Below, piece after piece: positions 1 to 64,000 of a stretch of 64,000 nucleotides of DNA. Numbering within the stretch: the first letter of the stretch is position 1; each line of letters opens with the position of its first letter. Source of the DNA: Candidatus Kirkpatrickella diaphorinae (GTDB lineage: Bacteria > Pseudomonadota > Alphaproteobacteria > Acetobacterales > Acetobacteraceae); NCBI RefSeq assembly GCF_025736875.1, contig NZ_CP107052.1, positions 248,001 to 312,000 on the forward strand. Reading direction: 5' to 3'. The notes beneath the pieces were generated by a model. The model was not told the origin of the DNA and ran no database searches. It saw only the letters and a program-made list of their open reading frames with translations. A program made the position numbers and the translations under genes.

Positions 1-944
1 GAACATGGTCGGAAAGGGCGCAACCTGATGGTTATGTCGACCATATTCAGGTTGATTTCGGCCTGACGGATGAAGCTGCCGTGACGGCGGTCGAGCGCGG
101 ACAATATGATGTCATGCTGGGAGAGAAACCGCAGGATCGTTACAGTGAACTGGGTGATCGTTATGCGCATCAGATACATTTGCAACCACTCCTGGGATAT
201 TATTACCTCGTCCTGAATGTCCGGGAGCCGCCTTTCACTTCCCTTCAAGTCCGTCAGGCGCTTAATGAGGCGATCGACCGCCGGGCCGTTGCCATTTTAT
301 ATGGGGGTGAGGCGGTGGCGACGCCATTATGCGACCTCATCCCCTATGGCATGCAGAAAGGGCCATCGGACTGCGCCGCGCGGGCGCATCATCGGCCGGA
401 TCTGACAAAGGCGCGGCAACGCATTCAGGAGACGCCCTTTGCAGGCATGGCAGTGACGCTTGTCGTGCGTCATAATGCGGTGGACACGAATATCGGGCTT
501 TATGTGCGGGATCTTCTAGAGAAACTCGGTTTCAAGGCCTCCATCCGTACGCTCGCGCCGGCCAGTCTCAGCAGCTATATCGGCAATTCCGACCATCATG
601 TCGCCATGGCTTTGACAACATGGTATGCTGATTATCCATCCCCTGCCGTATTTCTTTATGATCTGCTCGGATGCGAAAATATCCATCCGGGGCTCGATAT
701 CTCAACCAATGCATCAGGTTATTGTGACCCCGCTCTGGAAAGCCTCATGAAACAGGCCATGATGTCTCAGAACAAGGCGGAAGCGGCACAACTCTGGGAG
801 GCGGCGAACGCGATGGCGATGCGCGCGGCGCCGCTCATCCCGCTCATCCAGCCACGCTACATTGACTTCGTATCCGCGCGACTTGGCCATTATCGTTATT
901 CATTGCTGAACCATCTCATCCTGTCGGAAGTCTGGGTGAAGTAG
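1..944 (+). CDS. ABC transporter substrate-binding protein, family 5 (5' truncated)
   Basis: This is the C-terminal part of a periplasmic peptide/nickel-type solute-binding protein (SBP_bac_5), which would deliver its ligand to an ABC importer. The reading frame is open from base 3, so the gene starts before the window; a GTG at 81 is internal. Visible family features are the lobe with YYYLVLNVREPPF and VRQALNEAIDRRAV, typical of the segment where the ligand-binding lobes meet, and the late RAAPLIPLIQPRYIDFV segment near the C-terminus. There are four cysteines (in PLCDLIP, PSDC, LLGCEN, SGYCDP), possibly two disulfides. Substrate cannot be told; no permease or ATPase gene follows, so the transporter must lie upstream or elsewhere. 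Confidence 0.85.
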   Translation, partial: TWSERAQPDGYVDHIQVDFGLTDEAAVTAVERGQYDVMLGEKPQDRYSELGDRYAHQIHLQPLLGYYYLVLNVREPPFTSLQVRQALNEAIDRRAVAILYGGEAVATPLCDLIPYGMQKGPSDCAARAHHRPDLTKARQRIQETPFAGMAVTLVVRHNAVDTNIGLYVRDLLEKLGFKASIRTLAPASLSSYIGNSDHHVAMALTTWYADYPSPAVFLYDLLGCENIHPGLDISTNASGYCDPALESLMKQAMMSQNKAEAAQLWEAANAMAMRAAPLIPLIQPRYIDFVSARLGHYRYSLLNHLILSEVWVK

Positions 945-1051
945 CTCAGACCATGGTTCGCCTGAAAAAGGTGGGTCAAAGGCGGCAACCCGATGATCAC
1001 GCTAAAGTGCGATTTTTAAATGCAGAAATTCATCTTCTCAGCGTTAAAGAC

Positions 1052-1091
1052 ATGTTACAAATCGTCGAAAGATGTCTGTTAAAATGTTACA
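1052..1091. repeat. Direct repeat pair upstream of the 1110 gene
   Basis: ATGTTACA occurs at 1052-1059 and again at 1084-1091, start to start 32 bp apart (about three helical turns). Each copy is preceded by GTTAAA, directly in the second copy and after 3 nt in the first. The second copy ends 18 nt before the ATG at 1110. The arrangement looks like a tandem operator, but the binding protein is unknown. Confidence 0.4.
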
Positions 1092-1109
1092 TTATAAGAG
1101 ATACGTGCC

Positions 1110-1484
1110 ATGCCTCATCAAATGATGGTTGCTGTTTTCGATACAGCCCGCCATGCACGTGCGGCCATGCTGCAATTGGTTAAGGCCGACATCCCCGCTC
1201 ATTCCATCCACCATTTGCGACGTAATCCTGTCTTGCGATGCACGGCACGCCGGAGTGAGCTTTCCCGAACGCAGCGTCGTCGCACCGTCACGCGCGGTGC
1301 ATTGATCACGATTGACTTGACACATATCCTCCCCGACACAGCCCGGGAAATTCTTGCGGCGCATCATCCTTTCGATGTCCGCATCATTCAGCAGGACGCC
1401 GCGATCGGCACACCGACCGATCAGCAATATGAGCCGAGCGACTTTAATGACGTCGTTGAAATGACGGAGTTCTACGCGAGCTGA
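1110..1484 (+). CDS. Small hypothetical protein, stress-protein-17M-like N-domain fold
   Basis: The 124-residue soluble protein has no signal peptide. The start VAVFDTARHARAAMLQLVKADIPAHSI and the later segment ALITIDLTHILPDTAREILAAHHPFDV resemble the repeated alpha/beta half-domains of general stress protein 17M/YsnF-type proteins (pattern: V-x-V-F-D, helix, then L-x-x-x-x-I). The C-terminus is short, polar and ends in EMTEFYAS. ATG at 1110 is chosen because AAGAG lies about 10 nt upstream. The family assignment is by pattern only and no enzymatic motif is visible. It is monocistronic, and the direct repeats at 1052-1091 lie just upstream. Confidence 0.6.
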   Translation: MPHQMMVAVFDTARHARAAMLQLVKADIPAHSIHHLRRNPVLRCTARRSELSRTQRRRTVTRGALITIDLTHILPDTAREILAAHHPFDVRIIQQDAAIGTPTDQQYEPSDFNDVVEMTEFYAS

Positions 1485-1536
1485 CGCGGGTTGGGCCTGT
1501 CATGACGCCGGAGCGGGCTCCACGGCCCGGAATGCC

Positions 1537-2793
1537 CTAACGACCAATGTCGCGCCGGTAAAATCCGTCATCCCATTTAATGGTGCTGACAGCTTCATAG
1601 CCACGGGTCAAAGCGGCATTGAGGTCATCCCCGAGTGCGGCGACAGCGAGGACGCGCCCACCATCCGCGACGAGGTGGCCATCTTTCATTGACGTGCCTG
1701 CATGAAAGACTTTGACGCCTTCCAGCGCATTCGCCGCCTCTATTCCCGCAATCACACCGCCTTTTTTCGGCGTGGCGGGGTAACCCTGCGCGGCGATGAC
1801 AATCGATATGGCGATCTTATCACTGAAGCGAATGGGCAGGTCCCCGATCCCGCCTTTGGCCAACCCGGAAAGGATCGGCAATAAATCGCTTTCAAGACGG
1901 AGGAGAAGGGCCTCAGCCTCCGGGTCACCGAAGCGCACATTATATTCGATCAGCTTCGGCCCGGCATCTGTCAGCATCAGCCCCGCGAAAATCACGCCTT
2001 TAAAAGGTGTGCCGCGACGTTGCATCTCAGCCAGCATCGGGCGCACGGTGAGATCAAGTGCGGCCTCCTGGGCGGCGACGTCAAAATCCGGCGGAGGGGA
2101 GACAGCGCCCATCCCCCCTGTATTGGGACCGGTATCATTTTCACCCACGCGCTTATGGTCCCGGGCCGCGCCAATGAGGACAGCCTCCGTCCCGTCACAG
2201 AAAGCAAAAAGCGAGACTTCCTCACCGAACAGGCATTCCTCCACAACTATGCTACTGCCGGCGGACCCGAAACCGCCATGGGTCAGCATCGTGTCGACGG
2301 CTTTCTGTGCTTCCTCCACCGTTTGGGCGACGATCACGCCTTTCCCGGCGGCGAGACCGTCCGCTTTGATGACGATCGGCGCACCCCGCCGCTGGATAAA
2401 GTCATGCGCCGCCTCAGCCGTGTCAAATCGCTCCCACCGGGCTGTCGGAATGCCAGCAGCGTCGGCAATCTCTTTGGTGAAGGCTTTGCTACCCTCCAAA
2501 GCTGCGGCGGCCTGAGTTGGCCCGGCACAGGCAATGCCTGCCGCGTCACACGCATCGGTAAGCCCGGCCACAAGCGGCGCTTCCGGCCCCGGCACGACGA
2601 GGTCGATATTCTCCGCCTTCGCGAAATCCACCAATGCTGCGATATCGGTCACGTCAATATTGATGCAGGTGCCGAGTTCAGCCATGCCGGGATTGCCCGG
2701 CGCCATGAAAAGTGCCGAGAGCAGGGGAGATTTGCGCAGACACCAAGCCAGAGCATGTTCCCGGCCACCGGCGCCAACGAGGAGAACCCGCAT
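1537..2793 (-). CDS. purD: Phosphoribosylamine--glycine ligase
   Basis: GAR synthetase ligates glycine to 5-phosphoribosylamine with ATP, step 2 of de novo purine synthesis, in the cytoplasm. The 418-residue length is normal. The N-terminal VGAGGREHALAW motif, the ATP-grasp segment with GLAAGKGVIVA near residues 145-155, and the metal/ATP motif NVRFGDPEAEALL near 285-300 are all present. AAGGA sits about 6 nt before the ATG. The gene is transcribed alone, divergently from xseA with only 48 bp between the starts, so the two probably share an overlapping promoter region. No other pur gene is in the window. Confidence 0.97.
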   Translation of the reverse strand: MRVLLVGAGGREHALAWCLRKSPLLSALFMAPGNPGMAELGTCINIDVTDIAALVDFAKAENIDLVVPGPEAPLVAGLTDACDAAGIACAGPTQAAAALEGSKAFTKEIADAAGIPTARWERFDTAEAAHDFIQRRGAPIVIKADGLAAGKGVIVAQTVEEAQKAVDTMLTHGGFGSAGSSIVVEECLFGEEVSLFAFCDGTEAVLIGAARDHKRVGENDTGPNTGGMGAVSPPPDFDVAAQEAALDLTVRPMLAEMQRRGTPFKGVIFAGLMLTDAGPKLIEYNVRFGDPEAEALLLRLESDLLPILSGLAKGGIGDLPIRFSDKIAISIVIAAQGYPATPKKGGVIAGIEAANALEGVKVFHAGTSMKDGHLVADGGRVLAVAALGDDLNAALTRGYEAVSTIKWDDGFYRRDIGR

Positions 2794-2841
2794 AAAAATC
2801 CTTGCGAAACGAGGTTTGTTTTAAAGCCCTCCTAGCATAGA

Positions 2842-4284
2842 ATGCGGCTCATGAGTGAGAGCGAAGCGCAAATTTCCGACAACGTGCCGCAATATTCGGT
2901 CTCCGAACTCTCAGGTGCGATCAAACAGGCGCTGGAATCCCGTTTCGGGCGCGTCAAGGTGCGTGGTGAGGTGACGGAACTTAAACGTTACCCGTCCGGG
3001 CATATTTACCTGTCCCTCAAGGATGAAGGCGGCAAAATCGCGGCCGTGATCTGGCGCGGCGTGGCCGGGCGGCTGGATTTGATGCCTGAGAACGGGATGG
3101 ACGTCGTCGCGACCGGGCGCGTCTCCGCCTATGGCGAGCGCTCCAGCTATCAATTGATGATCGATCAATTGAGTTTTGCCGGGGAGGGCGCGCTTCTGGC
3201 GCGGATTGAGCAGATCCGCGTGAAATTATTGCAGGAGGGGTTGTTTGACCCTGACCGCAAAAAGCCATTGCCGTATTTTCCGGCGCGCATCGGAGTGATC
3301 ACCTCATCGCAGGGTGCTGTGTTGCATGATATCTGCACCACGATTGAGCGCCGCTTTCCGCGTGATGTACTGATCTGGCCGGTTGCGGTGCAGGGGCAGG
3401 GCGCGGTGGAGCAAATTCTCGCCGCGCTTGCGGGGATTGTCGCCGCAAAACCGGATATCGTGATCCTCGCGCGGGGCGGTGGCTCGCTGGAGGATCTCAT
3501 GGCGTTTAATGATGAGCGCGTGGTGCGGGCTGTCGCGGCTTTTCCGTTGCCCCTCATTTCAGCCATCGGGCATGAGACGGATACCACGCTGGTGGATTAC
3601 GCTGCCGATCGCCGTGCCCCGACACCGACGGCCGCGGCGGAAATGGCTGTGCCGCAGCGCAGCGAGATGCTGGCGGACCTGGCCCATCGCGCCGCGCGCC
3701 TGCTCAGCGCCGGAAACCTCGTGCTACAACGTGCGGCGGCACGCCGTGACCGTGCGGCAAGCTACATGCCGGACCTCCCGGCCTTGCTTGAAACCTCCCG
3801 TTTAAGGCTGGATGACCGGACGCAGCGCCTCAGTTTCGCTTTACCCTCCTTCGTGCAGAAATTGCGTGCTCGACATGACAGGGTCCAGACGCTTCTAACG
3901 TCACCTCAGACATCCATCGCGGCACGGCGTCAGAACGTCTATGAGGCGCAGGGGCGCTTGCGGGACTGCCTTAATCTGTCGGTTTTCAAAGCGCGGCGCG
4001 GCTTTGACTCGCTCCCTGATCAGACACGCATCATGCGGGCGTCACTTGTCCTGAAGCGTTCCGTGTTTGATGGGGTGTCACGCCAGCTTGAAGCGATGTC
4101 GCCCCATGCTGTGCTGGCGCGCGGCTACGTATTGGTGCAGGATGGCGCAGGTCGGCCCGTGAGTTCCGCCCATGATCATCCGCAGGGGGGTGCCGTCACC
4201 CTGACTTTCGCGGATGGTGAGCGAAAGGGCCGCATTCAGCCCGATGCAGGTCGCGCAATGCCGCAAGGAGATCTCGGATTATGA
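2842..4284 (+). CDS. xseA: Exodeoxyribonuclease VII large subunit
   Basis: XseA is the catalytic subunit of exonuclease VII, which degrades single-stranded DNA to oligonucleotides together with several copies of XseB (xseB is not in this window). The 480-residue protein has an N-terminal OB-fold (about residues 20-115, with YSVSELSGAIKQALE and VRGEVTELKRYPSGHIYLSL) followed by the catalytic domain (RIGVITSSQGAVLHDI, ILARGGGSLEDLMAFNDE, AIGHETDTTLVDYAADRRAPTPTAAAE) and a coiled-coil C-terminal part. ATG 2842 is used, but ATG 2851 (MSESEAQ) is an equally plausible start since neither has a clear ribosome-binding site. Its stop overlaps the next gene by ATGA. Confidence 0.96.
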   Translation: MRLMSESEAQISDNVPQYSVSELSGAIKQALESRFGRVKVRGEVTELKRYPSGHIYLSLKDEGGKIAAVIWRGVAGRLDLMPENGMDVVATGRVSAYGERSSYQLMIDQLSFAGEGALLARIEQIRVKLLQEGLFDPDRKKPLPYFPARIGVITSSQGAVLHDICTTIERRFPRDVLIWPVAVQGQGAVEQILAALAGIVAAKPDIVILARGGGSLEDLMAFNDERVVRAVAAFPLPLISAIGHETDTTLVDYAADRRAPTPTAAAEMAVPQRSEMLADLAHRAARLLSAGNLVLQRAAARRDRAASYMPDLPALLETSRLRLDDRTQRLSFALPSFVQKLRARHDRVQTLLTSPQTSIAARRQNVYEAQGRLRDCLNLSVFKARRGFDSLPDQTRIMRASLVLKRSVFDGVSRQLEAMSPHAVLARGYVLVQDGAGRPVSSAHDHPQGGAVTLTFADGERKGRIQPDAGRAMPQGDLGL

Positions 4285-4592
4285 CATGCCCCTTAATGTT
4301 GCGCCGTGCACTTCTCGCCCTCTCGCTTCTTCCGGCTTTGGCCGCCTGTGGCGCGGCCCCGCAACAATCATCGCCCCGGACGCAGACATCAAAGCCGTTT
4401 TTCACCAATGACGTCTCGGCCCCCCGCGACACGCCGCTTTGCGGCATTGCCGCGCAGGAGGCAAATGCGATGGAAATTGCAAATTACACAACGCCATTCC
4501 GAACCGGCAATCGCTGCGTGCAAAATGCCTGCTTCTCGCCTTTAACGGGGTCGTTTATTGCCGCATCAGGCTATCGGAGTGTCTGCCGTTAA
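4281..4592 (+). CDS. Small Cys-rich lipoprotein
   Basis: The 103-residue protein has a lipoprotein signal: basic start, hydrophobic stretch, then the lipobox LAAC with Cys23 as the predicted lipidated residue. The mature part has four further cysteines (54, 79, 84, 102), enough for two disulfides in the periplasm. The ATG overlaps the xseA stop (ATGA), so it is translationally coupled to xseA. I do not recognise a named family. Compact size and Cys placement suggest a structural or envelope protein of unknown role. An alternative start at the second Met (residue 6) would still leave a signal sequence. Confidence 0.65.
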   Translation: MTCPLMLRRALLALSLLPALAACGAAPQQSSPRTQTSKPFFTNDVSAPRDTPLCGIAAQEANAMEIANYTTPFRTGNRCVQNACFSPLTGSFIAASGYRSVCR

Positions 4593-4700
4593 TGGCGCGG
4601 TGACGGAGTTGGGACGGCTGAAACGGCCTTGCTCTCCTGGCTTCCGGCCGTAGAGGGCAAAGGCCTTATATCGGCCTGAAATCCGGGCGGCCGCTCAAAC

Positions 4701-4756
4701 GTGTCTGATCGGATTTCCTTTTCAGCAACCGGTTTTAAAAAAATAGGATCAGACGC
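4701..4756. repeat. Inverted repeat between convergent genes
   Basis: GTCTGATC (4703-4710) and GATCAGAC (4747-4754) are a perfect 8 bp inverted repeat, extendable by one wobble and one GC pair to 4701/4756, with a 36 nt loop that contains an A/T run (4735-4743). It lies in the 198 bp between the convergent lipoprotein and rne genes and probably contributes to transcript ends. Confidence 0.4.
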
Positions 4757-4764
4757 GCCGAAGG

Positions 4765-4787
4765 GGAAGGGGCGCGCGGCCCCTTCC
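4765..4787 (-). terminator. Strong hairpin just after rne stop
   Basis: GGAAGGGGC (4765-4773) and GCCCCTTCC (4779-4787) form a perfect 9 bp stem with a 5 nt loop starting 4 nt after the rne stop codon. On the rne strand a T-run follows only about 20 nt later, inside the next inverted repeat, so this is either an imperfect intrinsic terminator or a 3'-end stabilising hairpin. Confidence 0.5.
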
Positions 4788-4790
4788 TGA

Positions 4791-7460
4791 TTATCGGCTC
4801 CACCAGCCTTTACGGCGTGGCGCTGGTTTTGCATCGGCATCATTTGCTGCCGGCGCTTCCGCCACAGCCTGCTCTTCCTTTTGGACGGTCGGCGCCGCGT
4901 CCGCTTTTCGGGTCGGTGCGCGGCGGCGTGTGCGTGGTTTGGCGGGGGCCTCGTCACTCTGCACGGCGACATCCGCCTCAGCCTCCGCGCTTTTTACGCG
5001 TCGCGTCGCACGGCGGCGCGGCGCCGGGCGCGGCGTTGCCTCCGCGGGGGCATCCGGCTCAACTGCGTGGTCCGATATCTCAGCATGGTGCGATGGCGCA
5101 TCCTGTGGCGCGGCGATCGCGGGCGGTGCGGCGTCGATGACCTCCGTCACAGGTGAGGAAGTGTCACTCCGGCGACCGCGCCCACGACGTAAGCCGCGAC
5201 GCGGCCCGCGGCGTCCTTCCGGCTTCTCGGAACTGACGGGGGCGGGCGGCGGCGTTATTTCCGCTTCCTGCACCGCCGAAGACACATCCATAATGACCGG
5301 CGACTCTTCAATCATGTCGAAAATATCGAAGGAGGCCCCGGCAAAAGGATCAGCCGGTGTCGGGCGGCTGCGCCAGAGATCACCGTGTTCGTCGCCGCGG
5401 CGCGCATGTGACGCCACTTGCTGCTTCTGGCGCGCAGCAACTTCCTGAGGTTCCGTGATCTCGATCTGACGCACGACGCGCGGGCCGCGTTGGGGCGCGG
5501 ACTCTTCTGCCTCGTGCCGTTCCGCATGGTCCTCCGCGCCGACATCTGAAGCCGGTGACGCGTCGGAAAATTCCTCATTCCGGCGTCCACCGCGGCGGCG
5601 TCGGCGGCGGCGTCGACGACCTGTCTCCGCATTTTCTCCGTCACCGGCTCCCGATGAGGCTTCCGACGCTGAATTTGCGTCATCCTGGTGTGGAGCGACG
5701 TCCTCATGCAGGTCATCTTCCCGTTTTACCGGCCCACGCGGCGCGGGGGCCGCTTCGCGATGCTGTGTCGGGGCCTCCTGCGTGCGCACGCGCTCAATCC
5801 GCATATCCGCCGCGAATAACGTATCATCAGCGACGAATTTGACGCTCATGGCGTGACGCTGTTCAATTTCACTCAGCCATTGACGCTTCTGATTGAGGAT
5901 ATAAAGCGCAACATCCGAGGAAACATGAACTGAGATTTCGGAAGCGCGCTGACGGAGCCCTTCCTCATCAATCGTGCGGAGCACCTGCAGGGCCGCACTT
6001 TCTGTCCCGCGTATATAACCCGTGCCTTTACAATGAGAGCATGGGGTGAGGACGGCTTCCGCGATGGAGGCACGCAGACGCTGGCGCGACATTTCAAGCA
6101 GGCCGAAATGGGAGATCTGGCCAATCTGGATGCGCGCGCGGTCTGACTTGAGCGCTTCCTTCAGCCTTTTCTCGACCATGCCATTATGGCGCCGACTTTC
6201 CATGTCAATGAAGTCGATCACGACGAGTCCCGCAAGGTCACGCAGGCGCAATTGACGCGCCACTTCTTCCGCCGCCTCAAGATTCGTGCGGAGGGCCGTA
6301 TCCTCGATATTGCGTTGCCCTGTGGAACGCCCTGAATTCACGTCGATGGAGACGAGCGCTTCCGTCTGGTTGATGACGATGTAGCCGCCGGATTTCAGCG
6401 TTGCGGTCGGGGAGAAAATTGCATCCAGATGCCCCTCGACGCGGTTACGGGCAAAAAGGCTCTGGCCGTTATTGCGCCATAACTTCACCAGATGCGCGTT
6501 ATGCGGCATGAGATTGCGCATGAAGTCCCGCGCGCTTTTCCAGCCCGGTTCTCCATCGACGAGAATTTCGGTGATGTCCTTGCTGAAAAGGTCGCGAATG
6601 GCGCGCTTGATCAGATTGGCTTCCTCATAAACCAGGGAAGGCGCGATGGAGGAAAGCGTGCGGTCGCGGATATGATCCCATAATTGCAGAAGATATTCGC
6701 AATCGCGGGTAATCTCCGCTTCCGGGCGCTGTGCCCCGGCTGTGCGGACGATCATGGCCATGCTGCGCGGCAGATCCAGCTCCGCAATGATGTCGCGCAG
6801 GCGGCGCCGGTCATTCTCGGAAGTGATTTTACGTGAGACGCCACCGCCGCGCAGTGCGTTCGGCATCAGAACACAATAGCGGCCCGGCAGGGAGACATAG
6901 GTTGTGAGGGCGGCACCCTTATTGCCACGCTCTTCCTTGACCACCTGGACGAGAATGATCTGACGCCGGCGAATAACCTCCTGAATGCGGTAATTCCGCA
7001 GGAATCGCGCCATACGCCGGGCGGAATTGCTTTCCTCGCCTGTATCATTTTCGCCGCCGACGACTTCCGGCGGGGGTTGGTCCTCACCGTCATCCTCAGT
7101 GTCACTGACCTCATCGCTTTCCGGGATATTATCCTCAACCGGCGTCTCGGTGATTTCAGGTTGATCTTCGATGTCCGCATTCTGAAGCGCCAGAAGCTCT
7201 TCACGGTCTGCTACCGGGATCTGGAAGTAATCCGGATGAATTTCGCTGAAAGCGAGAAAACCATGGCGATTGCCGCCATAATCGACAAAGGCAGCCTGAA
7301 GGCTCGGCTCAATCCGAATGACCTTGGCGAGGTAGATATTGCCTTTTATCTGCTTCCGCGTTGACGTCTCAACGTCGTAATCCTCAAGGCGATCGCCGTC
7401 CATGACGACGACCCGCGTCTCTTCCGCGTGGGTCGTGTCGATCAGCATACGTTTTTGCAT
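4791..7460 (-). CDS. rne: Ribonuclease E/G, RNase E type
   Basis: The 889-residue endoribonuclease is the core of the RNA degradosome and acts in rRNA, tRNA and mRNA processing. Domains in order: RNase H-like start (MQKRMLIDTT), S1 RNA-binding domain (about 37-165) carrying an acidic insertion at about 96-140, catalytic DNase I-like domain with metal-binding Asp373 (ALVSIDVNSG) and Asp416 (LVVIDFID), and the zinc-link CSHC (Cys474, Cys477). From about residue 560 the C-terminal half is low complexity: Arg-rich RNA-binding stretches, a Pro/Glu-rich scaffold, and the end KPAPRRKGWWSR. The gene has a long structured leader (7461-7700). GGAG precedes ATG 7460 by 11 nt. Confidence 0.96.
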   Translation of the reverse strand: MQKRMLIDTTHAEETRVVVMDGDRLEDYDVETSTRKQIKGNIYLAKVIRIEPSLQAAFVDYGGNRHGFLAFSEIHPDYFQIPVADREELLALQNADIEDQPEITETPVEDNIPESDEVSDTEDDGEDQPPPEVVGGENDTGEESNSARRMARFLRNYRIQEVIRRRQIILVQVVKEERGNKGAALTTYVSLPGRYCVLMPNALRGGGVSRKITSENDRRRLRDIIAELDLPRSMAMIVRTAGAQRPEAEITRDCEYLLQLWDHIRDRTLSSIAPSLVYEEANLIKRAIRDLFSKDITEILVDGEPGWKSARDFMRNLMPHNAHLVKLWRNNGQSLFARNRVEGHLDAIFSPTATLKSGGYIVINQTEALVSIDVNSGRSTGQRNIEDTALRTNLEAAEEVARQLRLRDLAGLVVIDFIDMESRRHNGMVEKRLKEALKSDRARIQIGQISHFGLLEMSRQRLRASIAEAVLTPCSHCKGTGYIRGTESAALQVLRTIDEEGLRQRASEISVHVSSDVALYILNQKRQWLSEIEQRHAMSVKFVADDTLFAADMRIERVRTQEAPTQHREAAPAPRGPVKREDDLHEDVAPHQDDANSASEASSGAGDGENAETGRRRRRRRRRGGRRNEEFSDASPASDVGAEDHAERHEAEESAPQRGPRVVRQIEITEPQEVAARQKQQVASHARRGDEHGDLWRSRPTPADPFAGASFDIFDMIEESPVIMDVSSAVQEAEITPPPAPVSSEKPEGRRGPRRGLRRGRGRRSDTSSPVTEVIDAAPPAIAAPQDAPSHHAEISDHAVEPDAPAEATPRPAPRRRATRRVKSAEAEADVAVQSDEAPAKPRTRRRAPTRKADAAPTVQKEEQAVAEAPAANDADAKPAPRRKGWWSR

Positions 7461-7700
7461 TAATGTATAAACTCCGATCAGCCGAAGCTGATATTATGGC
7501 AGGCCTGGCCAACACAGACGGGGCGCAGGCGATGGGTGATAAAAACCTCTCCGGAGCCATACGAGCAAGGACGTGCGCCTTGACCGTGACGGGGCGTCGC
7601 GACATGTCCAGCATCGTGACGCACGCGTGCGGCTGCATCCGGTGATGCAGTCCATCGGGTGAGGCACAGAGCGCGAGACGAGCCAAAATTTGCCAGCTCC
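7461..7700 (-). promoter_or_regulatory. Structured 5' leader of rne
   Basis: Read on the rne strand, a hairpin ATCAGC-TTCG-GCTGAT (7477-7492, C-UUCG-G tetraloop) ends 1 nt before the CGGAG ribosome-binding site (7472-7476) of rne. Further upstream are a 7 bp hairpin with a 4 nt loop, CTGCATC/GATGCAG (7633-7650), and a perfect 10 bp palindrome GCACGCGTGC (7621-7630). A TATAAC box lies at 7705-7710 on the same strand but without a good -35. Enteric rne is feedback-controlled through hairpins in a long 5' leader; that this leader works the same way is inference. Confidence 0.5.
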
Positions 7701-8127
7701 AAAAGTTATAACCTTTTGCCGATCAGGCCGGGCGTCACAACCCATTGAAAACCGCGTGGAATGCGGGGGTCGGACACGCAACCGATCAGATCGGCCAATG
7801 GAAGTCAGATGGCAGGAAACCCGGGGGATCGGTTGATCCGACCGCGAGGTTCAAACGCCGTTCTGAAACCCTTCCTTCCCCACAATGACTTAAATCGCTG
7901 CCTTTCGCAAGCAAGCTCTCGCTTTCGAGTCATATTCTTGCTGATCCTGCCTCATTTACGACTTTTTTGGAAAGTTATTTACGTGATTTTTTCGGTTCCG
8001 ATATCCTGCGCATTTGGGGCCGAGATGGCGACAAACCGCCCCCTGCCCTGTTTCCGGTCCTTAAATTCTTTTTGTCAGACCATAATCACGCTGGTGCGGA
8101 AGCGAGATATCGTCTAACGTCCCCCGC
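7701..8127. other. Gene-free spacer between rne leader and leuA leader
   Basis: About 430 nt hold no convincing gene. It must contain the leuA promoter and probably the rne promoter. The segment 7940-8080 is relatively AT-rich with several T-runs and is the likeliest site of the leuA promoter. A CCGATC/GATCGG repeat lies at about 7782-7794. Short open frames cross the region but have no ribosome-binding site or recognisable product. No tRNA or known structured RNA was recognised. Confidence 0.5.
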
Positions 8128-8229
8128 ATGGTGCTTTCAGGCAAAATTTTTGGCTTATCATCCGTGGCGACCCTGCCATTGGTGCCGCATGCCTGCGCGC
8201 TTCTCTCGCTACGACTTATCTGCCCCTGA
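8128..8229 (+). CDS. Putative leucine leader peptide
   Basis: A 33-codon open frame contains eight Leu codons, with the run CTT-CTC-TCG-CTA-CGA-CTT near the end (8200-8217); rare TTA and CTA codons are included. Its stop codon lies inside the 5' arm of the hairpin at 8223-8265, and leuA begins 77 nt downstream. This is the layout of amino-acid biosynthesis leader peptides, where ribosome stalling at scarce Leu-tRNA controls folding downstream. Weakness: no clear ribosome-binding site precedes ATG 8128, and no other in-frame ATG is present. Assignment is by composition and position only. Confidence 0.45.
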   Translation: MVLSGKIFGLSSVATLPLVPHACALLSLRLICP

Positions 8230-8279
8230 GCATGGTGGCCGTCTCACGGCCTTGATGCGCAGGGGGTATTTGTCGTTTT
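8223..8279 (+). promoter_or_regulatory. Probable leuA attenuator structure
   Basis: CCCCTGAGCAT (8223-8233) pairs with ATGCGCAGGGG (8255-8265), 10 of 11 positions, and encloses a perfect inner hairpin GGCCGT-CTC-ACGGCC (8237-8251). A T-rich tail GTATTTGTCGTTTT (8266-8279) follows. The structure overlaps the stop codon of the Leu-rich leader frame and ends 28 nt before leuA. Which state terminates is not resolved: a ribosome at the leader stop would cover the outer 5' arm. Confidence 0.5.
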
Positions 8280-8306
8280 CAGCCTGAATTCAAGCGAGAG
8301 AAAATT

Positions 8307-9878
8307 ATGACCATCCAGCACCCTTCCTTTGGCGATATCTCTGAAAATCGTGTCATCATTTTTGACACGACCCTCCGCGATGGGGAGCAATCGCCCGGTT
8401 TTTCCATGAACCTCGATGAAAAGCTGCGCATGGCGCGGGCTCTGGAAAATCTGGGCGTCGATGTGATTGAGGCCGGTTTCCCTGTTGCGTCACCGGGTGA
8501 TTTTGAGGCGGTCAACGCCATCGCCAAAGCGGCGGAGGACGTTGTTGTATGTGCCCTTGCACGCAGTGGCGGCCCGCGCGACATCGCGGCGGCGGGTGAG
8601 GCGATCGCCCCCGCGCGGCGTAAACGCATTCATAATTTCATCTCCACCTCGCCGCTTCATATGAAATATAAATTGCGCATGACGCCCGAGACGGTGCTGG
8701 AGCTGATCGCTTCAGGCAATCGCGCGTCAAGGCAATTGTCGGATGATGTGCAATGGTCAGCGGAGGATGGCGCGCGGACGGAAATTGATTTCCTCTGTCG
8801 CTGCGTCGAGGTCGCGATCAGAAACGGCGCAACAACAATCAATATTCCGGATACGGTCGGGTTTTCAACGCCTGAGGAAATCGCCGCGATTTTCGAGACG
8901 TTGCGGCAACGCGTGCCAGGGGCGGAGAAAGTTATTTTCTCGACCCATAATCACAATGATCTCGGGCTCGGGGTCGCGAATTCCCTCGCCGCACTCACGG
9001 CAGGGGCCCGGCAGATTGAATGCACCATCAACGGGATCGGTGAGCGCGCCGGCAATGCGGCATTGGAGGAACTGGTCATGGCGATTCGAACGCGTCATGA
9101 CAAATTGCCCTTCACACATGCGGTACACACACCCTCATTGCTCGGCGTGTCACGACTGCTCACCGGCATTACCGGTTTTGATGTGCAGCCCAATAAAGCC
9201 ATTGTCGGGCGCAACGCCTTTGCACATGAGAGTGGCATCCACCAGGATGGCATCCTCAAAAATGCCGCGACTTATGAGATCATGACGCCGGAAAGTGTGG
9301 GCTGGACGAAATCCGCCCTCGTTTTGGGGAAACATTCCGGGCGCGCGGCTTTCCGGGATAAAGTCGCCTCGCTCGGTTACACATTGTCGGATGCGGAAAT
9401 CGAACATGCTTTTGCACGGTTCAAGACGCTGGCGGACCAGAAAAAATCCGTATTCGATGATGACATCATCGCGCTGGTTGGTGAGGAGAATCACCTTGAC
9501 GCGGCCATTCAGTTTGACGCCATCAAAGTGCAGTCCGGCTCTGAACGGGATGCATGGGTTGAGCTGACATTGACCGTGTCGGGCGCGCCCAAAACAGCTT
9601 CTGTCACGGGCAACGGGCCTGTCGACGCGGCCTTCAAGGCGATTGCGATGATCTGTGAGAATGACGCGCGCCTTGCGCTTTTCAGCGTTGCCGCCGTCAC
9701 GGGTGAAACGGATGCTCAGGCGAAAACGACGGTGCGGCTGGAGAAGAATGGCAGAACGGTCGATGGGCAGGGGGCGGATGTGGATACGATTGTCGCCGCC
9801 GTGAAGGCTTATGTGCACGCGCTGAACAAGCTGATGACGAAGGCGTCGCGCCGCGCGCCGACGGAGCTTTCCGCGTAA
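8307..9878 (+). CDS. leuA: 2-isopropylmalate synthase
   Basis: LeuA condenses acetyl-CoA with 2-oxoisovalerate, the first committed step of leucine synthesis, and is normally feedback-inhibited by leucine. The 523-residue protein has the TIM-barrel catalytic domain with FDTTLRDGEQSPGFSM near residue 13, the metal-binding STHNHNDLG near 212 and HESGIHQDG near 300, then the C-terminal LeuA regulatory domain (about 390-510), so it is the long, regulated bacterial form. GAGAGA precedes the ATG by about 7 nt. It is monocistronic here, preceded by the leader and hairpin described at 8128-8279; leuB and leuCD are not in the window. Confidence 0.97.
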   Translation: MTIQHPSFGDISENRVIIFDTTLRDGEQSPGFSMNLDEKLRMARALENLGVDVIEAGFPVASPGDFEAVNAIAKAAEDVVVCALARSGGPRDIAAAGEAIAPARRKRIHNFISTSPLHMKYKLRMTPETVLELIASGNRASRQLSDDVQWSAEDGARTEIDFLCRCVEVAIRNGATTINIPDTVGFSTPEEIAAIFETLRQRVPGAEKVIFSTHNHNDLGLGVANSLAALTAGARQIECTINGIGERAGNAALEELVMAIRTRHDKLPFTHAVHTPSLLGVSRLLTGITGFDVQPNKAIVGRNAFAHESGIHQDGILKNAATYEIMTPESVGWTKSALVLGKHSGRAAFRDKVASLGYTLSDAEIEHAFARFKTLADQKKSVFDDDIIALVGEENHLDAAIQFDAIKVQSGSERDAWVELTLTVSGAPKTASVTGNGPVDAAFKAIAMICENDARLALFSVAAVTGETDAQAKTTVRLEKNGRTVDGQGADVDTIVAAVKAYVHALNKLMTKASRRAPTELSA

Positions 9879-10136
9879 AGGAAGTCACTGTGATTTGGTT
9901 AAGAAACCGCAATGCGACCGCTGTCAAGGCGTCGCAATGCGGCCTTGCGCTGTGCAGGCAGCTAAATTTCGACTTTCAAACCGATTTTTTTATTTTCTGC
10001 CCTTGCTCATGGTGTGGTCGCTCGCTAAGCGGGAAGACGTGACAATTGCCTCGCTGCAAATCTGAGTCGCGATGAGCCGCTTCACGTCTTCAACGTGCGG
10101 CATTTGTGCATCCCCTTTCCTGGCCAGGAGGCTTGA

Positions 10137-11183
<1,047 letters not shown>

Positions 11184-11206
11184 CCCGAGGGAGAAGCTTC
11201 CCGATC

Positions 11207-12145
11207 ATGCTTTCCATCACGCTGCGTCAATCGTTACAGAAGCTTCTCCTGCCTGTTTACCTGTTTTTCGCGATGGCCCTGATGATTATCGGCATCTCCG
11301 CCCCATCATCAGTCGAGGGCCTGCGCGTGCGCATCTTTGATTTTCTGACGCCCGCTTACAGTCTGGCCGCACAGCCGGGACGCTGGGTCGGGCGGTTCTG
11401 GAGTTATGCGAGTGATGTCACGCACCTCCTCGCTGAAAATGCGGAGCTCCGCACGGAGAATGCGCGGTTGCGTCAATGGTATGATGTCGCTGTTGCGCTT
11501 GAGGATGAAAACCGACGTCTCAAAGCCAATCTGAAATGGCTGCCCGAGCGCACGATCAGTTTCGTTACGGGGCGGGCCATCCGCGATGCGTCCGGCCTGT
11601 ATAATCGCTCCGTCCTCATTGCCCTGCCGGAAGCCCATGAGGTGCATGTTGGTGACCTCGTTCTGGGTGGCACCGGCGTGATTGGTCGAATTTCTGAAAT
11701 CGGGCCGTCAACGGCGCGTGTGCTGCTGATCAATGACCCGGTCAGCCGTATTCCCGTTTTTCTGTCTTCTTCCGAAGGGAGTGCGATCATGACGGGTGAC
11801 GGATCTGCCACGCCGCGCCTGATGTATTTTGCGCATGATGACCACCCGGTTGAAGGCGAGCGCGTCGTGACCGGTGACCAGGCCGGTCAGGAAAATGCCG
11901 TCACGGCTTCCGGCGTGCCAAATGGCGTTTTTATCGGCACCGTGCATTACAACGCGTCTCACACGCCGGTCGTTATTCCGGGGGGGCATCTCAACCACCC
12001 GGATGTTCTTCGCGTGCTTGATTTCAAGGAGATTGACGCGCATGGCCCCGTGGCACCGGGGCGAGTCAGGAAAATCAATAAGGCCAGAGACCGGTTCGGC
12101 CTCCCTGAAAGTATTTTCCCCAATGTCTGGAAGGGGCAGGGATGA
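11207..12145 (+). CDS. mreC: Rod-shape-determining protein MreC
   Basis: MreC is a bitopic inner-membrane protein whose periplasmic part activates the PBP2-RodA synthase. It has 312 residues: one N-terminal membrane segment (about 13-32, LLLPVYLFFAMALMIIGI), a coiled coil (about 72-108, LLAENAELRTENARLRQ onward), and the beta-rich periplasmic domain (GRAIRDASGLYNRSVLI, VGDLVLGGTGVIGRISEIG). It lies 23 nt after mreB, and GGGAGAAG precedes the ATG. The mreD frame follows at once: the mreC stop is inside ATGA, although that ATG is not the mreD start. Confidence 0.96.
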   Translation: MLSITLRQSLQKLLLPVYLFFAMALMIIGISAPSSVEGLRVRIFDFLTPAYSLAAQPGRWVGRFWSYASDVTHLLAENAELRTENARLRQWYDVAVALEDENRRLKANLKWLPERTISFVTGRAIRDASGLYNRSVLIALPEAHEVHVGDLVLGGTGVIGRISEIGPSTARVLLINDPVSRIPVFLSSSEGSAIMTGDGSATPRLMYFAHDDHPVEGERVVTGDQAGQENAVTASGVPNGVFIGTVHYNASHTPVVIPGGHLNHPDVLRVLDFKEIDAHGPVAPGRVRKINKARDRFGLPESIFPNVWKGQG

Positions 12146-12158
12146 AGAGGTCATCTGC

Positions 12159-12704
12159 GTGAGGGAAAGACGCTCTTCAGCACCGACGACGATCTATCAG
12201 AGACGTCTGGACAGTGTCATACGCGCGGTGCTGCCCTCACTCTTCATTATCGTCGTGACGTTTTTACTCACCGGTGTCATCAGTCCGGTGGGCAAAGAGG
12301 GTTTTGTCTTCGCCGTGGCGGTGGATACTGTCTTTTACTGGACGATTTTCCGACCGGCCTCGATGGATGCGACCGCGGTGTTCCTCATCGGGCTCGTGCT
12401 TGAAACCATCAATTTCTCACCACCGGGGACGCTGCTCTTCTCCCTTCTCGTCGTGCATGGAGTCGCGCAAATGTGGCGCTATGGGTTGAGCCACATTAAT
12501 TTCATTCTGGCGTGGCTTCTCCTGACCTTGCTGGCCCTTGCCATGGGTGGTGTTGAGTGGCTCGTCTCCTGCATCAACATGGCCCGCGGATTGCCAGTGA
12601 CACCTGCGATTTTCCAGGCTGCGTTGACTTCTGGCATCTATCCTATATTGGCGACGTTATTCGGCTGGTTGCGGCGAATAGGGGCAGATGCAGAAGATAT
12701 TTGA
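12159..12704 (+). CDS. mreD: Rod-shape-determining protein MreD
   Basis: MreD is an integral membrane partner of MreC in the elongasome. The frame is open further upstream into mreC, but GTG at 12159 is chosen because GAAGAGG ends about 10 nt before it and the product (181 residues) then begins with a short basic segment as usual for MreD. Five to six hydrophobic segments are visible, starting LPSLFIIVVTFLLTGV, then FAVAVDTVFYWTIF, AVFLIGLVLETINFSPPGT, INFILAWLLLTLLALAM, and a last one near ISGIYPILATLFGW-like residues. The NFSPPG turn with preceding Glu is characteristic of the family. Confidence 0.9.
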   Translation: MRERRSSAPTTIYQRRLDSVIRAVLPSLFIIVVTFLLTGVISPVGKEGFVFAVAVDTVFYWTIFRPASMDATAVFLIGLVLETINFSPPGTLLFSLLVVHGVAQMWRYGLSHINFILAWLLLTLLALAMGGVEWLVSCINMARGLPVTPAIFQAALTSGIYPILATLFGWLRRIGADAEDI

Positions 12705-12803
12705 AATAATATCTCATTCATCCGCCTATTATTTGCGTTATAGGGGTCAGGGGAACTAAATCCCGTAACAAACGGGACTGAGTGGCGTCCGGAGGCGTTT
12801 GGT

Positions 12804-14720
12804 TTGGTCGGATTGAATTGGAAGCGCTTGAAGACACGCCGCTCCGCCTTGCGCGCGATGGAGACGGCGCGTCCTTCGCGCGGCGTTTTCACCCGACGGG
12901 CCATGCTCCTGGCGGGCGGGCAACTGGGTATTTTCGGCTTTCTCGGTCATCGGCTTTATGATCTGCAACTCGTGGAGGGCGCGCATATGAGCGCGCTGGC
13001 CGCGCGCAACCGTACCAGCAAACGCCTGCTGGCCCCCGCGCGCGGCGCGATCACCGACCGTTTCGGTGTGCCATTGGCTGGAAACAGCCAGAACTGGCGC
13101 GCGCTGCTGATGCCGGAGGAAACAACGGACATCCACGCGACTGTCGACCATTTTGCCCAGATTATCCCGTTAGAAGATTTTGAACGCACCCGCATTTCGC
13201 GGGATATCAAAAATCTGCGACGTTACGTGCCGATATTGTTGAAGGAGTTTCTCTCCTGGGACGATATGGCGCGGATTGAGGCGCAGGCCTTCTCTTTGCC
13301 CGGCGTGCTTGTGGATGTCGGGTCGACACGTACCTATCCTTTCGGGCCGCAACTGGCGCATATTGTGGGTTACGTAGCGCCACCGACGGAAAAAGACGTC
13401 GCTAGAACACCCTTATTGGCCCTGCCCGGAATGCGCGCCGGGCGTGAAGGCATAGAGCAGACACAGGATGACCTGCTGCGCGGCGCGCCCGGGATGGTTG
13501 AGATGGAAGTCAACGCCTATGGCCGCGTCCTGGGAGAGCTTGAGCGCGTGGAGGGCGCGCAGGGTGATCGCGTTGAGCTGACGATTGATGCTGGTTTGCA
13601 GCAAATGGTGCTGGGGCGCATCGCTGATGAATATGCGAGCGCCGTCGTGATGGATTGCCGCGATGGCGCCATCCTGGCGATGACGAGCACGCCTTCCTTC
13701 GACCCGGCTCTTTTCGATTCCGGCGTCAGTCACGCGCAGTGGAAAGCCTGGATGAGCGACCCGAATGCGCCATTGACGAACAAGGCCGTTGCCGGTGTCT
13801 ATCCGCCGGGCTCAACCTTCAAGCCCGCCGTCGCTTTGGCCGCCCTCAAATCGGGACTGGTGACGCAAGAAGACCGCTTTGACTGCCCCGGCTATTACGA
13901 CCTCGGCGGCACGCGCTTCCATTGCTGGCGCAAACATGGCCATGGCAGCGTCAATATGCGTCAGGCGCTCAAATATTCCTGCGACGTATATTTTTACAAA
14001 ATCGCGCAAAAAATCGGGATGGACCAGATTAAGGACATGGCGTCGCCCCTCGGGCTCGGCGTGACCCTGCCTGTGGAACTGCCCCATGTGCGCGCCGGTA
14101 ATGTGCCGACACCAGCCTGGCGACGGAAAAAGGGCCATCATTGGAATCGTGGCGATACGGTTGTGGCGGGGATCGGTCAGGGTTTCGTGCAGACGACGCC
14201 GCTTGAGCTGGCAACCTACGCCGCGCGCATCGCATCGGGTCGTGAGGTGTCACCCCATTTGATCCGACGCACCGTGACGCGCGAGGGCGTCAAAATAAAC
14301 CTGCCGACAGCCCCCGGGCTGGAACTCCAACCTGAATGGCTGGATGTTGTGCGCGGCGGTATGTTTGATGTGATTAACGCGCCGGATGGCACGGCAACGC
14401 GGGCACGTCTGAACCTGCCCGGCATACAGATGGCGGGTAAAACAGGCTCCGCACAGGTGAGGCGCGTTTCACGCGCACAGCGTGAGAGTGGGCATTTCAA
14501 TTCCATGAAGCTCCCGTGGGAGCAGCGCCCCCATGCGCTCTTTATTTGTTACGCCCCTTTTGACAAGCCGCGTTACGCGGTCGCCGTCGTTGTCGAGCAT
14601 GGCAATGGTGGCGCTGCAACGGCGGCACCGCTTGCAAGGTTGATTATGACGGATGTGCTTCAACGTGATCCCTCCGGCCGGGAACACGCCCCTGGCGTGA
14701 CGGTCGCGGAGGCGGATTAG
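12804..14720 (+). CDS. mrdA: Penicillin-binding protein 2 (elongasome transpeptidase)
   Basis: PBP2 cross-links peptidoglycan during cell elongation, working with RodA. The 638-residue protein has one N-terminal membrane anchor (about 34-54, RRAMLLAGGQLGIFGFLGHRL), the PBP dimerisation/pedestal domain (about 60-250) and a transpeptidase domain with active-site Ser337-x-x-Lys340 (GSTFKP), second motif SCD at 392-394, and KTG at 546-548. The start is TTG 12804, supported by GGAGG with 8 nt spacing; no closer ATG has a site. The 1 nt overlap with rodA (TAGTG) indicates coupled translation. Confidence 0.96.
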   Translation: MVGLNWKRLKTRRSALRAMETARPSRGVFTRRAMLLAGGQLGIFGFLGHRLYDLQLVEGAHMSALAARNRTSKRLLAPARGAITDRFGVPLAGNSQNWRALLMPEETTDIHATVDHFAQIIPLEDFERTRISRDIKNLRRYVPILLKEFLSWDDMARIEAQAFSLPGVLVDVGSTRTYPFGPQLAHIVGYVAPPTEKDVARTPLLALPGMRAGREGIEQTQDDLLRGAPGMVEMEVNAYGRVLGELERVEGAQGDRVELTIDAGLQQMVLGRIADEYASAVVMDCRDGAILAMTSTPSFDPALFDSGVSHAQWKAWMSDPNAPLTNKAVAGVYPPGSTFKPAVALAALKSGLVTQEDRFDCPGYYDLGGTRFHCWRKHGHGSVNMRQALKYSCDVYFYKIAQKIGMDQIKDMASPLGLGVTLPVELPHVRAGNVPTPAWRRKKGHHWNRGDTVVAGIGQGFVQTTPLELATYAARIASGREVSPHLIRRTVTREGVKINLPTAPGLELQPEWLDVVRGGMFDVINAPDGTATRARLNLPGIQMAGKTGSAQVRRVSRAQRESGHFNSMKLPWEQRPHALFICYAPFDKPRYAVAVVVEHGNGGAATAAPLARLIMTDVLQRDPSGREHAPGVTVAEAD

Positions 14721-15859
14721 TGGATCAGCAAAAACGGCTTTGGCGCGCACAGCCAGGTTTTCAGCTTCTGACAAAGTTTTTCCAGATCAACTGGTTTTAT
14801 GTCGTCCTGATCTGCGGATTGGCCGGTGTCGGCTATATGGCTTTGTTTTCAGCCGGGGGCGGGAGTGCGAAGTCCTTCGCGCACCCCCAGATTGTCCGTT
14901 TCGCCTTCGGGCTGGTCATGATGGTGTTCGTGGCCTTCGTCAGTCCGCGCTTTCTGCGACGCCTGGCGATCCCGATTTATCTGTTATCCATCGTGCTGCT
15001 GGTGCTTGTCCTGCATATGGGACATGTCGGCAAAGGGGCTGAACGATGGATTATGATTGCGGGCATCCAATTTCAGCCCTCCGAATTCGCAAAAGTCGCC
15101 CTCGTCCTCATGCTTGCAAGCTGGTTCCATCGCGTAAGCCATGAGAAGATGGGGAACCCGCTTTACCTCATCCCCCCGGCCATCATGACGCTTCTGCCGG
15201 TCGCGTTGATCCTGAAGGAGCCTAATCTCGGCACAGCGGTGATCACCGCGCTGATCGCGGCGGCGATGTTTTTTGTGGCGGGGATGCGTTTATGGCAGAT
15301 TATCATTCTCGCTGTGCCTTTACCGTTTCTGGGCGGCTTTGTTTACAACCACCTGCATGATTACCAGAAGGCGCGGATCGACACATTCATCCACCCGGAA
15401 AATGACCCGCTCGGCGCGGGGTACAACATCATCCAGTCCAAAATCGCCCTTGGCTCAGGCGGAATGTGGGGCGAGGGCTATTTACGCGGGTCGCAGGGAC
15501 AGCTCAATTTCCTGCCAGAGAAACAGACGGACTTTATCTTTACGATGATCGGGGAGGAGTGGGGCTATGTCGGCGCCATCGCCGTGATGGCGCTGCTGGC
15601 GTGCCTCAGTATCGGTGGTGTGCTGATGTCGATACGCTGTCGCAATCAGTTCAGCCGGTTGCTCGCCCTCGGAATCGCCATCGATTTCTTTATGTATTGC
15701 GCGGTCAATCTCTCCATGGTGATGGGCGTCATCCCGGTGGGCGGGGTGCCTTTGCCGCTCATCTCCTATGGTGGGTCCGCGATGCTGACAATGATGTTCG
15801 GGTTCGGGCTGCTCCTGTCCAGTTGGGTGCACCGCGATGAGCGCGAGAGGGTGGATTAG
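14720..15859 (+). CDS. rodA: Peptidoglycan glycosyltransferase RodA (SEDS family)
   Basis: RodA polymerises lipid II into glycan strands at the elongasome and pairs with PBP2, encoded just before it. The 379-residue protein is polytopic with about ten hydrophobic segments. The SEDS signature is complete: YNIIQSKIALGSGGMWGEGY, then LPEKQTDFIFTMIGEEWG carrying the conserved catalytic Asp271, and the terminal VGGVPLPLISYGGSAML. The start is GTG 14720, overlapping the mrdA stop by 1 nt. A GC-rich inverted repeat follows the stop codon. Confidence 0.96.
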   Translation: MDQQKRLWRAQPGFQLLTKFFQINWFYVVLICGLAGVGYMALFSAGGGSAKSFAHPQIVRFAFGLVMMVFVAFVSPRFLRRLAIPIYLLSIVLLVLVLHMGHVGKGAERWIMIAGIQFQPSEFAKVALVLMLASWFHRVSHEKMGNPLYLIPPAIMTLLPVALILKEPNLGTAVITALIAAAMFFVAGMRLWQIIILAVPLPFLGGFVYNHLHDYQKARIDTFIHPENDPLGAGYNIIQSKIALGSGGMWGEGYLRGSQGQLNFLPEKQTDFIFTMIGEEWGYVGAIAVMALLACLSIGGVLMSIRCRNQFSRLLALGIAIDFFMYCAVNLSMVMGVIPVGGVPLPLISYGGSAMLTMMFGFGLLLSSWVHRDERERVD

Positions 15860-15899
15860 GGGGCGGTTTCCAAACAGGTTCTGGTTTCAGCGCCGCCCC
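15860..15899. terminator. Inverted repeat between convergent rodA and glyS
   Basis: GGGGCGG (15860-15866) and CCGCCCC (15893-15899) form a perfect 7 bp stem with a 26 nt loop, filling the 51 bp between the two stop codons. It lacks a T-run, so its role as a two-way terminator is only probable. Confidence 0.35.
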
Positions 15900-15910
15900 T
15901 TCATGGCAGC

Positions 15911-17980
15911 CTATCCCTGAATTTGCGAGAAGTCCGCGATCTGGCTCAACACTTCATTGACGCGATTAAGAAGGCGCAGCCGGTTGATGCGGCGGGCAGG
16001 ATCGGGGTCGTTGACTTTCACGGCCTCGAAGAACTGGTCGAGCGGCGCACGGAGGGTCGCAGCGACTTCCATTGCAGGTATAAATTCTTCCCGCTTCATT
16101 AACTGAGCGATCTCCGGATTTGCCGTCTCTAGCGCCTTGAAGAGCGCCTGCTCAGAAAGATCAACGAAAAATCCCTCATCCGGCTCACCCGTGTGCGGGC
16201 CATCTTTCTGATTTTCAATGTGCAGAATGTTTGCCGCGCGCTTGCTCGCCGCAACAAGACGTGGGCCATCACCGTTTGCAGATATGATACGAAGCGCTTC
16301 GACGCGCTTCTTCAGATCTCGTATGTCATTATCTTTCGCTTTCGACATAACGGCTGCGATGATATCCTGAGCAACGTTGTCATTTCTCAATTGCACGCGA
16401 ACGCGGTCAGCCATGAACTTTGAAAGTTTCTGAGAGACTGCCGAATGATCGGCGTTCACTGGTTGCAAAGCAAGCGCTCGTGCGAAAACATCCTCCAAAA
16501 CCAGCGTCAATTCTGCTTCATCTATGATGCGGATAATACCGAGCGCGGCACGCCGCAGTGCGAAAGGATCCCCGGAACCTGTCGGCATCTCGCCAATCGC
16601 AAAAAAGCCGACCAAAATATCGAATCGATCCGCCAATGTGAGGGCGATGGCGGCGTTGGATGGTATATCCTCCTCCCCATTAGCGCAAGAGAGATACTGG
16701 GACCGGATCGCCGCTGCCACGTCAGAGGGCTCTCCGTCATGCTCGGCGTAATACCCGCCCATTATGCCCTGCAACTCCGGGAATTCACCCACCATGCCGG
16801 TCGTCAAATCGGCCTTAGCGAGGAGCGCAGCGCGTTCAGCATTACGCTTCTCCGCATCCGTGAGACCTAACTCTTGGGCGATAAAACCCGATAGCTTAAC
16901 CAAGCGCTTGACGCGGTCGCCAACCGACCCAAGTTTTTTGTGGAATGTGACGTTATCCAGCGCGCCGAGGCGGGATTCCAGCGTTACCTTGCGGTCAAGT
17001 TCCCAAAAGTGCCAGGCATCGGCGAAACGTGCGCGCAGGACACGTTCATTCCCGGCAGTCGTCGCGGCCCCGCCATCGGGAAATTCCTGATTGGCGAGAA
17101 ACAGGAAGTAAGGCGCAATGCTTCCGCCATCATAGCGCGTGGCGAAATAGCGCTGATGCGTACGCATCGATACCTGCCGCACCTCGTTAGGCAGCTCCAT
17201 AAAGCGGGCGTCGATCTTGCCCAACATCGGCACGGGCCATTCTGAGAGGCCCACGACCTCATTGAGCAGGCCCTCATCTTCAACGATCCGAAGGTTTTGC
17301 GACGCCAAGGCGACGTCAATGTCCTTCCGGATAGCTTCCCGTCGTGCATCCGCTTCGAGTATGACCTTCCGTTCCCGCAACCCCTCCCGGTAACCCTCAT
17401 ACGAGGACACCGCAAACAGCTTCGGCGCGAGGAAACGATGTCCCTGCGATAAATTGCCGGATGTCAGTTCGTGGCCGTCATCATCCCCGCGCGCCAGCGT
17501 GAAGGGCACGATGTCGCCATCCAGAACCGCGATAATACGACGCAGCGGGCGCACCCATGTGAAGGCGCTGCCATTTCCCCAGCGCATGGATTTCGGCCAG
17601 GTGAAATTCCAGAGTATTTCCGGCACGATGTCCTGCAGGAAAGAGGCTGCGCTGCGTTCCGCGATCTCGCGATTCAGCACCCAGAAGCCTTTTTCCTCCT
17701 GCAGATCGGATTTTTTTGCGTCATGCTTGCGCAGGAAGCCCATCAAGGCCTGTTCCGGCGCGGTGACACGCGGGCCACGTTCCGACTGCGTTGAAGCGGG
17801 GACGGTGGCGTCAATGGTGACAGCAAGACCGATGCGCCGCGGCCCCCAGAATGGCTTCAAATCGAATGGCTTTAAAGCTGACAGGTGTTGCTCCAAAGCC
17901 TGCGCGAGCGCTTCCGCGGCAGGCTGCTGCATGGCGGCAGGGATTTCCTCACTTTCCAGCGCGAGAAGAAACTCAGCCAT
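15911..17980 (-). CDS. glyS: Glycine--tRNA ligase beta subunit
   Basis: GlyS is the tRNA-recognising beta subunit of the bacterial alpha2beta2 glycyl-tRNA synthetase. Start is set at ATG 17980 ([15 protein letters not shown]), the conserved N-terminus of the family; the open frame continues upstream only as glyQ shadow. The resulting 689 residues are typical. Conserved segments include [30 protein letters not shown], and the HD-like and anticodon-binding C-terminal part ([37 protein letters not shown]). It overlaps glyQ by 8 nt, consistent with stoichiometric coupled translation. Confidence 0.96.
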
Positions 17981-18887
17981 GATGCACCTCTTTCTCACCC
18001 GCGAGCCAGGCTTCACAACTCGCCTTGGCGAGCATGCGCACCCTGCCGATATAAGAGGCACGTTCAGAAACCGAGATCACGCCACGCGCGTCGAGCAGGT
18101 TGAAAATGTGACTGGCTTTCAGGCAGTAATCATAAGCCGGTTGCGCCAGCCCGTCTGTCGCCAGGCGTGTCGCTTCCTGCTCCGCATCAACGAAGTGTCG
18201 AAAGAGCATTTCTGTATTGGCGCATTCAAAATTAAACTTGGAATAATCCTGTTCCGCCCGGCGGAAAATATCGCCGTACTTCAGGCCTGCGTCATTATAA
18301 GCGAGGTCATAGACATTCTCCACGCCCTGCACATACATGGCGAGGCGTTCCAGCCCGTACGTCAGTTCGGTTGAAGGAAGCTCCGTCGCGATGCCGCCAA
18401 CCTGCTGGAAATAAGTGAACTGCGTCACCTCCATCCCATCGCACCAGACTTCCCACCCCAGTCCCCAGGCGCCGATCGTCGGGTTTTCCCAATCATCCTC
18501 CACGAAGCGTATATCATGGAGATGCGGGTCAATGCCGATGGCCCGATAAGACTCGAGTAGAAGGTCCTGACTATTTTCAGGTGTGGGTTTGAGAAGCACC
18601 TGATATTGGTAATAATGCTGCAGGCGGTTCGGATTTTCTCCGTAGCGCCCGTCAGAGGGACGCCGGCAGGGCTGGACGTAGGCGGCTTTCCAGGGGCGTG
18701 GCCCGAGGGCGCGCAACGTCGTATGCGGGGAGAGCGTGCCCGCGCCGAGTTCAGTATCATATGGTTGCAATATGGCGCAGCCCTGCTCTGACCAGAAGGC
18801 ATGCAGGCGCAAAATCATATTCTGAAAGGAGAGGGGCTTCCCCCGATCCGATGGCTGAAACGTCACGCTCGACAGCTCCGAAGTCAA
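17973..18887 (-). CDS. glyQ: Glycine--tRNA ligase alpha subunit
   Basis: GlyQ is the catalytic alpha subunit that activates glycine. A TTG start at 18887 (MTSELSSV...) is chosen because GGGAGG lies 6-7 nt upstream; this gives 304 residues, near the family norm of about 300. ATG 18818 would begin right at [13 protein letters not shown] and lacks a site. The class II core is clear: [62 protein letters not shown], and [15 protein letters not shown]. It is transcribed first in the glyQ-glyS pair, divergent from the DUF2076 gene 121 bp away. Confidence 0.96.
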
Positions 18888-19008
18888 ATAAAGCCTCCCT
18901 CTTAACGCTTCAAAGCGGGGAAGAAAACACATCATCGCATGATACTTGCCAGAATGAGAAATTGCTCCCACATTCAAATCATCAAGTTTTGACGCGGAGA
19001 GCGCCCCC

Positions 19009-19782
19009 ATGAACCAGCAGGAACGTGACCTTATTGCGCAATTTGTCGCGCGTGTCGGTGGTGAGCAGAATAATGCCCAGCCAGGCACGGCCCTTGCCCC
19101 CATCGACCCGGAAGCGGATCAGTGGATCAAGGAAAATTTCTCCAAACATCCTGAGGCCGCTTACCGCGTGACGCAGATGGCGGTGGTTCAGGAGGCGGCT
19201 TTGGCAGAGGCGCATAATCGCATCCGCCAATTGCAGTTTCAGTTGCAGCAGGCGCAGCAACAGCCCCAGCGCGGTGCGTCAGGCGGGTTTTTCAGCAATC
19301 TTTTCGGCGGTAATCGCGCCCAGCAAAATGCGTCGTCTCCGCCTCCCGGCTGGGGTGCGCCACAGGGCGCGCCCGGCCCCTATCCGCAGCAGCCCGCGCC
19401 AAACCCTGGTTTCGGGCCGCAAGGCGGTTATCCGCCAAATTATAGTACGGGTATGTTTCCGGCTCGCGGGACCGGGTTTCTTGGCTCGGCTCTAACGACG
19501 GCGACAGGCGTTGCAGGCGGCATGCTGGCGGCAAACGCCTTGTCCAGCCTGTTCTCAAGCCATCATTTCGGCGTTGACCCCACTGCGGGCGGCCTCGCTG
19601 GCGGGGCGGCAACCGGTAATTTCGGTGAGATGGGGCAGGATCCCTTTGCCGGGTCCGGGATCGATGCCGGAAATGATTATGATGTGAATCAGTGGGGCCA
19701 TGGCGATAATAACCCGAGTTGGGGCGGTGATGATGCGGGCTGGGGTGGCGATGATGGTGGCGGGTTTGACGATTCGTTCTGA
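19009..19782 (+). CDS. DUF2076 family protein
   Basis: The 257-residue protein starts with the DUF2076 signature ([13 protein letters not shown], then DPEADQWI and [19 protein letters not shown]), followed by a Gln-rich coiled coil ([16 protein letters not shown], about 68-85), a Gly/Pro/Gln-rich linker, a small hydrophobic Gly/Ala segment ([25 protein letters not shown], about 153-177) and an acidic Gly/Asp/Trp-rich tail ([19 protein letters not shown]-like). There is no signal peptide. The Pfam domain has no settled function. GGAG precedes ATG 19009, which reads divergently from glyQ. Confidence 0.8.
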
Positions 19783-20011
19783 CGTGATTGGCTGATTCAA
19801 GTCGGCCCCGGGCGCGCCTTGAATGCGGCACGCCTTCCATCCCGTTCGACGCGGTCCCGATAGGTTTTTCAACACGCCCGGATACGCGCCTATCCCTGCC
19901 ATCTAAAGCCCAGCCCCAACCGGCGGGCCATGTTTCGTTATGACTTGCTCAACCCTTTTGCGGGACTTGCGTTCTCTCTTCCTCGGAGTTTCCGATAGAA
20001 AAGGCGCTCTT

Positions 20012-21535
20012 ATGAGTGAAGTCAGGAAAAGCTGGGTTAAAGTCGCCGCGTTTGACACGTTGGAGGAGAACATCCCCAAGGCCGTCAAACTGGATGACAC
20101 ACCGCTTATCCTGCTCCGTATTTCAGACGGCGTGCGCGCGTTCGCGGGGAAGTGCCCGCATAAGGGCGCGCCGATGGAGAAAGGGGTTGTCTGCGCCCTC
20201 CATAACTCCACCCATGCGCTCGTCTGCCCCTGGCATAAAGCTGTTTTCTCGGCTGAAAATGGTCGCAGGATTGCTCCCCCGGCCCTGGACCCGCTGGAGA
20301 GATATGAGGCGATGGTGCGGGGCGGTGATGTCTATGTTTCCGTCAAGTCAAAAGCCCTGCCGCAACCCACGCCCATGCGGCAGCATGAGCATGTCGCCAT
20401 TGCCGGTGCGGGTGCCGCCGCGCTGGCTGCCTGCGTGACATTGCGGGAATCCGGATTTGAAGGGCGCATCACCATGATCAGCCCGGAGGCGCGCAAACCT
20501 TATGACCGCACCGCGCTCAGTAAATCCACCCTCGCCGCCGCGCCTGAAGATATCGAAATCCCTCCCTTGCGGGACGAGAATTGGTACGTGGAACACCGTG
20601 TTGACCTCGTGCATGATCAGGTCGTGCGTTTTGAATATGAGACCCGCACCCTTCAACTGAAAAAAGGGGATGCGATCACGGCGGAGCATGTTCTGCTCGC
20701 GACCGGATCGGCAGCGAAGCAACTTGATATCCCCGGTATCGGATTTGAGGGCGTCTATACTTTGCGCAGTGCTGCCGATGCCATGGCCATCGCGGGGCAG
20801 TTGGGGGACAAAGTGGCCGCCGTCATTATCGGCTCAGGCTTTATCGGTATGGAAGCTGCTGCCGCCCTCCGAAAAAAAGGTGTCGGCGTCACGGTGGTCT
20901 CCCGCTCGGAATTTCCGTTTGAGAAACAATTCGGCCCGGACATCGCCTCCAGCCTGCGCCGCCTGCATGAAGATCACGGCACGGCTTTTATCCCCAAACG
21001 CAATGTCGTGAAAATCAGGGGTAAAGGGCGTGTCGACTGGGTTGAACTGGATGACGGAACGCGCCTGACAGCCTCCATTGTGCTCGTGGGCGCCGGGGCA
21101 GAGCCTGAATTACATTATATAGACGGCCTTCCCCGCAATGCGCGCAATGGTGGCCTGGATGTGGACCATCATATGTCGCTGGGAAATGATGTCTTCGCCG
21201 CAGGGGATATTGCAAGTGTACCCTTTGGTGAGAAACGTTATCGCATTGAGCATTGGCGCACCGCACAAAGCCAGGGGCAGATTGCCGCCCGCGCCATGCT
21301 GGGCCTGCCTGTCGAGGAATTGACCACGCCTTATTTCTGGACACAGCAATATGATCAGAAATTGGAGTGGGTCGGCTGGCCGGGTGAGGCATATGATCAT
21401 ATTGAGATCGATGGTGACGTTGATAACTTCAAGTTTCTCGCCCGACTTGAGAAAAAGGGAAAACTGGTCGGGGTGATCGGCTCAAAACATCCAAAAGAGA
21501 TGGGGCGCATCGCCGTCCGCTTTGACGAAGCTTGA
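20012..21535 (+). CDS. Rieske-FAD/NAD(P) oxidoreductase, AIFL-like
   Basis: The 507-residue fusion has an N-terminal Rieske [2Fe-2S] domain (about 8-110) with ligands Cys48-x-His50 (KCPHKGAP) and Cys72-x-x-His75 (VCPWHK), followed by a pyridine-nucleotide-disulfide oxidoreductase module: FAD-binding AIAGAGAAALAAC near 132, NAD-binding AVIIGSGFIGMEAAAAL near 270, VFAAGDIASVPF near 395, and a C-terminal reductase domain. This matches apoptosis-inducing-factor-like (AIFM3-type) proteins and ferredoxin reductases of dioxygenase systems. No oxygenase gene is nearby, so the electron acceptor is unknown. ATG 20012 is used; an upstream ATG at 19940 has no better signal. Confidence 0.85.
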   Translation: MSEVRKSWVKVAAFDTLEENIPKAVKLDDTPLILLRISDGVRAFAGKCPHKGAPMEKGVVCALHNSTHALVCPWHKAVFSAENGRRIAPPALDPLERYEAMVRGGDVYVSVKSKALPQPTPMRQHEHVAIAGAGAAALAACVTLRESGFEGRITMISPEARKPYDRTALSKSTLAAAPEDIEIPPLRDENWYVEHRVDLVHDQVVRFEYETRTLQLKKGDAITAEHVLLATGSAAKQLDIPGIGFEGVYTLRSAADAMAIAGQLGDKVAAVIIGSGFIGMEAAAALRKKGVGVTVVSRSEFPFEKQFGPDIASSLRRLHEDHGTAFIPKRNVVKIRGKGRVDWVELDDGTRLTASIVLVGAGAEPELHYIDGLPRNARNGGLDVDHHMSLGNDVFAAGDIASVPFGEKRYRIEHWRTAQSQGQIAARAMLGLPVEELTTPYFWTQQYDQKLEWVGWPGEAYDHIEIDGDVDNFKFLARLEKKGKLVGVIGSKHPKEMGRIAVRFDEA

Positions 21536-21539
21536 CATA

Positions 21540-21560
21540 AGCCGGATTCGGCGGCTTTTT
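21540..21560 (+). terminator. Probable intrinsic terminator
   Basis: AGCCG (21540-21544) pairs with CGGCT (21552-21556), followed by TTTTT (21556-21560), starting 5 nt after the oxidoreductase stop. The stem is short but the position and T-run fit a rho-independent terminator. Confidence 0.5.
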
Positions 21561-21683
21561 GCGCAGTCAAACGGTGCCCTTAAATCCCTGCCATCGACTT
21601 ATCAGGTTTTCCTGACCTGATTCGAGGCTTCAGCGATGCCGAGGGCGCGCGTTGACAGCGTATGCCAGAACAGGAAAGCCGTC

Positions 21684-23471
21684 ATGCATCTTTATCGATC
21701 CCATTATTGCAACGCCCTCCGTGCGGGTGATGCGGGCACGACTGTGCGGCTTTCGGGCTGGGTGCATAGCAAGCGGGATCACGGCGGCCTGCTTTTTATC
21801 GATCTGCGGGATGAACGCGGCGTGACGCAAATCGTCATCCCCGCCGGGACATCCTTGCTGGACGTTGCTGAGCGCCTCCGTGTGGAGAGCGTCGTGACGG
21901 TGACGGGTGAGGTTGTCCTGCGAGAGGGGGGGCAACGCAACGCCAACATCCCGACCGGCGATATTGAAATCCGCGCGCAGGATCTGGTGGTGCAGTCCGC
22001 TGCGATGGTGCTGCCTTTCCAGGTGAATGGCAGCGAGTCCTACCCGGAAGATCTGCGCCTGAAACATCGTTATCTTGATCTGCGGCGTGAGCAGATGCAT
22101 CGCAATATTATTCTGCGTTCCAAAATCATTGCGAGCTTACGGCAGCGTATGCAGGCGCATGATTTCATTGAGTTGCAGACGCCGATCCTGACAGCGTCCT
22201 CGCCGGAAGGGGCGCGGGACTTCCTTGTGCCAGCACGGCTTCATCCGGGCAAATTTTACGCTTTGCCCCAAGCGCCCCAGCAATTCAAGCAATTGGCGAT
22301 GATCGCCGGGTTTGATCGTTATTTCCAGATCGCGCCCTGCTTCCGTGATGAGGCCTCCCGCGCGGATCGAAGCCCGGGCGAGTTTTATCAGCTCGATTTT
22401 GAAATGGCTTTCGCAACGCAGGAAGATGTCTTTGCGGTGATGGAAGACGTGCTGGGCGGCGTCTTTGCCGAATTCGGCAAGGGCCGCTCGGTGGATCAGG
22501 CGCCTTTCCGCCGCATCACTTATCAGGATGCGCTTGATCAATATGGCTCCGACAAGCCGGATCTGCGCAATCCGCTCATTATTCATGACGTGACGGGTGC
22601 TTTTGATGGCTCTTCTTTCGGGCTGTTTGCGCAGATTGTCGCGAAAAACGGTCTTGTGCGTGCCATTCCGGCCCCTGGCGCGGGGACAAAGCCGCGTGGT
22701 TTCTTTGACAAGCTCAATAACTGGGCGCGTGAGAGTGGGGCTGGTGGGCTGGGTTACATTATTTTTGAGGAAGATGGTGGCAAAGGGCCGATCGCCAAAA
22801 ATCTCGATGCGCAACGCGTCGCCGCCATCCGTGAGGCCTGTGGCCTGGCCGCGGGGGATGCTGTCTTCTTCGCGGCTGGCCCACGTGAGGATGTGACGAA
22901 ATTTGCCGGGCTCGTCCGAACGCGGGTTGCGGAAGAGCTTGATCTGATCGAGAAAAACGCCTTCCGCTTCTGCTGGATTGTTGATTTCCCGATGTATGAG
23001 CGTGACCCGGAAACGGGGCGGATCGACTTCTCGCATAATCCTTTCTCCATGCCGCAAGGGGGGCTGGAAACGTTACAGACGCAGGACCCGCTGGAGATCA
23101 AAGCCTATCAATATGACATCGTCTGTAACGGGATTGAGCTTTCCTCCGGCGCGATCCGTAACCATCTGCCGGATGTCATGATCCGCGCCTTTGAAATCGC
23201 AGGATATGATGAGAAAGTCGTGGAGGCGCATTTTGGCGGCATGTTGAATGCCTTCCGCTTCGGCGCGCCGCCGCATGGCGGTTCCGCACCTGGTGTGGAT
23301 CGCATGGTGATGTTGCTGGCAGATGAACCAAATATCCGTGAGGTCATCCTCTTCCCGCTCAATCAGCAGGGTGAGGATTTGATGATGGGGGCACCCGCCC
23401 AGATCACGCCTGAGCGTCTCAAGGAATTATCCCTGGCGCCCCTGCCATCAAAACCCAAAATCATTTCCTGA
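21684..23471 (+). CDS. aspS: Aspartate--tRNA ligase (bacterial type)
   Basis: AspRS charges tRNA-Asp, and in many alphaproteobacteria also tRNA-Asn when the enzyme is non-discriminating. Starting at ATG 21684 ([23 protein letters not shown] upstream) gives 595 residues, the length of the bacterial form with a GAD insertion. Domains: N-terminal anticodon-binding OB-fold (about 15-105), class II core with motif 2 ([22 protein letters not shown]) and motif 3 ([13 protein letters not shown] near 535), and GAD domain between about 285 and 410. Whether it discriminates cannot be told from sequence alone here. Confidence 0.96.
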
Positions 23472-23477
23472 AGGTGG

Positions 23478-23499
23478 CCGGCGCGGTTCAACGCGCCGG
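23478..23499. terminator. Hairpin between convergent aspS and xth
   Basis: CCGGCGCG (23478-23485) and CGCGCCGG (23492-23499) form a perfect 8 bp GC-only stem with a 6 nt loop. It spans the end of xth and lies 7 nt after the aspS stop. No T-run follows on either strand, so it may work as a 3'-end barrier rather than a true terminator. Confidence 0.4.
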
Positions 23500-24258
23500 A
23501 AGGAAACTGAACGTGACCGGCGCGTGATCTGACGCCCGGTCTTTCTCACGCTCGGCACGATCAACCGTCGCCGCCTGGAGCCTGTCCGCCATAAAAGGGG
23601 AGAGCAGGGCGTGATCAATCCGTAATCCGCGATTTCGTGGCAGGGCACCGGCCTGATAATCCCAGTAAGTATAGCAGGGGTGATGCGGGTGCAGGACGCG
23701 CATGGCATCTGTCAGTCCAAGATGGAGGAGGCGTCGCCACGCCGCGCGGCTTTCCGGTCGGATGAGGGCATCATGCGGGTCCAGCGCGCCCGGGGCAAAA
23801 TCAAAATCGGTCGGGCAGATATTATAATCACCGAGGAAAATGAATGCCTGCCCGGCAATAAGTTTTTGATGTGCGCGCTGCGTCAGGGCCGTAAAGAAGT
23901 CCAATTTTTTCTGAAATCCGGCGGGGCCTCCGGAATTGCCATTTGGTAGATAGAGATTGCCGATGCAGATATCGCCGATGACGACTTCCAGATAGCGGGC
24001 TTCTTCATAATCGAAACCGTCGAGACCCAGTGAGGTCGCCTCCGGCTTCTGGCGCGTCAGGATGGCGACACCATTATAAGCTTTCTGCCCCATGACGGTG
24101 CAATGATAGTCGCCTTCCTTCAATATGGCAGGGAATTGCTCATCCTGACATTTCAGCTCTTGCAGGCAAAGCGCGTCCGGCTGATGCGCCGCCAGCCATT
24201 CCGTGACGGCTGTGCCCCTCTGACGCACGGAATTGACGTTCCAGCTCGTGATTTTCAA
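23488..24258 (-). CDS. xth: Exodeoxyribonuclease III
   Basis: This is an AP endonuclease/3'-5' exonuclease of the ExoIII/APE1 family, acting in base-excision repair. The 256-residue single domain has all metal and catalytic motifs: MKITSWNVNSVRQR (Asn), LCLQELKCQDEQFP (Glu), YLPNGN, GDYNICPTDFD (Asp/Asn) and the C-terminal SDHAPVTF (Asp-His). It starts at ATG 24258 and is convergent with aspS; erpA lies just upstream on the same strand with a 46 nt gap, so the two may be cotranscribed. Confidence 0.95.
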   Translation of the reverse strand: MKITSWNVNSVRQRGTAVTEWLAAHQPDALCLQELKCQDEQFPAILKEGDYHCTVMGQKAYNGVAILTRQKPEATSLGLDGFDYEEARYLEVVIGDICIGNLYLPNGNSGGPAGFQKKLDFFTALTQRAHQKLIAGQAFIFLGDYNICPTDFDFAPGALDPHDALIRPESRAAWRRLLHLGLTDAMRVLHPHHPCYTYWDYQAGALPRNRGLRIDHALLSPFMADRLQAATVDRAEREKDRASDHAPVTFSFLPAR

Positions 24259-24304
24259 ATTCTGCCCCTCTTATTTTTTTTCATTCCCCGGTCAATGGGG
24301 GTCT

Positions 24305-24679
24305 TTAATCGAGGGAGAAGCTGGAGCCACACCCGCAGGAGGAGGCTGCATTGGGATTGCTCACCGCGAAATGCGCGCCCATCAATTTATCCACCCATTC
24401 AAGCCGTGCCCCGGCGAGAAGGCTCATACTCGTCTCATCGACGATGACTGAAACGCCGCCCTGCTCAATCACAATGTCATCCTCATGGCGCGTGTCATCA
24501 AGTTTAAACCGATATTGAAACCCATTACACCCACCGGCATCCACCGCAACGCGCAGGGACGTGCCGGAGGGTGCGCTCTGTTCCGTGAGGATTTCCCCGA
24601 TGCGACGAGCCGCATCTTCCGAGACGGAAAAAGCGGGGCTTTCAGGGGCGGGGTTTTGCGGGGCTGAATTTATCGTCAT
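24305..24679 (-). CDS. erpA: A-type Fe-S carrier, ErpA-like
   Basis: This 124-residue A-type carrier binds a [4Fe-4S] or [2Fe-2S] cluster and passes it to apo-enzymes. The three conserved cysteines are present: Cys51 (DAGGCNGFQY) and Cys115/Cys117 (SSCGCGSSF). GFQYRF and SNPNAASSCGCG favour ErpA over IscA/SufA. The N-terminal 15 residues are Pro/Ala-rich and non-conserved. It is divergent from dgt with 56 bp between starts. SufE is encoded at 60210 in the same window, but no other suf or isc gene is present. Confidence 0.92.
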   Translation of the reverse strand: MTINSAPQNPAPESPAFSVSEDAARRIGEILTEQSAPSGTSLRVAVDAGGCNGFQYRFKLDDTRHEDDIVIEQGGVSVIVDETSMSLLAGARLEWVDKLMGAHFAVSNPNAASSCGCGSSFSLD

Positions 24680-24735
24680 AATGGGTCAATATAATCGGTA
24701 AACCGCTAATCTCAAGGATCACCTGGAGAGCTGCC

Positions 24736-25905
24736 ATGACGCTGCCTGATATTGCCTGCTATGCCGTCCGCCCTGAGACGGCGCGCGGGCGCCTGCATCC
24801 GGAAGCGGACTCGCCATCCAGAACGCCCTGGCAGCGTGATCGGGACCGTGTGCTGCATTCAGATGGGTTTCGGCGGCTGCAATATAAGACGCAGGTCTTC
24901 ATCAACCATGAAGGCGATTTTTTCCGCACCCGACTGACACATTCTCTCGAGGTCGCCCAGATCGCCCGCGCCATTGCGCGCCAGCTCCGCGTGAATGAAG
25001 ATCTCACTGAGGCGCTGGCCCTGGCGCATGATATGGGGCACACGCCTTTCGGACATGCGGGTGAGGATGCGCTGCGGAAATGCCTGGAGGATGAAGGCGG
25101 GTTTGACCACAATACCCAGTCCATGCGTCTGGTCACGAAGCTGGAGCACCGATATCATGGTTTTGACGGGTTGAATCTGACCTGGGAAACGCTTGAGGGG
25201 CTGGCCAAACATAATGGCCCGGTCCGAAAACCCACCCGCTATCTGGCCGATTATGACCGCCTCCATCAGCTTAATCTCGAAAGTTACGCGTCCGCCGAGG
25301 CGCAGATTGCCGCCATGAGCGATGATATTGCCTATCATGGGCATGATCTGGATGACGGACTGAAATCCGGGCTGATCTGCTTCGAGGATCTTGAAAATCT
25401 GCCGGTGATCGGCGGGGCGTTGCAGGCTGCGCGGGCGGTCGTCCCGCAGGATGCGACAAGCCGGAAAAGCCGTATCCGGCATGAAATGGTCCGCCAGATT
25501 ATCGGCGTGCTTGTGACAGATCTGACGCGGCAATCCCGTCAAAATCTTGAGGCGCTCAACCCGCAGACCGCCGATGACGTCCGCGCGGCCGACCGGCCGG
25601 TCATTGGTTTCAGCGCGGACATCCGCGCCGCCAATCATCAGATTCGGCGCTTTCTGATGGACAGGCTTTACCGACATTGGAAGGTGAAGCGCATGACGCG
25701 CAAGGCCCGCATGGTGACGACCGACCTCTTTAATGTGCTGGCGGAGGATGACGCCCTCCTGCCGGATGCGTGGCGACGCTCTGCCGACATGGCCGCATCC
25801 GTGCGTGACCGCAGGCGCGTCGTGGCGGATTATATCGCAGGCATGACCGATCGTTTCGCCATGCAGGAGCATCGACGTCTGACGGAACTATCGGTATTAG
25901 GTTGA
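24736..25905 (+). CDS. dgt: dGTPase-like HD-domain triphosphohydrolase
   Basis: The 389-residue HD-superfamily enzyme removes triphosphate from deoxynucleotides (annotated as deoxyguanosinetriphosphate triphosphohydrolase-like, type 2). Metal ligands are visible: His69 in RTRLTHSLEVAQ, His98-Asp99 in LAHDMGHTPFGHAGED, and a later Asp in MSDDIAYHGHDLDDG. The C-terminal half is helical with RMTRKARMV. GGAGAG precedes ATG 24736 by 7 nt. The true in vivo substrate of this subclass is uncertain. It lies upstream of argS with a 35 nt gap, in the usual alphaproteobacterial order erpA/dgt/argS. Confidence 0.9.
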   Translation: MTLPDIACYAVRPETARGRLHPEADSPSRTPWQRDRDRVLHSDGFRRLQYKTQVFINHEGDFFRTRLTHSLEVAQIARAIARQLRVNEDLTEALALAHDMGHTPFGHAGEDALRKCLEDEGGFDHNTQSMRLVTKLEHRYHGFDGLNLTWETLEGLAKHNGPVRKPTRYLADYDRLHQLNLESYASAEAQIAAMSDDIAYHGHDLDDGLKSGLICFEDLENLPVIGGALQAARAVVPQDATSRKSRIRHEMVRQIIGVLVTDLTRQSRQNLEALNPQTADDVRAADRPVIGFSADIRAANHQIRRFLMDRLYRHWKVKRMTRKARMVTTDLFNVLAEDDALLPDAWRRSADMAASVRDRRRVVADYIAGMTDRFAMQEHRRLTELSVLG

Positions 25906-25940
25906 AGCGTTCATTTTACAGTTAAGAGAAGTCAGGATTC

Positions 25941-27743
25941 ATGGTCGATCACGTTTCAGGTGCGCAAAATTGTCTGTTCAAGCAATATCAGCAGGTGGTG
26001 CGGCAGACCTTGCGCGATATCGTGCCTGATCTGCCGGATGACATACTGGACCGCGTGGAACTGACCCCGACGAAAGACCCACTCCATGGCGACATGGCGA
26101 CAAACGGCGCGTTGCTGGCCGCAAAACCGGCCCGGCGCAAACCGCAGGAGATCGCGGCGTCTCTGGCGGAAAGGCTTCAGCAGCAGGAAGGGATTGCTTC
26201 GGCCGAGGCTGCGGGGCCGGGTTTCGTCAACATCACCCTTTCCCCCGGGATTTATCAGAATCTGCTCCCGGATATCCTGCTTCAGGGTGCGGCTTATGGG
26301 GAAAGCGCCATTGGCGGCGGTAAGCGCGTCAATGTGGAATATGTTTCTGCCAACCCGACCGGCCCGATGCATGTGGGGCATTGCCGCGGCGCCGTCGTTG
26401 GCGATGCGCTCGCCCGACTGCTTCAGAAGGCCGGATATTCTGTCCTGAAAGAATATTACATCAATGATGCCGGGGCGCAGGTGACGGCATTAAGTTGGGT
26501 GGTCTATTGGCGCTACCTGCAAAAAATCGGGACATCCCTCACGGAAGACGCTTTCGCGGCCATGACGCCGACCGGGCTGCAATATATGGGTGATTATCTT
26601 CTGCCCGTCGCCGACGCGCTGGCTGAAAAATATGGCGCGATCCTCGCCACCCCTGAGAAAACCCCCGCACCGACGGAACAATGGTTCGAAACGGTGCGCC
26701 GCGCCGCGCTCGACGCCATGATGTCGCAGATCCGCGCTGATCTCGAAGCTCTAGGCATCTCGCATGATGTTTTTTCAAGCGAAGCGGATGTTTATGCCGG
26801 GGGAGAGGTGGATCGCGCCATCAAAAGCCTTGAGGGGAAAGGCCTGATTTATGAAGGCGTCCTTGAGCCCCCGAAAGGAAAAACCCCGGATGACTGGGAG
26901 CCGCGGCCGCAAACCCTCTTCCGATCCACGTCCTTTGGCGATGATGTTGATCGCGCCCTTAAGAAGTCGAACGGGGAAAACACTTATTTCGCCAATGATG
27001 TAGGCTATCACAGCCAGAAAGCCAGCCAGGCCGATTTGCTGATTGATGTGCTGGGTGCGGATCACGGCGGTTACGTCTCCCGCATGCGCGCCGCGGTGCA
27101 GGCTTTGACGGACGGACATACAGCTTTTGAAGTGGTGATCTGCCAGATCGTCCGGATCTTAAAAGCGGGCGTGCCGGTGCGCATGTCCAAGCGCGCGGGC
27201 ACTTTCGTCACATTGCGTGATCTCCTCGATGAAGTGGGCAAGGATGCCGTCCGCTTCACCATGCTGACGCGTAAGGCCGATGCGCAGATGGATTTCGACC
27301 TGGACCTCGTGATTGCTCAGACGCGCGACAACCCGGTCTTCTACGTTCAATATGCCCATGCGCGCTGCTGCTCCGTTATCAGGGCGGCGCGCGATATGTT
27401 TGGTGGAGACGTGGATGCAGCTTTGGCGGGTGATGCCCCTCAGCTTCATACCATCGCATCTGCCGCTGAACTTGCCGTCATTCGCCGCATGGCCAGTTTC
27501 CCGCGTACAGTTGAGGGCGCCGCCCTGGCGCGGGAGCCGCATCGCATCGCCTATTATTGCGGTGAACTTGCGGCAGACTTCCACGCTTTGTGGAATAAGG
27601 GTCGGGAAGACACCACGCTGCGCTTTCTGCGGGAAGATGAGAAAGAAGCCTCTCTCGCAAAACTGGCGCTTGTGGCCGCCGTCGCCAATGTGCTGCGTTG
27701 TGGCCTCGATATCCTGGGTGTGACCCCCGTCGAGGAGATGTGA
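25941..27743 (+). CDS. argS: Arginine--tRNA ligase
   Basis: This class I synthetase charges tRNA-Arg. The 600-residue protein has the Arg-tRNA-synthetase N-terminal domain (about 8-100), the HIGH-type motif HVGH (NPTGPMHVGHCRGAVVGDAL, about 140), a KMSK-like site MSKRAGTFVTL (about 415), and the DALR anticodon-binding domain at the C-terminus (about 480-600). AAGAGAAG precedes the ATG. Its TGA overlaps the ATG of the SPOR gene by 1 nt (TGATG), so the two are translationally coupled. Confidence 0.97.
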   Translation: MVDHVSGAQNCLFKQYQQVVRQTLRDIVPDLPDDILDRVELTPTKDPLHGDMATNGALLAAKPARRKPQEIAASLAERLQQQEGIASAEAAGPGFVNITLSPGIYQNLLPDILLQGAAYGESAIGGGKRVNVEYVSANPTGPMHVGHCRGAVVGDALARLLQKAGYSVLKEYYINDAGAQVTALSWVVYWRYLQKIGTSLTEDAFAAMTPTGLQYMGDYLLPVADALAEKYGAILATPEKTPAPTEQWFETVRRAALDAMMSQIRADLEALGISHDVFSSEADVYAGGEVDRAIKSLEGKGLIYEGVLEPPKGKTPDDWEPRPQTLFRSTSFGDDVDRALKKSNGENTYFANDVGYHSQKASQADLLIDVLGADHGGYVSRMRAAVQALTDGHTAFEVVICQIVRILKAGVPVRMSKRAGTFVTLRDLLDEVGKDAVRFTMLTRKADAQMDFDLDLVIAQTRDNPVFYVQYAHARCCSVIRAARDMFGGDVDAALAGDAPQLHTIASAAELAVIRRMASFPRTVEGAALAREPHRIAYYCGELAADFHALWNKGREDTTLRFLREDEKEASLAKLALVAAVANVLRCGLDILGVTPVEEM

Positions 27744-28921
27744 TGCAGAATGACGATCGGCCGGGGCATGTCGCACCGGAGGGATATGACGTAGCCGGGC
27801 AGGACCCGCGCCAGACATCTCAGGATGATTTTCCCGACCAAGGCTGGCAGGAAGATCCATCTCACGCCGATCGGTCTGCCGCCTCTCTTTCTCATAGGCG
27901 TGAGCGCCTTGGCGTCGTCTCCGTGGATGCGGACCCACCTCCCGCCCGCCTCAGAAGGCGTGTCAAACAAGTGCAGGCGGAAAGCCCGGCATCAGAGCCT
28001 TCGGGCCGCGTCGCCCGGTTGATCGCCCGCCTGTCCCGCGCGCCCTCCATGCCGGAGGAAGATTTGTCACGCCGCCGCAATCCCCGCGCGGCGGATCAGC
28101 GGCGTGACATGGCGATGGGGCGTCAAAAAGTCACGGCTTTCGCGCAATCTGATAAAATGACCCGCATGCTGGTCTATGGCGCTGGTGGGATCGGCGCCAT
28201 TCTCGCCTTGATTGTCGGTGTGCGCTCCCTGCTGGATGGCCATCGCGGGGAGATCGCTATCATTGCCCCGCCGCCCGTCCCGGTGCGGGAAAAACCGCTG
28301 GACCCTGGTGGTATGCACGTTTTGAGCGGGATTCCCGCTGACCTGGGCATGGCGGGCACGGGCAGGGCTCATCTGGCGCCGGGACCGGAACAACCGAAAC
28401 TGGCCGCTTTAGCCGCGCGCTATGCAGCGTCGCAGCCTGACCCCGCTGAGACAAACGATACGCCACCGGTTAAGGAGACCTCACCCGCAAATACGCCAAC
28501 GGACAAGCCGCAGGACGCACCGGCGCAGGCCCCGGCAGTCACGGCGCCGGTCAAAACGCAGCCAACGCCCGCGCCGGAGCCGGATCGCGCGGTTCAGGCC
28601 GCGCCGCCTGCGCCAACGGATGCCAGCGCCAACCTGCCCGTGCGCAAAGCGGTGCTTTCCGCTTCACCGCCCGCCAGTTCATCCTATATTCAGCTCGGCG
28701 CTTTTAATCAGGCGGTTAAGGCGCAGCGTGAATGGACGCGCATTACCCGCCGGATGGAAGGGCAGCTTTCCCGCAAACCCGTTTATATCGTGCCGAAACT
28801 CATCCGTGGGCAGATGCTCTACCGCATCTGGGTGGGCGGCTATCCCTCTTTCGCGCATGCGACGGCGGCATGTCGCGTCGTGAAAGGGCGCAAATTGCCC
28901 TGTTACGCCGTCCAACGGTGA
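27743..28921 (+). CDS. SPOR-domain cell-envelope protein
   Basis: The 392-residue bitopic protein has a long acidic/Arg-rich cytoplasmic segment (1-138), one membrane helix (about 142-162, LVYGAGGIGAILALIVGV), a Pro/Ala/Thr-rich periplasmic linker (about 225-310) and a C-terminal SPOR domain (about 312-390; SYIQLGAFNQAVKAQREW, YRIWVGGYPSFAHATAACR). SPOR domains bind denuded septal glycan, so a role at the division site is likely (FtsN/DamX-like topology). ATG 27743 overlaps the argS stop. In many alphaproteobacteria nagZ follows; here scpA begins 3 nt after its stop. Confidence 0.85.
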   Translation: MQNDDRPGHVAPEGYDVAGQDPRQTSQDDFPDQGWQEDPSHADRSAASLSHRRERLGVVSVDADPPPARLRRRVKQVQAESPASEPSGRVARLIARLSRAPSMPEEDLSRRRNPRAADQRRDMAMGRQKVTAFAQSDKMTRMLVYGAGGIGAILALIVGVRSLLDGHRGEIAIIAPPPVPVREKPLDPGGMHVLSGIPADLGMAGTGRAHLAPGPEQPKLAALAARYAASQPDPAETNDTPPVKETSPANTPTDKPQDAPAQAPAVTAPVKTQPTPAPEPDRAVQAAPPAPTDASANLPVRKAVLSASPPASSSYIQLGAFNQAVKAQREWTRITRRMEGQLSRKPVYIVPKLIRGQMLYRIWVGGYPSFAHATAACRVVKGRKLPCYAVQR

Positions 28922-28924
28922 AAA

Positions 28925-29731
28925 ATGTTTGAGCCGACGCCCGCCCGCGCCGAGAATTTGCCGGAAATAACGCCGAATGGGGCGGAAAAGCCATGGCTGG
29001 CGCTGGACGGTTTTGAAGGGCCGCTTGATCTCCTTTACGACCTCGCGCGCGCGCAGAAATTTGATCTCAGCCAGCTTTCGATCCTGACGCTGGTCAAGCA
29101 ATATCTCGCTTTCATGGAACATGCCCGTCAGGTTCGCATTGAGTTGGAAGCGGATTGGCTGGTGATGGCGGCATGGCTGACCTGGCTGAAATCCAAGCTG
29201 CTTCTGCCGCAGGATGACGCGTTGCAGGATGTGCAGGAAGCGACCGGGCAGTTGCAGGACCGGCTGGCGGCTTTGCAGCAGGTGCGCTGTGCCGCCGCGT
29301 GGCTGTCAGGGCGGCCCGTTCTGGATGAAGTCGTTTTTGCGCGGGGAGAGGAGGAATGCTTGACTGTCATTGACCGCTCCGGCCTGGCGACCGATCTGCC
29401 GGTTCTGATCAGCGCTTATCTCAGCCTGCATCGCCGTCGTCACCGTAAAAAAATCTACACGCCCAAACTTGCGCAATTCTGGACGATCGGGGAGGCTATT
29501 TCGGCGTTGCAGCGCCTTTTGAATACGACAAAGCGCGGCAACTGGCGCGCCCTTGAGGAGATTTTCCGCGCGCAGGCGCTGGAGACACCCTTCGCCTTCA
29601 AAGCTGCTTTTGCCGGGGCGCTGACGGCCTGCCTTGAACTGGCAAAGACAGGCAGTTTGCAGTTAGAGCAGTCAGAACCCTTCGCGCCGATAAAATTCGG
29701 TCCGTCTGTCACGGGGGAGATATCGTCATGA
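28925..29731 (+). CDS. scpA: Segregation and condensation protein A
   Basis: ScpA is the kleisin subunit that bridges SMC heads in the SMC-ScpAB complex for chromosome compaction and segregation. The 268-residue protein has the N-terminal kleisin helix region (FEGPLDLLYDLARAQKFDLSQLSILTLVKQYL, about 32-65), a central helical part (WLVMAAWLTWLKSKLLLP) and a winged-helix C-terminus (about 190-255). It starts 3 nt after the SPOR gene and overlaps scpB by ATGA. The smc gene is not in the window. Confidence 0.93.
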   Translation: MFEPTPARAENLPEITPNGAEKPWLALDGFEGPLDLLYDLARAQKFDLSQLSILTLVKQYLAFMEHARQVRIELEADWLVMAAWLTWLKSKLLLPQDDALQDVQEATGQLQDRLAALQQVRCAAAWLSGRPVLDEVVFARGEEECLTVIDRSGLATDLPVLISAYLSLHRRRHRKKIYTPKLAQFWTIGEAISALQRLLNTTKRGNWRALEEIFRAQALETPFAFKAAFAGALTACLELAKTGSLQLEQSEPFAPIKFGPSVTGEISS

Positions 29732-30300
29732 TGGCGCTGCATTTGCTGGAAGGGCTGATTTTCGCGAGCCGGGAGCCGGTGACGGAGGCCGCCATGCGCG
29801 ACGTCCTTGGGCGATCAGGATTTGAACCCAGCCTCGTGCCGCAATTGCTTGAGCAATTGGCGCAGGAATATCAATCCCGGGCCGTCACATTGCAGAAGCT
29901 CGGCCAATCCTGGCATTTCCGCACGCGGCCGGAATATGCGGCGGCACTGACCCGCGTCATTGAAAAGCCCCGGCGTCTGACGCGCGCCGCGATGGAAACC
30001 CTGGCCATCATCGCTTATCATCAACCCTGCACGCGTGGGGATATTGAGACAATTCGTGGGGTTTCCCTGAGTCAGGCCGTGTTTGACGCGCTGATTGAAG
30101 AGCGCCTCATCGCCCCGTCTGGTCGAAAGGACGTGCCCGGCCGCCCTGTTCTCTGGGCGACCACAGCGCGTTTCCTCGCCAAATTCGGGCTCGAAAATCT
30201 CTCCGCCCTCCCGCGGCGGGAGGAGTTGATACTGGACCCTGATTTGCTGAATGTGCCAGAAGATGACGCGGAAGATGTCGCGCCGGTCGCGACTTCCTGA
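29728..30300 (+). CDS. scpB: Segregation and condensation protein B
   Basis: ScpB dimers bind the central part of ScpA and regulate the SMC complex. The 190-residue protein is made of two winged-helix domains: EGLIFASREPVTEAAMRDVLG at the start and the highly conserved ETLAIIAYHQPCTRGDIETIRGV (about 90-112), then GRKDVPGRPVLWATTARFLAKFGL. The ATG overlaps the scpA stop by 4 nt, ensuring coupled synthesis; tatB follows after 13 nt. Confidence 0.94.
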   Translation: MMALHLLEGLIFASREPVTEAAMRDVLGRSGFEPSLVPQLLEQLAQEYQSRAVTLQKLGQSWHFRTRPEYAAALTRVIEKPRRLTRAAMETLAIIAYHQPCTRGDIETIRGVSLSQAVFDALIEERLIAPSGRKDVPGRPVLWATTARFLAKFGLENLSALPRREELILDPDLLNVPEDDAEDVAPVATS

Positions 30301-30313
30301 GGCAGGGCACATC

Positions 30314-30898
30314 ATGTTCGATTTCAGTTGGTCCGAAGTTGCGGTTGTCGTCATCATCGCCCTGATTTTTATCGGGCCGAAGGATCTGCCCGTCGCGATC
30401 CGCTCCGTCAGTCGCGCCGTCAAGGCGATCCGCCGCATGGCCAGCGAATTTCAGACGCATGTGGATGATTTCGTGAAAGAGGCGGATCTTGACGAGGCCA
30501 CATCGTCCTTGAAGGATCTGCACCCCACGAAAATCCGTGATCGCCTCCTCAAAAACATCGACCCGGACCACACTTTGCGCGACGGAATCGACGTGACGCC
30601 GCCCCCGCCATCACTTTCCTCCCCATCGCATCGCCCTACGGAACGCAATCATCAGGAAGTTGCGCCCGAGGTGACGCGGACAGCACCTTTGTCAGACATA
30701 TCAGCGCCGGGAGAGCGCGCCTTTCCCATCGGCGATATACCGGCCAGCCTGCCGCCCGCCACCGCGCAGCGCATCGCGCGGGAAAGCCGGGATAAAATGG
30801 CACCGCGTTACCTGCCGCCTGTCCGTGTCATGCATGGTGGTCGGCGCGTCAGTCTGGACTCAGGCGGAAAGCCTGCGAAAAGTCGGCTGGATGTTTGA
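30314..30898 (+). CDS. tatB: Sec-independent translocase protein TatB
   Basis: TatB forms the twin-arginine signal receptor with TatC. The 194-residue protein begins with the classical short N-terminus and membrane helix MFDFSWSEVAVVVIIALIFIGPKDLP, followed by an amphipathic helix (VAIRSVSRAVKAIRRMASEFQ) and a long polar, Pro-rich tail. ATG 30314 is selected because it starts exactly at the conserved MFDFSW; the frame is open upstream inside scpB. No tatA lies between scpB and tatB or before tatC. A 201 nt gap precedes tatC. Confidence 0.93.
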   Translation: MFDFSWSEVAVVVIIALIFIGPKDLPVAIRSVSRAVKAIRRMASEFQTHVDDFVKEADLDEATSSLKDLHPTKIRDRLLKNIDPDHTLRDGIDVTPPPPSLSSPSHRPTERNHQEVAPEVTRTAPLSDISAPGERAFPIGDIPASLPPATAQRIARESRDKMAPRYLPPVRVMHGGRRVSLDSGGKPAKSRLDV

Positions 30899-31099
30899 AT
30901 CCCTTTCGCGCCCACGCAATAAATAGGCCCCGAAACCGTCGCGATCACAATCCGTCATTGGCGACCCCACCCGCATTTTTGATGTCATGATCTCGTCGCG
31001 CCGGCGCGCCATATGTAGTATGTCACGCAACGGGGCCGCAGTGCTGACAAGCCTAAATGGCAGAACATCAGTCAAAGGCCACAAAAAGGGCAGAGGTGG

Positions 31100-31894
31100 A
31101 TGACGGATCAGGATCACACGACGATGCATGACAGGGCCATGCCGCTTCTGGACCATCTCATTGAGTTGCGTCGTCGGCTGCTCTGGTCCCTGGGGACGTT
31201 CGTTGTCGCGTTCTTTTTCTGTTATCACTATGCCGAGACGATTTATTTCTTCCTCGCGCGCCCGCTTGAAACGGTCATGGCGCAAAAGGGGGAGGCGCTG
31301 CACCTGATCTACACAGCCTTGCCGGAGGCGTTTTTCACCTATGTGCGGGTTGCTGTGTTTGGCGGGTTGTTTCTCTCATTCCCGATGATTGCGGTGCAGG
31401 CGTGGATATTTATTGCGCCCGGCCTTTATCGTAATGAAAAACGGGCCTTCCTGCCTTTCCTCCTCGCGACGCCTTTTCTGTTTATTCTCGGTGCCGCGCT
31501 GGCCTATTTCATCATCTTCCCCGTTGCGTGGAAGTTCTTCCTGTCATTCCAGACGAATCCGGCTGGATATGGCGGTATGCATGTGGAATTACAGGCCAAA
31601 GTCTCGGAATATCTTTCCCTCGTCATGAAATTGGTGCTGGCTTTCGGCGTCGCTTTTGAACTGCCCGTCGTGCTGACCCTGCTCGCGCGTGTCGGGATCA
31701 TCTCCTACAAAGACCTAAGGCGTTTCCGACGATATGCCATTGTTGCGGCCTTCGTCATCGCTGCCATCCTTGCACCGCCGGACGTGATTACGCAGATTGG
31801 TCTCGCCGTGCCGCTCATCTTGCTTTATGAGGTCTCAATCATCACTGCGCGATGGGTTGCACCGCAGCGCGCGCCCCATCTTTCTGAAGACTGA
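31100..31894 (+). CDS. tatC: Sec-independent translocase protein TatC
   Basis: TatC binds twin-arginine signal peptides and organises the translocon. The 264-residue protein has the six expected membrane spans and conserved [18 protein letters not shown] at the start, [21 protein letters not shown] in the first periplasmic loop/span region, and [18 protein letters not shown] (conserved Glu) later. AGAGG precedes ATG 31100 closely. Unlike the rest of the cluster it is separated from tatB by 201 nt, which suggests its own promoter or loss of an intervening gene. At least one predicted Tat substrate, the beta-lactamase at 49330, is in the window. Confidence 0.95.
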
Positions 31895-31908
31895 TAAGAG
31901 GTTCAATT

Positions 31909-33171
31909 ATGCATGATCTGCGTGCCCTGCGGAGCGAGCCGGACGCATTTGATGCAGCCCTCAAACGGCGCGGCCTCCCACCCCAATCCGCGGAAATCCT
32001 GGCTGAGGATAAAGTGCGCCGCGACGCGCTGACCGCTCTTCAAGCGCACCAGAACCGCCGGAAGAACCTGGCGCGTGACATCGGCCAGGCGAAACGCCAG
32101 GGGCAGGATAGTACGGCGTTGGAGGCGGAAGCCACGCAATTGCGTGATGAGATGGCGGCGTTGGAAGCACGCGCGGAGGCGGCCAACCGCCGCGTCACCG
32201 CATTGCTGGAAAATCTGCCCAACATTCTGGATGCCTCCGTCCCTGAAGGTCAGGATGAAACGGATAATGTCGTCGTAAAGCAAGTGGGCGCGGTGCGCGC
32301 CTTTGCGTTCACGCCCCTCCAGCATTTCGAGCTGGGGGAAAAACTTGCCGCCATGGATTTCCCCACCGCCGCGAAACTTGCGGGGGCGCGTTTCACCGTT
32401 CTGCGCGGTGCATTGGCGCGGCTTGAGCGTGCGCTGGGTCAGTTCATGCTCGATATGCATGTGACGCATGGCGGTTATCAGGAAATGTCGGTTCCTCTTC
32501 TGGTGAATGATGCCGCCATGTATGGCACGGATAAATTGCCGAAATTCGCGGAGGATTCCTTCCGCACGGAGGATGGACGCTGGTTGATCCCGACAGCGGA
32601 GGTGCCTCTGACGGCCAGCGTGGCAGGCGAAATAATTGATCGCGATCAATTGCCCTTGCGGATGGTCGCTTTATCACCCTGTTTCCGGTCTGAAGCTGGT
32701 TCTGCAGGGCGTGACGTGCGCGGCATGTTACGCCAACATCAATTCACAAAGGTTGAGCTTGTTTCCGTCACCCTGCCGGAGGAGAGCGCGGCAGAGCATG
32801 AACGCATGACTCGTTGCGCGGAGACAATATTGGAGCGGCTTGGGATACCTTATCGCCGCGTGCTGCTCTGCGCCGGAGATACAGGTTTCGGGGCGGCGAA
32901 AACCTATGATCTGGAAGGCTGGCTGCCGGGGCAGAATGCGTGGCGTGAGATCTCCTCCTGCTCAAACACGCGCGACTTTCAGGCACGCCGGATGAATGCG
33001 CGCTATCGTGCGGAGAAAGGGCCGGAGCATGTTCACACCCTCAACGGGTCGGGCCTCGCTGTCGGGCGGACTTTGATTGCGGTGCTTGAAAATTACCAGA
33101 ATGAGGATGGCTCCGTTGAGATACCGGAGGTTTTACATCCTTATATGGGCGGCGTGACGCGCCTGACGTGA
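31909..33171 (+). CDS. serS: Serine--tRNA ligase
   Basis: This class II synthetase charges tRNA-Ser (and tRNA-Sec where present). The 420-residue length is usual. The N-terminal tRNA-binding coiled coil is about 30-100 ([22 protein letters not shown], then alternating charged heptads), followed by the class II core with motif 2 ([29 protein letters not shown]) and motif 3 ([19 protein letters not shown]). AAGAGG lies 7 nt before ATG 31909, 14 nt after tatC, so it is probably cotranscribed with tatC. Confidence 0.97.
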
Positions 33172-33303
33172 GCGACGCGCCCCCGCAAATATGCCGCAAC
33201 TCTCCCAACGTTACGGCAAACACCATCCATGGCGGGTCGCTTTACCTCAGCCTTGTTGATTGATTAAGGACCGCTCCGAATCATCGCCGCAACGCCCGAG
33301 GGT

Positions 33304-35715
33304 TTAATCACGGCGTCGCGTCCGATGGAGGCTGGGGCGGGAAGATGGTTTGCCCGCCCGGCGATGACGCGTGCCTGGCCCGTCATACTGGCGCACGGAC
33401 TCGCGCCGGTGGCTCTGCTGCCGCAGAACCGACTCGATCCAGTCATTCAGTGCTTCCGTATGTTCCGCAGCGCGATCCGTCTCACGATAAAATTCCAGGA
33501 AGCGGATCGAAAGCCACCGCCAGGCCACGAGGCGTTTATGCCGCTTTTCGGCCCGTTCCAGCTCCTCACGCCCTGCTTTGGCGGGCGGCGTCAATCGGCC
33601 GGTTCCGGGGGGCGGGACGGCGCGACCCGCTGCATGTTCAGCCGCCCAGGAGACGAGTCGCGTGATGCCATTATCCCGCTCATCAATCGGGCACATGGCA
33701 TATGTCCAACGTTGGGATAGTTCGAGGCCCTCGACGCCCTCAAGTGCCGCCGCGATTTCCATCGGTTGTTCCATATCGGCGAGACGGTAATTCGGGTCAT
33801 CCGCGCGCAGAACCGCGCGTTTAATGCGCGTCAACACACCATAGAGACTCTCTGAACCCACCTCATCCGCGACGGCGCGCACGATATCCATGTCGGGCTG
33901 CACGAGGGGGCGCAGTTCTACCATGGGTTCGGGCGGGGCCTTCAACATGCGGTCGATCATATGGATATTGCCCGCACCGGCCAGCACGCCCACAATCCCA
34001 TCCTCATGATGGCCGTAACGCCCCGCGCGCCCGCCAATCTGTTTGACTTCCTGCGGAAGGAGGTCTCGGGACTGCCGACCGTCATATTTTTTCAACGCGC
34101 TGAAAATCACGCGCCGGATGGAGAGATTCAGGCCCATCCCAATCGCATCGGTGGCGACGAGAATATCCGCCTCACCCCGATTAAAGCGCGCCGCTTCCGC
34201 CCGGCGCACTTCCGGGCTGAGCGCGCCATAGACGACGGCCACACGCCGCCCCCGCGCCATCAATTCAGCTCGCAGGTCAAGCACGTCGCGACGGGAAAAA
34301 GCGATTACCGCGTCGCTGCGGCCCAATTGGTCAAGCCGTGTCGGGCCATTCGCGGCGCGGAGGGGGCTTTTGCGCTCCAGAGAGACTTCATCCAGCGGGT
34401 CATTGCATAATGTGGCGATCCGCCGAATCAGCGGGATGCAGTCCGGCGCGCCGAGAATATAGACGGTGCGCGCCGGCACGCCCATAATGGCCGCCGTCCA
34501 TGCCGCGCCCCGGTCCGGATCCGTCAACATCTGGGCTTCGTCAATGATGGCGACGTCGACCGGCGTATAAAAAGGACACATCTCCACAGTTGCCGCAATA
34601 TGACGCGAATCAGGGACGAGGATGCGTTCCTCCCCCGTCATCAGCGAGGCGGCCACGCCGCGTTTCCCGAGCGCCTCCTTGAATTCATGCGCGAGCAAGC
34701 GCAGCGGGGCGAGGGCGAGGCCGCTTTCAGCCTCGGCAAGGGCATCGAGCGCCGCGTGGGACTTGCCGGAATTGGTCGGCCCGGTGATCAGCACCAGGCG
34801 ACGCTTCAAGGCGCGTGCCGTTTTGAAATGCCCGGCATAGCGGTCCAGCGCCGCCACACGCGCAATGACGGCATTACCGATTTTGGCGCCAACCGCGGGG
34901 GCGTCGGGGCGTCGCGGTGCGTCATCCTGGCGAGACCGCCATCGCCCCAGTTGGTGGCGCAATTTGCGCAACATATCGGGGTCGAATTCGAAGCGCTCAA
35001 TCCCGTCAGATTGTGTCGTGCGCCGCGCAATGGGAAGGCGATTTTCAGCAACCCAGCGCAAAGCTTCCTGCCGCGAGCAATGTAAAAGGGCAGGGACCTG
35101 ATCAAACCCGACGAGGCTGGCCTCCCATCGGCGTAACTTCTCGATCTCACGCTGTTGTCTCTGCGCGGCTTTCCGGCGGATTTCCTCCTCCCGCGCCGCC
35201 TGAGCCTGCTCCTGCGCGATCAGCTCCGACTCAAAGGCGAAGTCTTGCACGCCGAAGATCTCGGCGATGCGACGCGCGAGGTGGTCCACCTGCTGACCGG
35301 AGAGGAACTGCCCGCTATCTGACAGGTCCGCTTTGACCGCCGCGAAGACATCGCCCGGCACGTGCGAAATCTCACGGAACCGATCAGCAATCACGATGTC
35401 GAGATGATGACGGAGCAACTCATCACCCGCCTCCGGGTGATCAATGCGCCCCGCGGCTTCAATCATATCCTCCTTGGAAATCCAAGGTTCATGCGCCTGC
35501 CGGGCGAGATGCATCATCCGGGACGCCCAGTTCTTCCGGCGGATCGTGCATAATATATCCCGCCAGGCCGCGTCGGTGATTTTATCGTCACCGGGCGTCA
35601 GAGCGCGCGCAACCAGGCGTAGGGCGCGTGGCATTTCCTTGGCGGAGGGTTCAAGACCGGTCGATTGCGTGGCGGAAGCAAGTGCACGTTGTGCCGGAGA
35701 GCAGATTATATCCAT
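33304..35715 (-). CDS. Suv3-like superfamily 2 RNA helicase
   Basis: The 803-residue protein is an alphaproteobacterial relative of the mitochondrial Suv3 helicase, which unwinds RNA for exonucleolytic decay. An N-terminal basic/coiled part (about 1-290, with AREEEIRRKAAQRQQREIEKLRRWE) precedes helicase domain 1 with Walker A LITGPTNSGKSHAAL (Lys318) and the DEAQ-type box IDEAQM (Asp392), helicase domain 2 (YGALSPEVRRAEAARFNRGEADILVATDAIGMGLNL, QIGGRAGRYG), and a C-terminal Suv3-like domain (FYRETDRAAEHTEALNDWIESVL). The last 30 residues are Arg-rich. It is convergent with serS and monocistronic; AGAAG lies just before ATG 35715. Confidence 0.88.
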   Translation of the reverse strand: MDIICSPAQRALASATQSTGLEPSAKEMPRALRLVARALTPGDDKITDAAWRDILCTIRRKNWASRMMHLARQAHEPWISKEDMIEAAGRIDHPEAGDELLRHHLDIVIADRFREISHVPGDVFAAVKADLSDSGQFLSGQQVDHLARRIAEIFGVQDFAFESELIAQEQAQAAREEEIRRKAAQRQQREIEKLRRWEASLVGFDQVPALLHCSRQEALRWVAENRLPIARRTTQSDGIERFEFDPDMLRKLRHQLGRWRSRQDDAPRRPDAPAVGAKIGNAVIARVAALDRYAGHFKTARALKRRLVLITGPTNSGKSHAALDALAEAESGLALAPLRLLAHEFKEALGKRGVAASLMTGEERILVPDSRHIAATVEMCPFYTPVDVAIIDEAQMLTDPDRGAAWTAAIMGVPARTVYILGAPDCIPLIRRIATLCNDPLDEVSLERKSPLRAANGPTRLDQLGRSDAVIAFSRRDVLDLRAELMARGRRVAVVYGALSPEVRRAEAARFNRGEADILVATDAIGMGLNLSIRRVIFSALKKYDGRQSRDLLPQEVKQIGGRAGRYGHHEDGIVGVLAGAGNIHMIDRMLKAPPEPMVELRPLVQPDMDIVRAVADEVGSESLYGVLTRIKRAVLRADDPNYRLADMEQPMEIAAALEGVEGLELSQRWTYAMCPIDERDNGITRLVSWAAEHAAGRAVPPPGTGRLTPPAKAGREELERAEKRHKRLVAWRWLSIRFLEFYRETDRAAEHTEALNDWIESVLRQQSHRRESVRQYDGPGTRHRRAGKPSSRPSLHRTRRRD

Positions 35716-35776
35716 ATCTTCTGTTGTGAGGATTTACGCAGGGTTACGCAATTGAAAAAGGATCAGAGGTTGTGAT

Positions 35777-35815
35777 ACCCGCAATCTGCTGCAAAATCAT
35801 GTATATAGTGCGGGT
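35777..35815. promoter_or_regulatory. Inverted repeat in the fpr/helicase divergent region
   Basis: ACCCGCA (35777-35783) and TGCGGGT (35809-35815) form a perfect 7 bp inverted repeat enclosing an AT-rich TATATA box (35802-35807). A 10 bp palindrome CTCTTAAGAG follows at 35851-35860. Both lie in the 221 bp between the divergent helicase and fpr starts and are candidate operator or promoter elements; no regulator can be named. Confidence 0.35.
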
Positions 35816-35936
35816 GTCGCCGCGTGACGGGCGAAGTCGAGGGTTCCCCTCTCTTAAGAGATGTTTTAGTGATAGTGCAGTATATGCCGCACCAGGCGTT
35901 TCTTGATATGCGCACTTAACGGAGAAATTTGCCGCG

Positions 35937-36821
35937 ATGTTCGTCCCAGAGTCTCTTCCGATGCCGACAATTTCTGAACCTCTAAGCGGTTTATTACCGG
36001 TTGAAGGGCATCCCGGTCACTATCGCCTTGCACCACCTTCGAAGGAATACAGCCATCTTCACGCATGTGAAGTTCTGTCAGTGCACCATTGGACGGACCG
36101 CCTCTTTACTTTCACCTGCACGCGCGACCCCGGCTTACGGTTCGAGAACGGTCAGTTCACCATGATCGGGATTGAGGTGGACGGCAAACCGCTCCTGCGC
36201 GCTTACTCAATTGCCTCAGCTAATTATGAGGAGCATCTTGAATTCCTCTCCATCGCGGTTGAGGACGGCCCGCTTACCTCGCGCCTGCGCCACGTGAAAG
36301 TCGGGGATACGGTACTCGTCGGGCGCAAGCCGGTGGGGACATTATTGCTGGATAATCTCAAACTGGGCCGCAACCTCTATTTCCTTTCAACCGGTACGGG
36401 CCTGGCGCCCTTTATGAGCCTGATTGAAGATCCGGAATGCTATGAACGCTACGAGCATGTTGTGCTGAGCCACACTGTGCGTGTCTCTGCGGAACTGGCT
36501 TATATGAATCTCATCCGCCATGACCTGCCGCAGCATGAATTTCTGGGTGATTATGTGACCGGGCAGCTCAAATATTACCCGGCCGTGACGCGCGAGGATT
36601 TCGAAGTGCGCGATCGGATCACGACCTTGATTCAGTCTGGCAAGATCTTCAAAGATCTCGATCTCCCGCCACTTGATCCGGAGCATGACCGGGTGATGAT
36701 CTGCGGTTCACCGGAGATGCTGGCAGATACAGAGAAACTTCTGATCTCGATGGGTTTTGAGGAAGGCAATATGAGCCACCAGGGCTCCTACGTTGTTGAA
36801 AAGGCGTTCGCGGAGCGCTGA
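35937..36821 (+). CDS. fpr: Ferredoxin--NADP+ reductase
   Basis: The 294-residue FAD enzyme exchanges electrons between NADPH and ferredoxin or flavodoxin. The FAD-binding beta-barrel (about 38-135) has LLRAYSIAS, the typical RxYS flavin motif; the NADP domain has FLSTGTGLAPFMSLIEDPE (about 150) and MICGSPEMLADTEKLL, and the protein ends AFAER. The C-terminal extension after VEKAF places it in the bacterial Fpr group. GGAGAA lies 10 nt before ATG 35937; the first 25 residues are non-conserved, so ATG 35961 is an alternative. gor follows after about 40 nt, making a small NADPH-redox unit. Confidence 0.92.
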   Translation: MFVPESLPMPTISEPLSGLLPVEGHPGHYRLAPPSKEYSHLHACEVLSVHHWTDRLFTFTCTRDPGLRFENGQFTMIGIEVDGKPLLRAYSIASANYEEHLEFLSIAVEDGPLTSRLRHVKVGDTVLVGRKPVGTLLLDNLKLGRNLYFLSTGTGLAPFMSLIEDPECYERYEHVVLSHTVRVSAELAYMNLIRHDLPQHEFLGDYVTGQLKYYPAVTREDFEVRDRITTLIQSGKIFKDLDLPPLDPEHDRVMICGSPEMLADTEKLLISMGFEEGNMSHQGSYVVEKAFAER

Positions 36822-36862
36822 CCCTGCGTCAGGTGGGTACGGGAGCGATGGAGGTGTCCGCC

Positions 36863-38257
36863 ATGGCAGCAGAATTTGATCTCCTCGTTATTGGTGCGGG
36901 CTCAGGCGGGGTGCGTTGTGCGCGCATCGCAGCCCAGCATGGGGCGAAAGTGGCGATTGTGGAAGCGCGCCATTGGGGCGGCACGTGCGTCAATATTGGC
37001 TGTGTCCCGAAGAAGCTGATGGTCTATGCCGCGGATTACGCCGCAATGGGGCCTGAATCGCAGTCCTTCGGGTGGGAGGGCGCAGCATGGCGGCATGTTT
37101 GGGCGCGGTTGATCTCCGCAAAAAATGAAGAAATCGCCCGCCTGAATAATGTCTACACCACCATGCTTGAGAAAGCAGGTGTCACCCTGTTTAAAGGCAC
37201 AGCCGCTTTTCTGTCGCGGCATGAGGTGGAAATCTCACCTTCCGCGCTTGATCCGTCTGCCGGGAAGCAACGCATCCGGGCGCGCAAAATCGTCATCGCT
37301 GTGGGCGGGGCGCCCTCACGACCGAAAATTGACGGGGCTGAACTGGGCATCGTTTCCGATGATGCTTTTTACCTGCCGGAACGTCCCGGAAAAATCGTGA
37401 TCATCGGAGGCGGTTATATCGGCGTTGAATTTGCCGGAATTTTTTCACGATTGGGCAGTGATGTTACGATGGTGTTCCGGGGTGAGCGTCCGCTCCGTGG
37501 GTTTGATGATGATCTGCGCACGCATCTCACCGAGGCCATGACCCGCCACGGTATCACCTTGAAATCCGGCACTTCACCAAAGCGGATTGACCGCCTGTCG
37601 GACGGAACGCTGGCCACGACGCTTGATCAAGGTGAAAAGCTGGTAAGCGATTGCGTGTTTTTTGCGACGGGCCGGCATCCGGCGATCGACGGCCTGAATC
37701 TTGCTGCGATCGGCGTGACGTGCCAGGAGGGGCGCGTCGTGACAAATGCATCGATGGCCACGTCCGTCCCGGATATTTACGCCATTGGCGATGTGACAGA
37801 TCAAATCAATCTCACGCCCGTCGCCATCGCGCAGGGCCATATCCTTGCGGATCGGATCTTTGGCGGTCACGACCGTCACTGGGCCTTTGAGACCACACCG
37901 AAGGCCGTGTTTTACAGCCAACCCCTCGCCAGTGTCGGTTTGACGGAAGAGGAGGCGGCGAAGGATGCGGCGGTGGATGTTTATCTGACGCGCTTCCGAC
38001 CCATGCGGCAAAGTCTTCTCAAGGGAGATGATCAGGTTCTGATCAAGCTTGTCGTTGATACACGTGATGAGCGTGTGGTGGGCGCACATATGATGGGTGA
38101 CGCGGCACCGGAGATCATTCAGGCTGTTGCGATTGCGGTGACAGCCCGCCTGAGGAAAGCGGATTTCGACCACACAATCGGCATCCACCCGACGACGGCG
38201 GAGGAAATCGTGACGATGCGCACGGTAACACGCCGCACGCCGCAGAAAAACGCCTGA
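36863..38257 (+). CDS. gor: Glutathione-disulfide reductase
   Basis: This enzyme reduces glutathione disulfide with NADPH. Start ATG 36863 (MAAEFDLLVIGAGSGG) is chosen for the GGAGG 8 nt upstream. The 464-residue flavoprotein has the FAD dinucleotide fold at the N-terminus, the redox-active Cys42/Cys47 pair in GGTCVNIGCVPKK, the NADPH fold GKIVIIGGGYIGVEFAGIF (about 175-195), YAIGDVTDQINLTPVAI, and the C-terminal HTIGIHPTTAEEIVTM with the catalytic His-Glu pair. The arginine-bearing FRGERPLRGFDDDLR fits NADPH preference. It follows fpr on the same strand; gloB at 50380 is another glutathione-linked gene in the window. Confidence 0.94.
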   Translation: MAAEFDLLVIGAGSGGVRCARIAAQHGAKVAIVEARHWGGTCVNIGCVPKKLMVYAADYAAMGPESQSFGWEGAAWRHVWARLISAKNEEIARLNNVYTTMLEKAGVTLFKGTAAFLSRHEVEISPSALDPSAGKQRIRARKIVIAVGGAPSRPKIDGAELGIVSDDAFYLPERPGKIVIIGGGYIGVEFAGIFSRLGSDVTMVFRGERPLRGFDDDLRTHLTEAMTRHGITLKSGTSPKRIDRLSDGTLATTLDQGEKLVSDCVFFATGRHPAIDGLNLAAIGVTCQEGRVVTNASMATSVPDIYAIGDVTDQINLTPVAIAQGHILADRIFGGHDRHWAFETTPKAVFYSQPLASVGLTEEEAAKDAAVDVYLTRFRPMRQSLLKGDDQVLIKLVVDTRDERVVGAHMMGDAAPEIIQAVAIAVTARLRKADFDHTIGIHPTTAEEIVTMRTVTRRTPQKNA

Positions 38258-38379
38258 CTCCAGCGGCTTTACTTCCCGATGCCGCACCGAGATAATCGCG
38301 CGTCACGTCAAGTCGCGACGTCCGCGCCGCCTTATGGAAGAGAGGCAGGCGCGTGGCTCAGCCATCATGCCCTGAGGGC

Positions 38380-38754
38380 CTAATTACCGCGTGGTGCGAC
38401 CCACCCATTACCCGTGGAGTCGCCAACCTGGCCGCGTGCAGTCGGGCTGCTATTGGCGTAGGCCGTTCCGAAATTTGAGAGATTGGCGCCAGTTGTCGGG
38501 TCACGCTGAATGTTGGCGTCGTGATCCGGGTCAGGGCCATGTTCAATTTCTGTCGATGGGGCGATCTGATAGCCCGGCGGGGGCTTATGGGCATGGGCGC
38601 GGAATGTGTCGCCTTTACCCTGATAATGATAGCCGGAACGCGACGTGCCGCTGCGGCTTGTCCCGCCGTCAGAAGTCTGCGCTTCCGCCATCGCGTCCGA
38701 TGCCATCAGTAAACCGCAGGCCGCAAGGGTCACGGCGGAAAGGCGCAACATCAT
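38380..38754 (-). CDS. Small secreted hypothetical protein
   Basis: The 124-residue product has an N-terminal signal peptide (MMLRLSAVTLAACGLLMASDAMA, cleavage after AMA about residue 23). LAAC occurs inside the hydrophobic stretch but too early for a clear lipobox use, so secretion rather than lipidation is favoured. The mature part is hydrophilic, rich in Gly, Ser, His, Pro and Asn, with a short repeat GTSRSGTSRSGYHYQ; it looks disordered. No family recognised. ATG 38754 is preferred to 38793 because the signal then starts at the N-terminus. Flanked by 122 bp and 187 bp gaps; no operon partner. Confidence 0.6.
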   Translation of the reverse strand: MMLRLSAVTLAACGLLMASDAMAEAQTSDGGTSRSGTSRSGYHYQGKGDTFRAHAHKPPPGYQIAPSTEIEHGPDPDHDANIQRDPTTGANLSNFGTAYANSSPTARGQVGDSTGNGWVAPRGN

Positions 38755-38941
38755 CTCGAATCCCCATTTATGAGAATGAATATTTATGGGCACTTCCGCG
38801 CAGAATAACCTGCATCACAGCAAGTGAACCGTCCCTTAGAATAGGTGACGGATCCTGTCGTCGTCCAGCATTTTTTAAAATGTCGCCAACCGCCCCCCGC
38901 GCCGACAAACTCAACAAAAAACGCATGCTGGCGCGCCGCAA

Positions 38942-40261
38942 TCAGATGCGTTCAATCGGGTCATGATCTTCCGCGCAGCGAGGTTTGGCCGCAAAACGAT
39001 GAGAGAAATTTCGAAGGCATCGCCTGACCAAAGCGGGACTTCTCAATCTTTCATGAAGCGCCCTGATAAGGGAGTACCTCTCCGATATCCGTTGGTCCCG
39101 TTCATAAATCTGGAGCTGTAGCTGTCGGATCAGATCATCGCGTTCACGGATCCACCCATCCCGATCCTGTATCCATTTATCGCGATCCGCGATGAAACGC
39201 ATTTTTCTCGGCAGAACATAACGGAGCAGAAAGTGGTTATTGAAGGCTTGTGCGCAAACAATGCTCATGCAGCGATCCACGCGTGCAAGTGACTGCATGT
39301 CATCGCGATTTTTCGGGATTTTCCGACGATGGGATTTGAGATCGCGGAGAAGAAGCGTAACCCAGAAGCGGATCAAAAACGGTTTCTGCTTCCGGTAAAA
39401 ATGCGGAATATCCGGCTTGAAACGGGTGATATCTTCAAAAATCTCATCGGCCGTCTTTTTAACCGGTTGATCCCGCCCGGAGAAATTAAGCGCGGCCGCT
39501 TCCTCGTAATTCTGGTCGGTCAACCAGCCTGGACCACCAAAATGATCGTAACAATAAACGGGACGATTGGCCAGAATGGCCATCTGCACGGTTTTTCCGA
39601 TCGTAATAACGGCGTCACAATCATGGAGGATTTCCGGGCACATCATTGCGACATTGCCACCTTCACCCAAGTGATCAACCTGGTAACCTGCCGAGATCAA
39701 CAGGTCACGCGCCGCAAGTACCTCATCCGGGCAATGATTGGAGACGATAAGGATTTTTCGTATCGCGGTGATCGGGGTGTGCGAGATGTAAACATCCTGC
39801 GTCGGGTTGGGAACGACAATTGCCTTCCGGTACGCAGCGCCGAATGCCGCCAGGGCCTTACCAGTCTCTTCGCTATTGACGATGATGCGTGTGGCAATTT
39901 CACTCTCCAGGCGGGAGAGGGGCGCTTCAATCTCAATATAGGGGGAGAGATGGGCGAATATAATGTAGGGGAAACCAACTTTGCAGAGTTGGTCCACCGC
40001 CTGCGCGTCAAGCAAAAGCGACAGGGCATTTTGCTGTGTATAAATCAAATCGTAAGAAGCTAGGTCAATCTCGTCACAGCTTTTCGCGACAATGCCCGCC
40101 TTAAGTAGACTGGCTTCAAGCGATTCTGCGATGTGGTGGGCGTAAACATGAACGACAAATTGTCGGCGCCGTAATTCCTGCCCGAATTCAATAATAACCA
40201 GTTCAGAGCCGGAAAAACTGTCGAGGCGGCCAGTGCAAAGCAGGGCTTTCATTTTTTTCAC
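38942..40261 (-). CDS. GT4-like glycosyltransferase with C-terminal heptad repeats
   Basis: The 439-residue protein resembles GT-B glycosyltransferases of polysaccharide clusters: LCTGRLDSFSGSELVIIEFGQEL at the start (donor/acceptor domain 1), IIVNSEETGKALAAFG and VVPNPTQ at the domain junction, and DAVITIGKTVQMAILANRPVYCYDHFGGPGWL in domain 2. Residues about 357-405 are seven heptads beginning with Ile (for example IADRDKW, IQDRDGW, IRERDDL), a probable coiled coil. GTG 40261 is chosen because GAAGG lies 6 nt upstream. Sugar specificity cannot be read. It pairs with the HAD-like gene upstream, though 484 nt separate them. Confidence 0.7.
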   Translation of the reverse strand: MKKMKALLCTGRLDSFSGSELVIIEFGQELRRRQFVVHVYAHHIAESLEASLLKAGIVAKSCDEIDLASYDLIYTQQNALSLLLDAQAVDQLCKVGFPYIIFAHLSPYIEIEAPLSRLESEIATRIIVNSEETGKALAAFGAAYRKAIVVPNPTQDVYISHTPITAIRKILIVSNHCPDEVLAARDLLISAGYQVDHLGEGGNVAMMCPEILHDCDAVITIGKTVQMAILANRPVYCYDHFGGPGWLTDQNYEEAAALNFSGRDQPVKKTADEIFEDITRFKPDIPHFYRKQKPFLIRFWVTLLLRDLKSHRRKIPKNRDDMQSLARVDRCMSIVCAQAFNNHFLLRYVLPRKMRFIADRDKWIQDRDGWIRERDDLIRQLQLQIYERDQRISERYSLIRALHERLRSPALVRRCLRNFSHRFAAKPRCAEDHDPIERI

Positions 40262-40745
40262 ACAAAGCCTTCTTTTTGTTGGAATTTTCTCGATTATACG
40301 CTGAAATTTTTCATGCTCCGACGGGCCTTGCGCGGAAAAAAAGAGCGACTTCCAATTCAATGAGCGGCATTTTGTACCTCAGGGCCGAACAATCAAAAGT
40401 TAAATCACATCAAAATTTACAAGTGGTGAAAGGGCCATATTTTGAGGCGATGATAAATTTTATTTTATAAAAAATTGAAAAACGTCGCACGACACCGACC
40501 ATAGCGCGTGCCTCATCGCATGGTGCATCTTCATGGGGTGGGCATGACCAGGCCGCCATTTTAAGGTGGCGCCATGGGCGCACAGCCCTTCGCGGCCTCA
40601 CGGGGCCGATTTTAAAAAGATTTCACGAAGTGACAGGGTCGCGGGTGACGCTCTAACCGGCATCCTGTATAAGTCCAAACGCGACGTCACTTCGATGGGA
40701 TGTCGTGAAGTGAAGCTTATTCAGAGAAAGATGGTGTAACCTGGA
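40262..40745. other. 484 nt spacer with inverted repeats and a promoter-like box
   Basis: No gene is supported. The part near 40380-40490 is distinctly AT-rich (a long A/T tract at about 40450-40480). CGAAGTGAC (40626-40634) and GTCACTTCG (40686-40694) are a perfect 9 bp inverted repeat, and a related GTGAAGTGAAG sits at 40705-40715. Between them, on the plus strand, GTGACG (40645-40650) and TATAAG (40668-40673) are spaced 17 nt like a sigma-70 promoter. It would transcribe antisense to the HAD-like gene. Confidence 0.45.
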
Positions 40746-42833
40746 TTATCGCTTCAGGCGACGACGCAGAACGCGCTTGACACGCATCCATGTCAGACGC
40801 AGGCCCTCCTGACGGAAGGAAATCAATCCTAAACGCACATAACTGCGCCAGCCTGTGGCCTGCTGCATTTCAGCATAGTGGCCATTCTGCGTGGACCAGA
40901 ATGTTCCGATGGTCGCAAATCCGGAGGCACCAAGCTCACGACTATGCGGCAGTAAAGCGAGCTCCTCATATTCATAGTCTGTGGGCGCCATGATGAGGCT
41001 GCTGAAGAGATCGTGAAGCGTATCGCGCATTTCATTCAGCGTGATATGAGAGATAAATGGCTTGAAATGCGCCGCGAAAAGACGGATTTCATCCTGCATC
41101 TGCGCCACGAAATTGCCGATGAGGATTTCATATTGCCGCTGATGCTGCGTCGAGACCGGCCTCACGCCGTCCCCGCTTTCCTCAAAATGGCTGATCTGCG
41201 CGTGCGTGGAGGCAAAAGCCAGTTCAAGCAGTTCAACGCCACGTTCAGCAAGGCGCACCCAGTTTCTATCCTGCCCGTGATGGAAGAGAAAGGACCGGAT
41301 ATCCTCATGCATATAAGCGTGCTCAAGCGTGCCAACATAATAGCCGCGAAATTTTTTGCCGAGGATGAGTTCTGTCCGGCGTTGTGATGTCAGTGCCCAG
41401 CCGCAATCCGCCATGGCGTCATGAGCCGGGTCAAATCCTTCATCCTGCAGGTAGCGTTGATAGGCGTTCATTTCCCGCGCGGCGATGCGAAGCCAGATCG
41501 GGCGGCATTCCTTCATCGCGATCAGGGCCGCAGAGATTTTTGCGGGTGTATCAAGGACACGGTCAAGCGGTGTGTGAATTGAAAGCGCATCGAGTAACTC
41601 GGCCTCTCCCTCTCCGATGCCAAGCCGTTGGACGCATTCACGCAACGTGCAGGCCGAGCTTGTGCTGAGGACGGAGCCGATTTCTTTTTCAAAAGCTGTG
41701 TGAAAAGCGGGCACCATCGTGAGGCGGCGGGAACTCTGCATGACGCTGGCACGGCCGGGTAGTCCAAGAATATCCCAGACTTCCTTCGTGATATAGCCGT
41801 CCCGCGTGGCAAGACGCACATGCGCGACCTGATCAATCTGCATCACCATGTTAAGCCAGGCAGCAAACCCTGTCACGAGGGGGCCGGCATACATCGCCCC
41901 AAAAATGCGTGCGATGGGCGCGTCAGGATGACGGACGCGGAATTGCGCAATGAAAGCCAGGGAGAGGGACGCAAAAAGATTATGTGATGTATCGGCGCCG
42001 TGTTTCTGCACCTGGAAAAGCTTATGCAGAGCGGGCTGGTTGAACCGACCGTCCCGGAAAAGCTGATCCAGCACTGAGGGGATATGATAGCCGACGACGC
42101 CCGCCTTCAGCGCGGCTTCACAATCCGCCTTGTAATTATCGCCAATATGCGTGATGCGCGTGGTGTCGACGCCGCATGACCGGGCGACGACTTCGTAAAG
42201 CGTGCTTTCATGCTTGGACGTCTGATGTTCACAGGAGACAAAAATCTCATCGACCGCTAAGCCGTTTCTGGCCAGCACGGACGCAATCATCGATGCTGGC
42301 AGATACATGTCGGAAATTGCGATCACCTTTTTACCAAGGGATCTGGCAAGGTCATAAATCGGGCCGATCGCGGGGGATCGCTTGAGAATTTCTCCCTCTG
42401 TCGCGAGTTCCAGCGCTTTCAGCGCCTGGAAGCTTGTCTGGCCGAGGCCGGGAAGTTTGATCTGCTGGTAGATGTCATCAATCGTAACTTCAGCCGACCC
42501 GCTGCGGGCGTGATTTTTCTCCCGCGCCAGGCGCTCAGCCAGGATCCTTGCATCGTGAAAACCCTTGACGCCGGATTGCCGCTCCATCAGCGTAAAGACG
42601 TCAACCGGCCGCGCAAACGGGCGCACCAGAAGCGTGTCGAAAACGTCGAAAGAAACAATCTCCGCCTGCTCAATGAGAGGTCGCACAGCTTCGACGTGAG
42701 GGGGTAATCTGCCCGGTTGATGGCGGACGACATTCACCTCAGCTTCGGCCATCGGGTTCATACTCACGTCTTGCATTCGGGAAGCTATCCAATATCCTGA
42801 GGCGAGGAATTTTCCAAGGTGATTTGGCGTCAT
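40746..42833 (-). CDS. HAD-like protein of the COG5610 type (surface polysaccharide associated)
   Basis: The 695-residue protein has an N-terminal HAD-superfamily hydrolase domain (about 58-260): motif I VSFDVFDTLLVRP (Asp63), motif II VIAISDMYLP, a Lys in SKHESTLYEVV and motif IV ITHIGDNYKADCEAA. The +2 position of motif I, Asp in most phosphatases, is Phe65. The remaining 430 residues form a second, less known domain containing ARIFGAMYAGPLVTGFAAWL and RLATRDGYITKEVW, common to proteins of capsule/LPS clusters. It may act as a phosphatase or as a scaffold; the substrate is unknown. ATG 42833 has no clear ribosome-binding site, and TTG 42881 is also possible. Confidence 0.65.
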   Translation of the reverse strand: MTPNHLGKFLASGYWIASRMQDVSMNPMAEAEVNVVRHQPGRLPPHVEAVRPLIEQAEIVSFDVFDTLLVRPFARPVDVFTLMERQSGVKGFHDARILAERLAREKNHARSGSAEVTIDDIYQQIKLPGLGQTSFQALKALELATEGEILKRSPAIGPIYDLARSLGKKVIAISDMYLPASMIASVLARNGLAVDEIFVSCEHQTSKHESTLYEVVARSCGVDTTRITHIGDNYKADCEAALKAGVVGYHIPSVLDQLFRDGRFNQPALHKLFQVQKHGADTSHNLFASLSLAFIAQFRVRHPDAPIARIFGAMYAGPLVTGFAAWLNMVMQIDQVAHVRLATRDGYITKEVWDILGLPGRASVMQSSRRLTMVPAFHTAFEKEIGSVLSTSSACTLRECVQRLGIGEGEAELLDALSIHTPLDRVLDTPAKISAALIAMKECRPIWLRIAAREMNAYQRYLQDEGFDPAHDAMADCGWALTSQRRTELILGKKFRGYYVGTLEHAYMHEDIRSFLFHHGQDRNWVRLAERGVELLELAFASTHAQISHFEESGDGVRPVSTQHQRQYEILIGNFVAQMQDEIRLFAAHFKPFISHITLNEMRDTLHDLFSSLIMAPTDYEYEELALLPHSRELGASGFATIGTFWSTQNGHYAEMQQATGWRSYVRLGLISFRQEGLRLTWMRVKRVLRRRLKR

Positions 42834-43070
42834 GGGACGCCGCCGAGGGTCCCGAAATTGGAGAAACTTTGCGAGCAACACAAGTACGAAAACCTTAATT
42901 ATTTCTTAAATTTTAACCGACGCGTTGGCGCGGCGCCTTTCGCAATGCCGACATTAAAGGGCATAATCGCGATTTTGCTTCATCTTTCCCCGATTTTTCA
43001 GTTGTTTCCGCGGCGCCCCCTGCCTATCTATCGAGCCGACGCATTTCAATTTTAGGAAAGATCGAAACCG

Positions 43071-44465
43071 ATGGACCCGGATCGCTTCGCTACCGCGCCT
43101 GAACGCTGGACGCCGGCAAGCTGGCGCTCTTTCCCCGTGCGTCAGATGCCGCGATACCCCGATGACGCAGCGCTTGAAGCCGTTGAAGCCCGGCTTCGCA
43201 AATATCCGCCCCTCGTCTTTGCGGGGGAGGCAGAGCGCCTGCGCCTCCAGCTTGCCAAGGCGGCACAAGGTGAGGCTTTTATCTTGCAAGGCGGAAATTG
43301 CGCTGAAAGCTTCGCGGAGTTTCAGGCCGATAACATTCGGGACACTTTCCGGGTGCTCCTGCAAATGGCGGTCGTGCTGACATTCGCGGCCCGCGTGCCC
43401 GTCGTGAAAATCGGCCGCATGGCGGGGCAGTATGCCAAGCCACGTTCCTCCGATGAGGAAACGCGTGAGGGCGTCACGTTACCCTGTTACCGTGGTGACA
43501 TCATCAACGGGCCGGATTTTACGGAAGCCGCGCGTATTCCCGACCCGGCACGGATGGAAACAGGTTATTTCCATTCCGTGGGGGTAATGAATCTTCTCCG
43601 TGCCTTCGCGAATGGCGGTTACGCCAATCTTAACAAGGTTCATAAGTGGAATCTGGGCTTCGTGCAGCGCTCGCCGTCCGGCAAACGTTATGCCGACCTC
43701 GCCAATCGTATTGACGAGGCGCTCGGATTTATCTCAGCTTGCGGCTTTGATGCCGCGGCGCCACAATTTAACGAGACTGAATTCTACACCTCTCATGAAG
43801 CGCTTCTTTTACCTTATGAGCAGGCTTTGACGCGGGTCGATAGTCTGACCGGTAAATGGTACGATTGCTCAGCGCATTTTCTCTGGATCGGGGACAGGAC
43901 GCGGCAGCCTGAGGGGGCGCATGTTGAATTCCTCCGCGGTGTCAGCAACCCGATCGGCATCAAGGTCGGGCCGACATCCACCGTTGAGGATCTGGAGAAG
44001 CTTTTGCAGATCCTCAACCCGAAGGATGAGGCGGGTCGTATCACCCTCATCTCCCGTATGGGCCGCAGCAAAGTGCGGACGCATCTGCCGCCCCTCCTCG
44101 CGGCTGTGCAGAAGACAGGGCGCACCGTGACATGGATCTGCGACCCGATGCATGGCAATACGACCACGACGGCGGATAAGGTCAAAACACGCTCTTTTGA
44201 AGCGATCCTGGATGAAGTTATCGGGTTTTTCTCGGTCTTTCAGGAAGCGGGGCTTCGGCCCGGCGGCGTGCATCTGGAGATGACCGGTCAGGATGTCACG
44301 GAATGTGTCGGGGGGGCGCAATGTCTGACAGAGGCGGATCTCGCAGGACGTTATGAAACATTCTGCGATCCACGACTGAATGCGGAGCAGTCGCTTGAAA
44401 TGGCCTTCCTCCTCGCCAATGAACTGACAGGCTGTTTCGCACCGGCGCTGGAACAAGCGGGTTGA
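43071..44465 (+). CDS. aroG: 3-deoxy-7-phosphoheptulonate synthase, class II
   Basis: DAHP synthase condenses erythrose 4-phosphate with phosphoenolpyruvate, the entry step of aromatic amino-acid synthesis. The 464-residue length and motifs ([32 protein letters not shown] with the metal Cys, [31 protein letters not shown] with the metal His, [17 protein letters not shown]) mark the class II (plant-like) enzyme. GGAAAG lies about 10 nt before the ATG. The TTGA overlap joins it to pncB. The 237 bp before it hold two CGCGGCGCC copies (42929, 43009) but no clear attenuator. The symbol follows general usage for this activity. Confidence 0.95.
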
Positions 44466-45688
44466 GCACGTCCAAACTTTTCGGCCATGCCTCGATCTGG
44501 CGTGGCGTCATGGAACGCGCCGACGCGCCGACCCGGAGGATCATGCGGGCGACGCTCTCCGCGGCGGATGTGCCAGGCTGGACGGACGTTTATTTCAACC
44601 GCACGGAAAATATCGTCGTCGCCCAGGGCGATATGCAGGTGACATACGCCTTTTTCATTCGTCGCCCCGTCCTCGCGGCCCTTGGGCCGATGCTGGAATG
44701 TCTTGAAAAAGTGACGACTGAGAAAGGCGTCAAAGTGGATGTGGCGTTGCCCTTCCGGGAAGGGGCGTGGGTCGGGGCCGGGGAGCCGATTGCGTTCCTC
44801 ACCGGTCCTTTCTCACAATTAGCGTCTCTGGAAACGATTCTTCTGCAAAAATTGGGGAGTTGCTGCGTCGCGGCGCATAATGCCTATCAAATGGCCGTGT
44901 CGATGCCCCGGACACCCTTCCTCGCCATGGATGCACGCCATTGCACAGGGCCGGAAATGCAGATCATGATGGCTTACGCCGCCGCGGTCGGCAGCCGCGC
45001 GGCCAATCAGGAAGGTGCTGTCGGTTTCGTCAATTCCGCGAATGACGTGACTGCTTTTCTGTTCGGGCAGGCACATGGTGCGGGGACGATGCCGCACGCA
45101 CTGGTCGGTTATGCGGGCAGCACCATCCGGGCGGCGGAAATCTATCATGACCGCTACCCGCAGGAAAAAATGACCGTCCTCGTCGATTATTTCGCGCAGG
45201 AGGTCACGGACACCATCGCCCTTTGCCAGAGATTTCCGCGCCTGGCGGAAAAGGGGGATCTCAGCATCAGGTTGGACACACATGGCGGGCGCTTTCTTGA
45301 AGGGCTCGATACGCAGAAATCCTACGCGATACTGGAGAAGCATGTGCCCGGCGTGACACGGCGTTACCGCTCAGAGGCGGAGCTGCGTTACCTGATCGGG
45401 TCGGGTGTTTCCGCAGCGGCATTATGGCGGATGCGTGAGGTGCTGGATGCGCATGGGGGTGCCCAAGTCAAAATCGTCGCCTCATCCGGTTTCGGGGTGG
45501 AAAAATGCCTCGCCATGCATGATGCGCGGGCCCCGGCAGATATTATCGGCACAGGGTCTTATCTGCCGCATAAATGGGACGAAACCTACGCGACGGCCGA
45601 TATCGTCGCTTATGACGGCGTGTTACGCGTCAAATCAGGGCGTGAGCACTTGATGGCGCGCTGGCAGGAATTCAGGAAGAGCAAGTAA
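44462..45688 (+). CDS. pncB: Nicotinate phosphoribosyltransferase
   Basis: The 408-residue enzyme makes nicotinate mononucleotide from nicotinate and PRPP in NAD salvage. Family features are [94 protein letters not shown] and the PRPP-binding region with [13 protein letters not shown] and IIGTGSYLP. The start is TTG 44462, overlapping the aroG stop (TTGA). The next gene begins 1 nt after its stop, so three genes are probably made from one message. Confidence 0.87.
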
Positions 45689-45689
45689 T

Positions 45690-46076
45690 ATGACCAAGCC
45701 CGACGCGCCCGAGGCGCAAAGCTGGACGGTGCGCATCATGGACCATTCCGGTGCATCGGAAGATGATATTGTCGAGAACATTCCCAAATTTGTGGATCTG
45801 GCGCATGCGAATGCCTTCGCGCGCGCTTATGTGCGCGACAGCATCGAACGCGGGCGCGTTCGCGGGGCGTCGCCGCGGGATGTTATTGAAAACTGGTATA
45901 GTTTCGGTGAAGATGCGGTCGTTGTCGATGCGGGTGATGATGGTTGGCGCTCAGCCAATGAACTTGATGATTTCGCCGCCAACCCCGCCACACCGATGGA
46001 ACGCGACTGGCGTGCGCTGGACCCGCGCCGCCTGATTGAGGATGACGAAGAATTCTTCCCGGGAGGGGAAGGTTAG
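45690..46076 (+). CDS. Conserved hypothetical acidic protein
   Basis: The 128-residue soluble protein has no signal or membrane segment. It is acidic (many Asp/Glu, ending DDEEFFPGGEG) with a possible small alpha/beta fold at the start (WTVRIMDHSG, then AHANAFARAYVRDSIERGR). I do not recognise the family. It begins 1 nt after the pncB stop with AGAGCAAG upstream, so it is the third gene of the aroG-pncB operon. Function is unknown; context suggests only cotranscription with NAD salvage and aromatic synthesis. Confidence 0.65.
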   Translation: MTKPDAPEAQSWTVRIMDHSGASEDDIVENIPKFVDLAHANAFARAYVRDSIERGRVRGASPRDVIENWYSFGEDAVVVDAGDDGWRSANELDDFAANPATPMERDWRALDPRRLIEDDEEFFPGGEG

Positions 46077-46222
46077 ATCATCCTTCATGCCGTAATTGCC
46101 AGCCAAGGCCACGTGCGGCGCGATGACATAACCTCACTGCCATCGACATATGTTTAACGGGGAATATCTCTGCCAGCTTTTTACGACTGGAAATTTATCT
46201 CACGGCGCGGCATAGAGAGCGC

Positions 46223-47557
46223 ATGAAACTCCGCTTTGCTCCCAGTCCTACAGGTTATCTTCATGTTGGCAATGCGCGTCTTGCCATTGCCAATGCGCTT
46301 TATGCGCGGCACCACGCGGCGCAGTTTCTTCTTCGTATCGATGATACGGATACAGGCCGGTCCAAAGCGGAATATGAAAACGCCATTCAAACGGACCTCA
46401 CCTGGCTTGGAATTGCCTGGGACGAAACGGCCCGACAGACGGCCCGGCTTGACCGCTATCAGGCCGCCATTGAAGCGCTGAAAGCGAGCGGACGCCTTTA
46501 TCCCTGCTTCGAGACGGAACAGGAACTGGCCGCCAAGCGAGAGGCGCGCATCCGCGCCCGAAAGCCCCCGATTTATGACCGCGCGATGCTGTCCCTGACG
46601 GCGGAACAGCGCGCCAAGGCAGAAGCAAACGGGAAAGTGCCTCACTGGCGCTTCCGCCTGACAAACGGGCACCGCGCCTGGCAGGATCTCGTCATGGGGG
46701 CATGCCAGGTCAAACTTACCGCAATTTCCGACCCCGTGCTGGTGCGGGCGGATGGCACCATCCTTTACACCCTCGCTTCCGTCGTTGATGACCTCGAACT
46801 CGGCGTGACCCACATCATTCGTGGTGAAGATCACATCACCAATACGGGGGTGCAGCTCGATATTATTGAGGCTTTGGCCGGGCCGAAAGCGCGTTTTACC
46901 TTTGCCCACCTGCCGCTCCTGTTGGATGAAGGCGGGGGTAAATTATCCAAGAGGTTTGACTCCCTTTCCCTCAAATCCCTGCGTCAGGATGGGGTGGAGC
47001 CGGATGCGATTATTTCTTACCTTTCCCGCATCGGCAGTGCCCTGAACCCTGAGCCGATGAATTTTGATGAGGCGGCCAGGTCCTATGATATCAGCGCGAT
47101 CTCCCGGGCGGCGGCGCGTTTTGACATGCGCCAGTTGCTCGGTCTTAATCGTCGCCTGCTTCAGGGCCGCGCCTATGAGGCGGTGAAGTCCCGCCTGCCT
47201 TCCGACCTGCCGGAGGCCTTCTGGGACGTCATCCGGCATAATATTGATCTTCTGCCTGAAGCGGCGCATTGGTGGTCGATCGTCAAGGATGACATCACGC
47301 CGCCCGCTTTGAAGGCGGAGGCGGATTTCCTCAGCCAGGCCATCACGGTCCTGCCGACCGGCGCATGGGATGAATCGGTCTGGCAGATATGGGTCTCAGC
47401 CCTGAAAGCGGCGTCCGGCCGCGCCGGGAAATCGCTTTTCATGCCGCTTCGCCTCGCTTTGACGGGAGAGGAAAACGGGCCGGAACTAAAGGCGATCCTG
47501 CCCTTTATCGGACGGGAAAAAACCGTGCGACGGTTGGAAGAGGCGGCGGCAAACTAA
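46223..47557 (+). CDS. gltX: Glutamate--tRNA ligase
   Basis: This class I synthetase charges tRNA-Glu, also the precursor for glutamine via transamidation where GatCAB is used. The 444-residue protein carries FAPSPTGYLHVGNARLAIANAL with the HIGH-type site HVGN (14-17), the GluRS signature LRIDDTDTGRS, RGEDHITNTGVQLDIIEALAG, and the KLSKR site at 240-244. It lacks the long C-terminal anticodon region of some GluRS and so is on the short side, as usual for one of the two GltX forms in alphaproteobacteria. ATG 46223 is the first codon of the conserved start. It is convergent with pssA. Confidence 0.92.
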   Translation: MKLRFAPSPTGYLHVGNARLAIANALYARHHAAQFLLRIDDTDTGRSKAEYENAIQTDLTWLGIAWDETARQTARLDRYQAAIEALKASGRLYPCFETEQELAAKREARIRARKPPIYDRAMLSLTAEQRAKAEANGKVPHWRFRLTNGHRAWQDLVMGACQVKLTAISDPVLVRADGTILYTLASVVDDLELGVTHIIRGEDHITNTGVQLDIIEALAGPKARFTFAHLPLLLDEGGGKLSKRFDSLSLKSLRQDGVEPDAIISYLSRIGSALNPEPMNFDEAARSYDISAISRAAARFDMRQLLGLNRRLLQGRAYEAVKSRLPSDLPEAFWDVIRHNIDLLPEAAHWWSIVKDDITPPALKAEADFLSQAITVLPTGAWDESVWQIWVSALKAASGRAGKSLFMPLRLALTGEENGPELKAILPFIGREKTVRRLEEAAAN

Positions 47558-47593
47558 GTCTCGTCGCGCTGGTGGCCCGTTTTCCCGACAGCG

Positions 47594-48472
47594 TCAAGTG
47601 ACCGCTTCGACTTCCTCCGAGAGCGCCTCGGCCTCCCTCTTCAGCTTTTTGAAGCTTTGACGGCTGAACGGGATCATCAGCAGATAGACGAGGGCGGCGA
47701 GGGCCAGGGCGGCCCAGGGGTCAGAGATCAGGAAGGTCGCGTAAAGAACCGTCCCAAGCATGATCGGCAGAATATGCCGTGATGGTATCCTGAAGTTCTT
47801 GAACGACCAGACGGGCGTCGTGGAAACCAGCAAAGCTGCGGTCATCATCAACATGATGGCGGAGAGAAGCGGCTGATGAGCGCAGGTAAAGAGCCATTCT
47901 GACTGAATGCGGCGCGCCTCCAACCCCATAAAGAGCGGGAAGAGCACAATCAGCGCCCCCGCAGGCGCCGGGACACCGGTAAAGTAATTCGCGGAATAAG
48001 CAGGTTTGTCATCATCAGCGAGGCTGGCATTAAAACGCGCGAGGCGCAGCGCCATGCAAACCGTAAAAAGGATGCAGGGAATAAAGCCATAGCGCCCCCC
48101 CTCCCATTGCAGCGTCCACAGAAAAAGCAGCAGGGAGGGTGCGACACCGAAACAGACGAAGTCGGACAGGCTGTCAAATTCAGCGCCAAAATGCGATGTC
48201 GCATGCAGAAGCCGCGCAATCCGTCCGTCGAGCCCGTCAATACAGGCGGCGACCAGGAGGGCAATCGCCGCTTCCTCAAACCGGCTTTCAATACCAAAGC
48301 GAATGGCGCTCAACCCGGCACACAGGCCGAGCATCGTCAGAATATTCGGGATCAGCCGGTTAAAGGACAGGCCCCGCACGCGGGGGCGTCGCACACGAAG
48401 GGGGTTGAGGCGTCTTAGGCGCCGCTTTCTGGCTCGGTTATGTGGCATGTTCGCGATATTAAAGTTCTGCAA
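47594..48472 (-). CDS. pssA: CDP-diacylglycerol--serine O-phosphatidyltransferase
   Basis: PssA makes phosphatidylserine from CDP-diacylglycerol and serine, the precursor of phosphatidylethanolamine. The 292-residue protein is the membrane-embedded CDP-alcohol phosphotransferase type (PSS type II), with the motif DG-x-DGR-x-AR-...-G-x-x-x-D-x-x-x-D (Asp79, Asp82, Asp100, Asp104) and about eight hydrophobic segments. The first 38 residues are very Arg-rich. It overlaps the psd end by 14 nt with a TTG start at 48472; ATG 48448 (MPHNRARK) is the alternative. It forms a two-gene unit with psd, the next enzyme in the pathway. Confidence 0.93.
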   Translation of the reverse strand: MQNFNIANMPHNRARKRRLRRLNPLRVRRPRVRGLSFNRLIPNILTMLGLCAGLSAIRFGIESRFEEAAIALLVAACIDGLDGRIARLLHATSHFGAEFDSLSDFVCFGVAPSLLLFLWTLQWEGGRYGFIPCILFTVCMALRLARFNASLADDDKPAYSANYFTGVPAPAGALIVLFPLFMGLEARRIQSEWLFTCAHQPLLSAIMLMMTAALLVSTTPVWSFKNFRIPSRHILPIMLGTVLYATFLISDPWAALALAALVYLLMIPFSRQSFKKLKREAEALSEEVEAVT

Positions 48473-49136
48473 TCACCGTCTCGCCGCCGACCATTTTCTG
48501 ACCGACACTGACCAGAGGCGTAACGCCGTGCGGCAGGTAAAGATCGGTGCGAGAGCCGAAACGGATCAGCCCGAAGCGTTCACCCGGCTCATAAGTGCTG
48601 CCCTCTTCCGCGTAGCAGACGATCCTGCGGGCGATGAGGCCGGCAATTTGGACGATGGCCATATGGCGCCCGTCATCCAGCGTCAGGCGGACTTCATTCC
48701 GCTCATTGAGATCTGAGGCTTTATCGAGACTGGCATTGATGAATTGCCCTTCATGATAGGCGACGCGCGTGACGACCCCCTTTGACGGCATCCGGTTGAT
48801 ATGCACATCCAGTACGGAAAGAAACGTGGCGACGCGCCAGACAGGCTGATCCCCCATATCCAATGCTGCCGGTGGGGTGGCCAGTTCCACCGATGTGATA
48901 TGACCATCCGCCGGCGCGAGAGCCAGGTTGGCGCGGACGGGGGAAACACGTTTCGGGTCGCGGAAAAAATAGAGGCAGAAGGCAAGTCCCGCCAGCCCGA
49001 CATGCCCGACCCAACGCGTCGCCCGCCATGGCGTGGCGCGGCCGATCAGGGTGAGAAGCCCCGTCAAAGCGAGGAAAGGAGTCGCCGCCTTGTGAGGGGG
49101 GGCGATGACGGTTCGGATGGATTGCAAAAGGGACAT
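48459..49136 (-). CDS. psd: Phosphatidylserine decarboxylase (short, PSD-A type)
   Basis: Psd converts phosphatidylserine to phosphatidylethanolamine at the inner membrane using a self-made pyruvoyl group. Start ATG 49136 (MSLLQSIRTV, AAAGG 7 nt upstream) gives 225 residues, the short alphaproteobacterial form. A hydrophobic N-terminal region (about 17-56) precedes FFRDPKR and LAPADGHITS; the self-cleavage site is FGS at 193-195, predicted between Gly194 and Ser195, followed by RTDLYLP. It is transcribed ahead of pssA, overlapping by 14 nt. Confidence 0.93.
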   Translation of the reverse strand: MSLLQSIRTVIAPPHKAATPFLALTGLLTLIGRATPWRATRWVGHVGLAGLAFCLYFFRDPKRVSPVRANLALAPADGHITSVELATPPAALDMGDQPVWRVATFLSVLDVHINRMPSKGVVTRVAYHEGQFINASLDKASDLNERNEVRLTLDDGRHMAIVQIAGLIARRIVCYAEEGSTYEPGERFGLIRFGSRTDLYLPHGVTPLVSVGQKMVGGETVIAEL

Positions 49137-49329
49137 GGTAAAACCTTTACTGCCTGCACCGGCCAGGGTCGTCAAACGATGTCGACCGACCGGCATATGG
49201 AGCGTATCAGCCTGAGACGGCGCCAATCCTACATGATGTCACGCGGTTTAACGAGGGCTTTAGACCGGAAGAGGCACTGGAGAGGGCGACGAGACCCGGA
49301 ACGACGCCGCACAGTCAGGGTGCATCCCC

Positions 49330-50217
49330 TTAAGTCGGAAAAAACTGTCGGACAATACGGCGTGTGATTTCCGCGATGAGGCGATCCTGCGCCCGGCGAC
49401 TCAGCGTCGTGCCTGTGAGATATATGGCGACCGACATCATCGTGCCGTCACGGAGATTGACAAGACCAATATCGCCGCGCGTGCCATGTGCGCCCGCGCC
49501 GGATTTGTCATAGACATCCGCCTTGCGCCCCAGCCCGGATTGTATCAGGGAGGATGTCAGTGGGGCATTGCGCATCCAATAAGTGAGGCGTCGCCGGGAG
49601 GGGCGGGACAGGACGTTACCGGTCAAAATCTTTTCAATATTGCGGCGCATCGCCTCGGGAGAGGTCGTATCTCGTTCATCACCGGCTTCCGCCGCGTTCA
49701 AAGCCGGTTCATAACGGTCGAGGCGGGAGACAGGGTCATTGATCTGCCTTGCAAATCGCGTCCAGCCCGCCGGGCCGCCTAATTCCTGCAAGATGAGATT
49801 GGCTGCACTATTGTCGCTCTGCCGGAAGGCGGCAGCGCAGATCGCGTTCAAAGACATACCGCCTTCATGAAGGTGGCGTTTCGCGACAGGCGCGTAGAAT
49901 TGAATGTCCCTCTCCGTATAGCGGATAAATTGTCGCAAGTCCCGCTTGCCCGAGTCCACCAGCGCCAATAAGGCAGCAACCGAGATGAATTTATGCGTGC
50001 TGCACATCGGGAAAAGCTGGTCAGGCTGAAATGCCAGCATGCGCCTTTCACCGTGAAGCCGCGCGGAAAAACCGATCCGACCACCCGTGCGCTTCTGTAA
50101 GGCGTCGATATCTCGCGCCCCGCTGAAATCCGCGATTTCCGCGCCGAAAGCCCGTGGCGCCAGCACAGCGCTGATGCCTGAAGCCAGAATTTCTCGGCGG
50201 GTCGAGCGGTGAGACAT
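49330..50217 (-). CDS. Class A beta-lactamase with twin-arginine signal
   Basis: The 295-residue serine beta-lactamase hydrolyses beta-lactams in the periplasm. All class A elements are present: Ser73-x-x-Lys76 (STHK), Ser134-Asp-Asn136, Glu170-x-x-x-Asn174 (RYEPALN) and Lys238-Ser-Gly240 (KSG where most have KTG). With ATG 50217 the N-terminus is MSHRSTRREILASGISAV, a TRR-x-I-L twin-arginine type signal ending near AFGA (residue 26), so export by TatBC is likely. ATG 50274 would bury this motif. No ampR-type regulator is adjacent. It is monocistronic between psd and gloB. Confidence 0.9.
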   Translation of the reverse strand: MSHRSTRREILASGISAVLAPRAFGAEIADFSGARDIDALQKRTGGRIGFSARLHGERRMLAFQPDQLFPMCSTHKFISVAALLALVDSGKRDLRQFIRYTERDIQFYAPVAKRHLHEGGMSLNAICAAAFRQSDNSAANLILQELGGPAGWTRFARQINDPVSRLDRYEPALNAAEAGDERDTTSPEAMRRNIEKILTGNVLSRPSRRRLTYWMRNAPLTSSLIQSGLGRKADVYDKSGAGAHGTRGDIGLVNLRDGTMMSVAIYLTGTTLSRRAQDRLIAEITRRIVRQFFPT

Positions 50218-50379
50218 TGTTCGGGCGCCTCGCAAAGTCAGGTGAAGCGCGTTGCGTCCTTCTGCGCGCATCAACGCAGTCTGCCGTAAAAACGCCCGTT
50301 CGACACGTTCCTTTTTTCGACAGGCGTCGGGACGTGCTATTCCCTGTCAGGCGTTCTTATTTAAAGCGGTGAGACCAGG

Positions 50380-51099
50380 ATGAAAATGCACGTCACCCCC
50401 CTGCGAGCTTTCGGGGATAATTACATATGGATGATCCATGATCCGCAAACCGGCACGATTGCGGTGGTGGACCCTGGCGAGGCCGCACCCGTTTTCGAAG
50501 CGTTGGAAAATGCATCGTTGGATGCAATTTTGCTGACCCATCACCATCAGGACCATATTGGCGGTGCGGAGGCTTTACGGTCAGTCACAGGGGCGCGCAT
50601 CATCGGGGCGGCGTCCCAGGCGCATCGATTGCCGCGCCTTGATGTGGCCGTCAAAGAAGGGGACGTCATTGAGGTGGGGGCCTTGCGCGGCAACGTCATG
50701 GAAACGCCCGGCCATGTGCTGGGGCATCTCAGCTTTTTCTTCCCGGAAGGGCCGGCTTTATTCAGTGGAGACACGTTATTCAGCATGGGCTGCGGTCGCC
50801 TGTTTGAGGGGACGCCGGAAATGATGTTCCAAACGCTTAAGAAATACGCCGCCCTGCCCGACGAGACGAAACTCTATTGCGGGCATGAATATACATTGTC
50901 CAACCTCGCTTTCGCCCGCACGCTCAACCCCAATGATGATGCTCTCCGCGCTTACGATCTGAAAGCGCGGGCCTTACGTGACGCCGGGCAGCCGACCCTG
51001 CCAAGCCTTCTGGGGGAGGAGCGGCAGCTCAATCCGTTCCTAACCGCCAATTCGAGTGGGAAACTTGGCCAGTTGCGGGCTTTGAAAGATTCCTTCTGA
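50380..51099 (+). CDS. gloB: Hydroxyacylglutathione hydrolase (glyoxalase II)
   Basis: GloB hydrolyses S-lactoylglutathione to lactate and glutathione, finishing methylglyoxal detoxification. The 239-residue protein has the metallo-beta-lactamase fold with binuclear metal motif THHHQDH (His54, His56, Asp58, His59), GHVLGHLSFFF, SGDTLFSMGCGRLFEGTPEMM, CGHEYTLSNLAFA, and the glyoxalase II C-terminal helical domain with LPSLLGEERQLNPFL. Near the ATG, GAGACCAGG is upstream. It is convergent with the DUF2125 gene, 5 nt between the stops. Confidence 0.95.
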   Translation: MKMHVTPLRAFGDNYIWMIHDPQTGTIAVVDPGEAAPVFEALENASLDAILLTHHHQDHIGGAEALRSVTGARIIGAASQAHRLPRLDVAVKEGDVIEVGALRGNVMETPGHVLGHLSFFFPEGPALFSGDTLFSMGCGRLFEGTPEMMFQTLKKYAALPDETKLYCGHEYTLSNLAFARTLNPNDDALRAYDLKARALRDAGQPTLPSLLGEERQLNPFLTANSSGKLGQLRALKDSF

Positions 51100-51104
51100 C
51101 CGCG

Positions 51105-52100
51105 TCAGGAGGGGGAAGAAAAGGTAAGCGCGTCGAAAAGCGTCCGTAACTGCCCATGTGCGGCGGGTTCTATCTGCCAGTGCTGAACGCGGAGGCTGAA
51201 AATAACGTGGTCGGGCACGTCTCCATCCATTTTCTCCAGCAAGTCCAACAGACGCGCGCGGGCGGCGTCCTCTAACGGTGATTGATGCGCGCTGCGCCAA
51301 CCTTCAATGGCTGACTTGATGTTCCACATTTCAGTCGTCAATTCTCCATCGCCCTGACCATCAATTTTACCTGACAAAAGCATGGCGAGCGGACCGACAT
51401 GCCCCGCGACCTGCTGAATATAGGCGCGGCTCAAGTGAAGGGTGCCGGAAGCGGCTTCGCGCTTCAAATCAAGCGCCGCCTTGATTTGCGCGTCTGTGAG
51501 CGTCATGGAGAGCAGCGGAAAAGACGCGGCATTATCCGTTCCAAATGTCGGCGACGAAGTGAGCCGATTAGACCGAGCGGAGAGGGCGACGCTGAGAAGC
51601 TTCTGCGCATCCGGTGGCTGGATGAGGACATCGCCATCCAAATGCGGTGCCGCGACGGAGAAAGCGGGCTCAGACCGGGAAACAATGGAAAGATCGGTGA
51701 CGCGGAAGCCTGTCCACCGGCCCAGGCGATTGAGCTTGAGATGGACGGACGAAGCGGTCACAACATCCCCCTCATCACGCCGCGCGATCACAGTCGAGAA
51801 ATCAAGGCGCGGCCGCAAAAAAAGGTGATGGGTCACGGTGAGGGCGCGCGCTGAAAAATGGTGCCGCGCATCATCAATCATATCGATGTCACGATAAGTG
51901 AGCGCCGCCCCGAACAGGCGCGTCTGCTTTTGGATTGCCGGGTTATGAGCCATGTGCCAGCCATGTGCTTCCAACGCGATGATCGCGTGATGCATCTGTT
52001 GGTCAAGCATATGACGGGCCGACCAGGACGCCGTCACATGGGCGATGATTGTGCAAATGAGGCACACGGAAAAGCTTTTGATCAGCGTCCACGTGGTCAT
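51105..52100 (-). CDS. DUF2125-like envelope protein
   Basis: The 331-residue protein has an N-terminal membrane anchor/signal (TTWTLIKSFSVCLICTIIAHVTASWSA, about 2-27) and a large periplasmic beta-rich part, with LTYRDIDMIDDARHHFSARALTV, VTASSVHLKLNRLG and repeated hydrophobic/polar alternation as in DUF2125 and AsmA-like lipid-handling proteins. Start ATG 52100 is chosen since it begins at the signal; AAGGA lies about 10 nt upstream. The frame is open to 52226 without signal character. Function unknown; the family assignment is by overall architecture. Confidence 0.6.
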   Translation of the reverse strand: MTTWTLIKSFSVCLICTIIAHVTASWSARHMLDQQMHHAIIALEAHGWHMAHNPAIQKQTRLFGAALTYRDIDMIDDARHHFSARALTVTHHLFLRPRLDFSTVIARRDEGDVVTASSVHLKLNRLGRWTGFRVTDLSIVSRSEPAFSVAAPHLDGDVLIQPPDAQKLLSVALSARSNRLTSSPTFGTDNAASFPLLSMTLTDAQIKAALDLKREAASGTLHLSRAYIQQVAGHVGPLAMLLSGKIDGQGDGELTTEMWNIKSAIEGWRSAHQSPLEDAARARLLDLLEKMDGDVPDHVIFSLRVQHWQIEPAAHGQLRTLFDALTFSSPS

Positions 52101-52288
52101 AAAGAGGCGTCCTTTAAGGTCACGTTTCGGGTTCGAAGCGGTTTTCTCCTGACTTCCCCGCGATTCCCGGTGAGTCAAGTTATCCCCAGCGCGCGTTCCG
52201 AGTTTCTTAACTAAAATTTTTGCCAACGCGGCATGTTTTGTTGAAAAACGAAGCGTATCGGGTCCCGGCGGGGGGTGGGGTCTTAATA

Positions 52289-52318
52289 AACGGGAAATAC
52301 CGTATCCCCGTTGTTTTT
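52289..52318. terminator. Bidirectional hairpin after plsC
   Basis: AACGGG (52289-52294) and CCCGTT (52307-52312) form a 6 bp stem, with TTTATTAA following on the minus (plsC) strand and GTTTTT on the plus strand. It lies 48 nt after the plsC stop and before the DUF2125 start, so it probably ends the plsC message. Confidence 0.45.
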
Positions 52319-52365
52319 ACTTATAAAAATCAGGGTAGAGAGAGTCGTTTCGTTTCCGGTGTCGT

Positions 52366-53169
52366 TCAGCCCGGCGCGTCGAGGGCCGCGCCTTTATTCC
52401 CTTGGGGCATGGCTGGGACAATGTTCTCCTCAGTTACGTCCACAGAGTTATCCACATGGTTATACAAGCCCCCGGATTTTTCCAGCGCCTGCCAGGAGGC
52501 ATCGATCGTGGCGATGAGGTTTCCGCGGCTGCTATCCATGGCCAAAGCGGGGCCGATGACGATTTTCAACGTGCCCGGAAATTTCGTCCAACCTTTACGG
52601 GGCCAGAAAAGACCTGAATTTGTGGCAACAGGGACGACGGGCGCATTGGCCTGCTTCGCCAGCGCCATGATGCCGGGCTGGAGTGGCACGCGTTCTCCCG
52701 GTTTGACGCGCGTGCCCTGCGGGAAGATGATCACCTGACGTCGGTCATCGAAACGATCCTGTGTATCCCGGATCAGGCAGCGAAGCGCTTTTGACCCGGC
52801 GGAGCGCTCGACCGGGATCATCCCGGATAATATCAGCATCGGGCCGACAAGCGGGATGCGTGTCAATTCCTTCTTGATGATATAGGCTGGCCTCTCAACA
52901 AGATTCATCCAGACGAACCCGTCAAAAAACGATTGATGTTGAGAGGCAATCAGGCACGGCGTGTTGGGGATGTTTTCCCGTCCGATAATGACGATTTCAA
53001 TCCCGCATATTTTGCTGAGCCCCAGAAGCGTCAGGCGGCTCCAGAGCCGGGCATAGGTCAATGCGCAATCCTGGCGCTTGAGGAGGCGGAGCGGCAATGC
53101 GCCCAGTCCCATGATAATGGTCAGTATAAAAAAATAGAGCTGGAAAAATATGCTTCGCGCGACGCGCAT
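52366..53169 (-). CDS. plsC: 1-acyl-sn-glycerol-3-phosphate acyltransferase
   Basis: PlsC adds the second acyl chain to lysophosphatidic acid, making phosphatidic acid at the inner membrane. The 267-residue protein has a hydrophobic N-terminus (about 7-30, FFQLYFFILTIIMGLGALPL), the catalytic HQSFFD box (His78, Asp83), MIPVERSAGSKAL, and the substrate-binding FPQGTR (149-154; most families have FPEGTR). ATG 53169 is used. It follows the DUF218 gene after 57 nt on the same strand, giving the order membrane protein, DUF218, plsC. Confidence 0.92.
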   Translation of the reverse strand: MRVARSIFFQLYFFILTIIMGLGALPLRLLKRQDCALTYARLWSRLTLLGLSKICGIEIVIIGRENIPNTPCLIASQHQSFFDGFVWMNLVERPAYIIKKELTRIPLVGPMLILSGMIPVERSAGSKALRCLIRDTQDRFDDRRQVIIFPQGTRVKPGERVPLQPGIMALAKQANAPVVPVATNSGLFWPRKGWTKFPGTLKIVIGPALAMDSSRGNLIATIDASWQALEKSGGLYNHVDNSVDVTEENIVPAMPQGNKGAALDAPG

Positions 53170-53226
53170 GACGTGTCCCTACCAATGTTCCCAAACGTGC
53201 GAAGGTGGCACGCTGTGTCAAGATAA

Positions 53227-53898
53227 TCAAATGTCAGGTTTCAGATTTTTCCCACGTGAAAAACGCAGTAGCGAGCCGAGCCATTTCATATATTCGACAG
53301 TCAGAAGGCGCGCTGTGTAAAGGCTGGAAGGGTGTCGCAGGGCGGGCGATTGAATGGGGTACGGGTAAAGTTCAACTTCCGGGACGGCGCGATGGATTTC
53401 CATAATGGCGCGGCGCACGTGATATCCGGCCGTGACAACCAACAGCGTATGAATTTGGTGCGCCCGCACCCAACCTGCCGTTTCAGCAGCATTGCCAATT
53501 GTTGAAATCGCGCGTCGGCCGAGCGTGATATGGTCGGACGGCAGAGGTGAGAGGGGTGAACCCTCACGCAGCCGCAATTGCGGCAGGGTCGTACGCGCAC
53601 CCACGCCGGAGATCAATAGATCCCGTCCGAACCCACGTTCGAGAAGGTCAATGGCAACCTCGACACGCTCCGCACCGCCCGTAAGTGCGACAATCCCGTC
53701 ACATCTGACGAGGTCATAGCGGCTGCGCATGGCGTCGAGGCTGAACAGAACCAGCCCCGTTAACCACGCGGCGGCCAGTAAGGCGACGCCCGGCAGAATG
53801 AGGCGGCGCATCATGGCACGATGTCTTGAAAGCGATGGGGGGAGGGAAATGCGCAATCTGCCATCATCCCGGGTGAGGTCAGATCCGCCGTCCCGCAT
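53227..53898 (-). CDS. DUF218 (YdcF-like) membrane protein
   Basis: The 223-residue protein has one membrane helix (about 30-52, LILPGVALLAAAWLTGLVLFSL) and a DUF218 domain: CDGIVALTGGAERVEVAIDLLERG, ISGVGARTTL, NAAETAGWVRAHQIHTLLVVTAGYHVRRAIMEIHRAVP. Members of this fold act in envelope metabolism (SanA/YdcF/ElyC-like), with unknown substrate. ATG 53898 overlaps the upstream gene end by 20 nt; ATG 53814 (MMRRLILPG) is the alternative and would place the helix at the N-terminus. It probably forms an operon with plsC downstream. Confidence 0.82.
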   Translation of the reverse strand: MRDGGSDLTRDDGRLRISLPPSLSRHRAMMRRLILPGVALLAAAWLTGLVLFSLDAMRSRYDLVRCDGIVALTGGAERVEVAIDLLERGFGRDLLISGVGARTTLPQLRLREGSPLSPLPSDHITLGRRAISTIGNAAETAGWVRAHQIHTLLVVTAGYHVRRAIMEIHRAVPEVELYPYPIQSPALRHPSSLYTARLLTVEYMKWLGSLLRFSRGKNLKPDI

Positions 53899-54283
53899 AG
53901 ACCGCCACGGTAGAGGCGATGGCCGCGACGAGCATCATCAGAAAGCCGTCAAAGACCAGATTGGAGGCTGTCAATGTCAGGCCTGAAAATGAAAGATGGG
54001 CGGGCACGATATTGTCGAGCGAGCCCAGATTAATGTCAGACTGCGCGGACACCATCTTCGCTTTATCCGCCAATAAATTCGTTAAAGAGGGCGCGATCTT
54101 CCAAATAATACCGGCGATGAGGGCAATCGGCGCAAAAAATTCTGCAATCTGCTGGAAGAAATGCGCGGCACAGTAAAGCGCCGCGAAAAACAGGCCGCGA
54201 ATACCGATGAAACGGCGTTCCGGGCTGTAGGAAGATGCTGCCCGTGGCGCGTGTCCCATGGGGGCGCGTAAATCAGGGTCCAT
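53879..54283 (-). CDS. Small two-helix membrane protein of unknown function
   Basis: The 134-residue protein has a polar N-terminus (1-27) and hydrophobic segments at about 30-60 (LFFAALYCAAHFFQQIAEFFAPIALIAGIIW) and 109-128 (LVFDGFLMMLVAAIASTVAVY). Between them is a loop with DKAKMVSAQSDINLGSLDN. It ends YAGRRI and its stop is 20 nt inside the DUF218 frame, so it is translationally coupled to DUF218 and plsC. I do not recognise the family. Many alphaproteobacteria carry ftsE-ftsX ahead of DUF218-plsC; neither is present here. Confidence 0.6.
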   Translation of the reverse strand: MDPDLRAPMGHAPRAASSYSPERRFIGIRGLFFAALYCAAHFFQQIAEFFAPIALIAGIIWKIAPSLTNLLADKAKMVSAQSDINLGSLDNIVPAHLSFSGLTLTASNLVFDGFLMMLVAAIASTVAVYAGRRI

Positions 54284-54452
54284 TTTGATTATCCCAACAA
54301 CATGATCGAACTTGTCCTGAAGGGCTTCCTGCCCTGCCTCTCAAATCTCTCTCAGAGGTAGCCTTGGACAATGTTAAATGCAATGATCCAAATGTGAAAC
54401 TATTTGGCCGTTACATGGATGCAGGACGCGGCAGGGAGGGGATCCGGCCCGG

Positions 54453-56324
54453 ATGACGTTGACGAATGAAAAACCGCTCATCCTTCTCGTGGAACCTCAT
54501 GACGCCGCCGCCTTGCCGCTGACCGAACTGCTTGAGGGGCAGGGCTTCACGGTGGTCCGCGCGCTGACGGGTGAGGCCGCCCTTGCCGGTTTTGAACTCT
54601 CTCGCCCCGACCTCATCGTATCCGACTACCAGTTGCCGGGCATGAATGGCGGGCAGATGGTGCGACAGATCCGTATGAACACCCAGTCGCGTTCAACGCC
54701 CATCCTCATGCTGACGGAGGATGGGGGGCTGGGCCATACGCGTGAGGGGCTCGAAAGCGGCGCTGATGCATATCTCTCCAAATCCGCCCATCCGGACCTC
54801 ATTATTCTGCGGATGCGCGCGCTTTTGCGGGACGGTTCGGACTTCTTGCAGGCGGAGACAGCGGGGTCCTTCCGGCGGGCGCGCATCGTCATCGTGACGC
54901 GCCCCCTTGAGGCAGATGAGGATGATGCGGTGGACCGGCCCGCCCGATGGGCGCGAACTGACGATGGCACGTCGCTCGGGGAACTTCTGTGGCGGGATGG
55001 GCACACTGTCACAACGGTTTCCGGGTCAAGTGAGATGATCCAGGGAGGGTGGTTCAGTGGAGATGAGGGGCCTGATCTTCTGATTCTCGATCTGACGGCG
55101 CCCCATGGCGATAGTGACAGTTTCTGCCGGAGTATCGATGCGCGGCGGCAAGATGTGGTGGAGGCTGGTGCGGCGGCTTTCCGCATTATCGGTGTGGTGG
55201 AGGCTGAGCAGTTCCGGCGTCATTCCTCGGCTTTTCTGTTCGATGCGGGCGTTGATGACCTCGTCCCGGATGACACCGCGCCAGAGGTGCTCGCATTGCG
55301 CATCAAGGTCATGGTGCAGCGTAAACTGGCGCAGGACGCGCTGCGGGAGGAGGAAATCCGCCGCCAGGTGCGGGAAGTCGCCTTCCAGACAGCGCGGAAT
55401 GAGGCGCGGGCCGTCGCGGCGAAAGCTGCCATCGCCGAGGCCCTTGCCCAGGCGAATGCCGAACTGGCGGAAGCCAATGCGCGATTGCTTGAAACGCAAT
55501 CCCAACTGGTGCAGACGGCCAAAATGGCGTCGCTGGGGGAGCTGGTGGCGGGCATCGCGCATGAAATCAACAACCCGCTGGCTTTCATTATCGCGCATGA
55601 GGAGACAATCGCGCGCGTCCTGGATGAACTCGCCAACCCACCCGAGGTGCTGACGGATAAGGTGCGGTCCGACCTTATCGGGAAATGCATCAATCGTACC
55701 GGCGCCATGCGCATGGGCCTTCAGAGGATCCAGAACCTCGTCCTGAGCCTGAGACGTTTCTCCCGCCTGGATGAAAGCGCTTTTCGACAAATTGACGTGT
55801 TCGAGGCGATTGATGGCTCCCTCGCCTTACTGTCACATAAATTTGGTGGCGACATTATCGTGGAGCGTCACCTTGCCGCCCCCCGTACCCTCATCTGCCA
55901 GTCAGCACTGGTCAATCAGGCTGTGATGAATATGGTCAGCAATGCGGCGGACGCGATCCGCGCGGAGGGGGCGCCGGTCAACCCGGCACCGGGTGCCGCG
56001 CTGGGCCGTATCGTGATTGAAACATCGCTCCAGCAATCGGAGGAAGGGGCTTTTTACGTCATCAGCGTCGCAGATGATGGGCCCGGCGTGCCTGCCGCCA
56101 TTAAAGGCCGGGTATTTGAGCCATTTTTTACCACGAAGCCCGTGGGAGAGGGGACGGGGCTGGGCCTCGCCATTGCTTATGGCGTCATCGATGCGCACGG
56201 CGGCAATATTGAGGTCAGTGAAGCGCGTCTCAAAGGGGGGCGCGGGGATGGCGCGCGCTTCACAATGACAATACCGGTCAAATGGACGCCATCCGGACTC
56301 GAAACAATAGGAAAAACAGAATGA
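54453..56324 (+). CDS. Hybrid histidine kinase, double-receiver type
   Basis: The 623-residue cytoplasmic kinase has no membrane segment. Order: receiver 1 (about 8-125; phosphoacceptor Asp58 in IVSDYQLPGM, Lys in LSKSAHP), degenerate receiver-like domain (about 142-283, LLILDLTAPHG), an Ala/Glu-rich coiled coil (about 285-355), a HisKA domain with His370 (GELVAGIAHEINNP), and an HATPase with DDGPGVP (541-547), FFTTK and GTGLGLAIAYG. GGGAGGGG lies 9 nt before ATG 54453. The next kinase overlaps its stop (ATGA). There is no DNA-binding output domain. Confidence 0.88.
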   Translation: MTLTNEKPLILLVEPHDAAALPLTELLEGQGFTVVRALTGEAALAGFELSRPDLIVSDYQLPGMNGGQMVRQIRMNTQSRSTPILMLTEDGGLGHTREGLESGADAYLSKSAHPDLIILRMRALLRDGSDFLQAETAGSFRRARIVIVTRPLEADEDDAVDRPARWARTDDGTSLGELLWRDGHTVTTVSGSSEMIQGGWFSGDEGPDLLILDLTAPHGDSDSFCRSIDARRQDVVEAGAAAFRIIGVVEAEQFRRHSSAFLFDAGVDDLVPDDTAPEVLALRIKVMVQRKLAQDALREEEIRRQVREVAFQTARNEARAVAAKAAIAEALAQANAELAEANARLLETQSQLVQTAKMASLGELVAGIAHEINNPLAFIIAHEETIARVLDELANPPEVLTDKVRSDLIGKCINRTGAMRMGLQRIQNLVLSLRRFSRLDESAFRQIDVFEAIDGSLALLSHKFGGDIIVERHLAAPRTLICQSALVNQAVMNMVSNAADAIRAEGAPVNPAPGAALGRIVIETSLQQSEEGAFYVISVADDGPGVPAAIKGRVFEPFFTTKPVGEGTGLGLAIAYGVIDAHGGNIEVSEARLKGGRGDGARFTMTIPVKWTPSGLETIGKTE

Positions 56325-58270
56325 TCCATCCGACCGCGTCGCCCCATAAAACACCGCGCAGCCTCATCCTGATCGTCGATGATGAGCCGGAAATACTCGT
56401 CGCTTTGAGTGACCTGCTCGAAGGTGAATTTGATATCATCTCCACCACCAGCCCCCATGATGCCCTTACCCTTGTCAGAGACCATCCCGAGATCGCGGTT
56501 ATCATCTCAGATCAGCGTATGCCGGGCATGACGGGGGATGTTTTTCTGTCTCAGGTGCAGGATAAGACGGATGCGAAAAGCATCCTCCTCACCGGTTATG
56601 CGGATCTCTCCGTGGTGATCACCGCACTTAATCAAGGCCGGATACAGTTCTACGTGCACAAACCGTGGGATTCGGACGGGTTGAAAGCCATGGTGCGGGA
56701 AAGCGCGTCGCGTTTTCACACTGAAAAAGCCCTCTTCAAAGAGAGATTTCTCCTTCAAAGCACTTTAAGTGCCGCCGCGTTCGATATCGTGTTTTCCGAC
56801 GCGGAAGGCCGCGTTATCCGGCATAATAAAAATCGTGATTTTGAGAGCGATGCTGCCGATCAGCCTGACAGCGATCGGGAAGTGCTGGAGGAAACGCTTT
56901 ACCCGGCGGAGGAGCGTGACGCCATCATTGCTCTGAGAAGTGAGGTGGTGATTAGGGGAAAGCTCGAACAATGTGTCCCCGTCACGCGCGATGGCGTCAC
57001 GAACTGGCTGGAGCGGACACGTATCGTCCTGCCCTGGCCGCGCCAGGCTGATGGCGTGCTTCTCCCTCCCGCGCAGCGTTGGCAGGCCAGTTTTGAGAGG
57101 GATGTGACAGAGCGCCGCGGGCTGGAGCAGAGGATGCGCCAGGATGATAAAATGCGCGCTTTGGGCACATTATCGGGCGGCATCGCGCATGACTTCAATA
57201 ATCTGCTGACCGCCATTCTCGGTTCACTCGATCTTTTGCATGACATGCTTCCATCGGAGGGGGAGGGTGACGCGTCAGTCCCGCAAAAGCTTGTCGAAAA
57301 CGCTATAGATTCCGCCCGCAAAGGCGCGACCCTGACGCGCAGCCTGCTGGAATTCGGCCGACCGAAGTCACCGGCCCTGCAAGCCGTTAATGTCGTCAGG
57401 TTGATCCGGAATTTGAGGGAGTTGCTGTCCCAAAGCCTCAATCGCGCAAGCGATGCTGCCGGGGAAACCGGGAAATGCGCATTGGATCTCTCACATGTGG
57501 CGGTGCGCGCGGATGATCTTTGTGTTCAAAGCGACCCGGAACAACTCGAGATGGCGTTGCTCAATCTCTGCATCAATGCGCGGGACGCGATGCAGAATGG
57601 CGGCACCGTGGCGATCCGCGTTGAGGAGGACATCTCGTCCCCGACCGCAGATTTTGTCGTGATTTCGGTTTGTGATGAGGGGCACGGCATGACGCCCGAA
57701 ATTGCTGCCCGTATTTTTGACCCGTTTTTCACCACAAAGAAAATCGGTCAGGGCACCGGCCTCGGATTATCGACGATTTACCGCTTCGTCAAAAGATGCG
57801 GCGGAGATATCAAAGTCAAAAGCGCGCCCGGGCAGGGGACATGCATTTCCCTGCTTCTGCCAAAAGTCCCGGCCCAGGGGGCTGAGCTTGCGTCTGACAT
57901 GACGGCCATTCCTGGCGAGACGCGGCAACTGAAAATATTGCTGATTGATGATGAAGCGCCTGTACGGCTGGTGACAGAGCAGTTTCTGCGGCGCAGTGGT
58001 CACGAAGTTGTCAGCGTGGCGGATGGAGAAGCCGGGCTCGCCTGCCTTCTGGCCGGGCAGAGGTTCGACCTTGCGATACTGGACCTGATGATGCCCCGCA
58101 TGAGTGGGCAGGAATGTGGAAATCGCCTTGCGGAGAAACAGCCGGATCTTAAACGCCTTTATATCAGCGGCTATGCTGATGCGGCCCACCGACCGCCACA
58201 TCACCAGGTGCTTGAGAAACCTTTTACGCGGGCGATGCTGGATGAAGCGATTGCGTCAATCATCAATTAG
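56321..58270 (+). CDS. Hybrid histidine kinase, REC-HK-REC
   Basis: The 649-residue kinase begins at ATG 56321, overlapping the previous stop (ATGA) with AGGA upstream. Order: receiver (about 16-130; Asp64 in IISDQRMPGM, RpfG-like with YVHKPWD), a degenerate PAS-like stretch (about 150-275), a HisKA domain with His290 (GTLSGGIAHDFNNLLTA), an HATPase (VCDEGHGM, FFTTKK, GTGLGLSTIYRFV) and a C-terminal receiver (about 540-645; Asp588 in LAILDLMMP). It is soluble and has no DNA-binding domain. With the preceding gene it forms a four-receiver phosphorelay module; hslV starts 42 nt downstream. Confidence 0.88.
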   Translation: MIHPTASPHKTPRSLILIVDDEPEILVALSDLLEGEFDIISTTSPHDALTLVRDHPEIAVIISDQRMPGMTGDVFLSQVQDKTDAKSILLTGYADLSVVITALNQGRIQFYVHKPWDSDGLKAMVRESASRFHTEKALFKERFLLQSTLSAAAFDIVFSDAEGRVIRHNKNRDFESDAADQPDSDREVLEETLYPAEERDAIIALRSEVVIRGKLEQCVPVTRDGVTNWLERTRIVLPWPRQADGVLLPPAQRWQASFERDVTERRGLEQRMRQDDKMRALGTLSGGIAHDFNNLLTAILGSLDLLHDMLPSEGEGDASVPQKLVENAIDSARKGATLTRSLLEFGRPKSPALQAVNVVRLIRNLRELLSQSLNRASDAAGETGKCALDLSHVAVRADDLCVQSDPEQLEMALLNLCINARDAMQNGGTVAIRVEEDISSPTADFVVISVCDEGHGMTPEIAARIFDPFFTTKKIGQGTGLGLSTIYRFVKRCGGDIKVKSAPGQGTCISLLLPKVPAQGAELASDMTAIPGETRQLKILLIDDEAPVRLVTEQFLRRSGHEVVSVADGEAGLACLLAGQRFDLAILDLMMPRMSGQECGNRLAEKQPDLKRLYISGYADAAHRPPHHQVLEKPFTRAMLDEAIASIIN

Positions 58271-58312
58271 CCTGCCCGCCATCTTGCTTTGCGACAAGTT
58301 TTAACTATCTGG

Positions 58313-58882
58313 ATGAACATGAAAAACACGCATCATAATCCCGACTATGTCGGATGGCACGGCACCACGATCCTCTGCGTGCGACGCGGGGACAAAGTTA
58401 CGATGGCCGGTGATGGCCAGGTGACGTTGGGCCAGACGATCATCAAGGGCAATGCCCGCAAGGTGCGACGGATTGGCGCAGATAAAAACATCCTCGCGGG
58501 GTTTGCGGGGGCGACGGCTGACGCCTTCACCCTTCTGGAGCGCCTGGAAGCCAAGCTCGCGCGCTACCCGAATGACCTGGAAACAGCGTGCGTTGAACTC
58601 GCCAAGGATTGGCGCACGGACCGCTATCTGCGCCGGTTGGAGGCGATGATGGCGGTCGCAGATAAGGATCATTCCTACACTTTGACGGGTAATGGTGATG
58701 TGCTGGAGCCCGCGGATGGCATCATCGCGATCGGGTCAGGCGGCAATTACGCCCTTTCCGCAGCGCGCGCCCTCATTGAAATTGAGGGTCTGTCGTCGGA
58801 GGATATTGCCCGGCGCGCGATGAAGATCGCCGGAGACATCTGCGTCTACACAAATCACTCTGTCACGGTTGAAACGCTTTAA
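58313..58882 (+). CDS. hslV: ATP-dependent protease subunit HslV
   Basis: HslV is the proteolytic core of the HslUV (ClpYQ) protease, an N-terminal-threonine hydrolase related to the proteasome beta subunit. Starting at ATG 58313 (ATG 58319 is the alternative) gives 189 residues with a 17-residue propeptide; the nucleophile is expected at Thr18 in [11 protein letters not shown], followed by [21 protein letters not shown] and [17 protein letters not shown]. It is followed by hslU after 14 nt. Transcripts may begin upstream of the kinase pair, since only 42 nt separate hslV from it. Confidence 0.95.
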
Positions 58883-58896
58883 ATCAGGTATCAGGA

Positions 58897-60210
58897 ATGG
58901 AAACGCCTCAATTCTCCCCACGGGAAATCGTGTCGGAACTCGATCGCTATATTGTCGGGCAGAATGATGCCAAGCGCGCCGTGGCCATCGCCCTCCGAAA
59001 TCGTTGGCGGCGGGCGCAACTGCCCGATGCTTTGCGTGAGGAAGTCGTCCCGAAAAACATCCTCATGATCGGGCCCACAGGTTGCGGCAAGACCGAGATC
59101 GCCCGGCGGCTGGCGCGGCTGGCGCAATCACCTTTCATCAAGGTTGAAGCCACAAAATTCACCGAGGTCGGCTATGTCGGGCGCGATGTTGAGTCGATCA
59201 TCCGCGACCTGATTGAGGTGTCTCTGAATATGCTGCGCGACATGCGTCGCAAGGATGTTCAGGTCAAGGCCGAAGCCGCGGCGGAACAACGCCTCGTCGA
59301 CGCCCTGGTTGGAGAGCAGGCCTCAGCGGACACGAAAACCAAATTCCGCCAGCGTCTCCGGAATGGGGAGCTGGAGGATAAGGAGGTTGAGGTTGACGTT
59401 CAGCCGGATGGCGGTCGCGATGGCGGGGAGATGCCGGGCCTGACGCCCGGCGCGGTGATCAATATTTCCGACATGATGAAAAACATCATGAATCGCGCAC
59501 CTCAGAAGCGCCGCCTGACGATTTCCGCCGCGCGTATTCTGTTGGTTCGGGATGAGTCGGACAAGCTTCTGGATGATGACAGTCTCGCGCAGGAAGCGGT
59601 GCGCCATACGCAGGACCATGGCATCGTCTTTCTCGACGAGATCGATAAAGTCTGTGCCCGGTCGGCTGAGGGTGGGGCGCGCGGTGCTGATATTTCACGC
59701 GAGGGCGTGCAGCGTGACCTTCTGCCGCTGATTGAAGGCACCACCGTGTCCACTAAATATGGTCCGATCAAGACGGATCATATCCTGTTTATCGCGTCCG
59801 GCGCTTTCCATCTGGCTAAACCATCCGACCTGCTGCCCGAGCTTCAGGGCCGCCTGCCCATTCGCGTTGAGCTGGCGACGCTGACACGGGATGATCTGCG
59901 TCGCATTTTGAGTGAGCCGGAGCATTCCCTCATCAAACAATATATCGCGCTCATGAAAACGGAGGGTGTGACGCTTTCATTCACGGAGGACGCGATTGAC
60001 GCCCTGGCCGAAACGGCAGCGAACATCAATAATCGCGTGGAAAATATCGGCGCGCGGCGCCTGGCGACCGTTATGGAGCGTCTGTTGGAGGAGGTCTCCT
60101 TCGCGGCGTCCGACAGGAAGGATGAGGTGATCGAGATCACGGCAAAAGAGGTGCATGATCGCGTCGATTCGCTGGCTAGGCGGGACGATCTCAGCCGGTT
60201 CATCCTCTGA
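58897..60210 (+). CDS. hslU: ATP-dependent protease ATPase subunit HslU
   Basis: HslU is the AAA+ unfoldase hexamer that feeds substrates to HslV. The 437-residue protein has Walker A GPTGCGKT (59-66, Lys65), the [15 protein letters not shown] pore-loop (GYVG) region, the intermediate I-domain (about 115-240, charged and variable), Walker [12 protein letters not shown], and the C-terminal [20 protein letters not shown] sensor-2 region ending in SRFIL, which docks into HslV. AGGAATGG leads into the ATG. Its stop overlaps sufE by 1 nt (TGATG). Confidence 0.97.
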
Positions 60211-60647
60211 TGGCGGCACCTTTCGTCTCACCTCCGGAGGAAACGGCGGCCGCCGCCATTGCGGCCATCGCGGACGAGCTTGCGCTCTTCGATGACTGGA
60301 CGGATCGCTATCAATATATCATTGAGATGGGACGGCAATTGCCGGCTTTTCCGGAAGCCTGGCAGAATGACGCCCATCGTGTGCCAGGCTGTCAAAGCCA
60401 GGTGTGGCTGGAGGCGCAGCATAAAGGCGGTAAGATCTGGTTTGCAGGTGATTCGGATGCGGCCATTGTAAGTGGCCTCGTCGGCCTGTTGCTGCGCGTC
60501 TATTCAGGGCGCAGCGCGGCGGAAATCAGCGAGACGCCGCCGGACTTCCTGCACCGTCTGGGGCTTGTCAAAGCCCTCTCCGCCAATCGTGGTAACGGGG
60601 TGGAGGCAATGGCGCGGGCCATCCGGCGCGTTGCCGCAGCCGAATAG
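60210..60647 (+). CDS. sufE: SufE family sulfur acceptor
   Basis: SufE takes persulfide from the cysteine desulfurase SufS and enhances Fe-S cluster assembly. The 145-residue protein has the conserved Cys61 (HRVPGCQSQVWL), the N-terminal helix with LALFDDWTDRYQYIIEMGRQLP, and SGRSAAEISETPPDFLHRLGL-like C-terminal helices. ATG 60210 overlaps the hslU stop by 1 nt. The other suf genes are not adjacent; the gene is the last of the hslVU operon and convergent with the Cys-repeat gene. Confidence 0.92.
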   Translation: MAAPFVSPPEETAAAAIAAIADELALFDDWTDRYQYIIEMGRQLPAFPEAWQNDAHRVPGCQSQVWLEAQHKGGKIWFAGDSDAAIVSGLVGLLLRVYSGRSAAEISETPPDFLHRLGLVKALSANRGNGVEAMARAIRRVAAAE

Positions 60648-60658
60648 CCCGAAGCATC

Positions 60659-60973
60659 TCAGTGCGCCATGGCCGGTTGCGGCACATCCGGCATGACGGG
60701 GGACGTCGCTTTATCGAGAGACGGGGTGGTCGTCATCGTGCCTTCTGTCGTGCAGGCGGTGAAGCGTCCTTTATCATCACGGCATTTTGTCGGGTGCGGC
60801 GTGGTGCATTTGACGAAACGGCCGGTTTTTTCATCGCGGCAACGGACCGGCTTTTTCTTGACACATTTAACGTAGCGGCCTGTATCGGCGTCGCGGCACG
60901 TTTTGGCCTGCACGGCCATTGGCGCAACCAGCAGGCTCAGGGCGAGTGAGGAGGCGAAAAGTCTTTTCAACAT
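60659..60973 (-). CDS. Small secreted protein with three Cys-Arg-Asp repeats
   Basis: The 104-residue product (ATG 60973, GAAGGA 9 nt upstream) has a signal peptide ([23 protein letters not shown], cleavage after residue 23). The mature part contains three consecutive repeats of CRD-x(2-3)-GR-(Y/F)-x-x-C: Cys26/Cys37, Cys45/Cys56 and Cys64/Cys74, separated by basic spacers. The end is Thr/Pro-rich and probably disordered. Six cysteines in a 50-residue stretch suggest three disulfides or a metal-binding periplasmic protein. No named family is recognised. An open frame extends to 61204 but lacks a signal and is not used. Confidence 0.6.
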
Positions 60974-61307
60974 CGGGATTTCCTTCACGCGGGAATGCGG
61001 GGCTTTGATGTCATGGATTGACGAACATCTAAGCGGCTCAACGTCAGCAAGGTTGCATGCCGGTCCATTTGCATGGCGCCAAAGATGTGAAGCGTGCATC
61101 CGGTGCGTATCGGGTCGCGCGGCCTGCGCGCCCGGGCGCGGCATTGCGCTGGTGAGACGAGTCAAAAAAGGTTGTTTCGGAGGGCGAATTCGGCTAGGTG
61201 ACACTCCTCACCTGCGCGTCCGTGGCCAGATAAGTGGCATGCCCGGCCGCAGAACGCTGCCGCCCGAAAGGGTTTTGTGCAGCCTGGACAAGTTTAAGGA
61301 GACTGAA
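60974..61307. other. 334 nt spacer ahead of rpmI
   Basis: No gene is supported. Visible elements: a perfect 14 bp palindrome CGCGCCCGGGCGCG at 61127-61140, and a 6 bp stem AGGTGA/TCACCT (61196-61213). The rpmI leader, expected to control the rpmI-rplT message, must lie here, and so must the promoter of the divergent Cys-repeat gene. infC, which precedes rpmI in many bacteria, is absent. Confidence 0.45.
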
Positions 61308-61511
61308 ATGCCCAAAATGAAGACGAAGTCGTCGGTGAAAAAACGCTTCAAGATTACCGCGACGGGTAAAGTGATGTGCGGCCCCGGCAATAAGCGCCAC
61401 GGCCTGATCAACCGCCCTCAGAAAATGAAGCGCACCAACCGTGGTCCGCAGACCATGACGGATATGGACGCGAAGACAATCAAGCAATGGGCCCCCTACG
61501 GGCTTTCGTGA
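61308..61511 (+). CDS. rpmI: 50S ribosomal protein bL35
   Basis: The 67-residue basic ribosomal protein begins [22 protein letters not shown], typical of bL35, followed by [24 protein letters not shown] 61308 is chosen because AAGGAG ends 8 nt before it. rplT follows after 11 nt. In E. coli the translation of this operon is controlled by L20 binding to the leader; whether this leader does the same is unknown. Confidence 0.97.
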
Positions 61512-61522
61512 GGAGATAGATC

Positions 61523-61894
61523 ATGGCACGTGTCAAACGGGGCGTGACGACTCACGCGCGTCACAAAAAAGTTCTGGAGCTGTCCAAAGGTTATCGCGGG
61601 CGCTCATCGACAAATTACCGCATCGCGCTGGAGCGGCTCGAAAAGGCATTGCGTTATGCCTATCGTGACCGCCGCAATAAAAAGCGTGATTTTCGCGGTC
61701 TCTGGATTCAGCGTATCAATGCCGCCGTGCGTGAGCATGGGCTGACTTACAGCAAATTTATCAATGGCCTGTCCTTGGCGGGGATTGAGATTGACCGTAA
61801 GGTTCTTGCCGCGATTGCCTTTGACGATGCGGCGACATTTGCGGAAATCGTTAAAAAGGCCCAGCAGGCGCTTGAGCAGCCCGCCAAGGCCTGA
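61523..61894 (+). CDS. rplT: 50S ribosomal protein bL20
   Basis: The 123-residue bL20 nucleates 23S rRNA assembly. The conserved start [35 protein letters not shown] and the [21 protein letters not shown] region are intact. AGGAGATAG precedes the ATG. It is the second gene of rpmI-rplT, which ends in a strong terminator at 61920-61951. Confidence 0.97.
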
Positions 61895-61919
61895 TTTCCC
61901 AATCTGGTGTTCAGGAAAT

Positions 61920-61951
61920 GGGCCGTCTTGCTTGAGGACGGCCCTTTTTTT
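61920..61951 (+). terminator. Strong intrinsic terminator between rplT and pheS
   Basis: GGGCCGTC (61920-61927) and GACGGCCC (61937-61944) form a perfect 8 bp stem with a 9 nt loop, followed by seven T residues (61945-61951). It begins 26 nt after the rplT stop and ends 22 nt before the pheS ATG, so it must be passed or bypassed for pheST expression from the rplT promoter. Confidence 0.85.
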
Positions 61952-61972
61952 ATGTTGCGTGATGACGGGTGA

Positions 61973-63046
61973 ATGATGGTTGACGATCTCGACATTCTGA
62001 AGAGCACGACCCTGGCTGACCTTGAAACATTGGGTGATGAGGCTTCATGGGAGGCGCTCAGGGTCAGGACGCTCGGCAAATCCGGCTGGCTGACGCAGCA
62101 GCTCAAGGCGCTTGGCCCGCTCGCACCGGATGAGCGCCGCCAGCGTGGCGCGGCGCTGAACCAGGTTCGGGATGTGCTCAACGTGGCCTTCGTACAGCGG
62201 AAAAAAGCGATCGAGTCGGATCTCCTCGCCGCCCAGCTGGAAGCAGAGCGCGTCGATGTCACCATGCCCGTCGCGCGTCGTGAGGATGGGCTGCTCCATC
62301 CCATTCATCAAACGATTGATGAGATGATCGATATTTTCGGCGGAATGGGTTTCGGCGTGGCGGAAGGGCCGGATATTGAAAGTCAGTGGCATAATTTCTC
62401 CGCCCTGAACACGCCGGAGCATCATCCCGCCCGAACGGAACATGACACATTCTACCTGCCGCGCCCACGTGCCGACGCGCCGGAGCCCGTTCTGCGCACG
62501 CAGACGTCAGGTGTGCAGATCCGCACGCTGCTGAGTAACGCGCCGCCCATCCGGGTGATTGCACCGGGCCGGACCTACCGCGCCGATCATGACGCCACGC
62601 ATTCTCCGATGTTTCACCAATGTGAGGGGATCCTGATTGATCGCGACATCACGCTGGCCCATCTCAAATTCTGCCTCATCGCGTTTCTGCGGGCATTTTT
62701 CGATAAGCCGGATCTGCCCGTGCGTTTTCGCGCTTCCTATTTTCCATTTACGGAACCCTCGATGGAAGTGGATATTGGCTGGTCCCGCAAAACCGGCAAT
62801 ATTGGCGGGGGGGAGGACTGGCTTGAAGTGCTTGGCGCCGGGATGGTGCAGCCCCGTGTGCTGGCAAATTGCGGCGTTGATCCGGAAGTCTGGCAGGGCT
62901 TCGCTTTCGGGATGGGTGTGGAGAGGTTGACCATGCTCAAATATGGCATCCCTGATTTACGCTCATTTTACGAGAGTGACCTGCGCTGGCTGCGGCATTA
63001 CGGTTTTTCCGCCTTTGAGACGCGTGTTCCGGGTAAGGGGGTCTGA
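61973..63046 (+). CDS. pheS: Phenylalanine--tRNA ligase alpha subunit
   Basis: PheS is the catalytic alpha subunit of the alpha2beta2 phenylalanyl-tRNA synthetase. The 357-residue protein has an N-terminal coiled coil (about 1-90) and the class II core: NTPEHHPARTEHDTFYL, RTQTSGVQIRTLL, CEGILIDRDITLAHLK, RASYFPFTEPSMEVDIGW and the end motif GFAFGMGVERLTMLKYGIPDLRSFYESDLRWL. ATG 61973 (next codon also ATG) follows GGGTGA. pheT begins 3 nt after its stop. The terminator 22 nt upstream suggests attenuation-type or separate-promoter control. Confidence 0.97.
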   Translation: MMVDDLDILKSTTLADLETLGDEASWEALRVRTLGKSGWLTQQLKALGPLAPDERRQRGAALNQVRDVLNVAFVQRKKAIESDLLAAQLEAERVDVTMPVARREDGLLHPIHQTIDEMIDIFGGMGFGVAEGPDIESQWHNFSALNTPEHHPARTEHDTFYLPRPRADAPEPVLRTQTSGVQIRTLLSNAPPIRVIAPGRTYRADHDATHSPMFHQCEGILIDRDITLAHLKFCLIAFLRAFFDKPDLPVRFRASYFPFTEPSMEVDIGWSRKTGNIGGGEDWLEVLGAGMVQPRVLANCGVDPEVWQGFAFGMGVERLTMLKYGIPDLRSFYESDLRWLRHYGFSAFETRVPGKGV

Positions 63047-63049
63047 ATC

Positions 63050-64000
63050 ATGAAATTTACCCTTTCATGGCTGCGGGAACATCTCGATTTCACGGCTTCC
63101 ATTGAGGAGATCACAGCAGCGCTGAACCGCATCGGCCTCGAAGTCGAAAGCGTTGAAAATCAGGCTGAGAAATTATCCGGTTTCCGCCTCGCCAAAATCC
63201 TTGAGGCGCGCCCCCACCCGAATGCGGACCGCCTGCAAGTCTGTGATGTGGCGGCAGGCCCGGGATATGAGAAGGTGCAGGTCGTTTGCGGTGCGCCTAA
63301 TGCGCGGACCGGGCTGCATGTCGTTTTCGCCCCGCCGGGCACTTATATTCCCGGCAGTGACATGACCATCAAAGCCGGTCAGATCCGCGGTGAGGCCAGT
63401 GGCGGCATGTTGTGCTCCCTGCGTGAGCTCGGATTAGGAGAGGAGAGTGACGGCATTGCTGAACTGCCGGAAGCGGTGGTGCTGGGCCAGCCTTACGCTG
63501 AGTTCGCCGGATTGAATGAGACGGTCATCGACATCTCCATCACCCCGAACCGGGGTGACGCGCTGAGTGTCTATGGCATCGCACGTGACCTCGCCGCTGC
63601 CGGGCTTGGGCATTTGAAAGCGTGGCTCGCAGAAGTTGTGGACGGGCAGGGTCCATCGACGATCAAATGGAAGATCGATCACGCTGATGCCTGTCCCTAT
63701 GTTGTGGGGCGGCTGATCCGCAATGTCCGCAACCGGCCCAGCCCCGCCTGGCTACAAAACCGCCTTAAATCAGTCGGTCTGCGCCCCAATTCGGCGCTCG
63801 TGGACGTCACTAATTTTCTTCTGATGGATATAGGGCGTCCCCTTCACGTCTTTGATGCCGAAAAGCTTTCCGGCGATACGCTGTCCATGACATTGGGCCA
63901 TGGTGAAAGCTTCAAGGCGTTGGATGGCAATACTTATCTGCTGAGCGATCAGGATCTGATCGTCGCGGATGAGGGGGGCGTTCAGTCTCTGGCGGGCATT
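63050..64000 (+). CDS. pheT: Phenylalanine--tRNA ligase beta subunit (3' truncated)
   Basis: The gene runs off the window end; 317 residues are present of an expected length near 800. The start MKFTLSWLREHLDF is typical. It is followed by the tRNA-binding EMAP-like OB domain (about 40-148, with RPHPNADRLQVCDV and VVCGAPNART), the signature DISITPNRGDALSVYGIARDLAA, and the beginning of the B3/4 editing domain (ALVDVTNFLLMDIGRPLHVFDAEKL). AAGGGGG lies 8 nt before the ATG. It is coupled to pheS, 3 nt apart. Confidence 0.96.
   Translation, partial: MKFTLSWLREHLDFTASIEEITAALNRIGLEVESVENQAEKLSGFRLAKILEARPHPNADRLQVCDVAAGPGYEKVQVVCGAPNARTGLHVVFAPPGTYIPGSDMTIKAGQIRGEASGGMLCSLRELGLGEESDGIAELPEAVVLGQPYAEFAGLNETVIDISITPNRGDALSVYGIARDLAAAGLGHLKAWLAEVVDGQGPSTIKWKIDHADACPYVVGRLIRNVRNRPSPAWLQNRLKSVGLRPNSALVDVTNFLLMDIGRPLHVFDAEKLSGDTLSMTLGHGESFKALDGNTYLLSDQDLIVADEGGVQSLAGI

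Follow-up and report, generated by a model that had tools for sequence, protein, structure and literature searches.

In the leaders of erm genes, translational attenuation works through a stalled ribosome that exposes a hidden ribosome-binding site. For the branched-chain genes of alpha-proteobacteria, attenuators were reportedly predicted by Vitreschak et al. in 2004, in a collection that may list leu leaders. A further described system is the LEU element of Actinobacteria, named by Seliverstov et al. in 2005 (PMC1262725). As set out in the accessible portion of that paper, a run of Leu codons base-pairs with the ribosome-binding site of leuA and encloses an inner structure, a pseudoknot is described, and the element is reported in Actinobacteria only. 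The authors cite two observations, that changing the Leu codons in Streptomyces had been without influence on regulation and that mutations in the leuA leader had some effect, of a kind inconsistent with classical attenuation; on these grounds they favored a binding protein (PMC1262725).

We analyzed a stretch of 64,000 nucleotides from Candidatus Kirkpatrickella diaphorinae (hereafter the window), in which leuA, encoding a 2-isopropylmalate synthase of the TIGR00973 type, occupies positions 8307..9878 of the forward strand according to the ORF list and a profile match; all features described below lie on the same strand. Upstream of leuA, the ORF list and frame conservation delimit a leader ORF of 33 codons from ATG to TGA (8128..8229, encoding MVLSGKIFGLSSVATLPLVPHACALLSLRLICP and then the stop), whose start is putative; bearing on that start, Gluconobacter leaders have an ATG 10 codons ahead of the anchor CTT. 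Eight Leu codons fall within the frame (CTT, TTA, CTG, TTG, CTT, CTC, CTA and CTT), and the candidate regulatory run CTT CTC TCG CTA CGA CTT, delimited by frame comparison and by the sister species, spans 8200..8217 and closes with the conserved anchor codon CTT at 8215-8217. Comparison of leuA loci places the conserved core, CTACGACTTATCTGCCCCTGA, at 8209..8229, with the leader stop codon at its end. Neither a promoter for the leader nor, by eye, an evident ribosome-binding site before its start was recognized.

The stop lies in a conserved hairpin supported by folding and covariation, the 5' arm of which (8223..8233) holds TGA at 8227-8229 and pairs with a 3' arm at 8255..8265 in 10 of 11 positions, the exception being A8229 opposite G8259. 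Enclosed by this stem is an inner hairpin of 6 bp (8237..8251, pairing 8237-8242 with 8246-8251), whose sequence varies among relatives. Folding of 8128-8279 formed the hairpin with a z of -3.98. Past the stem stands a weak T-rich tail, GTATTTGTCGTTTT (8266..8279), which ends 27 nt short of the leuA ATG at 8307. The preliminary description of this region had reported the Leu-rich frame and its codon run, the stem with its inner hairpin and the stop in the 5' arm, and all of these are confirmed by the letters and, for the structure, by folding; the T-rich tail that it added is present, but its T-rich stretch (8267-8279) is weak, with 5 T in the nine nucleotides past the stem. Absent from that account was a further element recognized by complementarity, folding and permutation tests: the segment TTCTCTCGCT within the Leu codons (8201..8210) is perfectly complementary over 10 bp to AGCGAGAGAA (8293..8302), which overlaps the leuA ribosome-binding region. 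Folding of 8196-8330, which closes both the hairpin and this base stem, gave a z of -3.99, and none of 200 shuffled sequences was equally stable.

The leu leader of enterobacteria likewise carries a leader peptide with Leu codons ahead of leuA; unlike it, the window leader has its stop within a stem, and its relatives have no common U-tract. The earlier expectation that the switching logic would depart from the enterobacterial layout is supported. A search of 7500-9000 against Rfam 15, with E up to 10, returned no match to RF00512, the leu operon attenuator of enterobacteria, and gave three chance-level matches, none of them to a leader family; ten leader loci searched at the gathering cut-off gave no match. 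With the LEU element, as described in the 2005 paper, the window leader shares the position upstream of leuA, a short frame that contains a Leu-codon run, a base stem joining this run to the ribosome-binding sequence of leuA, and an internal structure. That element is described with a pseudoknot, whereas in the present leaders we find a hairpin with the stop in its arm by folding methods that are blind to pseudoknots. The window leader probably works like the LEU element and probably is one.

The conservation of the element was followed through two sets of loci obtained by LeuA similarity, one of 30 loci taken from matches in 53 of 60 genomes, and one comprising the best 80 of 568 candidate loci, including Asaia, Gluconobacter, Komagataeibacter and Acetobacter; at most 500 nt upstream were read for each leuA. 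The core CTTCGACTTA(T/G)CNGCCCCTG(A/G) was present upstream in 110 of 110 leuA loci, our own included, some of which represent the same genome twice, the distinct element sequences numbering 91. Its inner 15-base pattern was exact in 78 of the 110, and the other 32 lay within three edits of the full core. Covariance model R1, applied with strict filters to a sample of 289 genomes from the class, matched 75 of them and gave no match in two genomes of the organism's own family; among 398 genomes of the phylum it again found 75, all of them the organism itself or members of the same family or class. In its own genome there is one real copy; of the three other rows, one is an echo of this copy on the opposite strand (E 0.019), and the remaining two have an E of about 7-8. 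A LeuA-like gene lies downstream of the match in all 29 fetched class loci and in all 29 fetched loci of the phylum search, the own genome excluded in both cases; in about one third of the latter 29, this gene shares just 24-28% identity. Outside Acetobacteraceae, R1 matched Methylobacterium bullatum (E 1.5e-8) and Sphingomonas parapaucimobilis (E 2e-8), gave a weak match in Tistrella mobilis (E 0.015), and found none at the leuA of Sinorhizobium meliloti pSymB. Compared with plasmids at the DNA level, the leader had only weak, short matches (best E about 6). Among the matches listed from open PubMed Central papers, no description of an alphaproteobacterial leuA leader of this kind was found.

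The same leader also stands before an anciently diverged LeuA type, with 24-29% identity to that of the window, at ten loci. Four of these diverged proteins were tested and all matched PRK03739 best and TIGR00970 (leuA_yeast) second, two of them exceeding the cut-off of TIGR00970 and the other two, which are incomplete, falling below it. The leader was retained, or moved, across a leuA gene replacement.

For the analysis of codons and pairing, 106 leaders less than 85% alike were kept from 168 loci, the leuA start being uncertain at one leader locus (L134, TTG). Over the ten codons preceding the conserved CTT, the leader frame held 413 Leu among 1060 codons and the two other frames held 51 and 29, which bears out the conserved, Leu-enriched short frame that the preliminary description had proposed to look for across Acetobacteraceae. 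Among the Leu codons of the leaders, CTT occurs 197 times, CTC 120, CTG 73, CTA 16 and TTG 7; the first 300 codons of the leuA genes hold 2219 Leu codons, distributed as CTG 1446, CTC 468, TTG 186, CTT 76, TTA 32 and CTA 11. Leaders with spacers of at least 81 nt show 141 Leu codons of 340 in frame versus 17 and 8, and because the signal is equally strong there, it is not a by-product of pairing to the purine-rich ribosome-binding site. Counting the anchor as the first codon, the stop is the fifth in 83 of the 106 leaders (after Pro in 77, Leu in 5 and Arg in 1), follows P-W-A/M in 17, and is elsewhere or lost in 6. Because Leu is in such excess in one frame over the other two, the leader is, on this comparative evidence, translated and tuned to leucine. 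This conserved signal of a translated leader also supports the earlier suggestion that its Leu codons could sense the charging of Leu-tRNA.

Two nucleotide-level features of the core are not accounted for by coding. In 105 of the 106 leaders, an A comes directly after the anchor codon, CTT or CTA, although the residue encoded next varies (I, T, S, R, N or M). Of the 90 leaders that have Arg immediately ahead of the anchor (8212-8214 in the window), 89 encode it by CGA. CGA represents 7% of the Arg codons in the long ORFs of the window, and before the anchor it is possibly a built-in slow codon.

In most relatives, the hairpin reads CCCCUGA/UCAGGGG, one arm containing the leader stop. The check for covarying stems that had been proposed for these loci found the hairpin conserved, with two-sided changes at 4 of 9 pairs and a small covariation term (-0.61 kcal). 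The base of the stem varies while the stop is kept, as in CCCTTAG with CTAAGGG (6 leaders), CCCCTAG with TTAGGGG (4 leaders) and CCTCTGA with TCAGAGG (2 leaders). TGA is kept in 13 leaders where TGG would be the better pairing, and TGG stands opposite U, a wobble pair, in 14 leaders.

Several lineages carry variants of this architecture. In the AT-rich lineage of Commensalibacter and kin (four loci), the leaders are Leu-poor and have a hairpin followed by eight T, which looks, from its letters, like a proper intrinsic terminator. Four other loci hold a second copy of CCCTGAG just 3' of the hairpin, which could possibly pair with the 3' arm to give an alternative structure. Five Gluconacetobacter loci have a second hairpin, GCGGGAGC(A/C)ATCCCG, after the first one, and in long-spacer Gluconacetobacter a short CGGA...TCCG inverted repeat adjoins the GAGG of the leuA ribosome-binding site. 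Deletions in the core also occur: one core base is missing in the sister species, whose leader frame runs past the leuA start and ends 23 nt beyond its ATG, and the leader frame of one Asaia locus ends at a TGA overlapping the leuA ATG. These deletions, together with that at a second Asaia locus, would reflect either translational coupling or assembly error.

The relationship between the Leu codons and the leuA ribosome-binding region was evaluated by permutation. Covariation of the base stem counted on a MAFFT alignment was dropped, and permutation tests were used because that alignment misregistered the ribosome-binding side, by two columns in some lineages. Across the 106 leaders, cognate duplexes averaged -11.71 kcal versus -9.95 kcal for permuted ones, a difference reached in 0 of 5000 permutations, a count that, since the leaders are kin, is not an exact probability, as holds for all those that follow. 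The signal was strongest for spacers up to 55 nt (n=50; -12.72 versus -10.14 kcal, 0/5000), followed by spacers of 56-80 nt (n=22; -11.71 versus -10.17 kcal, 18/5000), and was weak at spacers of at least 81 nt (n=34; -10.22 versus -9.54 kcal, 212/5000). Within this last group, pairing was at chance in Acetobacteraceae (n=21; 1580/5000), and the non-Acetobacteraceae (n=13) gave 59/5000. Control segments from leader DNA further upstream and from the leuA coding sequence gave 1544/5000 and 1901/5000 over all leaders, the lowest control value being 310/5000, for leuA coding sequence in the long-spacer group. A leader's own partner ranked in the best 10% for 25 of the 106 leaders overall and for 14 of the 50 with short spacers. 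The spacer-length groups were chosen after an earlier duplex comparison had proved unimpressive: with 92 leaders from the first 110 loci and all spacers combined, the median locus was not significant. An earlier ensemble test, with boundaries that were partly misplaced and with one leader (L171) left out, agrees: short spacers gave 6.35 paired bases, compared with 3.39 after shuffling and 3.94 after swapping, and long ones gave 3.38, compared with 2.17 and 3.78. The base stem is also formed with different letters, GCCTCACC with GGTGAGGC in Saccharibacter and TCGTCTTA with TAAGACGA in Neokomagataea. As judged from these comparisons, the Leu codons and the ribosome-binding region of leuA have evolved together, most strongly at spacers up to 55 nt.

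We consider it fairly probable, on the basis of sequence comparison, that the window carries an alphaproteobacterial leader of the LEU type, where stalling of a ribosome at the Leu codons would free the start of leuA. The mRNA would begin before 8200, and the leader, coding by comparison with its relatives, would be read by a ribosome that slows on the CTT- and CTC-rich Leu codons when charged Leu-tRNA is scarce. With ample leucine, the ribosome would reach the stop in the 5' arm of the hairpin and depart; 8201-8210 would then pair with 8293-8302, with the hairpin between them, and the leuA start would be hidden. Under leucine shortage, a ribosome held on the Leu codons would keep 8201-8210 from pairing and leave the leuA start more open. 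Geometry and modeling suggest that the stop in the window, approximately one ribosome half-width past 8201-8210, would let a terminating ribosome leave this segment free for pairing. As in erm leaders, a stalled ribosome would by analogy open a hidden ribosome-binding site, whereas the signal would be a shortage of Leu-tRNA and not a drug, and the sensed codons themselves would, in the model, be the hiding strand. In the fold model of the window, the leuA binding region had a probability of 0.03 of being unpaired, both on ribosome-free RNA and when a ribosome stood at the stop; stalling at the Leu codons raised this to 0.21-0.33. The modeled effect fits in direction and is moderate in size. 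Over the 50 short-spacer leaders the modeled effect was small, with a mean of 0.44 when stalled versus 0.37 at the stop; the stalled value was the higher in 31 of 50, and the difference exceeded 0.2 in 10 and fell below -0.2 in 4. For long spacers, the corresponding values were 0.45 and 0.47. Acetobacteraceae with spacers of at least 81 nt have the same codons and hairpin, but their output would have to differ, and that of Commensalibacter would resemble a true terminator.

Other explanations of the locus need to be weighed against this mechanism. A chance open frame near an unrelated hairpin might be suspected from the Leu density, which by itself gives modest support to a leader: the probability of at least eight Leu in 33 codons is 0.014 at the Leu frequency of the window (0.10), and this density is reached by 3 of the 494 mechanical ORFs that are 25-60 amino acids long, the leader itself counted. 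This explanation is practically negligible, refuted by the presence of the element in all 110 leuA loci and in 75 of the 289 class genomes; the window leader is real because it is conserved across relatives, the lack of such conservation of frame and stem being what would have spoken against the preliminary description. That description had also called the structure attenuator-like, and transcription attenuation, in which the hairpin 8223-8265 and its T-rich tail would be an intrinsic terminator and a stalled ribosome would block the 5' arm, deserves attention insofar as the stop and the Leu codons are placed so that a stalled ribosome would cover that arm. The nine nucleotides past the stem contain 5 T in the window (GTATTTGTC), 6 in the sister species and 8 in Commensalibacter; over the 106 leaders, however, the mean T fraction in these nine positions is 0.23 against 0.17 across the spacer, at least five T are found in 12 leaders, and eight in two, both of Commensalibacter. 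The U-tract is thus missing in most relatives, and an intrinsic terminator as the class-wide output was rejected, a strong U-tract occurring in 2 of 106 leaders. A terminator scan called solely another site of 5 pairs (8250-8264), a number expected by chance, and no mutually exclusive antiterminator was recognized by eye in the folds. Transcription attenuation also leaves the coevolution of Leu codons and ribosome-binding region unexplained; we regard it as an unlikely account of the locus, and the hairpin is probably not a terminator in general.

A mixed device, in which transcription and translation would both be affected and lineages would have shifted the output, with a terminator in Commensalibacter and ribosome-binding pairing in short-spacer lineages, would fit one sensor occurring in three architectures; we hold this possibility to be rather unlikely. 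Nucleotide conservation, with A after the anchor in nearly all leaders and CGA before it, would also suit a site for a regulatory protein with the peptide being incidental, as proposed for the actinobacterial LEU element and argued in the accessible portion of PMC1262725. This is rendered quite improbable by the strong frame and codon-choice signal, which extends to long-spacer leaders, and by the retention of the stop codon in the stem through differing stems. The LEU-type mechanism itself has points against it: the Streptomyces Leu-codon mutations described as without influence on regulation (PMC1262725), the weak pairing at spacers of at least 81 nt, at chance in Acetobacteraceae there, and the small deletions that remove or shift the stop in the sister species and at two Asaia loci. 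The probabilities attached to the LEU-type, transcription-attenuation and mixed readings overlap, as these are not exclusive.

To return to the LEU-type leader, its actinobacterial side was surveyed through the actinobacterial records of a plasmid collection, which supplied six leuA loci. The core CTTAGCTGCC is common to 2 of 4 actinobacterial leaders, those of Nonomuraea and Microbacterium. In both, the alphaproteobacterial core matrix scores best where the Leu run ends, on CTTCTTAGCTGCC, a score reached by 0 of 500 shuffles in each case; in Nocardia and Tsukamurella the best core match falls at the same spot and is weak (22/500 and 50/500). The two Streptomyces plasmid leuA genes had no such leader, and R1 gave no match at E 0.5 or better against five actinobacterial loci. 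The Microbacterium leuA leader folds alike, its Leu codons being joined to the region of the leuA start by a stem of 10 bp; the folded stretch of Nonomuraea began past the Leu run, and the base stem lay outside it. These resemblances between sequences suggest common descent of the alphaproteobacterial and actinobacterial leaders. A wider and still tentative reading, toward which we lean less than toward its negation, is that Alphaproteobacteria and Actinobacteria share the LEU element as a ribosome-sensing device of ancient origin, whose Leu codons would themselves hide the leuA start, a single segment serving for both sensing and output; it would have been kept before the anciently diverged TIGR00973 and TIGR00970 types of leuA, and its nucleotide-level core CUUA(G/U)CNGCC would perhaps serve in ribosome pausing.

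A leader of a kind known from Actinobacteria is now found across Alphaproteobacteria. The 2005 paper on the LEU element left the mechanism open and proposed a binding protein (PMC1262725). To this the present analysis adds 106 diverged alphaproteobacterial leaders. These show a clear reading-frame signal and favor CUU codons, their stop is linked to the stem, and their codons coevolve with the ribosome-binding region. Not every leader hairpin should be read as a terminator. The alphaproteobacterial set makes the LEU mechanism testable in ordinary acetic acid bacteria, and the control of leucine synthesis genes may share its logic across two phyla.
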